NCBI GenBank assembly: GCA_001873365.1
Contig: MNYZ01000012.1
Span: 1 to 64,000 of the forward strand
Direction of reading: 5' to 3'
Length of the DNA stretch: 64,000 bases
From: Oscillatoriales cyanobacterium CG2_30_40_61
Lineage (GTDB): Bacteria; Cyanobacteriota; Cyanobacteriia; Cyanobacteriales; Microcoleaceae
This document shows, piece after piece, positions 1 through 64,000 of this stretch. Within the stretch, counting starts at the first letter, position 1. Each line of letters opens with the position of its first letter. The notes under the pieces are model-generated. The model was not told the DNA's origin. It saw nothing but the letters and a program-made list of their open reading frames with translations, and ran no database searches. Both the position numbers and the translations under genes were made by a program.

Positions 1-292
1 GAGCTTCCGGGCCCCAGAGGAACAGCAAGGAATGTCCTAAGCTGTTAGCGGGGCTACTGACGGCGGCGGTGATGAAGTTGCAGCCTTCTAAATAAGAGCT
101 TGCTAAACCGTGGGTGTACCAGGAAGTGACAAAGGTTGTTCCGGTTAACCAGCCACCGAGGGCTAGATAAGCACAGGGGAACAGCAGAATCCCTGACCAA
201 CCCACGAAGACGAAGCGATCGCGTTTGAGCCAGTCGTCGAGGACGTCAAAGACGCCTCTGTCAACTTGCGGCCGTTCGACTGCTATAGTCAT
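1..292 (-). CDS. psbD: Photosystem II reaction centre protein D2 (N-terminal part)
   Basis: Reading the minus strand from the ATG at 292 gives [16 protein letters not shown] and then about 80 more residues that match the conserved D2 N-terminus, including the first membrane segment ([13 protein letters not shown]) and LFLWGPEA at the window edge. D2 is a thylakoid membrane protein that, with D1, binds the cofactors of photosystem II charge separation. Only the first 97 codons are inside the window; the gene runs off the left edge. It is divergent from ycf4. Recognition of the family is very secure; copy number (cyanobacteria often carry two psbD copies) cannot be judged here. Confidence 0.96.
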
Positions 293-636
293 TGGATGAA
301 CGATCCTCTAGGGTTTATGTAAAACATTATCCTTCGTGAAGTACCCAGCAATCAATCGGAGTCCCGATTTTTGTTTGGGCTGACCTTCTTACTGGTTTGA
401 CCTTCTGTGGGAATCATCCCGAACTCTGTTCGGCCAAAGGTCTCACAAAATAGTTTCTATCCCTTGCGGGATCAACTGTTCAGTAATTGGTCTAATGCTT
501 ATCGGCTCCAGCTTGTTTCCCTCGTTTAACCGGGGGACATTTAGCGGTAGACTGTTAAGCAAGTTAACATAACTATATATTACAGTTAACAATTTTGGCA
601 AAGGTGTTGGCTTTCAAGATTCACATTCTTAATTTC
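293..636. promoter_or_regulatory. psbD / ycf4 divergent intergenic region
   Basis: This 344-base stretch separates two divergent photosystem genes and must hold both their promoters. An A/T-rich block around 571-585 (aactatatattacag) could carry the ycf4 -10 element. I see no convincing ORF or RNA gene. Assignment of exact promoter elements is not supported. Confidence 0.4.
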
Positions 637-1203
637 ATGAGTACCCAAACAAAGACCACAACCAATCAAATCCTCTCTAAGAAAGTTACGGGTTCCCGTC
701 GCTTCAGCAACTACTGGTGGGCCAGTGTGATCACCATGGGGGGTACAGGTTTCCTTCTATCCGGTATTTCCAGCTATTTGAAAATTAATCTTTTACCCTT
801 CGCCGATCCCACTCAACTCATCTTCATCCCCCAAGGCATTGTCATGGGGTTATATGGAGCCGCTGCTTTATTACTGGCTTTGTATTTATGGTTAGTGATT
901 CTCTGGGATTTAGGCGGGGGATACAATGAATTTAACCGGGATACGGGAAAAGTGAATATTTTCCGATGGGGGTTTCCTGGGAAAAACCGCCGGGTGGAGT
1001 TTAATAGCAACCTCAGTGAGATTCAATCGATTCGTGTTGATATCAAAGATGGAATCAACCCCCGTCGAGCTTTGTACCTCAAACTCAAAGACCGTCGCCA
1101 AATTCCCTTAACCCGTGTGGGCCAACCCCTGCCCCTGTCCGATGTGGAAAACCAGGGAGCAGAATTAGCTAAATTTTTACAAGTCCCCTTAGAAGGACTG
1201 TAG
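637..1203 (+). CDS. ycf4: Photosystem I assembly protein Ycf4
   Basis: The product is 188 residues, the usual Ycf4 length. It has the family layout: a short polar N-terminus, two membrane segments (roughly residues 24-45 and 62-88) and a C-terminal soluble domain with the phrases NRRVEFNS and [20 protein letters not shown]. Ycf4 is a thylakoid protein that helps assemble photosystem I. I chose the ATG at 637 because it gives the canonical length; an in-frame TTG at 595 would add 14 atypical residues. The gene ends 32 bases before the cyclophilin gene, so the two may be cotranscribed. Confidence 0.93.
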
Positions 1204-1235
1204 AATCTCCGACTATAAAAACATTGAAACTCAAG

Positions 1236-1994
1236 ATGAAGAAACTCAACACACAGCACTGGTTTTTACCGCTTTTGCTGATTTGTGTATTAATCGTTGG
1301 GGGTTGTGCTTCTAATCCACCCTCGGCCGAAACCCTAAATAACAATCCTGCTGGTGATCAGACAGTTACACCGATTTCCCAAAATCCTACTCAACCTATG
1401 ACAAATTTACCTCAATTAAACGGAAAAGCCACGGTGGTGATGACGGTCAACGGATCGCCGATTACGATTGAAGTGGATGGAACTAACGCCCCGGTTACGG
1501 CTGGAAACTTTGTGGATCTGGTCAATAAGGGCGTTTATGACGGTCTGGCTTTTCATCGGGTCGTCCGTGAGCCCGATCCCTTCGTGGTTCAAGGGGGCGA
1601 TCCTCAGAGTAAAGATCCCAAGTTTCCCAGTGCTAGATTAGGAACTGGGGGATTTATTGATCCGGCTACCTCTAAAGAACGGATGATTCCTTTGGAAATT
1701 AAGCCCAAAGGCGCGGAACAGCCGATTTATAGTAAAACCTTAGAAAGTGCTCGGATCACCACCCAACCGGTTTTATCCCACCGTCGCGGTGCTGTAGCCA
1801 TGGCTCGTTCTCAATTTCCCGATTCTGCTTCTTCTCAGTTCTATTTTTCTTTAGCGGAATTACCTTTTTTGGATGGGAGTTATGCGGTTTTTGGGAATGT
1901 TACCGATGGCATGAATGTGGTTGATCAGATTAAACAGGGCGATCGGATTGACTCGGCTAAAGTCACCCAAGGGTTAGAAAACCTGAAAAATTAA
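1236..1994 (+). CDS. Cyclophilin-type peptidyl-prolyl isomerase, lipoprotein
   Basis: The product (252 residues) starts with a lipoprotein signal: a hydrophobic stretch followed by the lipobox VGGC with Cys24 as the predicted lipidation site. A Thr/Pro/Asn-rich linker follows, then a cyclophilin domain from about residue 70 with AFHRVV, SSQFYFSLAEL and FLDGSYAVFG, which correspond to the catalytic and binding-loop motifs of the family. The likely role is proline cis-trans isomerisation during folding of exported or thylakoid-lumen proteins. The ATG at 1236 is preferred over a TTG at 1224 because it puts the positively charged MKK directly before the hydrophobic core. Confidence 0.9.
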   Translation: MKKLNTQHWFLPLLLICVLIVGGCASNPPSAETLNNNPAGDQTVTPISQNPTQPMTNLPQLNGKATVVMTVNGSPITIEVDGTNAPVTAGNFVDLVNKGVYDGLAFHRVVREPDPFVVQGGDPQSKDPKFPSARLGTGGFIDPATSKERMIPLEIKPKGAEQPIYSKTLESARITTQPVLSHRRGAVAMARSQFPDSASSQFYFSLAELPFLDGSYAVFGNVTDGMNVVDQIKQGDRIDSAKVTQGLENLKN

Positions 1995-2028
1995 TAAATT
2001 ATTAAGAAATGTAATAATTGCGTTTCTC

Positions 2029-2062
2029 AGGGTGGGTGAGATTGTTAAATTTTATCCACCCT
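2029..2062 (+). terminator. Stem-loop after the cyclophilin gene
   Basis: The arms agggtgg and ccaccct can pair around a loop of about 20 bases, 35 bases after the cyclophilin stop codon. There is no good T-run after it, so this is a weak terminator candidate. Confidence 0.3.
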
Positions 2063-2249
2063 CTTGTATAGAGATAATACCCACCCTCAAAAATCGCCAC
2101 TTCTAGGTATTCAATATTGATTATATGAAGAAATTAGATACGATAAAGTTTGGATTAAAAAACGCTTGAAAAATTTGGGTTAAAATTAAGTAAAGTCAAT
2201 CAGAATAACTTTCAAATCCAGGCTGCTTAGTTCGGGTATTTCATAAACA

Positions 2250-3392
2250 ATGGATGTTGTTATTACTGGTATTGGTTTAATCTCTGCATTAGGAAATTTG
2301 GAGACAACCTGGAAACAATTGTTATCCGGCCAATCGGGAATATTACCCCATCAACCTTTCGGTGAACTTCCGACTAAACCCCTGGCTTTAATTAATAATA
2401 TTCCTTCCGATCCTACGGAATTATTAGAAAAAGCCCTCGCCGATGCCTTAATTATGGCTAATTTAAACCCGCCTTTATTAGACTGTGGTATTGTCATCGG
2501 TTCGAGTCGGGGATATCAGGGAAAATTAGAACAATTAGCCGGATTTTACCCATCCTTACTAAGAGAGGATGAAGGGATTAATTTCAGCAAATTTGTAGAC
2601 TATTTACCTTTTAATATTGCTTTAAATGCAGCTAAAAAAATAGGTTCAACTGGAATTATTCTATCACCAATGGCGGCTTGTTCCACAGGAATTTGGGCGA
2701 TCGCCCAAGGATTTGAACTGATAAAAACCCAACAGTGTGAACGGGTAATTGTCGGGGCTGTGGAAGCACCTATTACTCCTTTGACTTTAGCAGGATTTGA
2801 ACAAATGGGAGCCTTAGCAAGCACAGGTTGCTATCCATTTGATCGCGATCGAGAGGGATTTATTTTAGGGGAAGCTGCGGCTATTTTTATCTTAGAATCA
2901 GAAGCTTTAGCCCAACGGCGAAAGGCTAAAATTTATGGAAAAATATTAGGATTTGGATTGACAGCAGATGCTTGTTATGGTAATAAACCGGATAGAGTGG
3001 GAAAAAGTGCGATCGCAGCCATTCAAAACTGTTTAAAAAATAGTAATTTATCGAGTGATGAAATTGATTATATTCATACCCATGGAACCGCTACAAAATT
3101 AAATGATGACCATGAAGTTCAATTAATTAAACAATTATTTCCCCCAGGGGTTCCAGTGAGTTCCACAAAAGGCGCAACGGGACACACATTAGGGGCGTCA
3201 GGAGCGTTAGGAGTGGCGTTTTGTTTAATGACATTAAATGATCAACTTCTCCCCCCCTGTGTGGGTTTAAAAACACCGGAATTTGATTTGGATTTTGTTA
3301 CCTGCGTTCGTTCTATGGTTGTCAAAAATACTTTGTGTTTTAGTTTTGGATTTGGGGGACAAAATGCTATTATTGCAATGGGTAAAGCCTGA
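2250..3392 (+). CDS. Beta-ketoacyl-ACP synthase (KAS II/FabF-like)
   Basis: The 380-residue product has the condensing-enzyme triad: Cys144 in AACSTG, His278 in HTHGTAT and His312 in GATGHTLGASG, and ends with the family's FSFGFGGQNA motif. These enzymes extend acyl-ACP by condensation with malonyl-ACP. It is about 30 residues shorter than housekeeping FabF, mainly in the N-terminal half, so it may be a second, specialised ketoacyl synthase. No acyl carrier protein or other fatty-acid gene is beside it, so its substrate cannot be inferred from context. Confidence 0.85.
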   Translation: MDVVITGIGLISALGNLETTWKQLLSGQSGILPHQPFGELPTKPLALINNIPSDPTELLEKALADALIMANLNPPLLDCGIVIGSSRGYQGKLEQLAGFYPSLLREDEGINFSKFVDYLPFNIALNAAKKIGSTGIILSPMAACSTGIWAIAQGFELIKTQQCERVIVGAVEAPITPLTLAGFEQMGALASTGCYPFDRDREGFILGEAAAIFILESEALAQRRKAKIYGKILGFGLTADACYGNKPDRVGKSAIAAIQNCLKNSNLSSDEIDYIHTHGTATKLNDDHEVQLIKQLFPPGVPVSSTKGATGHTLGASGALGVAFCLMTLNDQLLPPCVGLKTPEFDLDFVTCVRSMVVKNTLCFSFGFGGQNAIIAMGKA

Positions 3393-3440
3393 TCACGGAT
3401 TTAGACGGATTAACACAGATTTCACGGATTTAGTTTAAAG
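3393..3440. repeat. Dispersed repeat of the 'cacggattt' type
   Basis: The sequence directly after the ketoacyl synthase stop contains cacggattt twice and acagatt between them. It is clearly related to the repeat at 63671-63819 next to the deformylase gene, read in the opposite direction. It is a non-coding dispersed repeat. Confidence 0.5.
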
Positions 3441-3502
3441 TTTTTGCGCTTGGGCTCTCTCTTGATGGGTACTCATTTCAACAACATAATCTTAAATAAA
3501 TA

Positions 3503-4636
3503 ATGCCATTAACTGAACGGTTATCAAAAATTAAATGGGAGCATATTCCCTCCACCCTGTCTTTATTTTCGGGATGTGGCGGGATGGATTTACCTTTGCA
3601 TAAGGCGGGATTTAAAGTTATTTGGGCGATTGATGCTAATGGAGATGCTTGTCAAACTTTTCGCCGGAATATTGCAGATGTAATTGTTCATAATCAAATT
3701 GAAAATATTAATATTGCTGAAGTTCCTGATGCTGATTTAATTACGGGGGGTTTCCCTTGTCAGGATTTTTCAATAATTTGGAAACGTCCGGGGTTAGAAG
3801 GAGAACGAGGAAATTTATATACTTATTTTCTGAAATGTGTTCAAGACAAAAAACCGAAAGCGTTTATTGCTGAAAATGTGAAAGGGTTACTCAGTGCGAA
3901 TAATTATCAAGCAATTCAACGGATTATTTCTGACTTTGAAAATATAGAACCTGGATATTTAGTTAAACCGAAACTCTATAATTTTGCTGATTATGGGGTT
4001 CCTCAATTCCGAGAACGGGTATTATTAGTAGGAATTAGAAAAGATACGGGATTTAACTTTATTCATCCTCAACCGGAATATGGGTTAAATCGAAAATATC
4101 CCTATCGAACTGCATCGGACGCCTTAGCAGGAGTAGAAAATATTCCTAATAATAATGAACATCAAAAAATCCAACCGAGAACTATTGAAATTTTAAAACG
4201 GATTAAACCCGGTGGCAATTTTACCGATATTCCTAAAGATAGTGAATATTATGTCAAAGGTATGATTAGTCATGTTTATCGACGTTTGCACCCTGACCAA
4301 CCTTCAACTACTATTATCGCAGGAGGTGGCGGCGGAACTTGGGGATATCATTACGATGAACCCAGAGCATTAACCAATCGTGAACGCGCTAGGTTACAAT
4401 CTTTTCCAGATGATTTTATCTTTGAAGGAACATTTACAGAAATTCGTCGCCAAATTGGGAATGCAGTTCCTCCTGATGGGATTGTGGCGTTAGTTGAAGC
4501 GTTAATTCCTTTATTTACAGGGAAATATCAGAGTGTTGATTTATATAATTTGAGTCATAAATTACAAGTTTTACCATTTAAAGATCGTTTAAAATTAGCT
4601 AATCAAGAAAGTGATGAATTAGTATCACTCCGGTAG
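3503..4636 (+). CDS. DNA (cytosine-5-)-methyltransferase
   Basis: The 377-residue product has C5-methyltransferase motifs in standard order: motif I LFSGCGGMDLPLHKAGF near the N-terminus (AdoMet binding), motif IV GGFPCQDFS with the catalytic Cys, motif VI ENVKG, motif VIII QFRERVLLVG, motif IX RARLQSFPDDF and motif X QIGNAVPP. The target-recognition region lies between VIII and IX. No restriction endonuclease or Vsr-type nuclease is beside it, so it looks like an orphan methylase; its target site cannot be read from sequence. It is about 6 kb from the BREX-like operon. Its 3' end overlaps the convergent DUF29 gene by 12 bases. Confidence 0.93.
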   Translation: MPLTERLSKIKWEHIPSTLSLFSGCGGMDLPLHKAGFKVIWAIDANGDACQTFRRNIADVIVHNQIENINIAEVPDADLITGGFPCQDFSIIWKRPGLEGERGNLYTYFLKCVQDKKPKAFIAENVKGLLSANNYQAIQRIISDFENIEPGYLVKPKLYNFADYGVPQFRERVLLVGIRKDTGFNFIHPQPEYGLNRKYPYRTASDALAGVENIPNNNEHQKIQPRTIEILKRIKPGGNFTDIPKDSEYYVKGMISHVYRRLHPDQPSTTIIAGGGGGTWGYHYDEPRALTNRERARLQSFPDDFIFEGTFTEIRRQIGNAVPPDGIVALVEALIPLFTGKYQSVDLYNLSHKLQVLPFKDRLKLANQESDELVSLR

Positions 4637-5092
4637 ATAATCAGGGTTTAAGGTGTCTTCTTGGGAAAATGGTGATTCTACAGGAAAAGTATTAATTGAT
4701 AATCCCGTTTCATCCGCCGCTAATTCTCTAGCATCTTCATAGGATTTGAAAAAAGTTTCGTAAAAATACCGTTTCAGACTAGGGCTATTTTCAAAATCAT
4801 CTCGTAATCTTTTGCGATGTTCTCGAATAGTAAATAGCCAGCTATTGGTTCGTTTATCAGATTGATACTTATATTTTAATAAGTGCATTAATAAAATTCT
4901 GAGATTACTTCTGATAGCCTTTTTTTCACTTCTGACCATAGCTTCTAATTCTTCAATTAAATTAACCCTATCAACTTCGGCTAACTTTCCATGTTGTAAC
5001 TGATGAATAGTATTCATTAACCACAAATGATAATCTTCTTCGTATAAACCAGAAGTTTGTTGAGATTCTGTGATGGAGAATTGGGTTGTCAT
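4625..5092 (-). CDS. DUF29 family protein
   Basis: The 155-residue product shows the DUF29 pattern LYEEDYHLWLMNTIHQL near the N-terminus, then IEELEAMVRSEKKAIRS and LLMHLLKYKYQ. DUF29 proteins are short, soluble, mainly helical proteins present in many copies in cyanobacteria; their function is unknown. The gene is convergent with the methyltransferase gene and overlaps its last 12 bases, so they share a 3' boundary. Nothing suggests a functional link. Confidence 0.88.
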   Translation of the reverse strand: MTTQFSITESQQTSGLYEEDYHLWLMNTIHQLQHGKLAEVDRVNLIEELEAMVRSEKKAIRSNLRILLMHLLKYKYQSDKRTNSWLFTIREHRKRLRDDFENSPSLKRYFYETFFKSYEDARELAADETGLSINTFPVESPFSQEDTLNPDYLPE

Positions 5093-5160
5093 GGGATATC
5101 CTAGACTCAGTTAATTTTAATTATAGCAACCGCCAGGGCTGTTAAGACTTATGGGCTGTC

Positions 5161-5180
5161 ATTACCGCGAAAGCGGTAAT
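5161..5180. repeat. Perfect 8-bp hairpin with GAAA loop
   Basis: attaccgc-gaaa-gcggtaat is a perfect inverted repeat with a GNRA-type tetraloop. It sits between two minus-strand genes (DUF29 and DUF4149) and resembles the short palindromes common in cyanobacterial intergenic DNA. Confidence 0.6.
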
Positions 5181-5215
5181 CCATTTCCTCAGCGTTATTC
5201 CGACTGCTATAATAT

Positions 5216-5257
5216 ATAAAAAATAGGTTGGGTTTTGTTTTCTTAACCCAACCTATT
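5216..5257 (-). terminator. Rho-independent terminator of the DUF4149 gene
   Basis: aataggttgggtt and aacccaacctatt form a perfect 13-bp stem around a 10-base loop. On the minus strand the stem is followed by a run of six T. It lies just downstream of the stop codon at 5276, so it fits an intrinsic terminator for that gene. Confidence 0.75.
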
Positions 5258-5275
5258 ATAATTTTAATGATCAAT

Positions 5276-5797
5276 TTAGAATGTAAGATCGAGTTTACTG
5301 TGGTTGCGATAACACCAGCCTAAAATGACACCTAAAACGGATAATTTAATCATTTCTAGGGTAAAATAACTTAAGTGTAGTTGGTTCATGCCGTCGGGAA
5401 TTGTGTTGAATCCACTAAATAGATTTAAGTTAATTCCTAATGCACTCATTTGAGGGGTGAGAATATAGGTGTAAACCATGGCAATAGCTAACAGAAATAG
5501 CGATAATCCGGTGATTGTCCGTAGGCGACTACTGAATTTTTCAGGAAGATTCATCGCTAAAGCAATTAAACCCGTTAAACCAACCGCGGCACAAACTAAT
5601 TCAACCCGGTTAAATACTGAAAAAATTAGACTTCCCACCGAGGTAAATCCAGTTTCTTCCATCATCCCAGAAACATACATGGTTGGCATAATTACAAAGT
5701 CAAGAATTAAACTTCCCGCCATCCATAATCCCAGGGCGGCTAATACCAGTGTCAGCCAGCGTGTGGGATGATATTCTAGTTTAGAGATAGTAGCCAT
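5276..5797 (-). CDS. DUF4149-like four-helix membrane protein
   Basis: The 173-residue product has four hydrophobic segments (about residues 15-37, 58-80, 92-112 and 145-163) and conserved small features such as DFVIMPTMY and FTLEMIKLSVLG, which fit the DUF4149 family of integral membrane proteins. The function is unknown. It stands alone on the minus strand with its own terminator. The ATG at 5797 gives a short cytoplasmic N-terminus before the first helix. Confidence 0.7.
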   Translation of the reverse strand: MATISKLEYHPTRWLTLVLAALGLWMAGSLILDFVIMPTMYVSGMMEETGFTSVGSLIFSVFNRVELVCAAVGLTGLIALAMNLPEKFSSRLRTITGLSLFLLAIAMVYTYILTPQMSALGINLNLFSGFNTIPDGMNQLHLSYFTLEMIKLSVLGVILGWCYRNHSKLDLTF

Positions 5798-6111
5798 AGT
5801 AATGATTACCTTGTATGAATATATAATTGCTGTCTTTAGTTTTTATAATAGCGAATATTTTCACAATAAAATGTGAAGTATTTTGTATAATAAAACTTTA
5901 CAAAAAAATATAAATCTTTAACTCTTGGTTTTTAAACAGGGTAAAAACTGAGTTTGGAAATCATGTTTTTAGACAGTTTCAATATTCCGAGAAAATACGG
6001 GTTTTTAATTGTAAAAATTGTTACTTGCAACAGGGGTGGTAAGATGACATGAATTTTTGCTAAAATTAACCCAGATATAATCAACACAAATAAAAAGGAT
6101 AAATCATTCAA
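5798..6111. other. Intergenic region upstream of queC
   Basis: This 314-base, A/T-rich stretch lies between divergent genes and should contain both promoters. An A/G-rich segment (aaaaaggat, about 6092-6100) precedes the queC GTG and may act in ribosome binding. I looked for a preQ1-type riboswitch and did not find a convincing one. Confidence 0.4.
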
Positions 6112-6825
6112 GTGAAAGCAGTTATTTTATTATCGGGTGGCTTAGATTCTTCGACGGTTTTATACCAAGCAAAAGCGGATGGTTGTGAATGTTATGCGAT
6201 TTCTTTTGATTATCAACAGCGACATCGTAAGGAACTTGAATCAGCCCGAAAAATTGCCGAGTTTGCGGGAGTTGTAGAACATCAAGTAGTTACTTTTGAT
6301 TTGAGTCTATGGGGGGGATCTGCTTTAACCGATAATCGCCTGGATTTACCCCAGAATAGATCTTCTGAAATAATGGCTAAAACTATTCCAATTACTTATG
6401 TTCCGGCTCGCAATACTATCTTTTTAAGTTTTGCTTTAGCCTATGCAGAAGCGATCGCCGCCAGTAAGATTTATATTGGAGTTAATGCGTTAGATTATTC
6501 GGGTTATCCCGATTGTCGTCCCGATTATATTCAAGCCATAGAAGAAGTCTTTAGATTAGGAACAAAACAAGGTCGAGAAGGTGATCCGATTACGATTGAA
6601 TCTCCACTGATTCATTTAAAAAAAACAGAAATTATCAAACTCGGAAATCGCTTAGGGGTTCCCTGGGAATTTACTTGGTCTTGTTATGCAGGAGAGGAAC
6701 AAGCCTGTGGTGTTTGTGATTCCTGTCGTTTACGATTAGCCGCCTTTGCTGAACTGGAATTAATAGATCCGATTGCTTATATAGCAGATGGGAACAGGGA
6801 ACAGGGAACAGGGAACAGGGAATAG
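6112..6825 (+). CDS. queC: 7-cyano-7-deazaguanine (preQ0) synthase QueC
   Basis: QueC makes preQ0 from 7-carboxy-7-deazaguanine, ammonia and ATP in queuosine biosynthesis. The N-terminus has the ATP-pyrophosphatase P-loop LLSGGLDSSTVL, the middle has VPARNTIFLSFALAYAEA and GVNALDYSGYPDCRP, and the zinc site is the Cys cluster CYAGEEQACGVCDSCR. The start is a GTG at 6112, which places the P-loop at the normal distance from the N-terminus. The last ten residues (NREQGTGNRE) are translated from the seven-base tandem repeat that begins at 6790, and the stop codon is itself part of that repeat, so the tail is not ancestral QueC. queE and a QueD-like gene lie 52 kb away. Confidence 0.95.
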   Translation: MKAVILLSGGLDSSTVLYQAKADGCECYAISFDYQQRHRKELESARKIAEFAGVVEHQVVTFDLSLWGGSALTDNRLDLPQNRSSEIMAKTIPITYVPARNTIFLSFALAYAEAIAASKIYIGVNALDYSGYPDCRPDYIQAIEEVFRLGTKQGREGDPITIESPLIHLKKTEIIKLGNRLGVPWEFTWSCYAGEEQACGVCDSCRLRLAAFAELELIDPIAYIADGNREQGTGNRE

Positions 6826-6894
6826 GGAATAGGGAATAGGGAATAGGGAATAGGGAATAGGGAATAGGTAATAGGTAATAGGTAATAGGTAATA
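6790..6894. repeat. Heptamer tandem repeat (STRR), 15 units
   Basis: Fifteen uninterrupted seven-base units: four gggaaca, then seven gggaata, then four ggtaata. The repeat starts inside queC and supplies its last codons and stop. The block order of variants suggests stepwise expansion by slippage. Such short tandemly repeated repetitive sequences are typical of filamentous cyanobacteria. Confidence 0.97.
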
Positions 6895-6935
6895 GGGAGA
6901 AGCAGGATAGGCTTTCTCCCTTATAGTTGGCGCAG

Positions 6936-7868
6936 TTAAATGTGATCTGAAAAAACCTGAGTTCCTTTATCAGCTTCTAAACTATCTCCTTTATTTTGGC
7001 CGTCGTGGAAGGCGCAAAGAATCACATCACAGGTTTTTCCCCAGGCGAGTGCCCCAGTTCGATCAATTCCAATAGCCCCAAAATCCCGTTGATGCTCTTG
7101 GGCTTCGGCGAAGGATTTTTTAAAGGCGGTGTGTAAAGACTGACCATCGGTAACTCGAATCACAATTTTAGCGGCTAAACACTCATCGAGAATATCTTCC
7201 CCAATGCCCGTACAACTCACTCCAGCTTGATTTGTCGCATAATTTCCCGCCGGAGTGGCGGAGTCACTAACCCGACCAATTCGCTCAAATCCCTTACCCC
7301 CGGTGGACGTCCCAGCGACTAATTGACCCTTTTGATCCAAGGCCACAACCCCGATGGTTCCGGTGCCTGCGGGTTCGGAAACCACATTGGCCATGGTGCG
7401 TCTAAAATTATCCTTGCGGTCTTCGAGCCATTCCTGCAAACGTTGGTCGGTGAGGGGATTATATAGGGGTAATTGCAGTTCTCGGGCTAACTCGGCGGCT
7501 CCATAATCGGATAAAACATGATCGGAGGCGTCTTGTAAAACCACGGCTAAATCGATCGGATTTTTCACCCGGGAAACGTTAATCACCCCGCTAAAACGTT
7601 GGAGGTTTCCATCCATTAAGGCGGCACTCATGCGGATTTGGCCATCGGATTGCAGTACCGAACCCGTACCCGCATTAAACCGAGGATCGTTTTCTAGGAG
7701 TTGACAGCCGCGGACTACGGCTTCTTTAGCACTGGCTCCCCGGAGGAGCAGGGGATAAACTTGGTCAATGACTTGATAAAGGGATTTGCGTACCGCTTCT
7801 AATCCTCCTTTTCCTTGCAGAGAACTACCAGCACCGCCATGAATAATGAGTTTAGGTTGAACGGCCAT
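6936..7868 (-). CDS. Isoaspartyl peptidase / plant-type L-asparaginase
   Basis: The 310-residue product is an N-terminal nucleophile hydrolase of the EcAIII/plant asparaginase family. It has LIIHGGAG at the N-terminus and NAGTGSVLQSDG. The autocleavage site is AGTGTIGVVALD, where the Thr after Gly becomes the catalytic nucleophile of the beta subunit; TSTGGKGFERIGRVSDSATP and SCTGIGEDI form the substrate pocket. It removes isoaspartyl residues from dipeptides or hydrolyses asparagine; in cyanobacteria it may help cyanophycin dipeptide degradation, though no cyanophycin gene is nearby. The start ATG at 7868 is unambiguous. Confidence 0.92.
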   Translation of the reverse strand: MAVQPKLIIHGGAGSSLQGKGGLEAVRKSLYQVIDQVYPLLLRGASAKEAVVRGCQLLENDPRFNAGTGSVLQSDGQIRMSAALMDGNLQRFSGVINVSRVKNPIDLAVVLQDASDHVLSDYGAAELARELQLPLYNPLTDQRLQEWLEDRKDNFRRTMANVVSEPAGTGTIGVVALDQKGQLVAGTSTGGKGFERIGRVSDSATPAGNYATNQAGVSCTGIGEDILDECLAAKIVIRVTDGQSLHTAFKKSFAEAQEHQRDFGAIGIDRTGALAWGKTCDVILCAFHDGQNKGDSLEADKGTQVFSDHI

Positions 7869-7892
7869 GAATGTCTTAATAAGGGATAAATT

Positions 7893-8039
7893 TTAAGTAG
7901 AACGGCGACGACGACAACGTTCGGAACAGTATTTGACTTCTTCCCAACAGTCGGCCCATTTTTTTCGCCAGGTGAAGGGGCGATCGCAAACGGGACAGGT
8001 TTTCGTCGGTAAGTCGGACTTAGATCGCTGGCGTGCCAT
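7893..8039 (-). CDS. DUF2256 small zinc-ribbon-like protein
   Basis: A 48-residue ORF on the minus strand reads [20 protein letters not shown], then [15 protein letters not shown] and [11 protein letters not shown]. The two CxxC-type pairs (CPVC and CSERC) and the WRKKW core are the signature of DUF2256, a tiny conserved protein often found next to photolyase-like or housekeeping genes; its function is unknown. It is basic at both ends, so nucleic-acid binding is possible but not shown. It lies 24 bases upstream of the asparaginase gene on the same strand and is divergent from trmJ. Confidence 0.9.
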
Positions 8040-8086
8040 GCTAAGTTATTGAAGTTGCTCTAATCAGGGATGATCATATCATTTCC

Positions 8087-8851
8087 ATGTCACAGACCGT
8101 ACCCTTAACCCCCTTAACCCCGATTCGGATTGTGTTAGTGGAACCCGCCGGGCCTTTAAATGTGGGTTCTGTTGCCCGGGTGATGAAAAATATGGGGCTT
8201 GGGCAGTTAGTATTAGTTAATCCTAAGTGCGATCCCCTGGGGGATGAAGCCAAAAGAATGGCGGTTCATGCTGGGGATATTTTAGAAGGGGCGATCACGG
8301 TTTCCTCCTTACCAGAGGCTTTAGTGGGATGTCAACGGGCGATCGCTACCACTGCTAGATCTCGATCGGATGCTTTACCTACGGATTTAGAAGATCCCAG
8401 AACGGTTTTACCCTGGTTATTAGATTGTCCCTCGGCTTTGATTTTTGGGCCAGAAGATCGGGGTTTAAATAATGATGAATTGAGTTATGCTCAAAGGTTT
8501 CTGCGAATTCGGTCTAGTTCTGTTTATCCTTCTTTAAATTTAGCCCAATCCGTGGGGGTGTGTTGTTATGAATTACGATATTGTGTGTTACAACCTCAAG
8601 AGAGGACAAACAATTCTATAGAAACTTCCCCGGTTTCTACGGTTCCCTTGGAGGTGTTGGAGGGTTATTATCAACAGTTGGAAGCGATGTTACTGAAGAT
8701 TGGATATGTCTATCCCCATACCGCCAATAGTCGGATGAAAAAATTTCGGCGTTTGTATAATCGAGCTAATTTAACCTCGGAAGAAGTGGCTATGTTGCGT
8801 GGGATTCTCAGTCAAGTAGAATGGGCATTATCAGTAATCAGTCATCGGTAG
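8087..8851 (+). CDS. trmJ: TrmJ-type tRNA/rRNA 2'-O-methyltransferase (SPOUT)
   Basis: The product (254 residues) is a SpoU/TrmH-superfamily methyltransferase that uses AdoMet to methylate a ribose in RNA. The N-terminal SPOUT motif is LVEPAGPLNVGSVARVMKNM, motif 2 is LIFGPEDRGLNNDEL and motif 3 is SLNLAQSVGVCCYEL; a helical C-terminal extension of the TrmJ kind follows (YPHTANSRMKKFRRLYNRA). The last residues, LSVISHR, come from an STRR-like stretch (tatcagtaatcagtcatc), and the stop codon lies in the palindrome at 8848-8875. Specific assignment to TrmJ rather than another SpoU enzyme is likely but not certain. Confidence 0.85.
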   Translation: MSQTVPLTPLTPIRIVLVEPAGPLNVGSVARVMKNMGLGQLVLVNPKCDPLGDEAKRMAVHAGDILEGAITVSSLPEALVGCQRAIATTARSRSDALPTDLEDPRTVLPWLLDCPSALIFGPEDRGLNNDELSYAQRFLRIRSSSVYPSLNLAQSVGVCCYELRYCVLQPQERTNNSIETSPVSTVPLEVLEGYYQQLEAMLLKIGYVYPHTANSRMKKFRRLYNRANLTSEEVAMLRGILSQVEWALSVISHR

Positions 8852-8875
8852 AGACGTGCTATGGCACGTTTCTAC
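8848..8875. repeat. Palindromic repeat 'gtagagacgtgc'
   Basis: gtagagacgtgc and gcacgtttctac form a 12-bp stem (one G-T pair) with a four-base loop. The trmJ stop codon is inside the left arm. A close relative occurs at 56005-56030 after another gene, so this is a dispersed palindromic element that may also serve as a terminator. Confidence 0.75.
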
Positions 8876-8907
8876 TGAAAAGTAAAATTCTAGTCAGGTG
8901 TTTAGGT

Positions 8908-10404
8908 GTGGCTCAACGATCTCCTCGTCAGTCGTTATTCTCAATCTTTTCCTTTAACAAGTCTGGCTCTAAGTCCTCTGAGCCAAAATCTCGCAATGGG
9001 AAAACGTCTCAACCGCAACCGAGACGTCGATCTCGTCGTTCTCCGACTGATCCGGTAAAAACGGCTCCTCGTCGCTCGCCATCCCCAGAACTACGACAGA
9101 ATAATGATTTGGGTCGTTCGGAGTCTTTTGATCCTTTGCTGTCTCAACTGCGACAAAAACCAGTTGCGCCTAAATCTCGTAAGCCCCGACCGACCCCAGG
9201 TAAACGCCCGCCCAATGGGGCTAATGGTGCTTCTGTTTTGCCCTTTCGTAAGCCGGCTGATCCGGCTCCCCGTCGCAGACCGGAGGGGGTTATGGTTCCG
9301 GCTCCTACTCCTGCTCTTACCCCTAGGAATAAATCAGTAAAACGGGTGAGAAAAAAACGTCGGGTATCTCCGATGGTTTATGCCACCCGATTACTAATTT
9401 TAGGGATAGGAATTGGTGTGATTTCGGGAACAATTCTTTCGGCTTTAAATGCCTTGGGTCGTTCTAGTATTGCTGCTGATCAAACCGTAAATTTAAGCCT
9501 GGAACAACAACAAAATTCTACTTCTTCTAATGCTTTAGTTTCATCCCTAAAATTAACTCAAGAAGCCTCGGATTTAAAAACAGCAATTCTGGGTTTAGCA
9601 AAGGATTCACCTAAGTTAAAACCCGGGGTATTTTTAGTGGATTTAGATACGGGAAACTATGTAGATGTTCAAGGGCAAGAAGCAGTTCCGGCTGCTAGTA
9701 CCATTAAAGTTCCGATTTTAGTCTCATTCTTCCAAGCAGTAGATGAAGGTAGGGTGCGTTTAGATGAAGTCCTAACTATGGAAGAAAAACACATTGCTAA
9801 GGGTTCTGGAGAACTACAAGATAAACCAGTTGGGAGTAAATTTACAGCCTTAGAAACGGCTAATTTAATGATTACAAATAGTGATAATACTGCCACTAAT
9901 ATGTTAATTGATCGGTTGGGTGGGATTGAATCCTTGAATCAACAGTTTGCTTCCTGGCAATTAAAACAAACTCAAATGCACAATCTTCTTCCTGATTTGG
10001 AAGGAACAAATAAAACCAGTGCCAAGGATTTAGTGAATTTGATGGCGGACATTAATCAAGGCAAGTTAGTTTCTTTGAAATCCCGCGATTTTATGTTAAG
10101 AATTATGCAGGAAACTCGCAATCGTTCTTTGTTACCTAGTGGTTTAGGAGAGGGGGCATTTATTGCTCATAAAACGGGAAATATTGACTCGGTTTGTGGG
10201 GATATTGGTTTAATTGATATGCCTAATGGTAAACGCTATTTAGTTGGGGTTTTAGTACAACGAGAAGCGGATGATCCCCAAGCTAATGAACTAATTCGTC
10301 AAATTTCTTCTACTATTTATCAATATTTTGATACTGCTACCGACCCTGAACCCAATCCCGATTCGCAAACTATTCCCGCTCCGGTTCAAGACGATAAACC
10401 CTAA
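8908..10404 (+). CDS. Membrane-anchored beta-lactamase-like serine hydrolase
   Basis: The product (498 residues from the GTG at 8908) has a long Arg/Pro/Ser-rich cytoplasmic N-terminus (about 1-155), one membrane segment (about 160-185, LLILGIGIGVISGTIL) and an extracytoplasmic class A beta-lactamase-type domain. All three serine-enzyme motifs are present: SxxK (Ser264-Thr-Ile-Lys267), SDN (325-327) and KTG near 421-423. The family includes beta-lactamases and penicillin-binding-like hydrolases, so it probably acts on peptidoglycan or a beta-lactam in the periplasm; which one cannot be decided. An in-frame ATG at 8821 overlaps trmJ and passes through the palindrome, so the GTG is preferred. 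Confidence 0.8.
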   Translation: MAQRSPRQSLFSIFSFNKSGSKSSEPKSRNGKTSQPQPRRRSRRSPTDPVKTAPRRSPSPELRQNNDLGRSESFDPLLSQLRQKPVAPKSRKPRPTPGKRPPNGANGASVLPFRKPADPAPRRRPEGVMVPAPTPALTPRNKSVKRVRKKRRVSPMVYATRLLILGIGIGVISGTILSALNALGRSSIAADQTVNLSLEQQQNSTSSNALVSSLKLTQEASDLKTAILGLAKDSPKLKPGVFLVDLDTGNYVDVQGQEAVPAASTIKVPILVSFFQAVDEGRVRLDEVLTMEEKHIAKGSGELQDKPVGSKFTALETANLMITNSDNTATNMLIDRLGGIESLNQQFASWQLKQTQMHNLLPDLEGTNKTSAKDLVNLMADINQGKLVSLKSRDFMLRIMQETRNRSLLPSGLGEGAFIAHKTGNIDSVCGDIGLIDMPNGKRYLVGVLVQREADDPQANELIRQISSTIYQYFDTATDPEPNPDSQTIPAPVQDDKP

Positions 10405-10409
10405 TTAAT

Positions 10410-10440
10410 TGTAGGGTGTGTCAGCGCCAGCCCACGAACC
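10410..10440. repeat. Dispersed 'gtagggtgtgtcagcgc' element
   Basis: A short stretch after the serine hydrolase reads gtagggtgtgtcagcgccag, a sequence of the intergenic repeat type that I recall from Planktothrix-like genomes. Only one copy is seen here, so this rests on memory of the repeat type. Confidence 0.3.
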
Positions 10441-10500
10441 ATATAATTGTTTAAAGATAATTTTAATAAAAATATTATCTAAAAAAGAGATAAATTCAAA

Positions 10501-10698
10501 CTAAACCCAGGTAATATCTCCTCTCCAGATAATTCTGTAGGAATATTCCTCTTTTAATTCTCGGTTATTTTGACAGAGTTGATAGAAATGTTCATCGCTA
10601 AGTTGAACCCGATCTAGGTTTAATATCACAGGACTAATAACCATACTGTTAGTCTCACCAATGCGATCGCTATTAATTATTATATCATCTAATTCCAA
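10501..10698 (-). pseudogene. Truncated Uma2 (DUF820) family fragment
   Basis: The 65-residue ORF contains VQLSDEHFYQLCQNNRELK, which matches the N-terminal signature of cyanobacterial Uma2-family proteins (PD-(D/E)XK-like nuclease fold). After this the sequence loses the family pattern and stops. Full Uma2 proteins are about 190-250 residues, so only the first quarter remains. The annotated start is a TTG; an ATG at 10644 gives 47 residues. It lies at the downstream edge of the BREX-like operon and is probably a relic, though a short expressed protein cannot be excluded. Confidence 0.5.
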
Positions 10699-10734
10699 GC
10701 CGGGTGAGAAAACTTAATCAAGATATATTAAGCA

Positions 10735-12189
10735 TTATTGAACATCCACATAAATATCTTTTTCGTATTGCTTAAATTCGTCATCAATATTATATAGTAA
10801 ATTGCGAATTTGTTGGCGAAGTTCTCGGGCGGGTTCTAAACAATCCCGTTGATAATCCTGTAAGGTTAATTCTAAATGAGGATAAAGTAATTTTAAAAAT
10901 CCTGATGCTGTTTTGAGAATTGCTTGTTGATCTCGGATCATGATATTATCACCAAATTGAGTATGTTGTTGAGCATATTGGTTAAAGCGATTATCTTTTC
11001 TTAAAGATAATAATACTTCTCCAAAAAAATCCATTTTTAACCCGATTTGATTAGCGATCATATCGCTTTGAAATTTAGGAATTTCCCACCCGGGTAAAAT
11101 CCCAGCAAAACGATCTAAAAGTGCTGTTTCTGAGAAGAATTTGGGCAAATTTTCTATTAAATTATATTCATTTTTAGGACGGAGATATTCATTTAATTCA
11201 ATATTTCCTAATAATACTAAAGAACAATCACTAGCAATATCAGCAAATCCCGAACGATTATAACGTCCATTAGCCAGGTAGGTTTTTAAAGGCCCAATTA
11301 TCTGATCAGGATTATCAAAACTTAAACTTTGAACTTCATCTAAAACCACGACATCATAACGCCCTAATAAGCCTACTTCTTTGGTTCTTCCATTAATAAA
11401 TAATTGAGAAGGGGTGACTTTTCCTCCACTAATCACAGAAACTTTATTATTAATATTTTCATAAACAAAACTTTTTCCCGTTCCTTTTGGTGCTAGTTCA
11501 ATTAAATGATAATTAGATTCTACTAAAGGTAATAAACGAGTTAAAATCCAGGTTTTTGCTCGATGATCATAGCTGGGATGTTCGGGGTTAAAACCCATGG
11601 AACAAAACATTAAATCTCGCCATTGTTCTGTGGTAAAGTTTGAGCGACATTCAGCATAAGTAGTAAGGTTAACTTCAGAACATTGGAAGGGGTCAAAATC
11701 AATCACAGATACTTTAAATTTATCATCCGTAGTATTTTTATATCTTAAAGTAATTTTACCCCATACTCCCTGTCTCAATAACATTTGATAACGTTCTACG
11801 ATATCAGTAGAAATTTCACAATCGGATAAATTTAAAACGGGAATATTAGCTAAAGGTTCAGGAATTTGTTTAGCGTTTGGTTCCAATTTTATTCTCACTT
11901 GAAGTAAAGCAATTAATTTATGTATTTCTCCTTGGGTTAGTTTGAATTTAATTACTTCTTGATCATCCTTTCGGGGAAAAGCCTTTTTGACAAAAGTATT
12001 AATTTTTTCTAGTTCTGAATCATTTAAAGTACCAGTTCCAGGGACAATTTTATCCAATAACCATTCAGCGACAAAACTAGGAATACCTAAAGTAGTTAAT
12101 TTACTGGCGGGTAAACGTTTTTTATCTATACTTAAGGTAGTAAAAACTTGAGTTACTAACTCATTGTTATAGTTATTATAAAAAGTCAT
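10735..12189 (-). CDS. brxL: BrxL-like AAA+ ATPase (short form, no Lon domain visible)
   Basis: The 484-residue product has a P-loop LIELAPKGTGKSFVYE (Walker A, about 233-240), a Walker B DVVVLDEVQ (about 279-287), SGGKVTPSQLFIN between them and a sensor-type LLGNIELNEYL. This is the pattern of the BREX Lon-like ATPase BrxL. Long BrxL proteins are nearer 680 residues and carry a C-terminal Lon-protease-like domain; this one ends soon after the ATPase core, so it fits the shorter BrxL family. It is the last gene of the operon and overlaps pglZ by 14 bases. BrxL is thought to act as a DNA-associated AAA+ motor in phage restriction; that role is inferred here from the family. Confidence 0.8.
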   Translation of the reverse strand: MTFYNNYNNELVTQVFTTLSIDKKRLPASKLTTLGIPSFVAEWLLDKIVPGTGTLNDSELEKINTFVKKAFPRKDDQEVIKFKLTQGEIHKLIALLQVRIKLEPNAKQIPEPLANIPVLNLSDCEISTDIVERYQMLLRQGVWGKITLRYKNTTDDKFKVSVIDFDPFQCSEVNLTTYAECRSNFTTEQWRDLMFCSMGFNPEHPSYDHRAKTWILTRLLPLVESNYHLIELAPKGTGKSFVYENINNKVSVISGGKVTPSQLFINGRTKEVGLLGRYDVVVLDEVQSLSFDNPDQIIGPLKTYLANGRYNRSGFADIASDCSLVLLGNIELNEYLRPKNEYNLIENLPKFFSETALLDRFAGILPGWEIPKFQSDMIANQIGLKMDFFGEVLLSLRKDNRFNQYAQQHTQFGDNIMIRDQQAILKTASGFLKLLYPHLELTLQDYQRDCLEPARELRQQIRNLLYNIDDEFKQYEKDIYVDVQ

Positions 12190-14395
12190 CTAAACCTCCT
12201 TGAATACCGCTACTAAAAATTTGTTTAATAGTCATTAATGAATCCGAATCAAGATTTGATTCACCGGAATCACTATTAGCAAAAACAAAAGTTAATTTAC
12301 CTGATAATTGAATCGTTATTTCATTTTTATCGAGTGCTAACTCTGGATATTCACGAATAGATATTTTATGGGTAACTTGATCATTGGGTTTAATGGTGAT
12401 ATCTAACATTTTTCCTGTTTTGAAATCATTTAATTGATCGATAGATAAACAAAGATTAGTTAAGGATACTGGATTATAATTATTAATCGTAATCGTTAAT
12501 TCTCCTGGTTGTTTTGCTTTCCCCTCTCCGCGACAATTTACTATCACTGGATAACGTTGTAAGGATTGGCTTAAAACTGAAAATCCAACAACAACTTCTT
12601 CGGGAAATAAGCCACCATGAGAACCAATAATTTCCTTGTCTTTTGTAGAATTAAATGCACTAATACAGTCGGAATTTCTGACAATACTAATATCGTGAGG
12701 AAGCCCAAAACGTCTAGGGTCAAGAACAACAAAACGAGAATCATTAGTTTTCCCAATCGCCATTCTACCTTTTGATTCTAATTCTTCTGGACAATCAGAT
12801 AATTTTTGAACCTCTCCCATAATTTGACCATGATCACTAGAGATAACAACTTTTACCTTTTCAAAATTAGAACAGTTATCTAAAAAATGTTGAATATTTT
12901 TAGCAATTCCTTGTAAACGACTGATTCTTTCTACTTGATATAAAGTTTTCCAATCTTTTTCTTGATGATAAAGTTCATCTAATTGATCTGTATCCCAACA
13001 ATAAATCCGATATTTATTCTCTTTTAAATCTTGGATTAATTCATATTTATTCTGATCGGTATAACGTTTTCCTGATTTTACCATAGAAAAACCTGATTTT
13101 GCGTTAGGTTTCCAAGATGGATGTTGTGGTAAAAGTTGAGAATAAAGACTCCATTTTGCATATTCAGTTTTGGTAGGAAGGATACTAAAGTAAGGGGTAA
13201 TATCTGTTTCCAGTGATATGTGATTATTTTGGGTCAAAATTGCAATTAATTCTTGATGATCTAACCATCCCAAACCATCAACAACTACCCAAATCACAAT
13301 ATTTTCCTGGGCTAATTTTTGCAGTTGATAAGTCCCATTATAATTTAAAAATGACTGATCAACATTATCTATTTTTAATTCTGGGTAATTTTTGATTATC
13401 CAGTTAACAAAATTATCTGCTAATTGCTGACTAATTTGTTTGTCTTTGGGAGTATAATTAATTGTTGTTTCCCAAAGTCTAAATGGTAAATAAGATTCTG
13501 TTACCCATTCTAAAGCATCTTGAGGACTCCCATCAATAGATAGGGGTAAAGGTTGAATAGGAGGTAATTTTTGCTGTAGTTGGGATGTTTTTTGACCCCC
13601 TAAATAAAAACTAATTTTATTAATTCTTTCGGGAGTTATCCAGGTGGGTTGATCCAATAAACTATTATAGGCGATGGAAGCTATTATATGATTACCAGTT
13701 TGTTTATGTAATATTAACTCATCTAAAATCCTAGCTTCTGTTTGATAAATTTTTTGTCGCCAAAAATCACTAAATTCTTGATAACAAACATCAGGAATAT
13801 TTAAAGGGTATTGACCCAATATATTAATAATCTCAAAATCCGAACCTAAACCTAACCAATTTATTAAAACTTGATGCTTATTTTTGCTTTGATAATAACT
13901 GATTAAATTATCATTTTCATGGTTATGACTAATTTTATATTTCCAAACATTTTCAAGTATTTGATAGTCTTCGAGAACTTCAATACCTAACCATTCTGCT
14001 AAATGTTTTACCGATAGATTATCAGTTAACCAAAAATTTTCCTCCGTATTGGTTAGATCAGCTAAGAAAGATTCAATGGGATGATTGGAAGCATAACTAT
14101 CAAGCTGATTAATCATGTTTAAAATATGTTGATTATCCCAATTATTAGGGATAGGGAAAGGTGCAAAAATAGCTTCTACTTTTGGGCGAGGGTGTTGTTT
14201 TATCTCAATAATTAAATCGGATTTATTCCATACTCTTAACCATTCTTTTGTCCAATCACAGAGTCTTTTTCCTTTAATCCAATAAGCGGAAGATTCAAGA
14301 GTAAAATATTGCAACCATTCGACTTCGTTAGTAATAACAATATAGTCAGTAATTGGTTGATATAATCCCGTAGGATCTAAGATAATTTTACTCAT
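12176..14395 (-). CDS. pglZ: PglZ-domain protein (BREX core)
   Basis: The 739-residue product has the alkaline-phosphatase-fold PglZ domain: WVVVDGLGW at about 369-377 supplies the first metal-binding Asp, and KVVISSDHGQIMGE near 525 supplies the SDHG metal-binding motif. The N-terminal half resembles BREX PglZ in length and helical character, and a beta-rich C-terminal domain follows. PglZ is the hallmark of BREX and related phage-defence loci; its biochemical activity is not fully settled. It overlaps the upstream ATPase gene by 8 bases and brxL by 14, so translation is probably coupled. Confidence 0.88.
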   Translation of the reverse strand: MSKIILDPTGLYQPITDYIVITNEVEWLQYFTLESSAYWIKGKRLCDWTKEWLRVWNKSDLIIEIKQHPRPKVEAIFAPFPIPNNWDNQHILNMINQLDSYASNHPIESFLADLTNTEENFWLTDNLSVKHLAEWLGIEVLEDYQILENVWKYKISHNHENDNLISYYQSKNKHQVLINWLGLGSDFEIINILGQYPLNIPDVCYQEFSDFWRQKIYQTEARILDELILHKQTGNHIIASIAYNSLLDQPTWITPERINKISFYLGGQKTSQLQQKLPPIQPLPLSIDGSPQDALEWVTESYLPFRLWETTINYTPKDKQISQQLADNFVNWIIKNYPELKIDNVDQSFLNYNGTYQLQKLAQENIVIWVVVDGLGWLDHQELIAILTQNNHISLETDITPYFSILPTKTEYAKWSLYSQLLPQHPSWKPNAKSGFSMVKSGKRYTDQNKYELIQDLKENKYRIYCWDTDQLDELYHQEKDWKTLYQVERISRLQGIAKNIQHFLDNCSNFEKVKVVISSDHGQIMGEVQKLSDCPEELESKGRMAIGKTNDSRFVVLDPRRFGLPHDISIVRNSDCISAFNSTKDKEIIGSHGGLFPEEVVVGFSVLSQSLQRYPVIVNCRGEGKAKQPGELTITINNYNPVSLTNLCLSIDQLNDFKTGKMLDITIKPNDQVTHKISIREYPELALDKNEITIQLSGKLTFVFANSDSGESNLDSDSLMTIKQIFSSGIQGGLDDFL

Positions 14396-17300
14396 TAATT
14401 TTTTCCCCTTTAGATAAATATTCTCCTAATTGAGCATATAAAATTTGTTGTCTTTCAGGAAGAAGTTGTGTAAATAAAGCAATAATTTGTTCCTCTTTAC
14501 TTTTATTTTGTCGATCTATAGATTGAGTTTTAATCACTTCTAATAACTGTTGATAATCTTGGTAATTATCAGAATCTTTAAAAATTAAGTCTAATTTCGC
14601 TAAATCAGTTTGAAGCTGACTTAAATGTTGATCTGTATCTACTTTAGAAATTTGCTCTTTTAAGTGTTCAAATTGTTGTTGAAAATCAAAAACTTGATTG
14701 TTAAGAGCATTAATCAATTGTTCTATTTCCGTATTAAATCTTTCAGGATAGTTAAGCTGAGAGCGTAAGTTATTTATTTGTTTAATTCCTTGTTGACATA
14801 AGATCATAGTATTTAGGAATTTAGGATTATTTTGGCGTAACTGTTGCATAATATCAGTATCTTGTTGTTGTTTTATTTTGTCAAATTCTTCTAAATTTTC
14901 AATTTCTAAAATAATTGGCTCTAATTCATCTAATATTTTTTTAACTTTTTGAGCAGATTCAATTTGAGTAAAACGATTTTTTTGCTGACTAACTTCTTGA
15001 GACAGTTTAAGAGCTTGATTTTTAGTTATACCTGTTAATCTTTCCGACCAAATTTTAAGAGTTGTTTCTAAATCAGTTTGTTTATTTTCAATATCTTGAA
15101 TGATTGTTTGATACTGAGATTCTTGTTTAACAACTTCAAGATTATTAGTTAAGCTTTCAATTTCACTCAAGGCTTTAATATAATCCTCTTGACTCCCATT
15201 GATACTCAGAGAATCATAACGAAGTTTTATTTTTTCCAAACAGTCTTTGATTTCAGTTTGATGTTTAATTTCATCTAGTTTTCTTTTAGCAACAACATTC
15301 AGAGAATAATTTAAGGTTTTAATTAAATGTTCAGGTAACGAAACTTGAGTGATTTTTTCAATTGCTGTTTCAAGTTCTCCTTGATAGCGTCCATATTCTT
15401 GTTGTGTTTTTAGAGATTCTGATTTTTCACTTAATTGTATAACCATTTCTTCAATTTTATCTTGAACTTTTTGTAAAGCATCAGCTTGACGTTGTTTTTG
15501 TTGAGAAGTACGATTAACAACAATACTATCTGTATCTGATTTAGAGGGTGACGCGAGATTAATATTGTGGGGTTGTTGTTGAAGACTAGGATAAAGTTTT
15601 AGTAAGGTTTCAAGGTTGACATCATCGGGTAAGTTTTCGGTTTCTTCTACGGGTTGAAACCAATCATTAATTTTTTTGATTTCAGCTAAAATTTGTTTTC
15701 TTTTCGGTGTAATTTCCTGTACTTTTGCTTGATCAGGATCAGCAGAATTGATAAATTGATCAATCTCTTTAATCAGTTTTTCTGCTTGATGATAATCAAT
15801 TGTTACTGGTATTTCAGGACAAGCAACAGTCTGACTCCGAATTAATCGAGGTGTATTTCCAGGGGCTAAAATCCATTTATTAACAAAATCTTTGGGTTTA
15901 TCAAATACATTAGTTGTCGCCCAATCTTTTATTGATTTTTCTTGAATTGATACCTGCTCTTTACTGTTTTTAGGAATCCCAAAACTTCCGTATAAAATAA
16001 CTTCACCACGATGATAAGCTATCCATCCCGCAAATAGCATCGTAAATGTATATTCATTATAGCCAAAGGGAGGTTTAGATAACTCTTGCCAAATTTTATT
16101 AATATTAATAGATGTGCGTTTTGTGTCTCCTAAAGCCGTTAATTTAGCTATTCTATCCCATGCTTCTCTAACATTTTTATTGGTAGGAATTTGGACTGAA
16201 TATTTTTGAGAAGTAGTTGTAAATAATCCCCAACTATTCACAAATACTTGGTTAACTAAAGTATTATAGGATTGATTGGGAAATTTAGTAGGATTAAGCT
16301 CGTTTTCTAGTAATCGTTTAGCTGTATAACTAATTATAGTATTTCCAGTAGAACTGTTTAGAGCCATTTTATCATTTTTTGCCAGGGGAGGGACAAAAGG
16401 ATAAAGTTGTTTTAAAAGATGACTAACTATACCCTCTGGATTTTGTTTTTGAACATTAGTAAGTTGATCTAATTCAAGACAATAATAGGTCGAAGAACCA
16501 ATTATTGCTTTAACTTCCCTTTTAATTGTTTCTTGAAGTCGTTTTTTATATTGTTCATAAGCTATTCCTAATTCTTGTTTTTCACTTCTTCTTTTTCTGG
16601 TAATGATATCTATTTTTAACAGGTCTTTACAAATATTTCTAATCGGTTTATCGGGAATAGCAACAGCAATCTGTTTTTTATGTTTTGATTGGGAAAGCAA
16701 ATCATTAATTTGATGGCGAAGGTTTTGTAATTCTTCAAGAGTTTCTGCTAAAACGTAAGCAAAAATTCCTTTTCCTTCTAAGTTTTCTACCGCTTGATGA
16801 CTATTTAATAATCGTTTAAAATCAGGAATGTTATAGAATTTATATTCAAAAAACCATTCATCATTCAGTAATTGATTTTTGTTAATAAAATCTGTTCCTT
16901 CAATCTTTTGAAATTGAAAATAAGTTTTAACTTCTTCTTGACAATGCTTAATCGCTAAATTTACCGAGATCTCATTAAGTTTTTTACTAACTTCTTCTTC
17001 TATTTCTTGAGTAATTTCTAGTAAATTGCTACCGGAATAAAAACGATAAGTATTATCTCCAGTATTAGAATAAATGACTTGTTTTTTCTGAGATAATATA
17101 TCTAATGTTTCTTTAGTTTCTTTTTCCGATAAACCTGTTAATTCACTAAGAATGACATCATGTTTTTCTGATTCGGATTTATTCAGTTTATTTTGACTCA
17201 CATAAAATAAGAAAAGTCCTTTTAAAACCGCATTTTCAGCTTCTGTAGTTGAGGAGGAAATAGTATCATAGGCTTTTTGATATTCTGAATAATAGCGAGA

Positions 17301-18716
17301 AAATTCTAGTTGAGCAAAGTTACTTTCAAAAGCATCTACTAAGGAAATAGCCGGAATATAGTTTAATTTGCCATTCTTTTCGACTGGTTCAGAATTAATA
17401 AATTGTTTAACATCCTCTTTAATATATTGAATTGCTGTACGTCCTTGGGTAAAATCTAAGTTACAAAGTAGATAACTATTCAGGGGATGAAGGGGAAAAC
17501 AACCGAGGGTTAAATTGGTATGAAAATCTTGTAATTTCCAGCCCCTTTCGCGATAAATATTAATTCTGCTTTCATGGGCTTTTCTACTATCTCCCAAAAG
17601 AGTATTATCCCATATTTGACAAAATTGCTTCCATACATTAGGATTAACTTGTTGATCTAATAATCCTTTAATTACTAATTCCAAGTTTGAAATTGGTTCA
17701 TAAGTGCTTTCAGCAATTTCTAAGCGAGATGCTAATTTGTTGTAGTCTTCTACTGATTGATTTGGGGCTGATTTTAAAGGGCGAATTTGGGTAAAACAAA
17801 CTAAGGCAATTCTGCTTTTATAATTCTCACAAATATTTGTAATACTTTGTAAACACGCGCCCCCCGCTTTGACTGAATCTGTCGCCCAAGATTTAAGATA
17901 ATAATTAAGTTCATCAAATAAAATCAAAATTCCCGAATATTTTGCATTTGCTCCAGAGCATAATTTATTAATTAATTCTTCTAAAATTTTTTCAATACTT
18001 AAATCTGTCTCAAAATCAATAGGAAATCCATTGTTTAGCTCACAGCTAATTGATTTTACTGTAGAAACAACTCGATAGTTTTCTTGCTCTAATGAATCAA
18101 TTATACTATCTAAATCTCCGAACTGATGATCGTTATTTGCTAAATATTGATTAGCTATTTGTTTTTGAAGGTCGGTTAGTTGGGTTAAATATTCCAAGGG
18201 TTTTTGACATATTTGTTGTGCTAAAGAATCCGTAATTCCTTCTGTTTCTAAGGTTTGTCGCAGCGATCGCAAAAATATTTGTCTCAAGTCTAAGCCATCA
18301 TCTCCACTAATACAAATTACTAAATGTTTAGGATTACGTCTTTTATAGGTTGTTAAATCTTCTACAATTCCTTGATTATGTTCTGAGGCGATTTTGATTT
18401 GCTCTAATATTCCTTCAACTTCGGGACTATCTAATAATTGTTTAAAATAGTTGGCTGTAACTAAGGCAAAATGAGATTTTCCCTTACCATAATCTTGCAC
18501 AAATAAATGGATATTAGCTTGATTAACACTCTGATAACTTTTCTGAATAGCATCAAGAACACCTAATGTTGAGGATTTAGGATTACCCTGATTGTAATTA
18601 AAAACAAATCCTTGACATAACTGTAAGTTTTTATCCGCATCAGCCATCATCCCAAAGTTAACGGCATTAGCTACAATTCCCGATTCATTGATTCTAACAA
18701 TTTGATGGAGTTGCAT
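14388..18716 (-). CDS. brxC: BrxC/PglY-like large P-loop ATPase
   Basis: The 1,442-residue product has an N-terminal ATPase region: P-loop-like LFVQDYGKGKSHFAL at about 71-85 and Walker B ILILFDELNYYL at about 263-274. The first Gly of the classical GxxxxGKS is Gln here (QDYGKGKS). The middle matches no motif I know. The C-terminal third (about 1110-1430) is rich in Gln, Glu, Lys and Leu with heptad spacing, typical of long coiled coils. Size, ATPase position and neighbours fit BrxC/PglY, the large ATPase of BREX systems. It is 60 bases downstream of the small 149-residue gene. Confidence 0.82.
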   Translation of the reverse strand: MQLHQIVRINESGIVANAVNFGMMADADKNLQLCQGFVFNYNQGNPKSSTLGVLDAIQKSYQSVNQANIHLFVQDYGKGKSHFALVTANYFKQLLDSPEVEGILEQIKIASEHNQGIVEDLTTYKRRNPKHLVICISGDDGLDLRQIFLRSLRQTLETEGITDSLAQQICQKPLEYLTQLTDLQKQIANQYLANNDHQFGDLDSIIDSLEQENYRVVSTVKSISCELNNGFPIDFETDLSIEKILEELINKLCSGANAKYSGILILFDELNYYLKSWATDSVKAGGACLQSITNICENYKSRIALVCFTQIRPLKSAPNQSVEDYNKLASRLEIAESTYEPISNLELVIKGLLDQQVNPNVWKQFCQIWDNTLLGDSRKAHESRINIYRERGWKLQDFHTNLTLGCFPLHPLNSYLLCNLDFTQGRTAIQYIKEDVKQFINSEPVEKNGKLNYIPAISLVDAFESNFAQLEFSRYYSEYQKAYDTISSSTTEAENAVLKGLFLFYVSQNKLNKSESEKHDVILSELTGLSEKETKETLDILSQKKQVIYSNTGDNTYRFYSGSNLLEITQEIEEEVSKKLNEISVNLAIKHCQEEVKTYFQFQKIEGTDFINKNQLLNDEWFFEYKFYNIPDFKRLLNSHQAVENLEGKGIFAYVLAETLEELQNLRHQINDLLSQSKHKKQIAVAIPDKPIRNICKDLLKIDIITRKRRSEKQELGIAYEQYKKRLQETIKREVKAIIGSSTYYCLELDQLTNVQKQNPEGIVSHLLKQLYPFVPPLAKNDKMALNSSTGNTIISYTAKRLLENELNPTKFPNQSYNTLVNQVFVNSWGLFTTTSQKYSVQIPTNKNVREAWDRIAKLTALGDTKRTSININKIWQELSKPPFGYNEYTFTMLFAGWIAYHRGEVILYGSFGIPKNSKEQVSIQEKSIKDWATTNVFDKPKDFVNKWILAPGNTPRLIRSQTVACPEIPVTIDYHQAEKLIKEIDQFINSADPDQAKVQEITPKRKQILAEIKKINDWFQPVEETENLPDDVNLETLLKLYPSLQQQPHNINLASPSKSDTDSIVVNRTSQQKQRQADALQKVQDKIEEMVIQLSEKSESLKTQQEYGRYQGELETAIEKITQVSLPEHLIKTLNYSLNVVAKRKLDEIKHQTEIKDCLEKIKLRYDSLSINGSQEDYIKALSEIESLTNNLEVVKQESQYQTIIQDIENKQTDLETTLKIWSERLTGITKNQALKLSQEVSQQKNRFTQIESAQKVKKILDELEPIILEIENLEEFDKIKQQQDTDIMQQLRQNNPKFLNTMILCQQGIKQINNLRSQLNYPERFNTEIEQLINALNNQVFDFQQQFEHLKEQISKVDTDQHLSQLQTDLAKLDLIFKDSDNYQDYQQLLEVIKTQSIDRQNKSKEEQIIALFTQLLPERQQILYAQLGEYLSKGEKINE

Positions 18717-18776
18717 GGTTTTAAAGTCCTGGTTATGGGTGTGTTTGGTTGTTGGGCTTTAGCCCTCCTATTTAAG

Positions 18777-19226
18777 TTAATTAGGGCCGTCACTAACAAC
18801 GGATTCAAGATGTCTTTTATTCCAATTTGGCGGACTAAGTTTAGAAGGTAGTAGAATCCAGAGAATAGATTGTAAATGTCTCATATATTCTAATTGTTTC
18901 CAAAATAAACTAATGGGAGAATCTGGTTGTGTGTAAAGATAGGTTATCAAGATATCAAGGTCTGTTAGTAATATAACAGGTTTTGTGGCATATTCACAAA
19001 TTTGTTTAATGGCTTCTAATTCTTGATCTAAATTTTCATGCAGCATTAAGAATTTTTGTTTCTTTTTAATCCGACCCAATAAATTATCACGATAACTGAT
19101 TTGTTGAGCATTATTGTTAAACAAAAGTTGATTTATTTCCAAATCATTAGGAGTATCCCATAATAACAAATGGGGTATATCGGTCGGTTTGGCATCTTTG
19201 AGATATAGATGATTAATGATTGACAT
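18777..19226 (-). CDS. Small unknown protein of the BREX-like operon
   Basis: The 149-residue product has no domain I can name with confidence. It shows a Walker-B-like strand KPVILLTDLDILITYLY (about 86-102) and a second hydrophobic strand SILWILLPSKLSPP (about 119-132), in an order that recalls the small BREX-3 protein BrxF, but no Walker A motif is visible. It overlaps the DUF4007 gene by 14 bases and is followed by the large ATPase gene, so it belongs to the operon. It may be a partner or adaptor of the ATPase; this is inference from position only. Confidence 0.7.
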   Translation of the reverse strand: MSIINHLYLKDAKPTDIPHLLLWDTPNDLEINQLLFNNNAQQISYRDNLLGRIKKKQKFLMLHENLDQELEAIKQICEYATKPVILLTDLDILITYLYTQPDSPISLFWKQLEYMRHLQSILWILLPSKLSPPNWNKRHLESVVSDGPN

Positions 19227-20043
19227 AAGCTTTCTCTAATAAAGTTAAAGGATTATCCCAGCGCCGGATAATTTGATAGGGTGCAACTGTTCGTCTTTGT
19301 TCAATAATTCCCAGAGATTCTATAGCATTAAGATGTTGTTGTAATGATTCGGGTTGAATCCCTAAAACGGGCAAAATCCCCATTTTTTGTTTGATAATCT
19401 CCTCGGTTAAAACTGAGGTTTCTTGACCAAAATCCCGTTGCCAAAGTTTGGCCAGTAAGTAACCAATTAAATAAGAATTAGGAAGATTAGGATTTCCTGA
19501 TTCATAATAATCTGATTTAATTTCCTTGATAAATTGACAATTGGCTAGGGCTTGTTGCTCCGTATAGGCTCTTAAAATATATTTCATTCTTTGAGAAATT
19601 ACTTGATCTGGTTCTTCAAAGATAGAAATACTATTTTTGTCTAAAGTATTTTTAGTAAAAGTTAGATTTTGAGGAAGAAAAGTATAAACAAAATAAGTCC
19701 AGCCTCCCCAATCAGCAGGATTTTCTGGTATTTTATTTAAACCTTGATTCCCAAAACTCAAGTAAAAGTGCATTAACCAATCAGTAATAATTGATTGTAA
19801 ATTAGGATCATGTTTTAAAACTATTTTTCCCTCGGGACTTAAATAATTGTCTTTAATTAAACCTGCTCTAACTGACCAAGTTTTAATTTTTCCTACTTTG
19901 GCATTTCCTAAACCCGTTTTTTCCATTAAGTTTTGTAAAGTATCTTTTAACCCTTCCGTTTCTGAAGCCGCATTTAGGATTCTTTTGATTTCTTCTTTTT
20001 TAAGGGAAAAATTACCGTTGAAATGTAGTTGTATTTTTGTCAT
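19213..20043 (-). CDS. DUF4007 family protein
   Basis: The 276-residue product matches the DUF4007 plan: an N-terminal LHFNGNFSLKKEEIKRIL, a helix-turn-helix-like segment (KVGKIKTWSVRAGLI), LSPEGKIVLKHDP and a C-terminal winged-helix-like part (LGIIEQRRTVAPYQIIRRW). DUF4007 genes are known to me as neighbours of PAPS-reductase/DndC-like genes in type 4 BREX and phosphorothioation loci. Here no PAPS reductase is present. It is the first gene of the five-gene operon. A DNA-recognition role is plausible from the winged-helix-like ends but is not shown. Confidence 0.72.
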   Translation of the reverse strand: MTKIQLHFNGNFSLKKEEIKRILNAASETEGLKDTLQNLMEKTGLGNAKVGKIKTWSVRAGLIKDNYLSPEGKIVLKHDPNLQSIITDWLMHFYLSFGNQGLNKIPENPADWGGWTYFVYTFLPQNLTFTKNTLDKNSISIFEEPDQVISQRMKYILRAYTEQQALANCQFIKEIKSDYYESGNPNLPNSYLIGYLLAKLWQRDFGQETSVLTEEIIKQKMGILPVLGIQPESLQQHLNAIESLGIIEQRRTVAPYQIIRRWDNPLTLLEKAYVNH

Positions 20044-20103
20044 AGTTGATCAATTCCTTGTGCTGATCTTGGTTTTACCATTATCCCCTTTAACTGCAAT
20101 TTT

Positions 20104-20685
20104 TTATCGTAACTTTTGTGTTAAATTCCAGCAGCCATTTCGATGCTCAAAAATATAAGCCCCTGGTTCTCCATAGGTGTAATCTAGGTATTCTTCTCCA
20201 CCCCGATTAGAATTATAGGCATACTGAGCTTTGATATAGTTAACTCGAAAGGTATTATTATTAATGCGAATTAAATCAATTTGCAAGCGGGTATAAGGAC
20301 TATTATCTACAGCAGAAGGGACAAGTTGAACCCAACGGTAATCTCTAAGATCAATACTAAATTCATCATCTTTTTTATTCAACATTTCTATAAGATTACT
20401 GGGATTTTCATACTCCCGAACTTCGATGGTATCTGCGGTATAAGTTAAGCGGGTTTCTTTTCCTTGATAATCTTGACCGCGCACAAAATTCTCAAAAAAT
20501 GATTTGTATTTATCGGGTGCACAATACTCTGGTAAACTTGGGGTTACAGTCCTTATTTGAGGTTGAGTTTGAGCGTAAGCGGGCTGTAAGAGATTAGGGG
20601 TGATCAGGGGTTTGATAGAGGTTGCTAAAATAGTAATAATTATCACTTTTGTTGCTATTGAAATTTTATTAGATTTGATAGACAT
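20104..20685 (-). CDS. Secreted protein of unknown function
   Basis: The 193-residue product has a signal peptide: basic N-terminus, a hydrophobic core (VIIITILATSIKPLI) and a cleavage site after AYA, before QTQPQIRT. The mature part is about 155 residues, mainly beta-type, with two Cys (in EYCAPDK and RNGCWNLT) that could form a disulphide. I recognise no family. It lies 60 bases upstream of the DUF4007 gene on the same strand, so it could share its transcript, but an exported protein is not an expected BREX component. Confidence 0.75.
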   Translation of the reverse strand: MSIKSNKISIATKVIIITILATSIKPLITPNLLQPAYAQTQPQIRTVTPSLPEYCAPDKYKSFFENFVRGQDYQGKETRLTYTADTIEVREYENPSNLIEMLNKKDDEFSIDLRDYRWVQLVPSAVDNSPYTRLQIDLIRINNNTFRVNYIKAQYAYNSNRGGEEYLDYTYGEPGAYIFEHRNGCWNLTQKLR

Positions 20686-20752
20686 GGCAGGATCAATAAA
20701 ATAGGAATGTGTTTGAGATCAGGAGTTATAAAAAATCGAATTGAATAGGATT

Positions 20753-21277
20753 TCAAAGCCCACAGGTAGATACAAAAAGCCTCTCTCTAATGATTGACCA
20801 CTCTTTGGCTTCAGAAGTCCCAGGACTAAGTTTTTTTCCAATTAGTTGAGGATAGCGATTATAAAAAATTATATCTGCTAAATAATCATAGGGGTTAGAA
20901 TAGGAGTTAGGCATACCTTGAAAATTGAAGTCCCAAAGATCTTCAGGTTCCTGTTCTGCACCGTGACAAACTTCCCGAGTAGGTCTGATCATGGGTGCAA
21001 TAACGGCGCGTAAATTCTCCCATTCTCGAATATATTCTCGATCTCTGCTGGTTAGTTTCCGACCCTGTAATTCAGGATTCACTTGATAGAAGAAATGGTC
21101 GGTATACTGATCAATTAATTGGCTAGGAGCTTGGCTAGAAACTTGGGTTAACTCAGTATTAATATGATGGGGGATTGCATTTGCTGTTGTGGTATAAGTC
21201 AAAAATACAGTCCCCGAGAGGAGAAAGAATGCAGAAAATTTTGAAAGAGTCAGCATAGAAATATCGGTTAGGATCAT
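20753..21277 (-). CDS. Secreted protein of unknown function
   Basis: From the ATG at 21277 the product is 174 residues with a signal peptide ending at TTTANA before IPHHINTE. The mature protein contains two similar segments, one around FFYQVNPELQGRKLTSRDREYIREW and a second around IFYNRYPQLIGKKLSPGTSEAKEW, so it seems to be an internally duplicated domain. I do not recognise the family. A TTG at 21313 and an ATG at 21259 are alternative starts. It is 67 bases upstream of the other secreted-protein gene and on the same strand. Confidence 0.7.
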   Translation of the reverse strand: MILTDISMLTLSKFSAFFLLSGTVFLTYTTTANAIPHHINTELTQVSSQAPSQLIDQYTDHFFYQVNPELQGRKLTSRDREYIREWENLRAVIAPMIRPTREVCHGAEQEPEDLWDFNFQGMPNSYSNPYDYLADIIFYNRYPQLIGKKLSPGTSEAKEWSIIRERLFVSTCGL

Positions 21278-21356
21278 AATGTTAATCACACCTTTTCTAA
21301 TTACCTTTCCCAATCACTACAACAATCAGATGAGAAAATCCGTGAGAGAGCGAACG

Positions 21357-21629
21357 TCAATAACTTGATTCATCATAGTGAAATCGACAACTCAAAATGA
21401 TAATTTCAGTTTCAGTTACTTCATACACTAAACGATGTTCGTCTGTAATTCGTCGAGACCAATATCCTTTCAGTTCATGCTTTAGAGGTTCGGGTTTGCC
21501 AAGTCCAGTAAAGGGTTGACGCAGAATATCATTAATCAAGGTGATAATCTTTCAATGAATTTTCTTGTCTTGTGCCGCCCAGTAGTTGAATTGTTCAAAT
21601 GCCTAAGGAGCGAATGTTATATTTTTCAT
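21357..21629 (-). pseudogene. yoeB: YoeB-family toxin gene with two nonsense codons
   Basis: From the ATG at 21629 the frame reads MKNITFAP, stop, AFEQFNYWAAQDKKIH, stop, KIITLINDILRQPF, then GLGKPEPLKHELKGYWSRRI, TDEHRLVYEVTETEIIILSC and RFHYDESSY. Without the stops this is a 90-residue YoeB/Txe mRNA interferase, complete to the C-terminal HY. The stops are a TAG at 21605-21603 (probably from GAG) and a TGA at 21554-21552 (probably from CGA). The gene starts inside the 3' end of the antitoxin gene, as in intact modules. It is most likely a dead toxin; translation of the last 60 codons from a TTG at 21539 would lack the N-terminal strand and helix. Confidence 0.85.
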
Positions 21630-21894
21630 CCCATTCTTCAGGGGTAAAACTGACCAAGTTGGCCTTGGTTTTAATGTTTTGAATCGCCGTCATTAGGTGG
21701 TAACGATTGGCTTTTGTAGACAACAAATACTCTGTTTCATCTTGTTGAATAGATAGCTTAGTATTTGCCTCAAAAATATCTTGTTTAACTAAAACAATCA
21801 CTTCAACAACCATTCCCTCGGCTAACTCAGAGGTTTTAATCTCTATTTTGCCATCCTTGCCAACGACCACTTCCTGTTTAATACCACTTAGCAT
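21595..21894 (-). CDS. YefM-like antitoxin
   Basis: The 99-residue product has the C-terminal signature of the YefM group (DETEYLLSTKANRYHLMTAI) that binds YoeB-type toxins, joined to an N-terminal part with strands (VVVGKDGKIEIKTSELAEGM) that is more like an AbrB or RHH-type DNA-binding head. It is intact, while the overlapping toxin reading frame downstream is broken. I prefer the ATG at 21894 to a TTG at 21900. It probably once repressed the operon and neutralised the toxin. Confidence 0.75.
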   Translation of the reverse strand: MLSGIKQEVVVGKDGKIEIKTSELAEGMVVEVIVLVKQDIFEANTKLSIQQDETEYLLSTKANRYHLMTAIQNIKTKANLVSFTPEEWDEKYNIRSLGI

Positions 21895-21973
21895 GATCAA
21901 ACCCTCATGGTGCTATATCTTACATTAATGTTAGTTTAGCATAATATTAACAACATAAAATAATATGATCAAG

Positions 21974-22014
21974 TTTCAATCCAAATGCTAATTTAGTAGA
22001 CATTTGGATTGAAA
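21974..22014 (+). terminator. Long stem-loop between antitoxin and ferredoxin genes
   Basis: tttcaatccaaatg and catttggattgaaa are perfect inverted repeats of 14 bases with a 13-base loop; the plus strand continues gttttt. No plus-strand gene ends here; both flanking genes run on the minus strand, and the hairpin lies 58 bases past the ferredoxin gene stop. It may end that transcript or be a mobile palindrome. Confidence 0.5.
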
Positions 22015-22071
22015 GTTTTTAAAATTTCTGAATTTTTAGCATACTAGGTGCTCCAGAATCTGGATTGTTAA

Positions 22072-22404
22072 TTAGGCATTCCAGACGCTTTCGGAACCCT
22101 GACCCCAGAAACCATCATATTTTTTAACTTTGATATCGCCCAAAACCTGAACCTGACAGGCTAAACGGCGTTGTTTATCTGAGGAATGGGGAGGAAGGGA
22201 AAGGCGGGTTTTTTCTTTCCATTGGGGTTCGGAGACTTCCCCTTCAATTTCGACGCAACAAGTCCCACAAGTCCCAAACCCGTGACAGTTAATCAAGGAG
22301 GCTTGACCATTATAGAGATCAATTCCATTTTCTAATAGGACTTTACGGAGATTCGCACCGCGATCGCAAGTAATCGTTTTCCCTTGAGCTTGAATTTGTA
22401 CCAT
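22072..22404 (-). CDS. [2Fe-2S] ferredoxin
   Basis: The 110-residue product has a plant-type ferredoxin fold with cluster ligands in CHGFGTCGTC (three Cys spaced C-x5-C-x2-C) and the fourth in RRLACQVQVLG. It lacks the acidic photosynthetic-ferredoxin pattern and resembles the longer, specialised cyanobacterial [2Fe-2S] proteins (adrenodoxin-like). It should carry electrons in the cytoplasm, partner unknown. It stands alone between a TA module and the divergent cimA gene. Confidence 0.85.
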   Translation of the reverse strand: MVQIQAQGKTITCDRGANLRKVLLENGIDLYNGQASLINCHGFGTCGTCCVEIEGEVSEPQWKEKTRLSLPPHSSDKQRRLACQVQVLGDIKVKKYDGFWGQGSESVWNA

Positions 22405-22615
22405 TTTTCCCTGAATAAAAGTTATGCAATGATTCTTAACTAAATTGTTACTTTTTTCAAGCCCAAAACGATAGATTTAAAAGTAAAATAATATTGAAAA
22501 AGAAAAAATTAGCTGAGATGGATGATTACAAACCCCTAGAGGTCACAGCACTAATAATAAACTACTGATATTTGCCGCCCTATCAATTAATTGTTAACTG
22601 TAAATTTTAGAACCT

Positions 22616-24238
22616 ATGACTCATCCCCTTTGGATCTACGACACCACATTAAGAGACGGCGCCCAACGGGAAGGATTATCCCTATCTCTTGATGATAAAT
22701 TGAGAATTGCGCGTCAATTAGATAGTTTAGGAATCCCTTTTATTGAAGGGGGATGGCCGGGGGCAAATCCTAAAGATGTACAGTTTTTTTGGAAGTTGCA
22801 AGAACAACCCTTAGTTAATTCGGAAGTAGTGGCATTTTGTTCGACCCGACGACCTAATAGTAAGGTGGCAGAAGATGATAATTTAAAATCAATTTTATCG
22901 GCCGGAACTCTTTGGATAACATTATTTGGGAAATCCTGGGATTTGCACGTTACCGAAGGATTGCAAACTACCCTAACGGAAAATCTGGCGATGATTGCGG
23001 ATACAATTGAATTTTTTAGGAGTCAAGGAAGACGGGTAATTTATGATGCAGAACACTGGTTTGATGGCTATAAAAATAATCCTAATTATGCCTTACAAAC
23101 CTTAATTACCGCGGCCAAGGCGGGGGCAGAATGGTTGGTTTTTTGTGATACCAATGGCGGGACTTTACCCCATGAAATTACTCAAATTGTGCGGGATGCA
23201 ATCCAAGCCACAAAAGACCTAGAAACACCTTTTCCCCTGCAATTTGGGATTCATAGTCATAATGATTCGGGAACAGCAATTGGGAATGCGATCGCAGCCG
23301 TATTAGAAGGAGTAACAATGGTACAAGGAACTATTAATGGCTATGGAGAACGTTGTGGAAATGCCAATCTTTGTACCTTAATTCCCAATTTTCAGTTAAA
23401 ATTAGACTATAATTGTATTCAAGATGAACAGATTCAAAGACTAACAGAAGTGAGTCGATTTGTCAGTGAAGTAGCCAATTTAGCCCCGGATGATCACGCG
23501 CCCTTTGTGGGATTATCAGCCTTTTCCCATAAGGGCGGAATTCATGTTTCTGCGGTACAAAAAAATCCTTTAACCTATGAACATATTCCCCCGGAAACTA
23601 TTGGAAATCAACGGCGAATTGTGGTTTCAGATCAAGCAGGTTTAAGTAATGTTTTAGCCAAAGCTAGAACCTTTGGTATAGATTTAGATCGGAATAATCC
23701 CGCCAGTAGGAAAATTTTACAACAACTGAAGAATTTAGAAAATCAGGGTTATCAATTTGAAGCGGCGGAGGCGAGTTTTGATTTATTAATGCGAGAAGCA
23801 TTAGGAACCCGTAAAGCCTTTTTTACCCTAAAAGGATTCCAGGTACATTGTGATAAATCCAGTGATGAAATTTGCCATGCTTTAGCAACCGTGAAAGTGA
23901 CTGTTAATGGTCAAGATATCTTAGAAGCCGCCGAAGGAAATGGCCCCGTATCGGCTTTAGACGCGGCTTTAAGAAAGGCATTAGTTAATTTTTATCCAAT
24001 GATTGCAGAATTTCAACTACGGGATTATAAAGTTAGAATTCTCGATGGGGGTTCAGGAACTTCGGCAAAAACTAGGGTTCTAGTGGAGTCCAGTAACGGT
24101 CAGCAACGCTGGACAACAGTGGGAGTTTCTACTAATATTATTGATGCCTCCTATCAAGCGGTTGTGGAAGGTTTAGAATATGGTTTATTACTGAAACAGC
24201 AGCAAGAAACTCCTGCGGGGGTGGTTACGGTAGTGTAA
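22616..24238 (+). CDS. cimA: (R)-citramalate synthase
   Basis: The 540-residue product is an alpha-isopropylmalate synthase/HMGL-family enzyme. The N-terminal TIM barrel begins with IYDTTLRDGAQREGLSL and holds HSHNDSGTAIGNAIAA (metal-binding HSHND) and GTINGYGERCGNANL; the C-terminal regulatory dimerisation domain (about 405-530) ends in TVGVSTNIIDASYQAVVEGL. Length and the motifs fit citramalate synthase of the CimA type rather than LeuA, so it condenses pyruvate and acetyl-CoA to citramalate for threonine-independent isoleucine synthesis. The downstream ilvB gene acts later in the same pathway. Confidence 0.88.
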   Translation: MTHPLWIYDTTLRDGAQREGLSLSLDDKLRIARQLDSLGIPFIEGGWPGANPKDVQFFWKLQEQPLVNSEVVAFCSTRRPNSKVAEDDNLKSILSAGTLWITLFGKSWDLHVTEGLQTTLTENLAMIADTIEFFRSQGRRVIYDAEHWFDGYKNNPNYALQTLITAAKAGAEWLVFCDTNGGTLPHEITQIVRDAIQATKDLETPFPLQFGIHSHNDSGTAIGNAIAAVLEGVTMVQGTINGYGERCGNANLCTLIPNFQLKLDYNCIQDEQIQRLTEVSRFVSEVANLAPDDHAPFVGLSAFSHKGGIHVSAVQKNPLTYEHIPPETIGNQRRIVVSDQAGLSNVLAKARTFGIDLDRNNPASRKILQQLKNLENQGYQFEAAEASFDLLMREALGTRKAFFTLKGFQVHCDKSSDEICHALATVKVTVNGQDILEAAEGNGPVSALDAALRKALVNFYPMIAEFQLRDYKVRILDGGSGTSAKTRVLVESSNGQQRWTTVGVSTNIIDASYQAVVEGLEYGLLLKQQQETPAGVVTVV

Positions 24239-24248
24239 CTTGCCAAAC

Positions 24249-24311
24249 CAGAAACCGGGTTTCTGAAGCTAGATATAATGATCACCAGCAACTCACCTAG
24301 AAACCCGGTTT
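24249..24311. repeat. 'agaaaccgggtttct' palindrome pair
   Basis: A perfect palindrome cagaaaccgggtttctg (24249-24265) is followed by agaaacccggttt (24299-24311), which is its reverse complement, so the stretch can form a 13-bp stem with a 30-base loop. Similar sequences occur at 58517 and 58572, and a partial one near 30394. It lies between cimA and ilvB, just after the cimA stop. Confidence 0.7.
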
Positions 24312-24490
24312 GTGACAATATTTTACTTTTCTAAAACTTAATAAAAAATACAGCTTTTCTTTCCTAAATTTGCCTTATTATAGAAGTATAAATTTTACAG
24401 CAAAAATAAAACAATAATTCATGACAAAATCATCCTTTTGTTAGGTTAATTAATCCTTAACCGAGAGTTTATAATTCTCAGGAGAAAGAT

Positions 24491-26218
24491 ATGGAAAATC
24501 AAGAACAAGTATCGGGAGCTTTTGCCTTAATTGATAGCCTCAAACGTCACGGTGTTAAACATATTTTTGGTTATCCCGGCGGGGCAAATTTACCGATTTA
24601 TGATCAACTTTATCGAGCAGAACAGGCGGGAGATTTACAACATATTCTAGTCCGCCATGAACAGGCTGCCGCCCACGCCGCCGATGGTTATGCCCGGGCA
24701 ACGGGTCGGGTGGGGGTCTGTTTGGCGACCTCTGGCCCCGGAGCCACAAACCTAGTCACGGGCTTGGCGACGGCTTATATGGACTCCGTGGCGATGGTGG
24801 CAATTACCGGACAAGTGCCACGGGGGTCTTTAGGGAGTGATGCCTTCCAAGAAATTGATATTTATGGGATCACATTACCCATTGTTAAACACTCTTATTT
24901 AGTGAGAAATCCGGCGGATATTTCTCGGATTGTGGCAGAGGCATTTCACTTAGCTAATAGTGGCCGACCCGGGCCAGTTTTAATTGATATTCCCAAGGAT
25001 GTGGGCATTGCTAAAATTGATTATCGTCCCGTTGAACCCGGTCAAGTTAAACTAATTGGATATAAGCCAACGGTGAAAGGAAATCCCCGCCAAATTCATC
25101 AAGCCTTAGAGTTAATTCAAAAGGCAAAAAAACCCCTATTATATGTCGGTGGGGGAGCGATTATTAGTAATTCCCATGCCGAAATTCAAGAATTAATAGA
25201 ACGATTTAAAATTCCGCTCACAACTACTTTAATGGGAAAAGGAATATTCAATGAAAATCATCCTTTATGTTTAGGAATGTTGGGAATGCACGGCACAGCA
25301 TACTCTAATTTTGCTGTCGCTGAATGTGATTTATTAATAGCTTTAGGGGTACGTTTTGATGACCGCGTGGCGGGTCAAGGCAATGACTTTGCGAAAAATG
25401 CCAAAGTCATTCATATTGATATTGATCCGGCGGAAGTGGGAAAAACACGCCAACCAGATGTTCCTATTGTGGGAGATGTGCGTCAAGTTTTAGTTGATTT
25501 GTTGCGTCACGCCCATGAATTAGGAGATAGTATCGATCCTGAAAAAACTCAGGATTGGTGTCAATATTTAGCCCAACTACGCTTAGAATATCCCTTGGAA
25601 ATTCCCCAACCAGAAACTGGAATTTCTCCTCAAGAAGTGATTGTAGAAATTGCTGGTCAAGCCCCCAATGCTTTTTACACAACGGATGTGGGACAACATC
25701 AAATGTGGTCGGCTCAATTCCTGAAAACCGAGCCGCGACGATGGATTTCTAGTGCAGGTTTAGGGACTATGGGTTATGGACTTCCGGCGGCAGTGGGTGT
25801 AAAAATAGCCTTACCCCAGGAACAGGTAATTTGCATTAGTGGGGATGGTAGTTTTCAAATGAATATGCAGGAGTTGGGAACTATTTCTCAATACAATGTG
25901 GGGATAAAAGTGATTATTTTAAATAATGGTTGGTTAGGCATGGTGCGCCAGTGGCAACATTTATTTTATGACGATCGCTATGAAGCCACGAATTTAGAAA
26001 AAGGTAGTCCCAATTTTGCTAAATTAGCCGACGTTTATAATATTAAATCCCTGAATATTTCACGACGGGAAGATTTAGCAAATGCGATCGCTGAATTATT
26101 AGCTAATGATGGCCCCATGTTATTAGATGTGCGGGTAACTCGGAATCAAGATTGTTTTCCTATGGTCGCTCCGGGTCATGGTAACGATGATATGATTGGT
26201 TTGAAACCTAAGAGTTAA
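24491..26218 (+). CDS. ilvB: Acetolactate synthase, large (catalytic) subunit
   Basis: The 575-residue product is a thiamine-diphosphate enzyme with the three usual domains: Pyr domain with [11 protein letters not shown] and the catalytic Glu in [19 protein letters not shown], a central FAD-binding domain ([12 protein letters not shown]) and the PP domain with the ThDP motif [15 protein letters not shown] and [12 protein letters not shown]. It makes acetolactate and acetohydroxybutyrate in valine/leucine/isoleucine synthesis, needing a small regulatory subunit (not in this window). A ggag ribosome-binding site precedes the ATG. The next gene starts 5 bases after the stop, so they form an operon. 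Confidence 0.95.
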
Positions 26219-26223
26219 AAACT

Positions 26224-27753
26224 ATGTTAGCCAGGGTTTGGAGTGCCTCTATTATTGGAATTGATGCGGTTAAAGTCGGGGTGGAAGTTGATATTTCCGG
26301 GGGACTGCCTAAAATCATGGTTTTGGGACTTCCCGATGCGGCGGTTCAAGAATCACGAGAACGGGTAAAAGCGACTTTAAAAAATGCCGGATACGCCTTC
26401 CCGATGCGAAATATTATAATTAACTTAACCCCGGCGGATTTACGCAAAGAAGGGCCGAGTTTTGACTTACCAATTAGTCTGGGAATTTTAGCCGCATCGG
26501 AACAAATTAAGGCTGATTTGTTGGGGGATTTTTTATTTTTAGGAGAGGTGAGTTTAGACGGAGGATTAAGACCCGTTGCCGGGGTACTTCCGATCGCCGT
26601 AGCAGCCGAAAAAATGGGAATTACCGGGTTAGTTGTTCCTGAAGATAATGTTCAAGAAGCGGCTGTTGTTCAGGGATTATCGGTTTATGGATTTAAAAAT
26701 TTATTAGATGTTACAGATTTTTTAAATCATCCCAGTGCTTATCAACCCGTTAAATTAACCGCATCGGATTTATTATCTCAAAAAACAACAATTGGCTTAG
26801 ATTTAAGTGAAGTTAAAGGACAAGCCCACGCTAGACGGGCGTTAGAAATTGCGGCAACCGGAGGACATAATTTAATTTTTGTCGGGCCGCCTGGGAGTGG
26901 AAAAACTATGTTAGCCCGGCGTTTACCTGGGATTTTACCCCCGTTAAGTTTTGAAGAATCCTTAGAAGTGACTCGGATTTATTCGGTGGCGGGACTATTA
27001 AAAAATCGGGGAACTTTGGTGAGCGATCGCCCCTTTAGAAGTCCCCATCATTCCGCTTCTGGCCCGGCTTTAGTTGGGGGAGGAACCTATCCGAAACCAG
27101 GGGAGATTTCTTTAGCTCACCGAGGTATTTTGTTCGCCGATGAATTAACAGAATTTAAACGGGATGTTTTAGAGTTTTTAAGACAACCTTTAGAGGATGG
27201 ATTTGTTACGGTTTCTCGCACGAAACAATCGGTAATTTTTCCGGCTAAATTTACTTTAGTTGCGAGTACCAATCCCTGTCCCTGCGGTTATTATGGGGAT
27301 ACTATTCAACCTTGTACTTGTTCGCCTCGTCAACGAGAACAATATTGGGCAAAATTATCGGGGCCTTTGATGGATCGGATTGATTTACAAGTAGCCGTTA
27401 ATCGATTAAAACCGGAGGAAATTTTACAACAATCTCAAGGAGAAAATTCTGCTAATATTCGACAACGAGTAATCACAGCCCGCGAGCGAACTTTTCAACG
27501 CTTTCAGGATGAACCCCAGTTAAAATCAAATGCGGAAATGCAAAGTCGCCATATTCAAAAATGGTGTAAATTGGATACGGTCGGACAGAGTTTATTAGAA
27601 AATGCGATTAGGAAATTAGGGCTATCAGCAAGAGCCAGCGATCGGATTTTAAAAGTTGCTCGCACCATTGCTGATTTATCGGGGGAAGATAATATTAAAC
27701 CCGCCCATATTGCCGAGGCAATTCAATACCGAACTATTGACAGAATGCAGTAA
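26224..27753 (+). CDS. comM: YifB/ComM-type Mg-chelatase-like AAA+ ATPase
   Basis: The 509-residue product has an N-terminal Lon-substrate-like domain (ARVWSASIIGIDAVKV, GLPDAAVQESRERVKATL, LTPADLRKEGPSFDLPI), a P-loop FVGPPGSGKTMLARRLPGI, a Walker B GILFADELTEF and a zinc-like TNPCPCGYYGDTIQPCTC motif, ending with the lid domain GLSARASDRILKVARTIADL. The family includes ComM, a helicase that promotes branch migration in natural transformation. It is 5 bases downstream of ilvB; a metabolic link is not expected. Confidence 0.92.
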   Translation: MLARVWSASIIGIDAVKVGVEVDISGGLPKIMVLGLPDAAVQESRERVKATLKNAGYAFPMRNIIINLTPADLRKEGPSFDLPISLGILAASEQIKADLLGDFLFLGEVSLDGGLRPVAGVLPIAVAAEKMGITGLVVPEDNVQEAAVVQGLSVYGFKNLLDVTDFLNHPSAYQPVKLTASDLLSQKTTIGLDLSEVKGQAHARRALEIAATGGHNLIFVGPPGSGKTMLARRLPGILPPLSFEESLEVTRIYSVAGLLKNRGTLVSDRPFRSPHHSASGPALVGGGTYPKPGEISLAHRGILFADELTEFKRDVLEFLRQPLEDGFVTVSRTKQSVIFPAKFTLVASTNPCPCGYYGDTIQPCTCSPRQREQYWAKLSGPLMDRIDLQVAVNRLKPEEILQQSQGENSANIRQRVITARERTFQRFQDEPQLKSNAEMQSRHIQKWCKLDTVGQSLLENAIRKLGLSARASDRILKVARTIADLSGEDNIKPAHIAEAIQYRTIDRMQ

Positions 27754-27787
27754 ATTTTAATTTCGGTTTTGAGTCAGTTTGGATAGT

Positions 27788-28564
27788 TCACGCCTGTTTG
27801 ACAAATCGAATAATTTCTCTAACATGATTGAGAAATTGTCCATCGGTGGTTAATTGGGCGATCGCATTTTTAGCTTCTTTTTCTAATCGGTCATGTTCGG
27901 ATAAATTAGTCGCTTTTAAAGTTTCTAAATCTGCTGTTAATCGGGTTAAATCTTGACGGGTTGCTTGCCATCTTTGTTCCTGTTCAGAAGCCCAAGAATC
28001 CGCATATTTGAGGTTTAATTGGCGTTGTAATTCTTTCAAAGTTAATTCTACAGTTTCAAAGCGATTTCGCAGTTCTACCACATCCTCACGGGGATAGGAT
28101 ATTTGACGGCGAACCATAGCTAATCGGATTGATAAATATTGGTAAGCCCGCACCGAGGGCCGGACAATTGTTAATAATAAAGCTGCCCCCGCACCCCAAT
28201 AACCCACCAAACTAATTCCCGACCAAGCTAACCCATAAAGTCCTAAAGTTGATAATAGATGTAAACCTAAAGCCACCCCCAGGGAACGTCGGCTTAACCC
28301 TGTTACATATTCCACTTGTTTGGCTTCAACGGGAATACCTTTTTTTTTCGATTCTTCTGCTTCGGCTAAAACTTCTTTAGCTTCAAAATGAATAGTCCAA
28401 GGAACGGTTACAATTAATAATAACCACCAAAAAATCGCACAGCCAATTACCCAATCTAAAAAAGTTCCTGCCGAAATATGTAACCATTGTAGCACACTAA
28501 ACAAAATTAACAAAATGATCGTTAATCCCAAACCAAAAAAACCATAATTAAACTGTATTCTCAT
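27788..28564 (-). CDS. Membrane protein with C-terminal coiled coil
   Basis: The 258-residue product has four hydrophobic segments (about 10-28, 35-58, 95-112 and 117-135) and then a soluble helical region (about 150-240) with charged heptads that should form a coiled coil (VVELRNRFETVELTLKEL). I do not recognise the family. It is convergent with the comM gene, whose stop is 34 bases away, and divergent from the CobA-HemD gene. Confidence 0.65.
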   Translation of the reverse strand: MRIQFNYGFFGLGLTIILLILFSVLQWLHISAGTFLDWVIGCAIFWWLLLIVTVPWTIHFEAKEVLAEAEESKKKGIPVEAKQVEYVTGLSRRSLGVALGLHLLSTLGLYGLAWSGISLVGYWGAGAALLLTIVRPSVRAYQYLSIRLAMVRRQISYPREDVVELRNRFETVELTLKELQRQLNLKYADSWASEQEQRWQATRQDLTRLTADLETLKATNLSEHDRLEKEAKNAIAQLTTDGQFLNHVREIIRFVKQA

Positions 28565-28763
28565 GGTAATTAACCCTAATTCATTATAGATGAAATTGAG
28601 CGATCGCTTTCTATTTAAAAGTAGGATTTTCCCGCTCTCTTTTAATCCCGATTATGGATAACAATATTCAGATGGCGATCGCCTCTGTGACACTTCTTAA
28701 AGTTTCACACCCTGAAATTAGGATAAAATTAGATTGTCACCTTAATTTTTATAAAATTTATCA

Positions 28764-30362
28764 ATGATTAACCCAACTGGAAAAGTTTATTTAATCGGGG
28801 CTGGACTAGGAGAAATTGCCTATCTTACCCTACAAGCAAAACAATTACTTTCCCAAGCAGAAGTAATTATTTATGATGCTTTAGTTGATGATTCTATTCT
28901 GACTTTAGCCCCTCAAAATAGTTTAAAATTAGAAGTCGGAAAACGAGGTGGAAAACCGAGTTCAACTCAGGCAGAAATTAATCAATTATTAGTTGAATAT
29001 TGTCAATTAGGAAAACAAGTTATTCGTTTAAAAGGAGGTGATCCTTTTATTTTTGGACGCACCACTTCCGAAATTCAAGCCTTAATTGAATCCCAATGTC
29101 AATTTGAAGTAATCCCCGGACTTTCTTCGGCTTTGGCGGCTCCAACTCTTGCCCATATTCCCCTAACTGACCCGGTAATGAGTCGGTGTTTTGCCGTCCT
29201 CACTGCCCATGATTTAGAGGCCTTAGATTGGCAAATTGTTTCCCAGATAGAAACCCTAGTTATTCTAATGGGAGGACGGAATTTAGCCGAAATTGTCCAT
29301 CAACTTTTACGCCATGAACGACTCCCCCAAACCCCAATTGCTATTATTCAATCGGGCGGTTGTCCGCAACAAAAAGTTTGGGTTGGCAGATTAAATGATA
29401 TTGTAGAAATAACAGCCAATCAATCCCTCTCTCCCTGTGTAATTGTGGTGGGTGAAGTCGTCCGGTTACGGGATTTTATTAACCCAGATCAATACCCTTG
29501 GCAACAGGAAAAACAGTCTAAAAATTCTATTTTAAATTCGGTTAATATGAAACTACCTCTATTCGGTAAAACTATATTAGTGACTCGTTCTATCGAACAA
29601 TCGAGTCTCCAAAGTGACTTATTAAAAGCTCAAGGAGCAATTGTTATTGAAATGCCCGCTTTAGTAATTACACCTCCGTCGAGTTGGGAGAGTTTAGATC
29701 AAGCTATTGTACAATTAGAAAATAGTTTTGATTGGTTAATTTTAACTTCTTCTAATGGAGTAGAATACTTTTTTAATCGCTTAATTGCTCTGGGAAAAGA
29801 TACCCGCAGTTTAAATCAAATTAAAATCGCCGTAGTCGGAAAAAAAACCGCCGCCAGTTTGCAAGAACTTTGTTTAAAACCTGATTTTATTCCGCCGGAT
29901 TTTATAGCAGATTCCCTAGTTGAACATTTCCCAGAGTCATTAGCAGGAAAAAGAATTTTATTTCCCAGAGTTGAAACCGGAGGACGGGAAATTTTAGTAC
30001 AGGAATTAACTGCAAAAGGAGCAATCATCACAGAAGTTTCTGCCTATGAATCCGGTTGTCCTGAGAGGATTTCGCCTGAAGTTTTAGAGGCGTTACAAAC
30101 TAAAAAAATTGATGTGATTACTTTTGCTAGTTCTAAAACCGTTAAAAATTTCTGTCAACTGATTCAAACCCTACCGGAACAATCTTTAACCCCGGATTAT
30201 TTAGATACAATTTGTATTGCTTCGATTGGCCCCCAAACCTCTAAAAGCTGTCAAAGTTTGTTGGGACGGGTAGACATTGAAGCGCGAGAATATACTTTAG
30301 AAGGATTAACTCAAGCAATTATTAATCACTCAGTCTGTGCAGCAGATGTTTCTGCCTACTAA
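28764..30362 (+). CDS. cobA-hemD: CobA-HemD fusion: uroporphyrinogen-III methyltransferase / synthase
   Basis: The first 250 residues are an AdoMet-dependent uroporphyrinogen-III C-methyltransferase: GKVYLIGAGLGEIAYLT, YDALVDDSIL, RLKGGDPFIFGR and VIPGLSSALAA. Residues from about 265 are uroporphyrinogen-III synthase: FGKTILVTRSIEQSS, DWLILTSSNGVEYF, RILFPRVETGGREILVQEL and ITFASSKTVKNF. HemD closes hydroxymethylbilane to uro'gen III, and CobA sends it to precorrin-2 for siroheme/cobalamin. The fusion places the branch-point enzymes on one chain. Fused forms are known in other bacteria. The ATG at 28764 gives the full CobA N-terminus. Confidence 0.9.
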   Translation: MINPTGKVYLIGAGLGEIAYLTLQAKQLLSQAEVIIYDALVDDSILTLAPQNSLKLEVGKRGGKPSSTQAEINQLLVEYCQLGKQVIRLKGGDPFIFGRTTSEIQALIESQCQFEVIPGLSSALAAPTLAHIPLTDPVMSRCFAVLTAHDLEALDWQIVSQIETLVILMGGRNLAEIVHQLLRHERLPQTPIAIIQSGGCPQQKVWVGRLNDIVEITANQSLSPCVIVVGEVVRLRDFINPDQYPWQQEKQSKNSILNSVNMKLPLFGKTILVTRSIEQSSLQSDLLKAQGAIVIEMPALVITPPSSWESLDQAIVQLENSFDWLILTSSNGVEYFFNRLIALGKDTRSLNQIKIAVVGKKTAASLQELCLKPDFIPPDFIADSLVEHFPESLAGKRILFPRVETGGREILVQELTAKGAIITEVSAYESGCPERISPEVLEALQTKKIDVITFASSKTVKNFCQLIQTLPEQSLTPDYLDTICIASIGPQTSKSCQSLLGRVDIEAREYTLEGLTQAIINHSVCAADVSAY

Positions 30363-30410
30363 TTCCTTTTACTCAAGATTCAATTAAGTAACCCGGTTTC
30401 TGAACCTCAT

Positions 30411-30824
30411 TTATTCAGAAAATCTATCAACAAACCTATCTGGAGTCAGAATTTCTATAGATTGAAAAGGATTTAACACCAATAAATCCAAATCGCCTGT
30501 AATAATTATATTAGCATTACCAGCCAACTCTAAAAACTTATTATCTTTTTCATCTCGACAAACAGTGATTGTTTCTGTAATATTTACTAACTGGGATGTA
30601 CTGATAAATTTAAGCAAAAACACTCGTCTTTCTTCCTGAGAAAGATACTTGTCAAACTTGGAACGATTTAGAACTCGCTCTAATTCCTTGAAAGTTGGTT
30701 CAGAATATAAAATTATTCCTGGCTTTTCCGCCAATTCTAACGCTTGAAAAGGGACTGAAGATTTAAAGAACAAAGCACTGATTAAAACATTCGTATCCAT
30801 GACAAATCTATTCGTCATTGTCAT
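30411..30824 (-). CDS. PIN-domain toxin (VapC-like, TIGR00305 type)
   Basis: The 137-residue product is a PIN ribonuclease: the first acidic residue is in RFVMDTNVLISALFF, later acidic residues in EPTFKELERVL and RDEKDNKFLELA, and the terminal ITGDLDLLVL carries the last Asp. The arrangement NVLISALFF...EKDNKFLELA is typical of the putative toxin group TIGR00305. Its start overlaps the 3' end of the upstream small gene by 17 bases, the usual antitoxin-toxin layout. Probable role: endoribonuclease toxin. Confidence 0.82.
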   Translation of the reverse strand: MTMTNRFVMDTNVLISALFFKSSVPFQALELAEKPGIILYSEPTFKELERVLNRSKFDKYLSQEERRVFLLKFISTSQLVNITETITVCRDEKDNKFLELAGNANIIITGDLDLLVLNPFQSIEILTPDRFVDRFSE

Positions 30825-31035
30825 CTGCTAAAATATCTTGTAAAATTTCTGGTGTTAAGCCTCGCTGTTGTGCTTTGTCTGAAATTTTTGCCATCACCTC
30901 AGTCAAAGTCTTGCTGTATAATTTTTCTCTCAAAAATAATTGAATAATATCACTTAGCTGTTTCTGAATTTCCGGGTTAGCCTGTTCAAATACCGCTTTA
31001 ATTTCTTCATCAACTTGCAGAATAATACTAGCCAT
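30808..31035 (-). CDS. Antitoxin of the PIN toxin at 30411-30824
   Basis: From the ATG at 31035 the product is 75 residues: an N-terminal strand-like MASIILQVDEEIKAVFEQAN, a helical middle (IQKQLSDIIQLFLREKL) and an acidic tail (DILADDNDE). The size, acidic tail and 17-base overlap with the toxin gene identify it as the antitoxin; no DNA-binding family can be named with certainty. A TTG at 31056 would add seven residues. Confidence 0.7.
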   Translation of the reverse strand: MASIILQVDEEIKAVFEQANPEIQKQLSDIIQLFLREKLYSKTLTEVMAKISDKAQQRGLTPEILQDILADDNDE

Positions 31036-31056
31036 AGTTTTCTTTATAATTGGCAA

Positions 31057-31508
31057 TTTTAATTGATTATCTCATAAGATTATAGCACAACATCACCCCC
31101 GAAAACAACTGAAACTCATCCACAACTTGCTCATCTGCACTGATGGGGGAAGCTAAAGCCCAACTACAAACATTCTCCAGATAAAACTTTAGGTTCAGAT
31201 TGCTCGTATTTTGGCTTCTCAAAGGTTTCCCCGGTTTTGACGCCTAATTGATTAGACAGATCATAAAAACGAGAAAATATCCCCTGAACATACCACGGCA
31301 TCTTGCTTCTGGCGATGAGAAACTTTGAGAGCCAAACAGCTATGACCAGAAAAATCTCTAGGAGGGAGTCAGAAATGTTATATTGTTTGTACAGAATTGA
31401 TATTAGCTTAAGATAGAATTAAGAAAAATGATGAACAAAATTAAGTCAATTTACGTCCATAAATAATATTGTCCTCTTGCTGATTTTTTCGGAAATTTTT
31501 TCAGGGTA
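31057..31508. other. 452-base intergenic stretch with a 45-residue ORF
   Basis: Between the antitoxin gene and the trypsin-TPR gene no conserved gene is visible. A minus-strand ORF at 31301-31164 reads MPWYVQGIFSRFYDLSNQLG and then 25 more residues to a stop. The phrase QGIFSRFYDLSNQLGVKTGE looks protein-like, so this may be the remnant of a longer gene or a real small protein. I recognise no family. Confidence 0.4.
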
Positions 31509-31553
31509 ATGGATAATGGAAAATCAAGCCCATTCATACGGAGGAGTTGCATC

Positions 31554-32741
31554 ATGGGTTTAGGGTCGTTTTCATCTGATTCCCTGCTTTATCTACTAAC
31601 GGGAACAGCAACGGTTGTCACCCTGGTGGTTAGTCAATCAACAATTGTTATGGCAAAAACGGCCCAACAGGTGGCAGAAATTGCCGAACCCATTACCGTG
31701 CAAATTAATAGTCCGTTAGGAGATGGGTCGGGGGTAATTATTGCTAAAAATAACAGGGTTTATACGGTTTTAACAGTGAATCATGTTGTAGAAGATCCAA
31801 ATGTTAAATATACTGTGCGAACTTCCGATGGCAATAGTCATCCCCAGATCAAAATTGTTCGGCTACAAAATGATGATCAAGAACCGGATTTAGCGATTAT
31901 TCAATTTGAAAGTTCTCAAAACTATCCAATTGCCACATTAGGTAATTCTGAACAAGCGGTTATTGGCGCTCAGATTTATGTTTATGGATATCCCGCCACC
32001 GGGGGATTAACCGGAGTAGAAAGGGAACCCGAATTATCCCCAGGATTGGTGACAAGTCGCCCAAAAAGTCGTCCAGAAGGCTATAATTTACGCTATCAAG
32101 CGGTGACTTGGAGTGGGATGAGTGGGGGGCCGGTTTTTGATTCGGAAGCCCGGGTGGTGGGCTTACATGGACAGGGGGAATTTGGCTTTGCTCAAACCAG
32201 TTCCGGTGATGTGGCTCCGATTAAAACCGGATTTAATGCGGCAGTTCCGATTAATTTATTTATTGTAAAATTATTAGAAACGGGCTTAAAATCATCGGAT
32301 TTAGTTATTGATGAAAAACTCCCAGAAGCTAACCCGGTTTCCTTGGATTTTCCAAAAACCTATCAGGCTTTTTATTTTCAAGGATTAACTTTATTAGATC
32401 AAGGAGAAACCTGGGATGCGATTGATGCTTTTAATCAAGCCATTGCATTAAATCCGAACAATCCTGAAGCCTATTTTAATCGCGGAATTGCCCGGACTCT
32501 TTTAGCCGCTAATATTGGTGAACCCACTCGCGCCCCTAATCCAATTGAGGATTATACTGAAGCCATTCGTTTAAATCCTGGTTTTGCCGATGCCTATTAT
32601 AATCGAGCTTTAGCCTATCTGAAATTGAGGAATAAAGTTAACGCTAGATCGGATTTTCAAAAAGCGGCGGAACTCTATGATAAATTAGGTCGAAAAGCAG
32701 CCCATCAAGAGGTGTTAAATCGTCTCCAAGAACTTAAATAA
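31554..32741 (+). CDS. Trypsin-like serine protease with C-terminal TPR repeats
   Basis: The 395-residue product starts at the ATG at 31554, which has a good ggagg ribosome-binding site nine bases upstream; the in-frame ATG at 31509 does not. It has an N-terminal signal segment (LLYLLTGTATVVTLVVSQS), then a chymotrypsin-fold domain with the triad His in VNHVVED, Asp in EPDLAIIQF and Ser in WSGMSGGPVFD, and from about residue 275 at least two TPR repeats (AIDAFNQAIALNPNNPEAYF and YTEAIRLNPGFADAYYNRA). It is probably an exported protease or sensor with TPR-mediated partner binding. It has no PDZ domain, so it is not a classical HtrA/DegP. Confidence 0.85.
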   Translation: MGLGSFSSDSLLYLLTGTATVVTLVVSQSTIVMAKTAQQVAEIAEPITVQINSPLGDGSGVIIAKNNRVYTVLTVNHVVEDPNVKYTVRTSDGNSHPQIKIVRLQNDDQEPDLAIIQFESSQNYPIATLGNSEQAVIGAQIYVYGYPATGGLTGVEREPELSPGLVTSRPKSRPEGYNLRYQAVTWSGMSGGPVFDSEARVVGLHGQGEFGFAQTSSGDVAPIKTGFNAAVPINLFIVKLLETGLKSSDLVIDEKLPEANPVSLDFPKTYQAFYFQGLTLLDQGETWDAIDAFNQAIALNPNNPEAYFNRGIARTLLAANIGEPTRAPNPIEDYTEAIRLNPGFADAYYNRALAYLKLRNKVNARSDFQKAAELYDKLGRKAAHQEVLNRLQELK

Positions 32742-32803
32742 TTTACTGTTTTTTTGGGTGCTATATTCGATTTTATCATCTTTATAGGGTATAATAAGTT
32801 TAT

Positions 32804-32846
32804 AACCCTGAGTAGGAGCAGTTCTCCTGCCAGACCAGGGTTTTTC
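32804..32846 (+). terminator. Terminator after the protease-TPR gene
   Basis: accctg and cagggt bracket an inner inverted repeat (aggag / ctcct), and the right arm is followed by ttttt. It lies 63 bases after the protease-TPR stop codon, as expected for an intrinsic terminator. Confidence 0.6.
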
Positions 32847-32934
32847 TAACTTAAAATTCTCCGTTGTCTAATATTGGGACAGTTAACGGTAGGATGTTAA
32901 ATTAATAACTGATTTATTGACAGAGGAAAAAAAC

Positions 32935-33114
32935 ATGGATGCCAATACTATTAGAGAAAGAGTTGCTTTAATTGAAGGTAAACGAGAATCCCTCGTTAAA
33001 CTTTTGGATAAACCCAATTTAGGAACTCTTAGAATAGACGTTAATCAAGCCTTAGAAGAAATTGACGAATTAATTGAAGAATTTAAGCGGACTTTTCCGA
33101 ATTCTGATCAATAA
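32935..33114 (+). CDS. Small helical protein of unknown function
   Basis: From the ATG at 32935 (preceded by gagg) the product is 59 residues, mostly helical and charged (RERVALIEGKRESLVKLLDK, LEEIDELIEEFKRTFP). An upstream in-frame TTG at 32917 would add six residues. I do not recognise a family. The codon pattern, ribosome-binding site and clean ends make it a likely real gene. Confidence 0.6.
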   Translation: MDANTIRERVALIEGKRESLVKLLDKPNLGTLRIDVNQALEEIDELIEEFKRTFPNSDQ

Positions 33115-33284
33115 TTAACGGTCAATTATTTTCTATGACTAATAGGGAATAGGCAATAAAATACTTTCCTATTGACCATTGCTCCTTCCCTATTTCCCTC
33201 AGATGGGTGTTTTTATCCTAGAGTAAATTACCCTAAATTTCTGCAAACTTGACCGACCGTTCCTTGTTAAAATCCTGAATATTC

Positions 33285-33683
33285 ATGACATTAGATCATA
33301 CAAAAATAGAAGCAACTGTTTCTTTAGAATGGGCTGAACAACTGCATCAATTATCCCTAGAAACCGGACATTCCTTAGAAGAATTAATTCAAGAAGCCCT
33401 TGGTCAGTATTTAGATAAAACTAGAGTGTCTTTGAGTAGTCAGTCCGTCGATGTAGAATATTTTAATCTGCAAAAAGAATTATTAGATTTACAGAAAAAA
33501 GTTAAATCCTTAGAAGCGTTATCAAATCAAGTAGCTAAACTAGAAGCTAAACTACTGGGTATTGAAAAAATCGTGATTCCTAAACCTTCTCTTTCCCCTA
33601 TTTCTAATTTTTCCCAAGTTTTAACCGATAATAATGATCAGGATGAGCCGGATGAAGTTCTGACGGATTTTTTAGTGGATTAG
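33285..33683 (+). CDS. RHH-like protein with coiled coil
   Basis: The 132-residue product begins with a ribbon-helix-helix-like segment (EATVSLEWAEQLHQLSLETG, SLEELIQEALGQYL) followed by a coiled coil (about 55-90, LQKELLDLQKKVKSLEALSN) and an acidic tail. RHH domains bind DNA as dimers, often as antitoxins or small regulators. No toxin gene is adjacent. Its stop is 18 bases from the convergent DALR gene, with a small hairpin (agccctaaagggct) between. Confidence 0.6.
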   Translation: MTLDHTKIEATVSLEWAEQLHQLSLETGHSLEELIQEALGQYLDKTRVSLSSQSVDVEYFNLQKELLDLQKKVKSLEALSNQVAKLEAKLLGIEKIVIPKPSLSPISNFSQVLTDNNDQDEPDEVLTDFLVD

Positions 33684-33701
33684 TTAGCCCTAAAGGGCTG
33701 A

Positions 33702-34517
33702 CTACAGGTCTAGGGGAGCCATAATTCCTAATTTTTCTTCTAATAAAATTTTGAGGAGAAATTGGGTAATAAAAACTAAACCTAGTCTAGCTTGAGCTAA
33801 CTCAGGTTGGCTTTGTTTGACTTCTCCCCAAATTTGACAATAACGATAAAATTGTTGAAAATGTTGGCTAAATTGTTCGGCAATTTTTTGCCAATTTTGA
33901 GGAATAGCGTCACAGAACAAAAGATCAACCAGATTCACCGATTCGGTTAGTAGCTGATATTCATAACTTTGGGTAAATTGTAGTTTTTCTTGGGGATTTA
34001 ACCAGGGAATCGGAGGAGAATTTGGCTTGATTTTTAGGGGTAATGTAGAAATTAAATTAGATACTTCTAAAGTAATTAACTGATCGCGATCGCCTAAACG
34101 CAACAAGGAACAACAGCGAGCATGACTATATTGAATGAAAAATTGATCGGGCAGAATTTGCCGATCCTGAATTGGAGTGGGCGTCCAGGGATGGCGGATT
34201 ATTTGTTCTAACCAAGCGGCAATTCCCACATCCGTGAACTCAAACTGCAACAGTCCCGAGGGTAATACCTGAATTGTGACCTCCGGTGATTTACCTAAGT
34301 TGAGGGTTGGGAACTTCAGACCAATGGAGGTGGCCAGATCCAAAGGGGATTGATGCAAACCCGAGGCTAATTTTAGGGCGATCGCCGATCCATAGATTAC
34401 CCCAGTTTGATTTTTAATCCAATTTACGGGAATTTCCTGAGAGTCAGCCGTATCAATTCCTAAACAATCCCAGGTTTGTCTCAGTTGTGCCCTTAACCTA
34501 CCTGCTAGACTTAACAT
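33702..34517 (-). CDS. Standalone DALR anticodon-binding-domain protein
   Basis: The 271-residue product ends in a domain like the C-terminal anticodon-binding (DALR) domain of arginyl-tRNA synthetase: QQFYRYCQIWGEVKQSQPEL, ARLGLVFITQFLLKILLEEKLGI and PLDL. The N-terminal half lacks the HIGH/KMSKS catalytic domain of ArgRS, so it cannot aminoacylate. Such proteins occur across cyanobacteria and are annotated by the DALR domain; the function is unknown and tRNA binding is the obvious guess. Confidence 0.75.
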   Translation of the reverse strand: MLSLAGRLRAQLRQTWDCLGIDTADSQEIPVNWIKNQTGVIYGSAIALKLASGLHQSPLDLATSIGLKFPTLNLGKSPEVTIQVLPSGLLQFEFTDVGIAAWLEQIIRHPWTPTPIQDRQILPDQFFIQYSHARCCSLLRLGDRDQLITLEVSNLISTLPLKIKPNSPPIPWLNPQEKLQFTQSYEYQLLTESVNLVDLLFCDAIPQNWQKIAEQFSQHFQQFYRYCQIWGEVKQSQPELAQARLGLVFITQFLLKILLEEKLGIMAPLDL

Positions 34518-34775
34518 CAGTGATCAAACTCCTTGCCAAGTTGCTCAAATCTGATATTATCAGCAGATTAGGTTAAGGCATGACCAAAATTTTTTGAAAT
34601 TTATTTTTGAAAATAATTGATTATTGATTCCCAAAGGGATGTGTTTTTTGCTACATTGGTTAAAATGTCTCAAACCCATCTACTTCTAGTATCAAATACA
34701 CCGTTTAACTCCTAGGTGTCTTAACCGCCCTCGGTGCCTTTGATTTTGATTGAAAATTTTTAATGAGCCGATCTA

Positions 34776-35537
34776 ATGATACAGTCTTCCCCGATTCCGA
34801 CCGATTCTAACCGACCGTTTTTAACCTGGCAACGGATTACCGACTGGGCCCAGGAACATTATCGTTGTCGTAGTTTCACTAAAGATGAACGGATTCCAGC
34901 CCGTCCTGGGTTACTGTATTTAGTGCAACGAGGGGCTGTCCGGTTAGTGGGTAGCGCTGAACTCCAATATGCCGAGAGCAGACCCAAATCCAGACCGCGT
35001 AATCGCAATTTAGACGAGGCTTTTCTGGGTTTTGTAGGTGCGGGTCAACCCTTTGAATTAATTGCCCAGTCGCCTTTTAGCTTGCAAGCCTATAGTCACG
35101 CCGATGATACAACGGTTTTATGGATGTATTGGCATGACTTGGATAACTGGCCCCATTTTCGTCGGGAAGTCCTCGATGCCTTTCGGTATCAGCATCAACG
35201 GAAATTACTGTGGTTAAGTACATTGGGTCAACGACGTACCATTGACCGACTGCTGGGATTTTTAACCTTACTGATTGAAGAATACGGCGAGTATTATACC
35301 AGTGGTGATGGGGAGGATGGCTTTAAGGGTTACCGTCTCCCTTGGTCATTAACTCATTCTCAAATTGGCAGTGCGATCGGGACTACACGGGTCACTGTCA
35401 CCCGGTTGATGGGGAAACTCCGTCAACAGAACCTGATTTATACTCAGGATGATAACTTCATCTGTATCCCCGTTGACCCGGAAACCGACGATCCAACCTC
35501 TGATTTAACAGCAGAATCAGGTTTTGAGGAAGAATAA
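34776..35537 (+). CDS. Crp/Fnr-family transcription regulator
   Basis: The 253-residue product has a cyclic-nucleotide-binding-like N-terminal domain (PGLLYLVQRGAVRLVGS, FVGAGQPFELIAQSPFSLQA), a dimerisation helix (HQRKLLWLSTLGQRRTIDRL) and a winged HTH (WSLTHSQIGSAIGTTRVTVT, RLMGKLRQQNLIY). It is related to NtcA and other cyanobacterial Crp-type regulators but lacks an obvious cAMP-binding phosphate cassette (no RxxS pattern in the right place). An acidic tail of about 25 residues follows the HTH. The ligand and targets are unknown; nothing nearby shows a clear target. Confidence 0.85.
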   Translation: MIQSSPIPTDSNRPFLTWQRITDWAQEHYRCRSFTKDERIPARPGLLYLVQRGAVRLVGSAELQYAESRPKSRPRNRNLDEAFLGFVGAGQPFELIAQSPFSLQAYSHADDTTVLWMYWHDLDNWPHFRREVLDAFRYQHQRKLLWLSTLGQRRTIDRLLGFLTLLIEEYGEYYTSGDGEDGFKGYRLPWSLTHSQIGSAIGTTRVTVTRLMGKLRQQNLIYTQDDNFICIPVDPETDDPTSDLTAESGFEEE

Positions 35538-35541
35538 TCAT

Positions 35542-35653
35542 CAGTTATCAGTCATCAGTCATCAGTCATCAGTCATCAGTTAACAGTTAACAGTTAACAG
35601 TTAACAGTTAACAGTTAACAGTTAACAGTTAACAGTTAACAGTTAACAGTTAT
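35542..35653. repeat. Heptamer tandem repeat (STRR), 16 units
   Basis: Sixteen seven-base units: cagttat, four cagtcat, ten cagttaa and a final cagttat. It begins four bases after the Crp-family gene stop. Ten identical cagttaa copies suggest recent expansion. Confidence 0.97.
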
Positions 35654-35871
35654 AGCGCTACGCGCTATGGTTAGGACATTTCTGAATCCTGAAACCCTTT
35701 CACTCCTTACTGTTCCCTGTTCCCTGTTCCCAGATCCGGTGTTCCCTGTTCCCGCTCATCGTAGCGCTATAGCAGTTAGTAGTTATCAGTTTTTAGCCCA
35801 CGACTATTGACAATGAACTCTTTACTGATGACTCTTACACTGATAACTCTTACACTGATAACTGATGACTG
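35654..35871. repeat. Complex repeat region: palindromes and degenerate heptamers
   Basis: After the STRR there is a palindrome (agcgctacgcgct, about 35654-35666), several ctgttcc heptamers (about 35710-35750), a second agcgct palindrome near 35763-35768, and degenerate heptamers of the cactgataact type (about 35815-35890) running into the stop codon of hmpF. No ORF of note is present. Confidence 0.8.
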
Positions 35872-37611
35872 TTAACTGATAACTGATAAAACTTGCCGTA
35901 ACTGTTCCGTTGTCTGGGTTTGGTTTTGGGAAATTTCGAGCAACTGATTTAATTCAGTTGTGGTTTGTTCTAACTGTTGGCGAACTTGATTCCAAGAATC
36001 TTGAACCGGTTGTAACATTTCCTGATATAAACTGATCCGGCCCCAAAGTTCGGCTACCATTCGTTGCTGTTCGATCCAAGATTGTTCGGTCGTTTCTAAC
36101 TGTTGGCGGGTTTGTTCGGTGGTGCTGGTGCGACTATTAAGATCGGTTTGCCGTTGTTCAAAGCTAGAACTCAATTGTTGAAGTTCGGTTTCTAAGGTTT
36201 GGAGTTGTTGTTTTTGTTCCTGTTGTTGGGTTTCCAAAGTGGCAATCACCAATTTTAAATCAACAGCCCCTCCATGGTTTACGGGGGTTATCCCTTGGCG
36301 ACGGAGTAAAACCGCCTGATATTGGGTTTTATGTTCCTCCCGTTCTTTGAGGGTACGCCGCTGACCAACTAAGGTTTCATTCAGCATTTGATAGGCGTCT
36401 TGTTCATCGGTTAATTCGGTTTGTAAATCTTCCCGTTCAGAATCACTAACGGTTTTGAGTTTTTCCTGAATTTTCCCAATATCTTCGAGCTTGTATTTGA
36501 GTTCCTCCTCCTGTTCTCCCACCATCCGAAACCAGCGATCCCACTCCTTTTCCAGTTGTTTGACTTCGGTTTGTAATTGTTCCAAGGACATCGCTTCTAA
36601 GGCTTGGACATCTACCTTGACACTAACAGCAACCGGATCACTTTCAGATTGACGGGAGGCTAAATCCTGTAACTGTTCTAATAGGGTTTGACGGTTTTGG
36701 ATCAGGGTTTTTAAGGTTTGGGCATAGTCCTGTTTAGTTTGAAGTAACTGTTGTTCACAGGCTAACTCCGCCCGGTTTTGGATTAAGGTATCCTGGGCCT
36801 GTTGCCATTGCTGCCATTGCTGTTCAATCTCTGTGGTCTTAGTATCTACGGTTTGTTGAAGTTGTTCCGCTTCTAAACGTTGTGACCGTAACCGTTGGCG
36901 ATGTTGTTCTAGCCCATTCAGAGCAATGGCTACCTGTTCCCGGGACTGATCAAGTTGTGTTTGTAGGGGTGAGATCGAAATCGGGTTAGATAGTTGATTC
37001 AGTAAATTACCGAGGAGTTCTGACTGTTCCTTATTTAAGGAAGGAGACGACTGCAAGGCGGCTTGTTGTTCTTCAAGCTGTTGTCGTTGCTGTTGTAATG
37101 CGGCCCTAGTGGTTTGAATATCTTGACGGGCTTGATCAATTTCAGAACGCAGACGGTTACTTTCATCCTTAGAGCGATCAATTTCTTGACGCTGCTGTTC
37201 TAGTCGCTCTAATTCTCCCTCCAGTTGTTCCATTTGTTCCCGTCGGGCTTCCATTTCCATTTCCCGACGATTTAATTCCTGACTTTGGTAAGTCAAGGAC
37301 TCTTTCCACTGTTCAATTTCTTCCTGTTGGGTTTTGAATTTTTCTTGCAACCGAGAAAAATCTTGGAGAATTCCCACCAGTTGGCGTGCAGCTTCTTGAA
37401 TGCGCTGTACCTGTTTACCCGTATTCAGATCGACTAAAACTAAAGTTCCATCCTTGAAATTATTTGCATCTTCAGCCAGGACGACCTCATCCCCGGATAC
37501 AGCACTCCAATTGTTTTCACCTCGCTGACAAGCCAATAGCTTCAGTTCTGTCCTCCCGCCACCCAGACCAAATTTGTTACTCTGCTTTTGTACTTCCGCT
37601 AAATAGAGCAT
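35872..37611 (-). CDS. hmpF: Pilus motility taxis protein HmpF
   Basis: The 579-residue product has the conserved N-terminal block MLYLAEVQKQSNKF, ELKLLACQRGENNWSAVSGD, GTLVLVDLNTGKQVQRIQEA and SLTYQSQELNRREMEMEARR, followed by long coiled coils to the C-terminus (rich in Gln, Glu, Leu in heptads). This matches HmpF, which in filamentous cyanobacteria localises with type IV pili at cell junctions and is needed for gliding motility. The last residues, LSVIS, and the stop are encoded by the flanking heptamer repeat. It stands alone, away from other pilus genes. Confidence 0.82.
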   Translation of the reverse strand: MLYLAEVQKQSNKFGLGGGRTELKLLACQRGENNWSAVSGDEVVLAEDANNFKDGTLVLVDLNTGKQVQRIQEAARQLVGILQDFSRLQEKFKTQQEEIEQWKESLTYQSQELNRREMEMEARREQMEQLEGELERLEQQRQEIDRSKDESNRLRSEIDQARQDIQTTRAALQQQRQQLEEQQAALQSSPSLNKEQSELLGNLLNQLSNPISISPLQTQLDQSREQVAIALNGLEQHRQRLRSQRLEAEQLQQTVDTKTTEIEQQWQQWQQAQDTLIQNRAELACEQQLLQTKQDYAQTLKTLIQNRQTLLEQLQDLASRQSESDPVAVSVKVDVQALEAMSLEQLQTEVKQLEKEWDRWFRMVGEQEEELKYKLEDIGKIQEKLKTVSDSEREDLQTELTDEQDAYQMLNETLVGQRRTLKEREEHKTQYQAVLLRRQGITPVNHGGAVDLKLVIATLETQQQEQKQQLQTLETELQQLSSSFEQRQTDLNSRTSTTEQTRQQLETTEQSWIEQQRMVAELWGRISLYQEMLQPVQDSWNQVRQQLEQTTTELNQLLEISQNQTQTTEQLRQVLSVIS

Positions 37612-37710
37612 CGGCCCTTTATCCTCTTGAGGTGTTCAAGCATGATTTTGATTTACCTGTCCTAATCATAAAACCTTCTGGGAGTAGCAGTTAACAGTTT
37701 ATATTTTGTC

Positions 37711-38466
37711 CTATTCTACAGGCTCAATTCCAGCAGCGCGCAGTTGGGCTACTAATCTCTCGGCCCGTTGATATTCCTGCTCGGCCCGTTGCCGTTCCTG
37801 CTCGGCCCGTTGCCGTTCCTGTTCAACCTTTTCTGTACCCCACCATAGCAAATTACCCTGTTCATCCCACCAGCGCAACCAATGGCCCTGACGGTTTTCC
37901 CGAGTTCCTTGCCAGGCTCCTAGAAAAAGCTGCATTTCCGGTATCCAAAACCAGCCCTGCTCATTGGCCGATTCCAGTTTATACCGTTGGGTATCACCAA
38001 AACGATATAATTCTAAGCTCCCTGAGTTGGGTTCAAAAATTCCGTAATTGGGAACTTGCAAAATCTGTTCATAGAAAAAGAATTTTCCGGGGGGATAGGT
38101 TTCTTTAACTGAATATTCTCCGCCATCGGTATCGGATAAAAACTCTAATACCAAAGCCGGAATTTCCCCCTGGAGTTGCGGGGTATAACTGCGAACCACT
38201 TCCCCTCGACTCACGGAAATCTGGGGAATATAGGCCCAGTCGGGGGCTTTAACAGCCATTTTGCCATTGATAGTCGCACAAATACCGTAGTTCGTCGGTG
38301 TGAGGGCTGTTTCTGGTAGTTTTCCGGCCAGTTGCAAACTTTCGGTTAAGGCGGCGGCGAGGGCGGGTTGATTGATATTATCCACAGGGTCATCGGGTAG
38401 CACAAAATCATCTGGCAACTTTTCCCAAGTAATTGTGTAGGTGGGGGAGGTGGCTAACATGATCAT
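37711..38466 (-). CDS. Uma2-family (DUF820) putative endonuclease
   Basis: The 251-residue product has the Uma2 PD-(D/E)XK-like core: ALVLEFLSDTDGGEYSVKE and the C-terminal beta part around FGDTQRYKLES. It ends with a Glu/Arg/Gln-rich tail in repeated EQERQRA units and a terminal AQLRAAGIEP, as common in cyanobacterial members. Uma2 proteins are found in large numbers in cyanobacteria; their cell role is unclear. Start ATG at 38466 (second Met at 38460). Confidence 0.8.
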   Translation of the reverse strand: MIMLATSPTYTITWEKLPDDFVLPDDPVDNINQPALAAALTESLQLAGKLPETALTPTNYGICATINGKMAVKAPDWAYIPQISVSRGEVVRSYTPQLQGEIPALVLEFLSDTDGGEYSVKETYPPGKFFFYEQILQVPNYGIFEPNSGSLELYRFGDTQRYKLESANEQGWFWIPEMQLFLGAWQGTRENRQGHWLRWWDEQGNLLWWGTEKVEQERQRAEQERQRAEQEYQRAERLVAQLRAAGIEPVE

Positions 38467-38510
38467 GCGGGTAAGACGAATTAATTTATATGATTATATC
38501 AATTATCTGC

Positions 38511-39131
38511 TTAACCTTCAACAGATGGCTCTGTATTGTCTTCAGGAAAAACAACATCTTCGTACAGCCAAGAAATAGGACAATGGAAATTAACGCTGGT
38601 TAAGTGAACTTCCAAATCTGTTTCGTTGGCAATAGTTTCTTCCAGGGAATAAGCAGTGAGTTCCCATTTTTCTTTCTCATTCAGTCGGTAACAATCCACA
38701 CTCATTGTTTCTGCTTCAATCAGAACATATTCTTTTAAAGTATCAATTCGACGATAATTCCTAAATTTTTTGCCCTGATCAATATGTTCTGTACCGGGTG
38801 ACAATACTTCTACAATTAGACAAGGATGATAGACAAGCTGGCGAGCAGTTTGATCTCGACTATCACAAGTAACCATGACATCAGGATAGTGAAAGGGGCC
38901 ATTTTCTGAAACTCCCACTTTAGCATCTGCCATGAAGACTTTACATTTTTTCCCCCGTAGGTGATTTTTGAGCGCTGCGGCGAGGTTTAGGGCAATAGAG
39001 TTATGGGCAAGAGTTCCCCCGGTCATAGCCAAAACTTGCCCATTAATATATTCATATTTCAGGGGTTGTTGTTGTTCCCATTTCAGGTACTCCTGGGGAG
39101 TCATCAATTGCCGCTGGGGATGAGCAATCAT
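38511..39131 (-). CDS. Uma2-family (DUF820) putative endonuclease
   Basis: The 206-residue product shows the family plan: MTPQEYLKWEQQQPLKYEYI, NGQVLAMTGGTLAHNSIALN, VGVSENGPFHYPDVMVTCD and LIVEVLSPGTEHIDQGKKFR. The PDVMV Asp and the VEVLS Glu match the PD-(D/E)XK-type active site and the Lys of GKKF is the expected partner. It lies 44 bases upstream of the other Uma2 gene on the same strand, so the pair may be an operon or tandem insertion. Confidence 0.88.
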   Translation of the reverse strand: MIAHPQRQLMTPQEYLKWEQQQPLKYEYINGQVLAMTGGTLAHNSIALNLAAALKNHLRGKKCKVFMADAKVGVSENGPFHYPDVMVTCDSRDQTARQLVYHPCLIVEVLSPGTEHIDQGKKFRNYRRIDTLKEYVLIEAETMSVDCYRLNEKEKWELTAYSLEETIANETDLEVHLTSVNFHCPISWLYEDVVFPEDNTEPSVEG

Positions 39132-39254
39132 TAGCTATTTATCCTTTTAATGTAAAGTTTTATAGAAAAGATGCCCTTAAGCGCAACAACGGCGCAACAA
39201 CGGTTTTAGGGGGATTAATTTATTATAATTTAGGTGGCTGATGCCACCTGGGGT

Positions 39255-40127
39255 TTAGATATATTTTTTCAACAATAATTCTAACTGTTGTATGCGTTCT
39301 GAAGGAATTTGATTTAAGGGGGTTAAAACCGCATATTTTAAGGCAGAATGGGCTGCGGATTTCGGTAAATTATCTTTTAAACGACGCACGGTTTCTTGAA
39401 TGACTTGTTGAGCATTGACCGCATTTTTATGGAGATTTTGAATTACCATTTCAACGCTGACATGATCATGGTCTGGATGCCAACAATCATAATCGGTAAC
39501 TAATGCTAAAGTTGTATAGGCAATTTCGGCTTCTCGGGCTAATTTGGCTTCGGTTAAATTGGTCATCCCAATAATTGTTCCGCCCCAACTTCGATATAAA
39601 TTAGATTCAGCTTTGGTAGAAAATGCTGGCCCTTCCATACAAACATAAGTTCCCGATAAATGATAATCAATATCGGGTAAATTTAAACTAGCGATCGCTT
39701 CTCCTAATACTTTTGATAATTGCGGACAAAACGGATCACCAAAGGTAATATGAGCCACAGCACCATTACCAAAAAAAGTAGAAATTCGTTGATTAGTTCG
39801 ATCAATAAATTGATCAGGAACCACTAAATCTAAGGGTTTAAATTCTTCTTTCAGTGAACCCACCGCCGAAGCGGAAATAATATATTCTACTCCTAAACTT
39901 TTGAGAGCATAAATATTAGCTCGATAGGGTAATTCTGTCGGTAAAAATCTATGGTTTCGTCCATGTCGGGCCAGAAATGCCACGCGCATTCCTTCTAAAG
40001 TTCCTACTAAAATAGCATCGGAAGGTTGACCATAGGGAGTATCAATATGAAGTTCCTCCACATCGGTAAATGCCTCCATCTTATACAACCCACTGCCCCC
40101 AATAATGCCAATTTTAACCTGAGTCAT
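39255..40127 (-). CDS. mtnP: S-methyl-5'-thioadenosine phosphorylase
   Basis: The 290-residue product is a purine nucleoside phosphorylase of the MTAP type: [76 protein letters not shown] and [18 protein letters not shown]. It cleaves methylthioadenosine to adenine and methylthioribose-1-phosphate in methionine salvage. No other salvage gene is beside it. The ATG at 40127 gives the standard N-terminus. Confidence 0.95.
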
Positions 40128-40261
40128 TGTTTTTTCCTTGATTAAGTTGTACTCAGATATTGTACCTAAAATTGTCCAGTATTGACTCAGGGAAGATATT
40201 AATTTTTTATTATTGGGATCATTCCCTTGTAAGATGTAACCTTGTTCGTTAAGCTATTAAT

Positions 40262-40393
40262 CAGTTATCAGTCATCAGTCATCAGTCATCAGTCATCAGT
40301 GAAAGAAGTTAAATTAATACTTGACCTATCAATGATCACTGTTAACGATTTCATAACTGATAACTGATTACTATTTACTGATAACTGATACTG
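40262..40393. repeat. Heptamer repeat region (cagtcat / ctgataa)
   Basis: cagttat followed by four cagtcat units (40262-40296), then degenerate ctgataac heptamers (about 40355-40391) up to the ribosome-binding region of the next gene. It is the same heptamer family as at 35542. Confidence 0.9.
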
Positions 40394-40415
40394 GTCATCT
40401 CCTTAAACAACAAAC

Positions 40416-42065
40416 ATGAATTGGAACTCTATTAAACCCCAGAATTATTTGGGGTATGGGCGAATTAAACGCTTGAAATCTTTAACCCGTTCACTTACAA
40501 GTCAAATTCAAAAAATTAGACTTGGAAAAATTACTAAATTTCAACGATATTTAGCCTTAAGTTTGTGTTGTATTTTCTTGGGAATAACCTTAATTCAATT
40601 TCCGGTTCTTTCTACTTCCGTTAATATCCCAACAGTCCGACAAGAACTATCGGAAAATTTATTATCCCAGGGGATAATTAATCCGACAAATTCCATTAGT
40701 CATCAACGAGAATTTAGGGGAGTTTGGGTAGCAACCGTTGCCAATATTGATTGGCCGTCTAAATCAAATTTATCAGTTGATCAACAAAAATTTGAACTAA
40801 TTGCTATCCTAAATAAGATGCAAGAATTAAACTTAAATGCCTTAATTCTGCAAGTTCGTCCGAATGGAGATGCCTTATATAGTTCTAGTATAGAACCTTG
40901 GAGTGCTTGGTTAACTGGAACCCAAGGAACCCCTCCAAATCCCTATTATGATCCCCTACAATTTGCGATTGAAGAATCCCATAAACGCAATATTGAACTC
41001 CATGCTTGGTTTAATCCTTATCGGGCAAGATTAAGAGGAAATGCGCCCTTTGCACCAAATCATATAGCGGCAAAATTCCCTCAATATGCCTATCAATATG
41101 GAGATTTAATGTGGATGGAACCGGGAGCAAAGGAAGTTCAAGATCAAACCTATAATGTAATTATGGATGTGGTACAACGGTATGATCTTGATGGCGTTCA
41201 TTTAGATGATTATTTCTATCCCTATCCTAAAGATGGCATTCCCTTTCCTGATAGTCAAACCTATAATTCCTATCGTGCCGCCGGAGGCAATTTAGGACTT
41301 GCCGATTGGCGGCGACAAAATGTTAATCTAATGATTAAACGCATTCATGATGGCATTAAAGCGACTAAACCTTATGTTAAATTTGGGATTAGTCCCTTTG
41401 GCATTTATCGCCCTGGTGCTGCCCCTGGAACAGTTGGACTTGATCAATATAATTCTCTCTACGCAGATGTTAAACTATGGGTAGAACAAGGGTGGATGGA
41501 TTATTTATCACCTCAACTGTATTGGAAAATTGATCCCCCTCAACAAAGTTATCCCGTCCTGTTAAATTGGTGGTTACAAAATAATCCTCAAAGACGTCAT
41601 ATTTATGCAGGAAATGCCCTATATCGAATTGAGAATGAATGGTCTATTTCTGAAATACAAAGACAAGTGGCAATTTCTCGACAAACCGCCCCTCAATTAT
41701 CTTTAGGAAATATCTTTTTTAGTATGAAGATATTCCGAGATAATCGTCAGGGGGTGAATGAAATTTTCAAAAGTGCAGTTTATCCCACTCCTGCGTTAGT
41801 TCCGATTATGCCTTGGTTGGATAATCAACCCCCGGAATCTCCTAGCCAAATTGAAACTAATTCTGGTCTAATTTCTTGGATGCCTGCTAATACTAATGAT
41901 ATCCGTTCTTGGGCAATTTATCAACAATTTTCCCCGGGTTGGCAGTTAGTTAAAGTAGTAAATAAAGATACTACTTCTGTTCGTGTTAACCCCGGAACTT
42001 ATGCGGTTCGGGCGGTGGATAGAATGGGGAATGAAAGCGTTGAACAGGTGGTTTCTGTGTCTTAA
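40416..42065 (+). CDS. GHL10-type glycoside hydrolase-like protein
   Basis: The 549-residue product has an N-terminal membrane or signal segment (about 45-65, LALSLCCIFLGITLIQF) and then a GHL10/DUF187 domain: FRGVWVATVANIDWPSKSN, LNALILQVRPNGDALYSS, IELHAWFNPYRAR, YDLDGVHLDDYFYPYP and YLSPQLYWKI. A C-terminal fibronectin-like part (about 455-549) follows. The family hydrolyses or binds surface glycans, and the two acidic residues in HLDDYF are likely catalytic. It probably works in the periplasm or on the cell surface. Confidence 0.85.
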   Translation: MNWNSIKPQNYLGYGRIKRLKSLTRSLTSQIQKIRLGKITKFQRYLALSLCCIFLGITLIQFPVLSTSVNIPTVRQELSENLLSQGIINPTNSISHQREFRGVWVATVANIDWPSKSNLSVDQQKFELIAILNKMQELNLNALILQVRPNGDALYSSSIEPWSAWLTGTQGTPPNPYYDPLQFAIEESHKRNIELHAWFNPYRARLRGNAPFAPNHIAAKFPQYAYQYGDLMWMEPGAKEVQDQTYNVIMDVVQRYDLDGVHLDDYFYPYPKDGIPFPDSQTYNSYRAAGGNLGLADWRRQNVNLMIKRIHDGIKATKPYVKFGISPFGIYRPGAAPGTVGLDQYNSLYADVKLWVEQGWMDYLSPQLYWKIDPPQQSYPVLLNWWLQNNPQRRHIYAGNALYRIENEWSISEIQRQVAISRQTAPQLSLGNIFFSMKIFRDNRQGVNEIFKSAVYPTPALVPIMPWLDNQPPESPSQIETNSGLISWMPANTNDIRSWAIYQQFSPGWQLVKVVNKDTTSVRVNPGTYAVRAVDRMGNESVEQVVSVS

Positions 42066-42070
42066 AATTA

Positions 42071-42181
42071 GATCCCCCCTAACCCCCCTTAACAAAGGGG
42101 GAAACGATCCCCCCTAACCCCCCTTAACAAGGAGGTAGGAGGGATCAAAGTCCCCCTTGGGAAGGGGGATTTAGGGGGATC
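42071..42181. repeat. 'gatcccccctaacccccctt' repeats, direct and inverted
   Basis: Two direct copies of gatcccccctaacccccctt (from 42071 and from 42106) are followed by an inverted, diverged copy (about 42151-42181, tcccccttgggaagggggat then ttagggggatc). The whole can fold into a long G/C-rich hairpin. It lies between convergent genes (GHL10 and spoT). Confidence 0.85.
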
Positions 42182-42212
42182 GAGCAAACGGATGTAATCA
42201 CCAGTTTTCGAC

Positions 42213-44483
42213 TTATTTACTATTAATCCGACGCAAGGTTAAGACATCGCTGATGTTTTTGATTTGGGCGCAAGTGCGTTCAAATTGTTCGCGATCGCAA
42301 ATTTCAATTCCCAACTCAATTAACGCCGGAGCATCGGGAAAAGTCTTCACTTGAGCACTACAAACGTTAATATTATTATCTTTCAAACGGGATAAAATAT
42401 CATTCAAAACCCCGACTCGATCCAAGACTTCAATACAAATATTCACCCCATAGGTTTGAGGACGTCCCCCAGGTTGATAATTCGGATTCCAACTCAAAGG
42501 AACGAATCTTTCTCCCTCCACCGTTATAGTATTAGAACATCCTTGTTGATGAATGGAAATGCCTTTTGTGCGGGTAACAATTCCAATAATCGGTTCCCCT
42601 GGAATCGGATTACAACACCCCGCAATATGATAGAGTAACCCTTCAACTCCCATAATCGGAGAATTACTTGGGGAAGAAGACGGAAGTTGAGAATAGGTAG
42701 GTAGGTTAGGAACTTGTAAAGAAGTGGTCGTGAATTCTTGAGAAACAGCTTGAATTTGACTCTGGGATTTCAACACATCCCGCAAACGATTCACCACTAA
42801 ATTTAAAGTGATTTCCCCATAACCTAATGCCGCTAATAAATCATCAACATTATGATAGTTACAGCGCTTAGACACCGAGAGCATACGTTCAGATTTAAGT
42901 AGGGATTCAAAGCCATTTTTTCCCATTTCTTTCTCTAATAATTCCCGTCCCCGGGCAATATTTTCATCTCGGTGCGATCGCTTATACCACTGACGAATCC
43001 GGTTTTTAGCGGTATTAGTTTTAACAAAATTTAACCAATCTAAACTAGGGCGAATATTTTTCTGGGTTAATATTTCCACAATATCGCCATTTTTTAGAGG
43101 AGTATCTAAGGTAACAATTCGCTCATTGACTTTTGCTCCTTTACAATGATTCCCAACTTCACTATGAATTCGATAGGCAAAATCAACCGGGGTCGCCCCG
43201 TGAGTTAAAGCAATTACATCTCCCTCTGGAGTAAACACATAAACATCATCAAACTCTAAATTACTTTTAACACTTTCCAGATATTCTGTAGCATCTTTTA
43301 AATCACTTTGCCACTCTAATAATTGCCGTAACCAAGTAAACTTATCATCCATTCCCGTGACTTCACCCAGATTGGAATTACCTTTTTCTTTATACTTCCA
43401 ATGGGCGGCAATCCCATATTCAGCAATATGGTGCATTTCTACGGTGCGGATTTGGATTTCAACGGATCTTCCCGTATTCCCAATTACCCCGGTATGTAAG
43501 GACTGATAGCGGTTAGGTTTAGGTAATCCAATATAATCTTTAAAACGACCCGGAATTGGGCGGAAAGCATCATGAACAATCGCTAACGTCCGATAACATT
43601 CTTCATTGGTTTCAACAATCACCCGTAAAGCGGCAATATCATAAATTTCATGGAACTGTTTCTGTCTTTGGTTCATTTTTTTATAAATGCCATACAGATG
43701 TTTAGGACGTCCACTGACTTCATAACATTTAATTCCCGCTTTCTCTAGTCTGTCTCGTAAAACCTGAGCAAGTTGGGCTAATTTTTCTTCTCGAAATGCT
43801 CGGCGATCGGAAACTAATTCCTTAATATTTTTGTATGCTTCCGGTTCTAAATATTTGAAGGATAGATCTTCTAATTCCCATTTTAGCCGACCGATCCCTA
43901 AACGGTTAGCCAGGGGGGCAAAAATTTCGCGAGTTTCTAAGGCAATGCTACGCTGTTTATGTTCGGGTAAAAAGTCCAAAGTTCGCATATTATGGAGTCG
44001 GTCAGCGAGTTTAACTACAATTACCCGAATATCTTTCGCCATGGCTAAAAACATTCGCCGGAAGTTCTCCGCCTGACGTTCTGTGGTGTTAGAAAAATTA
44101 AATTTAGAGAGTTTGGTGACGCCTTCGACTAAATGGCGAACTTCCGCCCCAAAATGCTGTTCTATTTCTTCCGGGGTGACTTCGGTATCTTCAATAATGT
44201 CATGGAGAAAACCCGCCGCCACCATCGCCGAATCCCCCCCTAAATAGCGCAATAAACCCGCTACGGCAATGGGATGATTAATATAGGGTTCTCCTGATTT
44301 GCGATACTGTCCTTGGTGCAATTGATAGGCAAATTCAAACGCCCGGACAATTAAATCGCCGTTTGTAGCAGGAGATGTATCAGATTTGACTAGATTTCCA
44401 GATATCTCCATACATTGTTGCAACCAATCGGGGATGCTACAATCATAGGAAAAGTCTTTTTTGGAAAGGGTTTGAATATTCAT
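42213..44483 (-). CDS. spoT: Bifunctional (p)ppGpp synthetase/hydrolase (RelA/SpoT family)
   Basis: The 756-residue product has all RSH domains: HD hydrolase with VAAGFLHDIIEDT and VVKLADRLHNMRTLDFLPEH; synthetase with SGRPKHLYGIYKKM and PNRYQSLHTGVIG; TGS with VYVFTPEGDVIALTHGATPV; a zinc-finger-like CCNPIPGE and a C-terminal ACT domain (VLNDILSRLKDNNINVCS). The intact HD and synthetase motifs indicate both activities. It controls the stringent response in the cytoplasm. The only RSH here; it is monocistronic. Confidence 0.96.
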   Translation of the reverse strand: MNIQTLSKKDFSYDCSIPDWLQQCMEISGNLVKSDTSPATNGDLIVRAFEFAYQLHQGQYRKSGEPYINHPIAVAGLLRYLGGDSAMVAAGFLHDIIEDTEVTPEEIEQHFGAEVRHLVEGVTKLSKFNFSNTTERQAENFRRMFLAMAKDIRVIVVKLADRLHNMRTLDFLPEHKQRSIALETREIFAPLANRLGIGRLKWELEDLSFKYLEPEAYKNIKELVSDRRAFREEKLAQLAQVLRDRLEKAGIKCYEVSGRPKHLYGIYKKMNQRQKQFHEIYDIAALRVIVETNEECYRTLAIVHDAFRPIPGRFKDYIGLPKPNRYQSLHTGVIGNTGRSVEIQIRTVEMHHIAEYGIAAHWKYKEKGNSNLGEVTGMDDKFTWLRQLLEWQSDLKDATEYLESVKSNLEFDDVYVFTPEGDVIALTHGATPVDFAYRIHSEVGNHCKGAKVNERIVTLDTPLKNGDIVEILTQKNIRPSLDWLNFVKTNTAKNRIRQWYKRSHRDENIARGRELLEKEMGKNGFESLLKSERMLSVSKRCNYHNVDDLLAALGYGEITLNLVVNRLRDVLKSQSQIQAVSQEFTTTSLQVPNLPTYSQLPSSSPSNSPIMGVEGLLYHIAGCCNPIPGEPIIGIVTRTKGISIHQQGCSNTITVEGERFVPLSWNPNYQPGGRPQTYGVNICIEVLDRVGVLNDILSRLKDNNINVCSAQVKTFPDAPALIELGIEICDREQFERTCAQIKNISDVLTLRRINSK

Positions 44484-44818
44484 GACAGTTACACCTAAAG
44501 GGTAATAATACTGATAAAATCATCAGATAACTAAAAATTATGTGCTTTTTTATATCCGTACAAGGAATAAAAAGCCCCAAGCAGTGAAATACTGAAGTTT
44601 CACGGAATTGAATCGCACTTTATAGAAGAATAACACCTCTTAAGGTAAGCTTAATCTACCTCTTAATCCATTTTTACCGCAGAGGCTCAACCGCCAATCT
44701 CCCTTAACATCAGGATTTGGTCTATGGGGTAGCGGATCGGATTTAGCTAAAAAGGGGCAAAAACCGGATCACAATACTTATCTATTATTTAATAATTGTA
44801 GACAAGTTTCTTGATAAT
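44484..44818. other. 335-base divergent intergenic region (spoT / PatD-like)
   Basis: This region must hold both promoters. A small hairpin gtgaaa-tactgaag-tttcac lies at 44584-44603. I found no ORF or RNA gene I could support. Confidence 0.4.
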
Positions 44819-45196
44819 ATGTTGTCAAAATCTGCCTGTGATGCGATCGCGCAATTCCAAAATAGCTTAAAACAGCTTGATATCAAGGTAATTTTAGTTC
44901 CAGTTGATCCCATTGGTTTAAAACAAAGTTTTCAGCAGCTAAAAGCCACCTTTGAAACCGAAATTATGGGGATCAGCCATGGTGATTTTGATCCCCCTGT
45001 TGAGTCTTTAATTCAATCCTATTTAACTGAAACCCATAAACAGATGCGACTCTTGGAAATGGATATGAAATTTCTGCAAGCCTCCCGTCAAAGTGCCACC
45101 TTTAACAGTCGTCTGATCCCCCTTCAAAACCGCCTTAATACTTTATTAAGTTATTGTGAGGATATTTTGAAGTTAGGGGAAATCACGGGTCTGTAA
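44819..45196 (+). CDS. patD: PatD-like protein
   Basis: The 125-residue helical product contains ETHKQMRLLEMDMKFLQASR, then SRLIPLQNRLNTLLSYCEDIL, a pattern I associate with PatD, a small cyanobacterial protein that affects heterocyst frequency in Anabaena through FtsZ. Members are also found in cyanobacteria without heterocysts. The assignment is from memory of that C-terminal pattern, so it is tentative. It is 4 bases from the GNAT gene, so they are likely cotranscribed. Confidence 0.6.
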   Translation: MLSKSACDAIAQFQNSLKQLDIKVILVPVDPIGLKQSFQQLKATFETEIMGISHGDFDPPVESLIQSYLTETHKQMRLLEMDMKFLQASRQSATFNSRLIPLQNRLNTLLSYCEDILKLGEITGL

Positions 45197-45200
45197 TGCC

Positions 45201-45680
45201 ATGAACACTCAATATCACAATTTTTATATTCGAGATTGGCAACCCCAGGATCGTCAGCAAGTGGTGGGTTTAATTACTACTATTTTAACCGAATATGGTT
45301 TAGGGTCAGAACCTAATGGCGCGGATATAGATGTTTATGCAGTCGAGGAATATTATCAACAGACTGGGGGAGAATTTTGGGTCATAGAACAGGATCAAAA
45401 GTTAGTCGGAACGGCGGGATTTTACCCAATTAAACGGGGAAATCAGGCGGTGGAAATTAGAAAAATGTATTTATTACCAGAAGCAAGGGGAAAGGGATTA
45501 GGAAAGTTTCTGTTATTACAATTAGAACAAATTATTAAACAAAAGGGGTTTAAGGAAATTTGGATCGAAACCGCATCGGTTTTAAAAGAAGCGGTAAAAC
45601 TCTATGAACATTCGGGCTATGAACCGACAACGGGAGTCGAAACCCAACGTTGTGATTTAGTTTATAGAAAGATGGTTTGA
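45201..45680 (+). CDS. GNAT-family N-acetyltransferase
   Basis: The 159-residue product has GNAT motifs: FWVIEQDQKLVGTAGFYPI, VEIRKMYLLPEARGKGLGKF (the R/Q-x-x-G-x-G/A acetyl-CoA loop is ARGKGLG) and EAVKLYEHSGYEPTTGVET. The substrate cannot be told from sequence. It follows the PatD-like gene with a 4-base gap and is convergent with the next gene. Confidence 0.88.
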   Translation: MNTQYHNFYIRDWQPQDRQQVVGLITTILTEYGLGSEPNGADIDVYAVEEYYQQTGGEFWVIEQDQKLVGTAGFYPIKRGNQAVEIRKMYLLPEARGKGLGKFLLLQLEQIIKQKGFKEIWIETASVLKEAVKLYEHSGYEPTTGVETQRCDLVYRKMV

Positions 45681-45706
45681 TAAAAGATTGAGTCCTAAAG
45701 GACTTA

Positions 45707-46132
45707 CTACGGGTTAGGATTAAACAGTTGGAAAATTTGCCGACAAAAGAGTTTTAATTTTTCCGCCGATTCGGGTTCGGGTTCAGTTTTACCCACAAAA
45801 TTCCAATTTTCAATAGTGGAGACTTTCCACTGTTGTCCTTGATGGTCATATCCGGCGGCTTCGACACCAATCACCCGACGGGTTTGATCAATCGGATCAT
45901 GATAAAACCGAATTTCAATTAAAATACAACGACTTTGCAATAACCGACTCCGACCGGGGAAGTGAAACCCAATATCAATAGAATCAGGATCAACCAGTTC
46001 CCGTGTCTGGGGGTCATTTGTCCAGGGTTTAAGATCGACTCGGGCGTCGGGAAATTGAGTTTTAAATAAAGTCACAACCGATGCAATTTTGCTGGCAACT
46101 ACCACGTTATTCGCCTGTTCAGCAGCGTTCAC
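45707..46132 (-). CDS. Conserved hypothetical protein
   Basis: The 141-residue product, from a GTG at 46132, is soluble with strands such as RCILIEIRFYHDPIDQTRRV and GVEAAGYDHQGQQWKVSTIE. I recognise no family, though the sequence looks conserved-protein-like. A small hairpin (agtcctaaaggact) at 45692-45705, between it and the GNAT gene, may terminate both convergent transcripts. Confidence 0.65.
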   Translation of the reverse strand: MNAAEQANNVVVASKIASVVTLFKTQFPDARVDLKPWTNDPQTRELVDPDSIDIGFHFPGRSRLLQSRCILIEIRFYHDPIDQTRRVIGVEAAGYDHQGQQWKVSTIENWNFVGKTEPEPESAEKLKLFCRQIFQLFNPNP

Positions 46133-46424
46133 GAACCTACTCTCCTTAAAAACAACAGTCTGAGCGTCTTTGATGAACTGATGTTCAGTATATCGGTTAA
46201 CGATAGATTATGGATGACCGACTGTTTACCCTAAACACTCTACTAATCTTTAGACAAGTTAGCCAAGAAAAAGATGACTACATTCAAAAACCGATTGTCG
46301 AATTGAGTATCAGTTGATCGAAAATTTGGGTTTACAATCCGATAAAATTCGATATAATTAGTAAAATATAAAATAGATTATTCCACAAACCCCCATAAAA
46401 TTTAATATTAATTTAATTTTTACT

Positions 46425-49400
46425 ATGACGACTTCAGAAATTTGTTCTGATTCTCCGAATGGGGGATACCAGGTGATCCAGTCCCCAACCTGGGATGCAC
46501 GATGGCAGATTAATCAATTTTTGGGAATGATTCATGATCTGATCCTGATCATTGACTGTGCACAGCAACAAATTTATATTTTACCCACGGAAGTAGCTCC
46601 TAATTTATCTTCGGAATCGAACCCATTTTCTCAGATATTGCAAGAGCTACAAAATCCCCAGGAATCCTCGGAATTTACCCCCCTAATTCAACAGGTACTC
46701 CAAAGTCAAGTAGCTCAACATATTATTTATAAATGCGATCAAAATCGCCAAGATTATCAAATTTTAGTTGGGATTTATCCCCTATCAAAAACAGAAGTTA
46801 TAGCCGTAATTAAAGATCTAAGTCAATGTTCCACGGTACAAGCAGTTCGGCAAAAAGTATCGGAAAAAACCCCATCCCCAACCCTAAATCCTAACCCCGC
46901 ACTCCAGGTAACTAAAGAACGCTTAAAAAAACAAATTGAAGAACGCAAACTGATTGAAAACCAACTTAAAACTCGCAAAACCGAACTAGAAACATTAATG
47001 GATAATGCGGGGGATTGTATTGTTCGTCTGGATCGAAAATTACGCTATCTTTTTGTTAACCGTCGTACGGCTTTTATCACTCAAATTGATCAAGAAAAAT
47101 TTATTGGAAAAACTAATTGGGAATTAGGAATTGCTGATCCAGTTGCTAAAAAATGGGATCAAAATTGTCAACAGGCGTTAGGTACAGGACAGCCTCAACA
47201 ATTTGAGTTTGACTTAGAAACCTCCGAAGGAATACGAGTCTTTCAAACTTTAATTGTGCCGGAAATTCAACAGGGGGGAGAAGTTAAAACCCTCTTAGCA
47301 ACCAGCCGGGATATTACCCAACAAAAACGCGCCTTGGCGGAAATTCAAAAACAAAATCAGTTTTTAAACCTATTAACCGAAATCACCTCAAAAATTAGGC
47401 AATCTTTAGAACTAAATTTGATTTTAAAAACCACCGTTGAGGAGGTGCAAAAAGTTTTAAATGTTGATCGAGTAATTATGTTAAAACTACATCCCCAGAA
47501 GGGGGGAACTGTGGTTCAAGAAGCGGTTATGCCCCAATGGTCATCCCTATTATCCCAGACAATTTATACCCCGGAATTAACCCCATATCTGTCCGATGCT
47601 GCCGTACCGGATCGGGTGATTAGTTTTAGCGATCTGGGTCAAGAGAATTTAGAAGATTGTTATTTAAAATTGATGGAATTTTTCCAGGTTAAAGCGAGTT
47701 TAATTGTGCCAATTTGGTTAGAAAAAAAAGAAATTAATTCAATTATTACCCAAATTGAAAATTCAGAATTAACCGATAATTTCCCCAAACCCAAACCGAA
47801 ATTATGGGGGTTTATGATGGCGCATCAATGTGCCGAACCCCGTGAATGGACCACCCTAGAAATCAACTTTTTGAAACAACTGGCGGATCAAGTCGGAATT
47901 GCTTTAAAACAGGCTCAATTAATTGCTCAATTAAAACAGGCTCATCAATGTTTATCCTGTCATTTTGATAATTCTCCCTTAGCCGTGATTGAATGGGATC
48001 AGCAACTCAAAATTAAACGCTGGTCATCCCAAGCGGAAAGGATCTTTGGCTGGACATCGGCGGAAGTTTTGGGTCAACAATGGTCTACGTTTAAAGGAGT
48101 TTTTGGAACTAATATCTTGCAAATGAATCAACAAATGATTCATCTAATTGATGGCACCGATAATCACCAAATTTTTGAAGCCGAAAATCGCACTAAAGAC
48201 GGCAGAGTGATTGATTGTGAGTGGTACAATTCCATTGTTCGAGATGAAGATGGGAATTTAGTTTCCTTATTGTCCCTGGCTCAAAATGTCAGCGATCGCA
48301 AACAATCCGAACAGGAATTAGTCAAAAGTGAAGAACGATTCCGCAGTATTTTTGAACAAGCCGCTGTTGGCTTTGCCTTAGTGAATCAATCGGGAAAACT
48401 GCTGCGAGTAAATCAGCGCTATTGTCGGATTACCGGATATTCTGAGGAACAATTAATCGGTAGTCAGATTAATGATTTTATTCATCACCCCAATGCAGAC
48501 GAAAAGAATTGGCTAGAAGAAATTCAAGACCAAGGTTTAATCGAAACCTTTTCCGTACAAAAACAGTGTATTCTCCCCGATGGTCAACTCAATTGGGTGC
48601 AAATTTTTGTTTCTCCGGTGAATGAATTATGGAAAGGAAAAAACTATATTTTATTAGCATTAGAAGATATTGAAGAACGCAAACAAACAGAAGAAGCTCT
48701 AAGAAAAAGTGAAGAACGATGGCAACTGGCTTTAAGAGGAAATAACGACGGAATTTGGGATTGGAATATCCAAACTCGGGAGGTCTTTTTCTCCCCTCGA
48801 TGGAAAGAAATGTTAGGTTATCATGAACAGGAAATCTGTGATCATTTAACCCAATGGAATCAACGAGTCCATCCCGATGATTTACCCGGGGTAATGAAAG
48901 CCATTCGAGAACATTTAGATCAAAAAACGCCCTTTTATATTACGGAGCATCGAGTTTTATGCAAAGATGGCAGTTACAAATGGATTTTAGATCGGGGTCA
49001 AGCCCTCTGGGATCGGGGGGGGAACCTAGTGCGGATGGTGGGATCTTATACCGATATTAGCGATCGCAAACGAGCCGAACAAGAATTACATCAAGTCAAC
49101 CGAGCCTTAAGAACTATTAGCGACTGTAATCAAGCCCTAGTCAGAGCTACCACAGAAAGTGAATTACTCAATGATATTTGTGAAACTCTAATTAATGTTG
49201 GGGGCTACCATTTTGCTTGGGTCGGCTATACCCAATATACCTCGGATAAACAAATTATTCCGGTGGCTAAAGCCGGATTTGAAGCGGGTTATTTAGACGA
49301 TTTAAGCGTAACTTGGGATGACAGTCAATGGGGTCAGGGGCCGTCGGGAACGGCCGTTAGAACCGGGAAAACTGCTGTCTTTCAAAACTTTGATCACAAT

Positions 49401-51986
49401 GGCAATTATGCCCCCTGGAAACAACAAGCTCAAAAACGGGGTTATACCTCCTCAATTGCCCTGCCTTTAATCATGACAACCGAGGCTCACAACCAACATT
49501 TACAACCGGAATTGAACGCAGAGATATCATCAATTCCCTTTGGGGTACTGAATTTATATTCCACTCAAACTAATGCCTTTGATCCAGCCGAAGTTAAATT
49601 ACTAAAGGAATTAGTAGATGATATTGTCTATGGAATTATGGCATTAAGAATTCGAGCTTCCCATGCTGAAACCGAGAAAAAATTCCGCCAACTTGCTGAA
49701 AATATTGATGATGTTTTTTGGATTACCAATGCTCTAGGTAATCAGTTTATCTATTTGAGTCCTGCCTATCAACAAATTTGGCATCGAAACCCTGACACCA
49801 TCTATCAGAATTTCCAAGTCTTTATTAATACCATTCATCCCCAGGATCAAAATCGGGTTTTACTCGCCCGGCAAAATCCCGAAGGTCAGGCATTTGATTT
49901 AGAATATCGGATTTTGCGTCCCGATGGTTCCTATCGTTGGATTTGGGATCGGGGATTTCCCATTTTAAATGAAACCGGACAATTAGATCGTCGGGGGGGA
50001 ATTGCCAAAGATATTACCCATCGCAAAGAAACCGAACAATTATTGCAACAAAATAATCAAGAATTAGAATTACGAGTGACTCAACGCACAGCCGAATTAG
50101 AAACCGCCAATGAGCGCTTACAATTTGAACTAATGCAGCGGCATCGGACTGAATTTAAACTGCGAAAAAGCGAGGAACAATATCGCACCTTAGTTAAGAA
50201 TTTTCCCGATGGAGCCGTATTTTTATTTGATCTGGATTTGCGTTATACCATTGCCGATGGTATGGGCTTAGTTTTCAAGGGATTATCTCGAAAAATGTTA
50301 GAAGGAAAAACCATTTGGCAAGTTTTACCAACCGCCCTATTAGAGATTGTAGAACCCCTATATCGGTCGGCTTTAGCTGGAGAAATCTCAATTTCTGAAG
50401 TAGAATATGAGGGACGAATTTATTATCATCAAGCCTTACCCGTGCGCAACGAACAGCAAGAAATTTTTGCCGGAATGGTGGTGATGCAAGATATTACCCA
50501 ACGCAAACAAGCCGAAGCCGAACGAGATAAACTGATTGCTATTATTGAAGCCACGCCCGACTTTATTTTCTCGTCAAAACCTGGGGGAGAAATTGTTTAT
50601 TATAACCAGTCGGCTCGACGAATTTTAGGATTAGATCCAGAGGAAAAAATCAGCGATCAATATATTCCTCAAAATCATCCCCAATGGGCGATTGAAATTA
50701 TTGAAAATCAAGGATTTCCTACGGCAATTCGAGACGGATCTTGGATTGGTGAAACCGCAATGACCAGCTATGATGGCCGAGAAATTCCCCTATCTCAATT
50801 GATTATTGCCCATAAAAATCATGAAGGACAGGTGTATCTTTTCTCTACGATGGCTCGGGATATTACCGAACAAAAACAAAGTCAAGCGAATTTGCTCGAA
50901 GCCGAAAGACGGTGGCGAAGTTTATTAGAAAATGTCCGGTTATTAGTGGTTGGGTTAGATCGGAATGGGAAAGTTGAATATGTTAATCCGTTTTTATTGG
51001 AAGTGATGGGCTACACCCAAACGGAAGTTTTAGGAAAAAATTGGTTATCAGATTTTCAAGAAAATTCGGCTCAAAGGCTGAGTGCCTCAGACTTTGCAGA
51101 ACTATTAGACTATCATTTTAAACCCTATAGTCAACAGTTAATTATGACAAAATTGGCAGAGGAAAAAATTATTAGTTGGAATCATACGCTGTTAAAAGAT
51201 TTACAAGGAAATGCGATCGGGATGATGAGTATTGGGGAAGATATTACCGAAAGATATGCCATTGAACGCATGAAAGATGAGTTTATTTCCGTGGTTAGCC
51301 ATGAATTGAGAACCCCCTTAACTTCGATTCATGGCGGGTTAAATTTATTATCAACCGGGTTAATTGCTCCCCAGTCCGAACGGGGAGTCCACGTGATGAA
51401 AATTGCCGCCGAAAGTGCCGAACGTTTAGTTAGATTAGTTAATGATATTTTAGAATTAGAACGCTTAGAATCGGGAAAAATTTGTCTGAATAAACAAGTT
51501 TTGAATTCGACGGATTTACTATTTCAGGCTACGGAACAAATGCAGGTTATGGCTAGTCGTAGCGGGATTAATTTAGAGTTTAGTAGTCAAGATTTAGAAT
51601 TCTATGCCGATCCTGATCGGATATTACAAGTGCTAACTAATTTATTAAGTAACGCGATCAAATTTTCCGAGTCCGGGGATAATATTAAATTGAGTGTAGA
51701 GATGGAATCTCCAGAAAATCTTCAAGAAAAAGCCAAGATTTTATTTAAAATTCAAGATCAAGGTCGAGGCATTCCTCCTGATAAAATTGAAAAAATCTTC
51801 GAGCGTTTTCATCAAGTCGATGCCTCAGACTCTCGTAAAAAAGGTGGAACCGGGTTAGGTTTGGCCATTTGTCGTTCCATTGTCGAACAACATGGTGGGC
51901 AGATCTGGGTACGGAGTAAAGTAGATCAGGGCAGTTGTTTTTACTTCACCCTACCGATGGCAATACCAACAAAAGTGGAATCATGA
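46425..51986 (+). CDS. Multi-PAS/GAF sensor histidine kinase
   Basis: The 1,853-residue cytoplasmic product has, in order: a PAS-like N-terminal region (1-180), PAS (about 190-305), GAF (about 315-500), PAS (508-630), PAS (635-755), PAS (762-885), GAF (890-1080), PAS (1085-1205), PAS (1250-1365), PAS (1366-1490), PAS (1493-1610), HisKA with the phospho-His1626 in SHELRTPLTSIHGG, and HATPase with NLLSNAIKFSESGDN, DQGRGIPP and GGTGLGLAICRS. No membrane segment is seen. Eight or more PAS and two GAF domains suggest many inputs; no chromophore-binding Cys could be identified with confidence. Its stop overlaps the response regulator start by four bases (ATGA). Confidence 0.92.
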   Translation: MTTSEICSDSPNGGYQVIQSPTWDARWQINQFLGMIHDLILIIDCAQQQIYILPTEVAPNLSSESNPFSQILQELQNPQESSEFTPLIQQVLQSQVAQHIIYKCDQNRQDYQILVGIYPLSKTEVIAVIKDLSQCSTVQAVRQKVSEKTPSPTLNPNPALQVTKERLKKQIEERKLIENQLKTRKTELETLMDNAGDCIVRLDRKLRYLFVNRRTAFITQIDQEKFIGKTNWELGIADPVAKKWDQNCQQALGTGQPQQFEFDLETSEGIRVFQTLIVPEIQQGGEVKTLLATSRDITQQKRALAEIQKQNQFLNLLTEITSKIRQSLELNLILKTTVEEVQKVLNVDRVIMLKLHPQKGGTVVQEAVMPQWSSLLSQTIYTPELTPYLSDAAVPDRVISFSDLGQENLEDCYLKLMEFFQVKASLIVPIWLEKKEINSIITQIENSELTDNFPKPKPKLWGFMMAHQCAEPREWTTLEINFLKQLADQVGIALKQAQLIAQLKQAHQCLSCHFDNSPLAVIEWDQQLKIKRWSSQAERIFGWTSAEVLGQQWSTFKGVFGTNILQMNQQMIHLIDGTDNHQIFEAENRTKDGRVIDCEWYNSIVRDEDGNLVSLLSLAQNVSDRKQSEQELVKSEERFRSIFEQAAVGFALVNQSGKLLRVNQRYCRITGYSEEQLIGSQINDFIHHPNADEKNWLEEIQDQGLIETFSVQKQCILPDGQLNWVQIFVSPVNELWKGKNYILLALEDIEERKQTEEALRKSEERWQLALRGNNDGIWDWNIQTREVFFSPRWKEMLGYHEQEICDHLTQWNQRVHPDDLPGVMKAIREHLDQKTPFYITEHRVLCKDGSYKWILDRGQALWDRGGNLVRMVGSYTDISDRKRAEQELHQVNRALRTISDCNQALVRATTESELLNDICETLINVGGYHFAWVGYTQYTSDKQIIPVAKAGFEAGYLDDLSVTWDDSQWGQGPSGTAVRTGKTAVFQNFDHNGNYAPWKQQAQKRGYTSSIALPLIMTTEAHNQHLQPELNAEISSIPFGVLNLYSTQTNAFDPAEVKLLKELVDDIVYGIMALRIRASHAETEKKFRQLAENIDDVFWITNALGNQFIYLSPAYQQIWHRNPDTIYQNFQVFINTIHPQDQNRVLLARQNPEGQAFDLEYRILRPDGSYRWIWDRGFPILNETGQLDRRGGIAKDITHRKETEQLLQQNNQELELRVTQRTAELETANERLQFELMQRHRTEFKLRKSEEQYRTLVKNFPDGAVFLFDLDLRYTIADGMGLVFKGLSRKMLEGKTIWQVLPTALLEIVEPLYRSALAGEISISEVEYEGRIYYHQALPVRNEQQEIFAGMVVMQDITQRKQAEAERDKLIAIIEATPDFIFSSKPGGEIVYYNQSARRILGLDPEEKISDQYIPQNHPQWAIEIIENQGFPTAIRDGSWIGETAMTSYDGREIPLSQLIIAHKNHEGQVYLFSTMARDITEQKQSQANLLEAERRWRSLLENVRLLVVGLDRNGKVEYVNPFLLEVMGYTQTEVLGKNWLSDFQENSAQRLSASDFAELLDYHFKPYSQQLIMTKLAEEKIISWNHTLLKDLQGNAIGMMSIGEDITERYAIERMKDEFISVVSHELRTPLTSIHGGLNLLSTGLIAPQSERGVHVMKIAAESAERLVRLVNDILELERLESGKICLNKQVLNSTDLLFQATEQMQVMASRSGINLEFSSQDLEFYADPDRILQVLTNLLSNAIKFSESGDNIKLSVEMESPENLQEKAKILFKIQDQGRGIPPDKIEKIFERFHQVDASDSRKKGGTGLGLAICRSIVEQHGGQIWVRSKVDQGSCFYFTLPMAIPTKVES

Positions 51987-52363
51987 CAACAAAACGAATT
52001 CTGATTATTGATGACGATGATGGGGTGCGGGAAATTATCCAAATTTGCCTGGAAGTTGCCGGGGGTTGGGAAGTGATCACCGCTTGCTGTGGGAGTGAGG
52101 GATTGGTTTTAGCCCAGAAAGTCCAACCCGATGCCATTCTTTTAGATGTGATGATGCCCGATATGGATGGGGCTACCACTTTTAAGCATTTACAAGCCAA
52201 TCCCGAAACCCAGCATATTCCTACGATTTTGTTAACTGCTAAGGCAAAAATGAGCGAGAAACAACAATTTATTCAGTTAGGAGTAACAGGGGTGATTACT
52301 AAACCCTTTGAAGCCATGGATTTAGTGGATCAAATTCGTGCTCTCTTGCAATGGACGGATTGA
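51983..52363 (+). CDS. Single-domain response regulator (CheY-like)
   Basis: The 126-residue product is a receiver domain only: acidic pocket LIIDDDDGVREI, phospho-Asp in DAILLDVMMPDMDG and the signalling Lys in GVITKPFEA. No output domain follows. The ATG at 51983 overlaps the kinase stop (ATGA), so translation is coupled and this is its likely partner. A longer in-frame start inside the kinase gene is rejected. Confidence 0.93.
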   Translation: MTTKRILIIDDDDGVREIIQICLEVAGGWEVITACCGSEGLVLAQKVQPDAILLDVMMPDMDGATTFKHLQANPETQHIPTILLTAKAKMSEKQQFIQLGVTGVITKPFEAMDLVDQIRALLQWTD

Positions 52364-52481
52364 TCCTTAACAATTTATGACATAATCAGGATGAGGATTT
52401 TTTCCTCACAAAATCCTCACATTTATTCGGTAGAGTTATTTATATAGGCAATAGCCATTGTTTTAGGTTGAACTGTTTCCC

Positions 52482-53090
52482 ATGTATTTAACTCCTAAAA
52501 GTCTAACTTCGTTGGACAACATCCCAACTTCGATTGATCCCTTTTCTGAATTCTTCCATAGCAAGTGTCCCATTGTCACGTTTTCAACCTGTTCATCGTT
52601 AAATCAGCCTTTTTACAACCTTAGTAGTTTGGGACAGGAAAATGTGATTCACTCATCAAATCAAGGAAGGGAAAATCAAGGTGAGATTGATCAGTCCTAT
52701 GTGGAATTAGCCGTTGATGTGCTCCGAGCTCAAAACCCAGAATATATCCAAGCATTGAAGGATTTTTTAACAGTTTTGCCCAATCCCCGTTGGATTGAGT
52801 GGGTTTTAATCCAGGGGATTTATCGACTTGCAGAAATAGATAGGGAAGCGTGCTTCTGGGTGTTGGATCATTCTGATTATTTAATGCCGGAGTTAGATGT
52901 CAATAATTATGCCGTGCAATGGGTTGGTTTTAAACTCAAATCCCAGGGGTTTATTTTTAATCAGGATTTTTGGTTTACAGCCCCTTTACAGCTTGAACTC
53001 ACGAAAAATGCTAGACTGGAATTATGGCAGAATCTTTCGATCGGCGATCGGTTAATTCTCGAAGCAATTTTTAAGATTCATAATTCCTAA
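52482..53090 (+). CDS. Hypothetical protein
   Basis: The 202-residue product has a low-complexity Ser/Thr/Asn-rich first 65 residues and then a helical domain (VELAVDVLRAQNPEYIQALK, ACFWVLDHSDYLMPELDVNN). I do not recognise it. It is the third gene after the kinase on the same strand, 118 bases after the response regulator. Confidence 0.6.
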   Translation: MYLTPKSLTSLDNIPTSIDPFSEFFHSKCPIVTFSTCSSLNQPFYNLSSLGQENVIHSSNQGRENQGEIDQSYVELAVDVLRAQNPEYIQALKDFLTVLPNPRWIEWVLIQGIYRLAEIDREACFWVLDHSDYLMPELDVNNYAVQWVGFKLKSQGFIFNQDFWFTAPLQLELTKNARLELWQNLSIGDRLILEAIFKIHNS

Positions 53091-53190
53091 GTCGCGGTTT
53101 TTATTAGGGTTTAAATGTAGTTATAAGCTTGATGTTTTTTAGCGTTTTTACTTGTTATTATTTCAGATCTTGATTTTGAGGAGGTTAATT

Positions 53191-53436
53191 ATGTCTAATC
53201 TGATTTGTCCATGCTGTTCATCTACACTCCTGCGCCATATTCGCCACGGGGGAGTTTATTGGTATTGTAGTCATTGCCACGAAGAAATGCCTGATTTGTC
53301 CCTAAACCCTACGGAAAAAGAGAAACAAAAAGAGACAGCCCCATTATCTTCGGTGAAAGAATCGCCAAATTTTAAGTTTAATTCCATTAGTTGGTTCAAG
53401 CAAAAGAATTTGTTAAAAGTTCCTAATTCCGCTTAA
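53191..53436 (+). CDS. Small zinc-ribbon-like protein
   Basis: From the ATG at 53191 (ribosome-binding site gaggagg) the product is 81 residues with two Cys pairs, CPCC and CSHC, in a zinc-ribbon layout (LICPCCSSTLLRHI, GVYWYCSHCHEEM). A basic tail follows. A regulatory or adaptor role is likely; similar small zinc-ribbon proteins accompany cyanobacterial c-di-GMP and two-component genes, but no function is known. Confidence 0.75.
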   Translation: MSNLICPCCSSTLLRHIRHGGVYWYCSHCHEEMPDLSLNPTEKEKQKETAPLSSVKESPNFKFNSISWFKQKNLLKVPNSA

Positions 53437-53465
53437 ATGATATTATTGTGATTGTGGTAAGTGCC

Positions 53466-55346
53466 ATGAAATTAATTAGTAAACTGCCAATACTTGATGA
53501 TTCTAACCTTAATTTAATGGTGGATTCCGGAAGACAGTTTTTCCAGTGGCTTCGGGTTCTAATTTTTAGGACTCTGAACCAAACTCAAGCTGAAATCAAG
53601 ATATTTTTGGCTCCCTTGTTTGTAAATCGAGATCTACAGGAAGCTCTGCAACGCTCCTATAAAGAATTATCGGATTTTAAGTTTGCCCTTGATCAATCTT
53701 CAATTGTCGCGATTACCGACGCCCAAGGGAAAATTACCTATGCTAACCGCAAGTTCTGTGATATTTCTCAATATTATCGAGAAGAATTAATCGGTCAAGA
53801 TCATAGGATTGTTAATTCAGGATATCACTCCAAACACTTTTTTACGGTTTTATGGTCAACGGTTCAATCTGGGAAAATTTGGCGCGGAGAAGTTAGGAAT
53901 AAGGCAAAAGATGGAACCTACTATTGGGTTGATACCACGATTGTTCCTTTTTTAGATGAAAATAATCAACCCTATCAATATATTGTAATTCGTAATGATA
54001 TTACGGAGCGTAAAAAAGCTGAATTTCAACTATTATATGATGTTTTCCATGATCGATTAACCGGATTAGCCAATCGTAGCTTTTTGATTAGTGAAATCGA
54101 TAAATCTATTGAACGGGTGCAAAAATATGATCAGGATTTATTTGCCGTATTATGTTTAGATTTGGATCGGTTTAAGGTGGTAAATGATAGTTTAGGACGT
54201 CATGTAGGAGACCAATTATTAATAGCCTTTTCCCATCTGATTCAATCCTTAGTTTCCCATCCTAATCTTGTCGCCCGTTTAGGCGGGGATGAATTTGCAA
54301 TTTTACTCAAATCCATTCAATCTCCCCTAGAAGCAATTGATCTGGCAAAACAGATTAATCATATCCTATCCAATCCTTTTGAAATTGACGGACATCAAGT
54401 ATTTAAAACCAGTAGTATTGGGATTGTTTTAGGCACAAACCATTATCATCAAGCGGAAAACATCCTCAGAGATGCCGATATTGCCATGCACGAAGCCAAG
54501 GAAAAAGGCAGGGGATGTTTAGAAATTTTTGATCAGAAAATTCATGATCAAACCTTAGTCAAAATGCAGTTGGAAATTGAACTACGCCAGGCAATTATTA
54601 AACAGGAATTTGCCGTTTTTTACCAACCTATTGTTAACTTAACAACCGGAAAAATCAAAGGATTTGAAGCCCTGGTGCGTTGGCTACACCCCGAACAGGG
54701 AATGATTTCCCCGGCGGATTTTATTCCCCTAGCCGAAGCCACCGGATTAATTGTTCCCATCGGAAATTGGGTATTAAAACAAGCCTGTCAACAATTACAA
54801 GAATGGCAAACCCTAAGATCCCTAAAAAATTCAGTTAACCCCCTAACCCTAAATGTGAACTTTTCAGCCAAACAATTTGATTTATCTAATGTAATTGAAA
54901 TTGTAGAAAATATTTTAAATACCACCCAAATTTCCCCTGGTGATCTCAAAATTGAGTTAACTGAAAGTGTTTTAATTGATAATAGTAAAACCCTGGAGAT
55001 TATCGCTCAACTCAAATCCTATCATATTGGCTTGAGTATAGATGATTTCGGGACGGGATATTCCTCCCTTAGCTATTTACATCGCTTTCCCTTAGATACC
55101 CTAAAAATCGATCAATCTTTTATTAGAAATATGGGCAAAAATGGTCGGGAAACTGAAATTGTTTTGGCAATTATTAGTTTAGCCCATAACTTGGGGATGG
55201 ATGTGGTAGCCGAAGGGGTGGAAACCCAAGAACAGTTAGAGCAACTGCGACAATTTAATTGTGAATATGGACAGGGTTATTTGTTTTCTAAACCCCTGAG
55301 TGCCGAAGCCACTGAAGCCCTATTACAGTCTAATCCCCAATGGTAA
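53466..55346 (+). CDS. PAS-GGDEF-EAL c-di-GMP protein
   Basis: From the ATG at 53466 (an in-frame GTG at 53448 would add six residues) the product is 626 residues: a short N-terminal helical part, PAS/PAC (about 70-185, DQSSIVAITDAQGKITYANR), GGDEF (about 190-350) and EAL (about 370-610). The cyclase signature is intact (RLGGDEFAILL), as are the phosphodiesterase signatures FEALVRWLHP, LTESVLID, IDDFGTGYSS and DTLKIDQSFI. It can in principle make and degrade c-di-GMP. The sensory signal is presumably read by the PAS domain. It is 29 bases after the zinc-ribbon gene. Confidence 0.92.
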   Translation: MKLISKLPILDDSNLNLMVDSGRQFFQWLRVLIFRTLNQTQAEIKIFLAPLFVNRDLQEALQRSYKELSDFKFALDQSSIVAITDAQGKITYANRKFCDISQYYREELIGQDHRIVNSGYHSKHFFTVLWSTVQSGKIWRGEVRNKAKDGTYYWVDTTIVPFLDENNQPYQYIVIRNDITERKKAEFQLLYDVFHDRLTGLANRSFLISEIDKSIERVQKYDQDLFAVLCLDLDRFKVVNDSLGRHVGDQLLIAFSHLIQSLVSHPNLVARLGGDEFAILLKSIQSPLEAIDLAKQINHILSNPFEIDGHQVFKTSSIGIVLGTNHYHQAENILRDADIAMHEAKEKGRGCLEIFDQKIHDQTLVKMQLEIELRQAIIKQEFAVFYQPIVNLTTGKIKGFEALVRWLHPEQGMISPADFIPLAEATGLIVPIGNWVLKQACQQLQEWQTLRSLKNSVNPLTLNVNFSAKQFDLSNVIEIVENILNTTQISPGDLKIELTESVLIDNSKTLEIIAQLKSYHIGLSIDDFGTGYSSLSYLHRFPLDTLKIDQSFIRNMGKNGRETEIVLAIISLAHNLGMDVVAEGVETQEQLEQLRQFNCEYGQGYLFSKPLSAEATEALLQSNPQW

Positions 55347-55480
55347 TCTAATTTTAAACCGATGTTCTCCCTCTCTGTCAAAAGTTCAATGACAGAGGGA
55401 GAAAAATTTGTTAAAATTTCCCTGTTAATGGAGTCAATTCCCAAACACAAAACTCAATTAAATTTTAATTAGGAGAAAAA

Positions 55481-55996
55481 ATGGCCGATAACAGACTTCG
55501 TAACTTTTTAATTGGCGCCGGAATTGCCACGGCGGGCGCTATTGGAACTAAAGTCGCCGTAGATTATTTCAAAAATCGAGGTAAAGAAGATGTTGTGGAT
55601 GAAAGTAAAGGTGATGCGATCGCCGCTTCTCCAGAACAAGTCAGTTATGCTGTAGTTCAACCCAGTGAAGTTCAGACCTTTTTAGATACCAGTTTTGGCG
55701 AAGTCGGTCGTTATGTTCCCATCCGAGAACCCAAGGTTTTTGATTATCAAGATCAACAATATATGGTGATTTGGGCCGAAGATAATAAAAACAAGAAAAA
55801 TCAAATGATGGCCTTCCAATATACGGACTCCGGCCGGAAAATGATTGCCAGTGTCGGCTATACCCCCGCAAAAACCGATTATAACCTTCCGGGCTTGGGT
55901 AGTACCCCCTTTGCCGTAGAGGTCAACGGTCAAAAATTAACCTCCGGTCAAGGAGAAACAGGCGGAAGCAACGACGTCGATTTTGTTCTAGCCTAA
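55481..55996 (+). CDS. Hypothetical protein
   Basis: The 171-residue product follows a clear taggag ribosome-binding site. It has a short N-terminal hydrophobic stretch (LIGAGIATAGAIGTKVAV) that could be a membrane anchor, and a beta-rich remainder (YMVIWAEDNKNKKNQMMAFQ, SGRKMIASVGYTP). I do not recognise it. A palindrome (56005-56030) lies just past its stop. Confidence 0.65.
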   Translation: MADNRLRNFLIGAGIATAGAIGTKVAVDYFKNRGKEDVVDESKGDAIAASPEQVSYAVVQPSEVQTFLDTSFGEVGRYVPIREPKVFDYQDQQYMVIWAEDNKNKKNQMMAFQYTDSGRKMIASVGYTPAKTDYNLPGLGSTPFAVEVNGQKLTSGQGETGGSNDVDFVLA

Positions 55997-56004
55997 CCCC
56001 CCCC

Positions 56005-56030
56005 GTAGAGACGTGCCACGGCGCGTCTCT
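56005..56030. repeat. Palindromic repeat 'gtagagacgtgc'
   Basis: agagacgtgc and gcgcgtctct form a near-perfect stem; it is a relative of the palindrome at 8848-8875. It lies between the hypothetical gene and the convergent PIN-domain gene. Confidence 0.7.
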
Positions 56031-56034
56031 CTCT

Positions 56035-56475
56035 TTACGGTAAGCTACCCGGCTCAGTTGACCAATTTTCTGTTGACAATTCTATAATTTGTCCAAAGTC
56101 TGACTGATTACAGGTAAGTAAAATAGCTTGATGTGTCAAACTAATAGCAGCAATTTTCAGATCCATAGTCCCTAAACGAGGGTAAGATTTTCGGAGTTGT
56201 TGATATGCGATCGCTGCGGTTTCATTAAAGGGGAGAATAGGAATTGAACAGTAGTCTGTTGCCAATTGCTGTAGTCCTTGATAGGCTAAAACTTGTTCAT
56301 CTATATTTTTAGCTCGTCCTAGAAAACTAAGTCGCCCTCTGGTTTGTTCTTCATAAGTAATAATCGTGACAGCAACTTCAACTTTTTTTAGGGTTTCTAG
56401 TCTTTTTAAAATGCCTTTTCCCGGTTGTCCGTTGCGCTGAATTAAGCTCAGATGGTCGGTGTCTAGGATGTACAT
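56035..56475 (-). CDS. VapC-like PIN-domain toxin
   Basis: From the ATG at 56475 the product is 146 residues with PIN-domain acidic residues: the first Asp in MYILDTDHLSLIQR, Glu in VTIITYEEQTRG, and the C-terminal TMDLKIAAISLTHQAILLTC with the DLKIAA motif and TCNQSDF. This is a VapC-family RNase. The upstream start at 56481 is a TTG and is less likely. The small gene upstream on the same strand is its probable antitoxin. Confidence 0.85.
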   Translation of the reverse strand: MYILDTDHLSLIQRNGQPGKGILKRLETLKKVEVAVTIITYEEQTRGRLSFLGRAKNIDEQVLAYQGLQQLATDYCSIPILPFNETAAIAYQQLRKSYPRLGTMDLKIAAISLTHQAILLTCNQSDFGQIIELSTENWSTEPGSLP

Positions 56476-56492
56476 AAACAAATCTGATTAAT

Positions 56493-56705
56493 CTACTCCG
56501 CAGAGTTACGCCACTCTTTCCCTAATTCTAGGACAGCATCAAAGGTAGGGTCATTTTCGCAACTACCTGCGACTTTTTGCCACCAAGGATTTTTCTGCTC
56601 AATCAAGCTAGATAAAATCTGTTTCATCTCTGCAAGTTCCGTTTCTAAAATGGCAACTCGTGCTTCAATTTTTTGGGGCTTTTCTTCAGTCTGTTGAGAT
56701 ATCAT
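56493..56705 (-). CDS. Small coiled-coil protein, probable antitoxin
   Basis: The 70-residue product has a coiled-coil middle (KIEARVAILETELAEMKQIL) and WWQKVAGSCENDPTFDAVLE, a motif common in small proteins upstream of cyanobacterial PIN toxins. It ends 17 bases before the PIN gene start. The pair is therefore a probable toxin-antitoxin module; DNA binding is not evident from its sequence. Confidence 0.72.
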   Translation of the reverse strand: MISQQTEEKPQKIEARVAILETELAEMKQILSSLIEQKNPWWQKVAGSCENDPTFDAVLELGKEWRNSAE

Positions 56706-56825
56706 GATGGGGGAGAAGTTTATTTAAGATTTTGTGTTGATTTAAAGTATAGCTTCGAGGGAAGCATCGCGTCACGGAAGCGGTTAAGGTTGAGAATCCG
56801 TCCGACTTCAGCAAACGGAGAAATC

Positions 56826-56927
56826 CTACCTGACTGGACTCGAACCCGCAGGACATTTTAACCCTTCTTCGGGCACAGGAGCTGGGGATAAAGTCGGGGG
56901 TTCGGTGGAGGGTTGACCGCAATTGTC
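56826..56927 (-). pseudogene. Duplicated 3' end of the pilin-like lipoprotein gene
   Basis: Translating the minus strand gives QPSTEPPTLSPAPVPEEGLK and then CPAGSSPVR plus stop, which matches the last residues of the gene at 57458-57931 with a few changes. Upstream of the DNCG residues the similarity ends abruptly. This is a partial duplicate of about 100 bases left between the PIN module and the OB-fold gene, in the same orientation as the intact gene. Confidence 0.85.
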
Positions 56928-57014
56928 CCTATCATTATACCAAAAGGTGTGGCACGGGAAATTACCGATGCCGATTCGTGATCCATGTACAAACAATAGT
57001 TAAAGGTTTTGTCC

Positions 57015-57377
57015 ATGAAAAAGTTAGTTATATTGGCACTATCTACGGTCGTTATTAATTGTAGTTTTGCTGCTAAGGCTCAAGTTCCGATCAACAGTCT
57101 TCAACAGAGAGAACGAACAGTTACCATTAGTGGTACAGTTCAGAGTGTCGTCGGCAATCAATTTACTCTTAACGATGATACTGGCGAAGTTATTGTAGAT
57201 GCCGGGCCGCGTTGGTATCATACAATCAATGTATCTCCGGGAGAAAAATTAACTGTAACTGGTGAGTATGATGATGACAATTTTGATGCTTTTCAAATTA
57301 CCCGTGCCAATGGCGAAACGATTATAATCCGCAATAGCCCCGGTCGTCCACCTTGGGCTGGGGGCAGAAAGAACTAG
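57015..57377 (+). CDS. Secreted small OB-fold-like protein
   Basis: From the ATG at 57015 the product is 120 residues with a signal peptide (KKLVILALSTVVINCSFAAKAQ, split near AKA) and a beta-rich domain ITVSG-like: VTISGTVQSVVGNQFTLNDD, GEKLTVTGEYDDDNFDAFQI. This pattern fits bacterial OB-fold (BOF/DUF5666-like) exported proteins. It lies between the duplicated gene fragment and the pilin-like gene. A TTG at 57009 is a less likely start. Confidence 0.7.
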   Translation: MKKLVILALSTVVINCSFAAKAQVPINSLQQRERTVTISGTVQSVVGNQFTLNDDTGEVIVDAGPRWYHTINVSPGEKLTVTGEYDDDNFDAFQITRANGETIIIRNSPGRPPWAGGRKN

Positions 57378-57457
57378 AGTTATATCAGAAAAAAAATAAT
57401 CTGGCTATTTAATACCCCAAAACTATCATAAAAACCCGCTCTTAAAACAAAGAAATT

Positions 57458-57931
57458 TTATCTGACTGGACTCGAACCCGCCGGACATTTTAACCCTTCT
57501 CCGGGTACAGGAGTTGGGGATAAAGCCGGGGGTTCGGTGGAGGGTTGATCAGTTTGGCAAATATTAGCGATCGCCATTACACCGCCTGCTGTGTGACTAA
57601 CGGTCACGACTCCAGCATAACTAGGGAGTCCGTCTTGTTTGGCCGCCGCCGTCATCAACACGGTTTCCGCATATTGACCTTGGGTATTCACGCTATAGCG
57701 ATATTCTCCCGTGTCTAAATTCGCATTCAAAGATAACCCTTGAATAGAGTTGGCAAACTTACCATTAGCTTGATAATAAGCCTGTTGTCCCGTGGTCATA
57801 GTTTGCATGACAAATTCGGCTTTATCGCTTTCATTTAATTGGGGTAAGGACAAATTTAGAGAACAACTCGTTAATAGGACAGGAGCAACGAGGAGAACTC
57901 CCGAAAGCCATTTTCTTAAAGACTTATCCAT
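57458..57931 (-). CDS. Pilin-like lipoprotein (type IV pilin-like G/H family)
   Basis: The 157-residue product has a lipoprotein signal with the lipobox VLLTSC (Cys at about 23) and a pilin-G/H-like domain: DKAEFVMQTMTTGQQAYYQA, NGKFANSIQGLSLNANLDTG, YSVNTQGQYAETVLMTAAAK. The C-terminus is a Pro-rich tail ending CPAGSSPVR. In cyanobacteria this family looks like truncated minor pilins anchored as lipoproteins. A partial copy of its end lies at 56826-56927. Confidence 0.75.
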   Translation of the reverse strand: MDKSLRKWLSGVLLVAPVLLTSCSLNLSLPQLNESDKAEFVMQTMTTGQQAYYQANGKFANSIQGLSLNANLDTGEYRYSVNTQGQYAETVLMTAAAKQDGLPSYAGVVTVSHTAGGVMAIANICQTDQPSTEPPALSPTPVPGEGLKCPAGSSPVR

Positions 57932-58017
57932 ATTTCCCTTAACCTGTAATCACCGGGTATAACGTTTGTTATCCCCATCTACAGGGTAAAAGTAGAACAT
58001 TCCTGAATTCTTTATCT

Positions 58018-58473
58018 TTAGGGTTTATAAACTTCTAAGGTGGTAACTCGGTTGGGCGTTTCCGATACACTCACCCGCATAATTTGGATATGATTATCAA
58101 TGGGAATTCGAGAAAAATATAAACACATTTCCTCCGTAGTTCCATGGGGACATAGGGGATGATCATTAACAATTTCGGGTAACTGTTTTGCCCAAACTTG
58201 TAATTGATTTTCCATTTCTACCATATCCAACCCATACAAATCTTCAGGATGTCTCACAGCTTGCAATTCTAAGCTGATTTCAAAATTATGAAAATGGCAA
58301 TCTTTCCAAATTGGCGGATTAAAATGTTGACGGTGTAAAGTGGTTTTAATGGTATAATTAAAGGTTAATGATTCTCGATAAACTTGTTCATTCACCTCCA
58401 CAATATTGCGATAGGGAATAGTTTGTTTTTCTAGCCATTCTGGAGGATAGTGGGAACGGAATTCTGGTTTCAT
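58018..58473 (-). CDS. QueD/PTPS-superfamily-like protein
   Basis: The 151-residue product resembles 6-carboxytetrahydropterin synthase: a possible zinc-ligand region TLHRQHFNPPIWKDCHFHNF, then ISLELQAVRHPEDLYGLDMV, PHGTTEEMCLYF (the PTxE segment) and VSVSETPNRVTTLEVY (the ETP/ET segment). The usual CxxxHGH is replaced by CHFH, so the catalytic Cys is shifted by three residues. queE is the next gene upstream, so a role in 7-deazaguanine synthesis is likely, but catalytic competence is unclear. Confidence 0.55.
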   Translation of the reverse strand: MKPEFRSHYPPEWLEKQTIPYRNIVEVNEQVYRESLTFNYTIKTTLHRQHFNPPIWKDCHFHNFEISLELQAVRHPEDLYGLDMVEMENQLQVWAKQLPEIVNDHPLCPHGTTEEMCLYFSRIPIDNHIQIMRVSVSETPNRVTTLEVYKP

Positions 58474-58505
58474 AGTTAAATAGGATCAAAATTAAATTGA
58501 TTAAA

Positions 58506-58607
58506 TAGGACTTAAGCAGAAACCGGGTTTCTGAACGAGAAATCACCGATTTCATCCGCAAAATCAGTGCCAGAAACGCGGTTTCTTTGGTCTTTTGCGT
58601 AAGTCCT
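58506..58607. repeat. MITE-like palindrome between QueD-like gene and queE
   Basis: The outer arms aggacttaagc (58508) and gcgtaagtcct (58597) can pair, as can the inner agaaaccgggtttct (58518) and agaaacgcggtttct (58573). The element is about 100 bases with terminal inverted repeats and no ORF of its own, and its inner palindrome matches that after cimA. Confidence 0.7.
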
Positions 58608-58614
58608 GTTAAAA

Positions 58615-59229
58615 TTAAGGAACTTGTAACCATTTATGAATTTGCACCGATAACCGATAGTGGGGAAATTTTTTTAATAATTCTAAAACTAAAGGTAAAG
58701 TGCGATCGCGTTGGTTCCATTCCGGTTGTAGAAACACGGGAATTTGATCATTAAGCTCTAAATATTCAGCATAAAACTCTAATTCCGATCCGGTTTCAAT
58801 CACCAATTTAATCTCGTTTGCGCGTTTCCATATTAACGGAACTACAGGATAATTGGGACTAACATGATGTTTCGGACTTAACGTGACCCAAACAGAATTA
58901 GGGATATCTTGCCAAAAAGAACCCGATGTTTCAATAGCAACGGTTCTTCGGGTCGCTTCAATAGTTTGAATTAACCGGGGAAGTTGAGCATATATCAACG
59001 GTTCTCCCCCTGATATTACCACCCTGGGCGATCGCAATTCTGCCATTAACGAATCAAAAGATCGGAGTTGACGGGGTAAATCCATCCCCCCATCCCCATA
59101 ACCCGTATCACACCAAGGACAACGAACCGGACAACCTGCTAACCGAATAAAATCTACCAGAGTTCCGACCCAATATCCTTCTCCTTGAATCGTAGATTGA
59201 AAAGTTTCATGAACGGGAATTTCAAACAT
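58615..59229 (-). CDS. queE: 7-carboxy-7-deazaguanine synthase QueE
   Basis: The 204-residue product (ATG at 59229; a preceding TTG is not used) is a radical SAM enzyme: [34 protein letters not shown] (the CxxxCxxC-type cluster in which the Cys residues are C-P-V-R-C-P-W-C), [13 protein letters not shown] and SPKHHVSPN. QueE rearranges carboxytetrahydropterin to 7-carboxy-7-deazaguanine. It precedes the QueD-like gene on the same strand and overlaps nothing; queC is 52 kb away. Confidence 0.93.
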
Positions 59230-59244
59230 CAAAACGTTAACGAT

Positions 59245-59622
59245 TTATCCCCCACTAATTTTAGCTTTATATCCTAATTTTATCAAAGTTTCCATCACTT
59301 TAGGACGATGATCACCTTGAATTTCAATAGTATTTTCTTTAACCGTTCCCCCCGCCCCACATTGGGATTTTAACTGTTTAACTAATAATTCCAAAGTTTC
59401 CGGTTTAACTTGAAATCCACTAATAACCGTGACAGTTTTTCCCTTGCGTCCTGAACGAGTGGCTTGGATTTTCAAATTGTGTTGATTTGGGGGAATCTCA
59501 GGAACAGAACCAGGAGAACGTTCTAAAGCCGCTGAATTTGTACCCGTCCCAAACTCAGAATAAACCACACGGTTTCCCCCGGAGTTAACTTTATGCTCAG
59601 AATCCCGTTTTGATGTAGTCAT
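59245..59622 (-). CDS. SUI1/YciH-type translation initiation factor-like protein
   Basis: The 125-residue product has a variable N-terminal 50 residues and then an eIF1/SUI1 domain: RSGRKGKTVTVISGFQVKPE, LLVKQLKSQCGAGGTVKENT and IEIQGDHRPKVMETLIKLGY. Bacterial YciH-type proteins bind ribosomes and affect start-codon selection. It ends 15 bases before queE on the same strand, so they may be cotranscribed. Confidence 0.92.
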   Translation of the reverse strand: MTTSKRDSEHKVNSGGNRVVYSEFGTGTNSAALERSPGSVPEIPPNQHNLKIQATRSGRKGKTVTVISGFQVKPETLELLVKQLKSQCGAGGTVKENTIEIQGDHRPKVMETLIKLGYKAKISGG

Positions 59623-59717
59623 AAACCGAAATAAGAATTATATTTGATACCAAAAAACCATCCTTACAAAGATCAAAAATCCCCAGTCATAGTAGTATTT
59701 ACAAATGGTTTTTTTCT

Positions 59718-59748
59718 CCGTGTCCTTGTGTCTTTGTGGTTAAATTAG
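59718..59748. repeat. Dispersed 'accacaaagacacaa' repeat
   Basis: gtgtccttgtgtctttgtgg, the reverse complement of the sequence at 61684-61707 (ccacaaagacacaaagacac), occurs just downstream of the DUF3120 gene. It is a dispersed intergenic repeat that I recall from cyanobacterial genomes. Confidence 0.6.
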
Positions 59749-60446
59749 GCTAAACAAGCCGCCACCAAAAATAAACTATCCACCAAAATTGTACTTAATA
59801 CCGCTCCCCCAAAAGCCCACCAGTGTTGTTCCTTCGATTGTAACGGAAAAACACCAACTCCAAATAAAAATAGGGCAAATCCCACGGCCCAACTAATTCC
59901 CCAGGGGGTAGTAACCATTTGTAGGGCGTTTTGAAATATTGGTAAGGCTAAGGCGGGTTCAACGTGCATGAGTTGACGCCAACTGGGAATTAATCCGGCG
60001 ATATAAAAATATCCGTCCGTAACCGCCGTACCAAATAGGGAACCCAAATAGAACCAGTTTCCCACCTTTCCCCAACCCCGATATAAACACCACACCGCAA
60101 AGGGGACACCTACAGCTTCTATGGGTAAATGTAATAGGGGTTCCCAGCGTAACCAACCCCAATAGATTGCACCCGTAAACCAACTCCAACTAAAACCGAA
60201 TAATAGGTCTCCCCAAACCCAAGTGGCGGGTTGTCTGATTAATCTCCAACTGATTCCTAGCCATCCCAAGGTGAGAATCACGCTAAATTCTGGCCATTGT
60301 CGGACTAGCGGGGCTTGGAAAAACACCGGGACACTCACGAGAAATACCGAGGCGAAAAATACCAGCCAAGTCTGGGAGATCCTAACTTTGGCCAGAACTC
60401 TCTGAAGAAATCCAGAGGTGGGTTGAATCGGTTGAATGGTAGTCAA
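59745..60446 (-). CDS. DUF3120 membrane protein
   Basis: The 233-residue product has at least six hydrophobic segments and the conserved phrases WGDLLFGFSWSWFTGAIYWG and FGTAVTDGYFYIAGLIPSW that I associate with cyanobacterial DUF3120. The function is unknown. The reading frame starts with TTG at 60446, and no internal ATG gives a better fit, so the start is moderately certain. It is divergent from cpcG. Confidence 0.82.
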   Translation of the reverse strand: MTTIQPIQPTSGFLQRVLAKVRISQTWLVFFASVFLVSVPVFFQAPLVRQWPEFSVILTLGWLGISWRLIRQPATWVWGDLLFGFSWSWFTGAIYWGWLRWEPLLHLPIEAVGVPFAVWCLYRGWGKVGNWFYLGSLFGTAVTDGYFYIAGLIPSWRQLMHVEPALALPIFQNALQMVTTPWGISWAVGFALFLFGVGVFPLQSKEQHWWAFGGAVLSTILVDSLFLVAACLA

Positions 60447-60758
60447 AATAAAACCTAGTAGGATGTTGAGTAAGATCTTTAAGATTTATTAAGTAGATTA
60501 TCATAAATTAATATATCTTGACAATTATCCCCCCCTAGGGGATTTAATCTTTAATTTAGCATAATCGGTCTAGGGTGTGTGATGTCAAAAAATGTTACAT
60601 ATTGTTGCATCGGTTCAGAAAAATGCCAGATGGGTTGCCGAAATCCCCTAATCTGTACTATAGCCAACCCTGTCGCTCCCAAGCCCTGAGTGATCATGGC
60701 TTCGTAGACCGCAAGATAAAAAATAAAGTTGACCTTCAAAATTAAGGAGATATTTAAG
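60447..60758. other. 312-base upstream region of cpcG
   Basis: This is the likely promoter and leader of the phycobilisome linker gene; a strong aaggaga ribosome-binding site lies at 60743-60749. A minus-strand ORF of 62 codons overlaps it (60739-60551), but I see no sign that it is a real gene. Confidence 0.45.
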
Positions 60759-61511
60759 GTGGCGCTTCCTTTATTAAGCTATGGCCCGACCAGCCGCAAC
60801 GTTCGCGTGGCTGGCTTTGAAGTAGCGGGTGATGAACAACCCAGAGTGTTTACGGCTGAAAATATGCCTTCGGCTTCTGAGTGGGATGACATTATCTGGG
60901 CTGCTTATCGCCAGATTTACAGTGAGCATCAAATGCTCAAAAGCAACCGTCAAACTCTTTTAGAGTCTCAGCTTAAGTTTGGTCAAATTAACGTCCGGGA
61001 TTTTATTCGGGGTTTAGTGATCTCCGATCCTTTCGTGCGTCGCAACTACCAAACCAATAGTAACTACCGTTTCGTTGAGTTGGTTGTCCAGCGCGTCTTA
61101 GGACGGGATGTTTATAGTGAACGCGAGAAAATCGCATGGTCGATTGTGGTTGCTAACAAAGGCCCTAAAGGGTTTATTGATCAGTTACTCGATAGCGATG
61201 AATACCTGGATAACTTCGGGTATGATACGGTTCCCTACCAACGTCGTCGGGTACTACTTCAACGCAACCAAGGGGAAGTTCCCTTTAACCTGAAAACCCC
61301 TCGTTACAACGAGTACCACCGTAACCAACTTGGGTTCCCGCAACTGGTTTGGCAAAATGCAGTTCGTCGTTTTGTTCCCCAAGAAAAACAACTCAAAGCC
61401 GGCGATCCCGCACAATTCCTGGGTTTAGTTACTCCTAAGGTTAGCCCAGTAACTCGCGTTGCTTTAGGTGATATCAATATTGAAACCATGGTTCCCTATC
61501 GCAAACGCTAA
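60759..61511 (+). CDS. cpcG: Phycobilisome rod-core linker polypeptide CpcG
   Basis: The 250-residue product begins (V/M)[19 protein letters not shown], the standard CpcG start, and has the pfam00427 linker domain: [60 protein letters not shown] and [13 protein letters not shown]. It ends in VPYRKR with no hydrophobic tail, so it is a rod-core linker rather than the CpcL type that anchors to photosystem I. The GTG at 60759 after aaggaga is the start. It stands alone here. Confidence 0.95.
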
Positions 61512-61515
61512 ATTA

Positions 61516-61557
61516 AACCGATTTTCAACATAAAATAGTGTTGAAAATTTATCGGTT
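61516..61557 (+). terminator. Stem-loop terminator of cpcG
   Basis: accgattttcaaca pairs with tgttgaaaatttatcggt around a short A/T-rich loop (taaaatag), five bases after the cpcG stop codon; a clear hairpin without a strong T-run. Confidence 0.65.
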
Positions 61558-61678
61558 CTGGGGGCGGAGAATTTGGATAGAAAGTGATGAGAATATCATC
61601 ATTTAATATCTGAGTCCTCCGCCCCTAATTATTGAGAATATAGCAGTTTTTGTGGCTATCTTGACCAAGGTAAAGTCT

Positions 61679-61707
61679 AATTTAACCACAAAGACACAAA
61701 GACACAA
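61679..61707. repeat. Dispersed 'accacaaagacacaa' repeat
   Basis: Contains accacaaagacacaaagaca, the same repeat as at 59718-59748 in the opposite orientation. It precedes the terD cluster stop region and codes for nothing visible. Confidence 0.6.
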
Positions 61708-61744
61708 AGAATTTGTCAACACGCTCCGGGCTCATTGCTATAAG

Positions 61745-62341
61745 TTAAACAAAGGAACGAATAACCTCGTTTAAATTGCTTTTTAAGGGTGTTCCTAGGG
61801 CTTTAAATTTCCATTGTCGGTTTTCTTGAGAGAGTTCTCCTAGTAACATAGAAGTTTGTCCAGAGTACGCGGGTTCACCGGAAAGACTATAACGGGCAAT
61901 TTCCTTACCCTTAGCATCTATGGCTCGGACAAAGGCATTTTTAACCATCTCGAAGTTTTGTTGGCGGTCTTCGGCGTGGTATATATTCACTCCTAAAATA
62001 ATTTGTTGATAGGTTTGGGGAAGGGTTTTAAAATCAATAATAATTTGTTCATCATCCCCCGCACCTTCTCCGGTGAGGTTATCTCCTGTATGAACTACGG
62101 TATTATTTTTGGTGGCTAAATGTCCGAAATAAATCACATCTTCTTGCAGATTTTTTAATTTTCCTCGCTCATCTAATAATAGGGCAAATCCATCTAAATC
62201 AAAATCGGCAGATCCGCTAAATATCCCGCCAAATATTCCTTTTTTAGACACATCCCACCCTAAGCCCATGACCATTTTTGACAGGTCATATTCGCTTTTA
62301 TCGAGAATAATGCTTTGACCTTTTTTTAAGTTAATCGCCAT
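61745..62341 (-). CDS. terD: TerD-family stress protein
   Basis: From the ATG at 62341 the product is 198 residues with the TerD fold: NLKKGQSIILDKSEYDLSKM, GLGWDVSKKGIFGGIFSGS and DFDLDGFALLLDERGKL with the calcium-binding DxDxD-type motif, then GEGAGDDEQIIIDFKTLPQT. TerD proteins bind calcium and act in stress and tellurite resistance. This copy is longer in the first loop than the two upstream copies. It is the last of three tandem terD genes. Confidence 0.9.
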   Translation of the reverse strand: MAINLKKGQSIILDKSEYDLSKMVMGLGWDVSKKGIFGGIFSGSADFDLDGFALLLDERGKLKNLQEDVIYFGHLATKNNTVVHTGDNLTGEGAGDDEQIIIDFKTLPQTYQQIILGVNIYHAEDRQQNFEMVKNAFVRAIDAKGKEIARYSLSGEPAYSGQTSMLLGELSQENRQWKFKALGTPLKSNLNEVIRSFV

Positions 62342-62363
62342 TGTTATAATCCTCAAAAATAAA

Positions 62364-62933
62364 TTAAACGTATTTGTCTACAAAACTTTGTAAACCCGCA
62401 TTATAACCCTGTCCGACGGCTTGAAATCTCCACTCGCCATTTTTGAGATATAATCTACCAAATTCCACGGCGGTTTCCCTGGAAAAGTCTTCTTCTAAAT
62501 CATATTTTGTGACTTCGGTTTGAGTGTCGCCATCATAAATTCTAATATAGGAATTTTTCACCTGTCCGAAGTTTTGCCGCCTTTGGTCAGCATCATGAAT
62601 GGTAACGACAAAAATTAATTCTTGAATGTCAGGATTGATTTTTGCTAAATCGACAACGAGGGTTTCATCATCCCCGCTTCCTTCTCCAGTGCGACTATCT
62701 CCTAAATGTTTAACAGATTGATCTGGAGAAATTAAGTTATTATAAAATACGAAATATTCATCAATGGGAATTTTACCGTCTTCTGCTAACATAAATACAG
62801 AAGCATCTAAATCAAAGGCTGTTCCGGTATCACTGGTATTGACATCCCAGCCTAAACCAATGGAGGCTCGTTTTAACCCTGGGGCTTCTTTCGATAAACT
62901 GATCCTTTCGCCTTTTTTGATATTAATTGACAT
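62364..62933 (-). CDS. terD: TerD-family stress protein
   Basis: The 189-residue product has NIKKGERISLSKEAPGLKRA, GLGWDVNTSDTGTAFDLDAS, GEGSGDDETLVVDLAKINP and an ending GRLYLKNGEWRFQAVGQGYN. It is the second of the three copies and very similar to the third, from which it clearly arose by duplication. The intergenic gap to the next copy downstream is 22 bases. Confidence 0.93.
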   Translation of the reverse strand: MSINIKKGERISLSKEAPGLKRASIGLGWDVNTSDTGTAFDLDASVFMLAEDGKIPIDEYFVFYNNLISPDQSVKHLGDSRTGEGSGDDETLVVDLAKINPDIQELIFVVTIHDADQRRQNFGQVKNSYIRIYDGDTQTEVTKYDLEEDFSRETAVEFGRLYLKNGEWRFQAVGQGYNAGLQSFVDKYV

Positions 62934-62994
62934 GGTTAATCAATTCCTGAAAATGTGAACAAAAAACCGGGTTAACGGTTAACCCTAAAACTAA

Positions 62995-63564
62995 TTAAGT
63001 ATACTTTTGAACAAAGGCTTCTAAACCAGAATTATAACCCTGTCCAACGGCTTGAAATCTCCATTCACCGTCTTTGCGATAGAGGCGACCGATTTCGATG
63101 GCCGTTTCTCTGGAAAAATCCTCCTCTAAATCATAGCGCGTGATCTCGACGTCGGTTTCATTATTATAAATTCGGATATAGGAATTGCGAACTTGTCCGA
63201 AATTTTGTCTTCTGTTTTCGGCTTCGTGAATAGTGACAACAAAGACAATTTCTTGAATAGTCGGATCAACGGTATTTAACTCAACCAAAACCGTTTCATC
63301 ATCCCCGCCGCCTTCTCCGGTGCGATCGTCTCCTAAAGATTCTACTGAACCATCGGGAGATTTTAAGTTATTATAAAATACGAAATATTGTTCATTGGGA
63401 GTTTTACCATTACTCCCGACCATAAATACTGATACATCTAAGTCGAAAGCTGCACCCGTATCCGAGGTATTGGTATCCCATCCTAGTCCCACTCCGGCTT
63501 TTTTAAGACCGGGTGCTTCTTTAGATAGACTAACTCGTTCACCTTTACTTAAATTAATGGTCAT
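62995..63564 (-). CDS. terD: TerD-family stress protein
   Basis: The 189-residue product has NLSKGERVSLSKEAPGLKKA, GLGWDTNTSDTGAAFDLDVS, GEGGGDDETVLVELNTVDP and GRLYRKDGEWRFQAVGQGYN. It is the first of the three transcribed terD genes. Its start region is partly duplicated upstream (63726-63764). Confidence 0.93.
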   Translation of the reverse strand: MTINLSKGERVSLSKEAPGLKKAGVGLGWDTNTSDTGAAFDLDVSVFMVGSNGKTPNEQYFVFYNNLKSPDGSVESLGDDRTGEGGGDDETVLVELNTVDPTIQEIVFVVTIHEAENRRQNFGQVRNSYIRIYNNETDVEITRYDLEEDFSRETAIEIGRLYRKDGEWRFQAVGQGYNSGLEAFVQKYT

Positions 63565-63819
63565 GGCGTTAATTGATTTTCCTAAAATTGACTTATAAAT
63601 ATTCTACAATAATCAATGGAACTATTCCGCAAAATCAAAATTGCTAATTTAGACTGATTGCAAGGATTTCAAGGATTAGAACAAATCTAATCTGTGAAAT
63701 CAGCGAAATCCGTGAAAATCAGTGACTTAAATTAATGGTCAGGGCGTTAATTAATTTTCCTAAAAAGGATTAGAACAAATCTAATCTGTGAAATCAGCGA
63801 AATCCGTGAAAATCAGTGA
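63557..63819. repeat. Tandem duplication at the terD/def junction
   Basis: A 55-base segment (aaggattagaacaaatctaa to aaaatcagtga) occurs identically at 63671-63725 and 63765-63819. Between them, 63726-63764 repeats the start region of the first terD gene (cttaaattaatggtca), with one base changing its ATG. So a unit with the terD start and a dispersed repeat was duplicated. The second copy also supplies the def stop codon. Confidence 0.9.
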
Positions 63820-64000
63820 TCCGTTTTTGATATTCAACCTCAGTAACTAAATCTTGGGTACTTTCAACCCGATCTACAAATATAATTCCATTCAAATGAT
63901 CGTATTCATGTTGAAAAATTCTAGCGACAAAATCTGTTAATTGTTGATAGCATAATTCTCCTTCTCGGTTAGTATATTCAATTTCTATGGCTTGATACCT
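63794..64000 (-). CDS. def: Peptide deformylase (C-terminal part)
   Basis: The minus strand from the right edge translates to RYQAIEIEYTNREGELCYQQ, then LTDFVARIFQHEYDHLNGII and FVDRVESTQDLVTEVEYQKR. HEYDH is the HExxH metal motif of peptide deformylase, which removes the formyl group from new proteins. The last codons (ITDFHGFR, stop) lie in the duplicated repeat, so the native C-terminus has been replaced or extended by it. The gene continues beyond the window. Confidence 0.93.
   Translation of the reverse strand, partial: RYQAIEIEYTNREGELCYQQLTDFVARIFQHEYDHLNGIIFVDRVESTQDLVTEVEYQKRITDFHGFR

Follow-up and report, generated by a model that had tools for sequence, protein, structure and literature searches.

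The window, a stretch of 64,000 nucleotides, belongs to contig C91 in a cyanobacterial assembly of 119 contigs and 4.8 Mb that is 99% complete. It carries at 10735-20043 five open reading frames (ORFs) on the minus strand; three of their four junctions are overlaps (14, 8 and 14 bases) and the fourth is a gap of 60 bases. Their spacing and order, as given in a preliminary description of this DNA, are confirmed by the ORF list, and the family and profile searches that it had proposed bear out four of its identities (DUF4007, P-loop ATPase, PglZ and a short BrxL). In order of transcription the genes are:

19213..20043, minus strand: SspB-family (DUF4007) protein, 276 aa, the first gene transcribed
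18777..19226, minus strand: 149-aa protein without an assigned family, the second gene
14388..18716, minus strand: SspC/BrxC-type P-loop ATPase, 1442 aa
12176..14395, minus strand: PglZ with intact active-site residues, 739 aa
10735..12189, minus strand: short BrxL with N-terminal and AAA+ domains, 484 aa

The product of the first gene matches Pfam DUF4007 (32.6 bits; cut-off 27) and the PADLOC SspB model (3e-9), and profile-profile comparison, in which unrelated pairs of profiles score 0.1-0.7% probability, gives 98.8% (E 1.4e-16) with SspB and no similarity to BrxA (0.4%). When its predicted model (mean pLDDT 66) is compared with the PDB, the sole match under E 0.001 is the SspB crystal structure 6lb9 (1.6e-4), with a poor superposition (TM 0.27). 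The 149-aa protein is conserved in 15 relatives at 46-89% identity and has no family match in PADLOC, Pfam and TIGR searches; PDB profile searches with its alignment and with that of the DUF4007 protein gave no match. Its gene occupies the position held by BrxB in BREX type 1. An assignment as BrxB is supported neither by the profiles, which detect no similarity between the two proteins (0.2%), nor by Pfam, the predicted structure (pLDDT 39.7) being unusable. The single-sequence match of the ATPase is weak (BrxC in PADLOC, E 0.005), and its assignment as SspC/BrxC comes from profile comparison, with 99.8% (E 1.8e-27) for SspC and 97.4% (E 1.3e-11) for type-1 BrxC; a PDB profile search returned coiled-coil matches only. 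Its Walker A (YGKGKS) and Walker B (FDE) motifs are kept in all 12 aligned relatives, including Thermomicrobium and Abditibacteriota, and only the x of YGxGKS varies. PglZ matches PADLOC PDLC02549 (5e-23) and falls slightly below the 25-bit cut-off of Pfam PglZ (24.4 bits), while its profile finds type-1 PglZ (97.4%, E 1.5e-11) and, in the PDB, the PorX phosphatase domain (E 7.7e-7); all 10 aligned sequences retain residues D373, T408, D521-H522 and H593. BrxL is recognised by TIGR02688 (1e-140) and Pfam BrxL_ATPase (1.5e-110), and residues 34-469 align with the PDB BrxL 8emc (8e-67), a chain of 679 residues.

Neither PglX nor BrxP lies beside the operon, as had been stated at the outset and as the ORFs of the window confirm, and the window has no sspD match. 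Nor does a second copy of the locus carry one of them elsewhere in the genome: PglZ is single copy, a protein search with the window's DUF4007 protein returns the window copy only, and no PglX exceeds its cut-off (best match 123.5 bits versus 500). A DUF4007 family search of the genome was uninformative, missing the window's own copy and matching no control. The PAPS-reductase family PF01507 has two members in the genome, a CysH-type protein on contig C38 and DndC on contig C107 (TIGR03183, 1e-208); a PAPS reductase of the BrxP/SspD type was found by this search neither at the locus nor elsewhere. One explanation for this gene content is that some other base modification marks self, for example through a type I methyltransferase of the same genome that replaced SspD. 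Type I-like adenine methyltransferases do occur among the weak PglX-profile matches just mentioned, but none of them reaches the PglX cut-off and no such enzyme adjoins the module, whether in the window or in the examined relatives, and we regard this explanation as very improbable.

The only phosphorothioate (PT) writer found in the genome is the dndB-C-D-E cluster on contig C107, which encodes, in addition to DndC, DndD (665 codons in a single open frame), DndE, two DndB-like proteins and an HNH protein. The last of these adjoins dndC and scores 130 bits with a PT-DNA restriction model, under the cut-off of 180. The dndE and dndD genes are adjacent and form the very junction that the module takes in dnd-linked relatives. 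DndH (DptH) was matched by TIGR03237 in none of 26 genomes, and in none of the 14 control genomes either.

The nearest named relative is Planktothrix paucivesiculata PCC 9631 (locus L050, genome G399), with 85-94% identity across the five proteins. The ATPase matched 11 of the 386 genomes of a phylum sample, 7 of them strongly and the genome studied here included; a contig scan with an alignment of four PglZ sequences yielded 24 loci, all in records named as cyanobacteria; tblastn of a plasmid set gave 4 records; and an order-wide search matched 28 of 388 genomes, some of the matches being weak or fragmentary. With 14 further neighbourhoods added, 39 loci were classified for a tree of four concatenated proteins: 15 stand-alone (the window included), 10 dnd-linked, 9 with Ssp genes, 2 with a broken or missing sspD and 3 cut by contig ends, after degraded or fragmentary module matches (G516, G002, G408, G334 and G116) and a weak one (G566) had been dropped and the short contigs L039 and L057 left out. 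A genome reached by two routes was counted once when identical coordinates or contigs indicated its identity, and L058, a 4.3-kb contig without upstream sequence, counts as stand-alone since no sspD was found in its genome. The gene-order survey proposed in the preliminary description has thus found the same module beside Ssp genes, in or beside a dnd cluster, and alone. On the tree, whose backbone is only partly resolved and whose Thermomicrobium outgroup branch is long, the presence of sspD beside the module needs at least 5 changes. Long PglZ ORFs of about 1490-1590 aa with an N-terminal extension were seen at L040:7718-12181, L043:5310-10091, L044:7445-12214 and L049:7619-12175.

In the Ssp-linked form, the plasmid locus of Thermomicrobium roseum reads DUF4007, ATPase, PAPS reductase, DUF4007, an unknown protein, ATPase, PglZ, BrxL and cysteine desulfurase. 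This order recurs in Pseudanabaena and, whole or in part, in cyanobacterial loci, and SspE is additionally present in the loci of G207 and G534. The writer-side ATPase of T. roseum matches PADLOC PDLC02478 (BrxC) end to end with 2632 bits, and its PglZ matches PDLC02549 with 1742 bits; the module ATPase has no PADLOC match. Judging from these end-to-end matches, the T. roseum locus is probably the source of both models, and its gene content suggests that it is an example of BREX type 4. L034 (G187) and L035 (G056) are Ssp-type loci in which BrxL accompanies SspB, SspC, SspD, an HNH_4 protein and a DndB-like protein, and in which no PglZ was recognised in the fetched stretch. The loci of G187, G056 and G119 were rejected as canonical type 4 with a 787-aa PglZ: the 787-aa protein is DndB-like, a 383-aa protein is HNH_4 and the ATPase is SspC.

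The window groups with PCC 9631 (100/100) and then with eight Nostocales-type loci (96/99); Spirulina CCY15215 (L046) and an Annamia plasmid (L060) branch off next, and the sister to all of these, G535 (L114), has an intact writer. The sspD of Spirulina CCY15215 is truncated, with only residues 64-266 left, and PF01507 does not detect it in the genome. The Annamia plasmid retains the HNH gene and part of the cysteine desulfurase; its fetched stretch holds no sspD, a 22-residue match (E 0.007) being too weak to count, and the best 40 of the 82 plasmid records that match SspD do not include this plasmid. A 194-aa ORF occurs on it twice (L060:4185-4769 and 8980-9564), the copies sharing their first 25 residues; they lie amid the pieces of a broken ATPase gene and are probably a mobile element. 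Elsewhere on the tree, two stand-alone loci from Calothrix are sister to G675, which has the writer. In 10 of the 15 stand-alone genomes PF01507 detected no sspD-type protein; PCC 9631 carries an Ssp locus at another site, and the remaining four (G439, G515, G681 and G455) were examined only in the fetched stretch around the module. That second PT system of PCC 9631 (L094, contig C128 of G399) comprises SspB, SspC, SspD, an 1800-aa FtsK-domain protein and a cysteine desulfurase.

The preliminary description had left the choice between a new arrangement that works without modification and a type-4 relative that has lost its modification gene or carries it elsewhere. Because relatives carry the module beside SspB, SspC, SspD and a cysteine desulfurase, and because the branch of the window is nested among them, with a truncated or missing sspD nearby, the evidence favours the second alternative, the first being retained as a rival. 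The gene history, in which the module lost its Ssp writer, is well supported.

The dnd-linked form comprises 10 loci of one Nostocales-type clade (support 97/97; Fischerella, Nostoc and Chrysosporum among them) with the module in or beside a dnd cluster. In 9 of these 10 loci dndE adjoins the module, in 8 the module is flanked by dndE and by dndD, and dndC falls inside the fetched stretch in 8; it lies about 100 kb from the module in G352, which has an Ssp locus elsewhere in its genome, and about 130 kb in L042. The module is transcribed against dndD and dndE. This placement is one acquisition kept through the clade, not repeated evidence. A literature search on BREX and Dnd, mostly without subscription papers, returned no paper that describes a BREX module within a dnd cluster. 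In two Nostoc loci of this form, deletions have produced a fusion between the first part of PglZ and the last part of BrxL (L045:9989-12766 and L047:5785-7695).

DndC exceeds its cut-off in all 15 stand-alone genomes, all 10 dnd-linked ones and 4 of the 7 with sspD beside the module. The comparison of 25 of 25 genomes without sspD beside the module versus 4 of 7 with it gives a Fisher p of 0.007, uncorrected for kinship and with the cut loci L043, L109 and L115 and the plasmid records L060-L063 excluded (the own plasmid of L062 has no DndC match); L046, whose sspD is broken and whose genome does have DndC, also stands outside it. On the tree, a pairwise test has only 3 independent pairs and no power. 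Moreover, DndC is present in 93 of 105 genomes of this order within the phylum sample versus 1 of 281 outside the order, and in 313 of the 388 genomes of the order sample; with DndC near-universal in the order, a count of 15 of 15 carries little weight as evidence, and co-occurrence was rejected as proof of Dnd use. Possible exceptions to the pattern are G392, whose module is cut at a contig end and in which neither DndC nor sspD was found, and G516, which has a degraded module, no DndC, and no sspD on its 14-kb contig.

Another possibility is that the module is modification-independent, with PglZ, the ATPase and BrxL recognising a phage structure or replication state and needing no self mark. 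Such a module would fit the lack of a cis writer in 15 loci while all window genes are under purifying selection. The ancestral and the dnd-linked forms, however, are both tied to PT writers, and no intact module occurs in a genome shown to be without both SspD and DndC, those of G392, G505 and G516 being cut or degraded; we consider this explanation unlikely.

In comparison with L050, omega is 0.12 for BrxL, 0.32 for PglZ, 0.29 for the ATPase and 0.23 and 0.24 for the other two genes; all five window genes are under purifying selection. Damage is nonetheless frequent among the relatives, affecting 7 of the 15 stand-alone and at least 4 of the 10 dnd-linked copies. In the stand-alone set the PglZ active site is gone in six and BrxL is broken in one: five share a PglZ without the catalytic domain, PglZ is short in G455, and the broken BrxL is that of G245. 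The PglZ of the five, which are related genomes, is about 200-220 aa long and keeps an N-terminal stretch and the C-terminal domain in frame. Its positions are:

L053:10001-10651: shortened PglZ
L054:10001-10660: shortened PglZ
L055:1601-2248: shortened PglZ
L056:10001-10657: shortened PglZ
L058:1593-2198: shortened PglZ

This damage would be explained if the module were a remnant that has been unused since the loss of SspD and is decaying, as would the omega of 0.51 between the shortened PglZ of L053 and that of L054. Against it, the five ORFs of the window are intact, their catalytic motifs are kept and their omega values lie within 0.12-0.32, and the remnant explanation is given a low probability.

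The A/T richness of the stretch had been taken to suggest transfer, and the G+C content of the module is indeed 31% versus 40% in the flanks. That suggestion is not supported, and low G+C was rejected as a sign of recent transfer: the same housekeeping genes flank the module in PCC 9631, and against L050 its dS (0.21-0.26) differs little from the 0.26-0.31 of three housekeeping genes in the flanks. For the small ORF at 20104, another gene of the flanks, dS is 0.55. Two small ORFs at 20104-21313 are on opposite sides of the module in the window and in L050, a local rearrangement, and at 36001-38000 the window has a strong AT skew (-0.244) across a minus-strand ORF of 579 aa.

We propose, with moderate confidence, that the module is the effector half, of BREX type-4 lineage, of a PT-linked phage defence that lost its Ssp writer, and that self is most likely marked in trans by the Dnd writer on contig C107. 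The ancestor would have carried an Ssp-type PT writer (SspB, SspC, SspD and cysteine desulfurase) beside the module. The SspB-like protein and the SspC/BrxC-like ATPase may load on DNA and sample its PT state; missing marks would license PglZ, as a metal-dependent nuclease or phosphatase, and the AAA+ motor BrxL, which together would block replication of the incoming DNA. By analogy with BrxB in type 1, the 149-aa protein probably bridges PglZ and the ATPase. The module probably reads Dnd marks, and if it reads PT it should be harmful without a PT writer. We extend this proposal, somewhat more tentatively, to a Dnd-BREX hybrid in which, for PglZ, the BrxC-like ATPase and BrxL, the double-strand Dnd mark took the place of the single-strand Ssp mark (in cis in the Nostocales-type clade, in trans in Planktothrix and others), the effectors being interchangeable readers of PT writers.

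The proposal of an effector half served by Dnd is supported by the retention of the module as a unit in three settings (Ssp-linked, dnd-linked and alone), the decay of sspD near the branch of the window, the dnd cluster in the same genome, the intact motifs and the purifying selection. Several observations count against it. The damaged copies are as expected of a module losing its use, the genome's Dnd may already have a reader in the HNH protein beside dndC, and the 149-aa protein has no sequence link to BrxB. One reader for both marks is also not a given, because Ssp marks one strand and Dnd both, according to the accessible text of PMC12707154.

If the module does read Dnd marks, Dnd writers would have a further reader and BREX effectors would be movable between PT writers. 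BREX type 4 would then be separable into a half that marks and a half that attacks, and what BREX effectors sense would become testable, for which cyanobacteria give a natural series with the writer in cis, broken, replaced or gone.

Among known systems, BREX type 1 (BrxA-BrxB-BrxC-PglX-PglZ-BrxL) shares with the module the order ATPase, PglZ, BrxL after two small genes, whereas the module lacks PglX, its BrxL is short and no profile similarity to BrxA or BrxB is present. Dnd systems have DndFGH, DndI or PbeABCD as partners; the module sits in the dnd cluster in the Nostocales-type clade, and in the searches run none of its proteins is homologous to DndF, DndG, DndH, DndI or Pbe. An identification with PbeABCD was dropped, since PbeA is a helicase-HKD protein and PbeC a CxC ABC ATPase according to the available parts of PMC10853773 and PMC6459918. 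The DUF4007 protein and ATPase are relatives of SspB and SspC of the Ssp systems (SspABCD with SspE or SspFGH), and the module adjoins SspBCD in relatives and, in G207, SspE too; it differs from these systems in having no SspD and in having PglZ and BrxL as effectors instead of SspE or SspFGH. With BREX type 4 (BrxP-BrxC-PglZ-BrxL) it shares DUF4007, the SspC/BrxC-type ATPase, PglZ with its catalytic residues and BrxL, while the PAPS reductase (BrxP/SspD) was found neither in the module nor in the rest of the genome, and DUF4007, often fused to the PAPS reductase in type 4, is a separate gene. As reported in the part of PMC12839542 available, type-4 taxa have the PAPS reductase in 406 of 457 and DUF4007 in 442 of 457, so that loci without PAPS reductase are counted there; that part does not link them to Dnd. 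The nearest annotated example is the plasmid locus of T. roseum, in which the PADLOC BrxC model corresponds to the writer-side SspC and not to the module ATPase, and which contains the identical five-gene block in the identical order.
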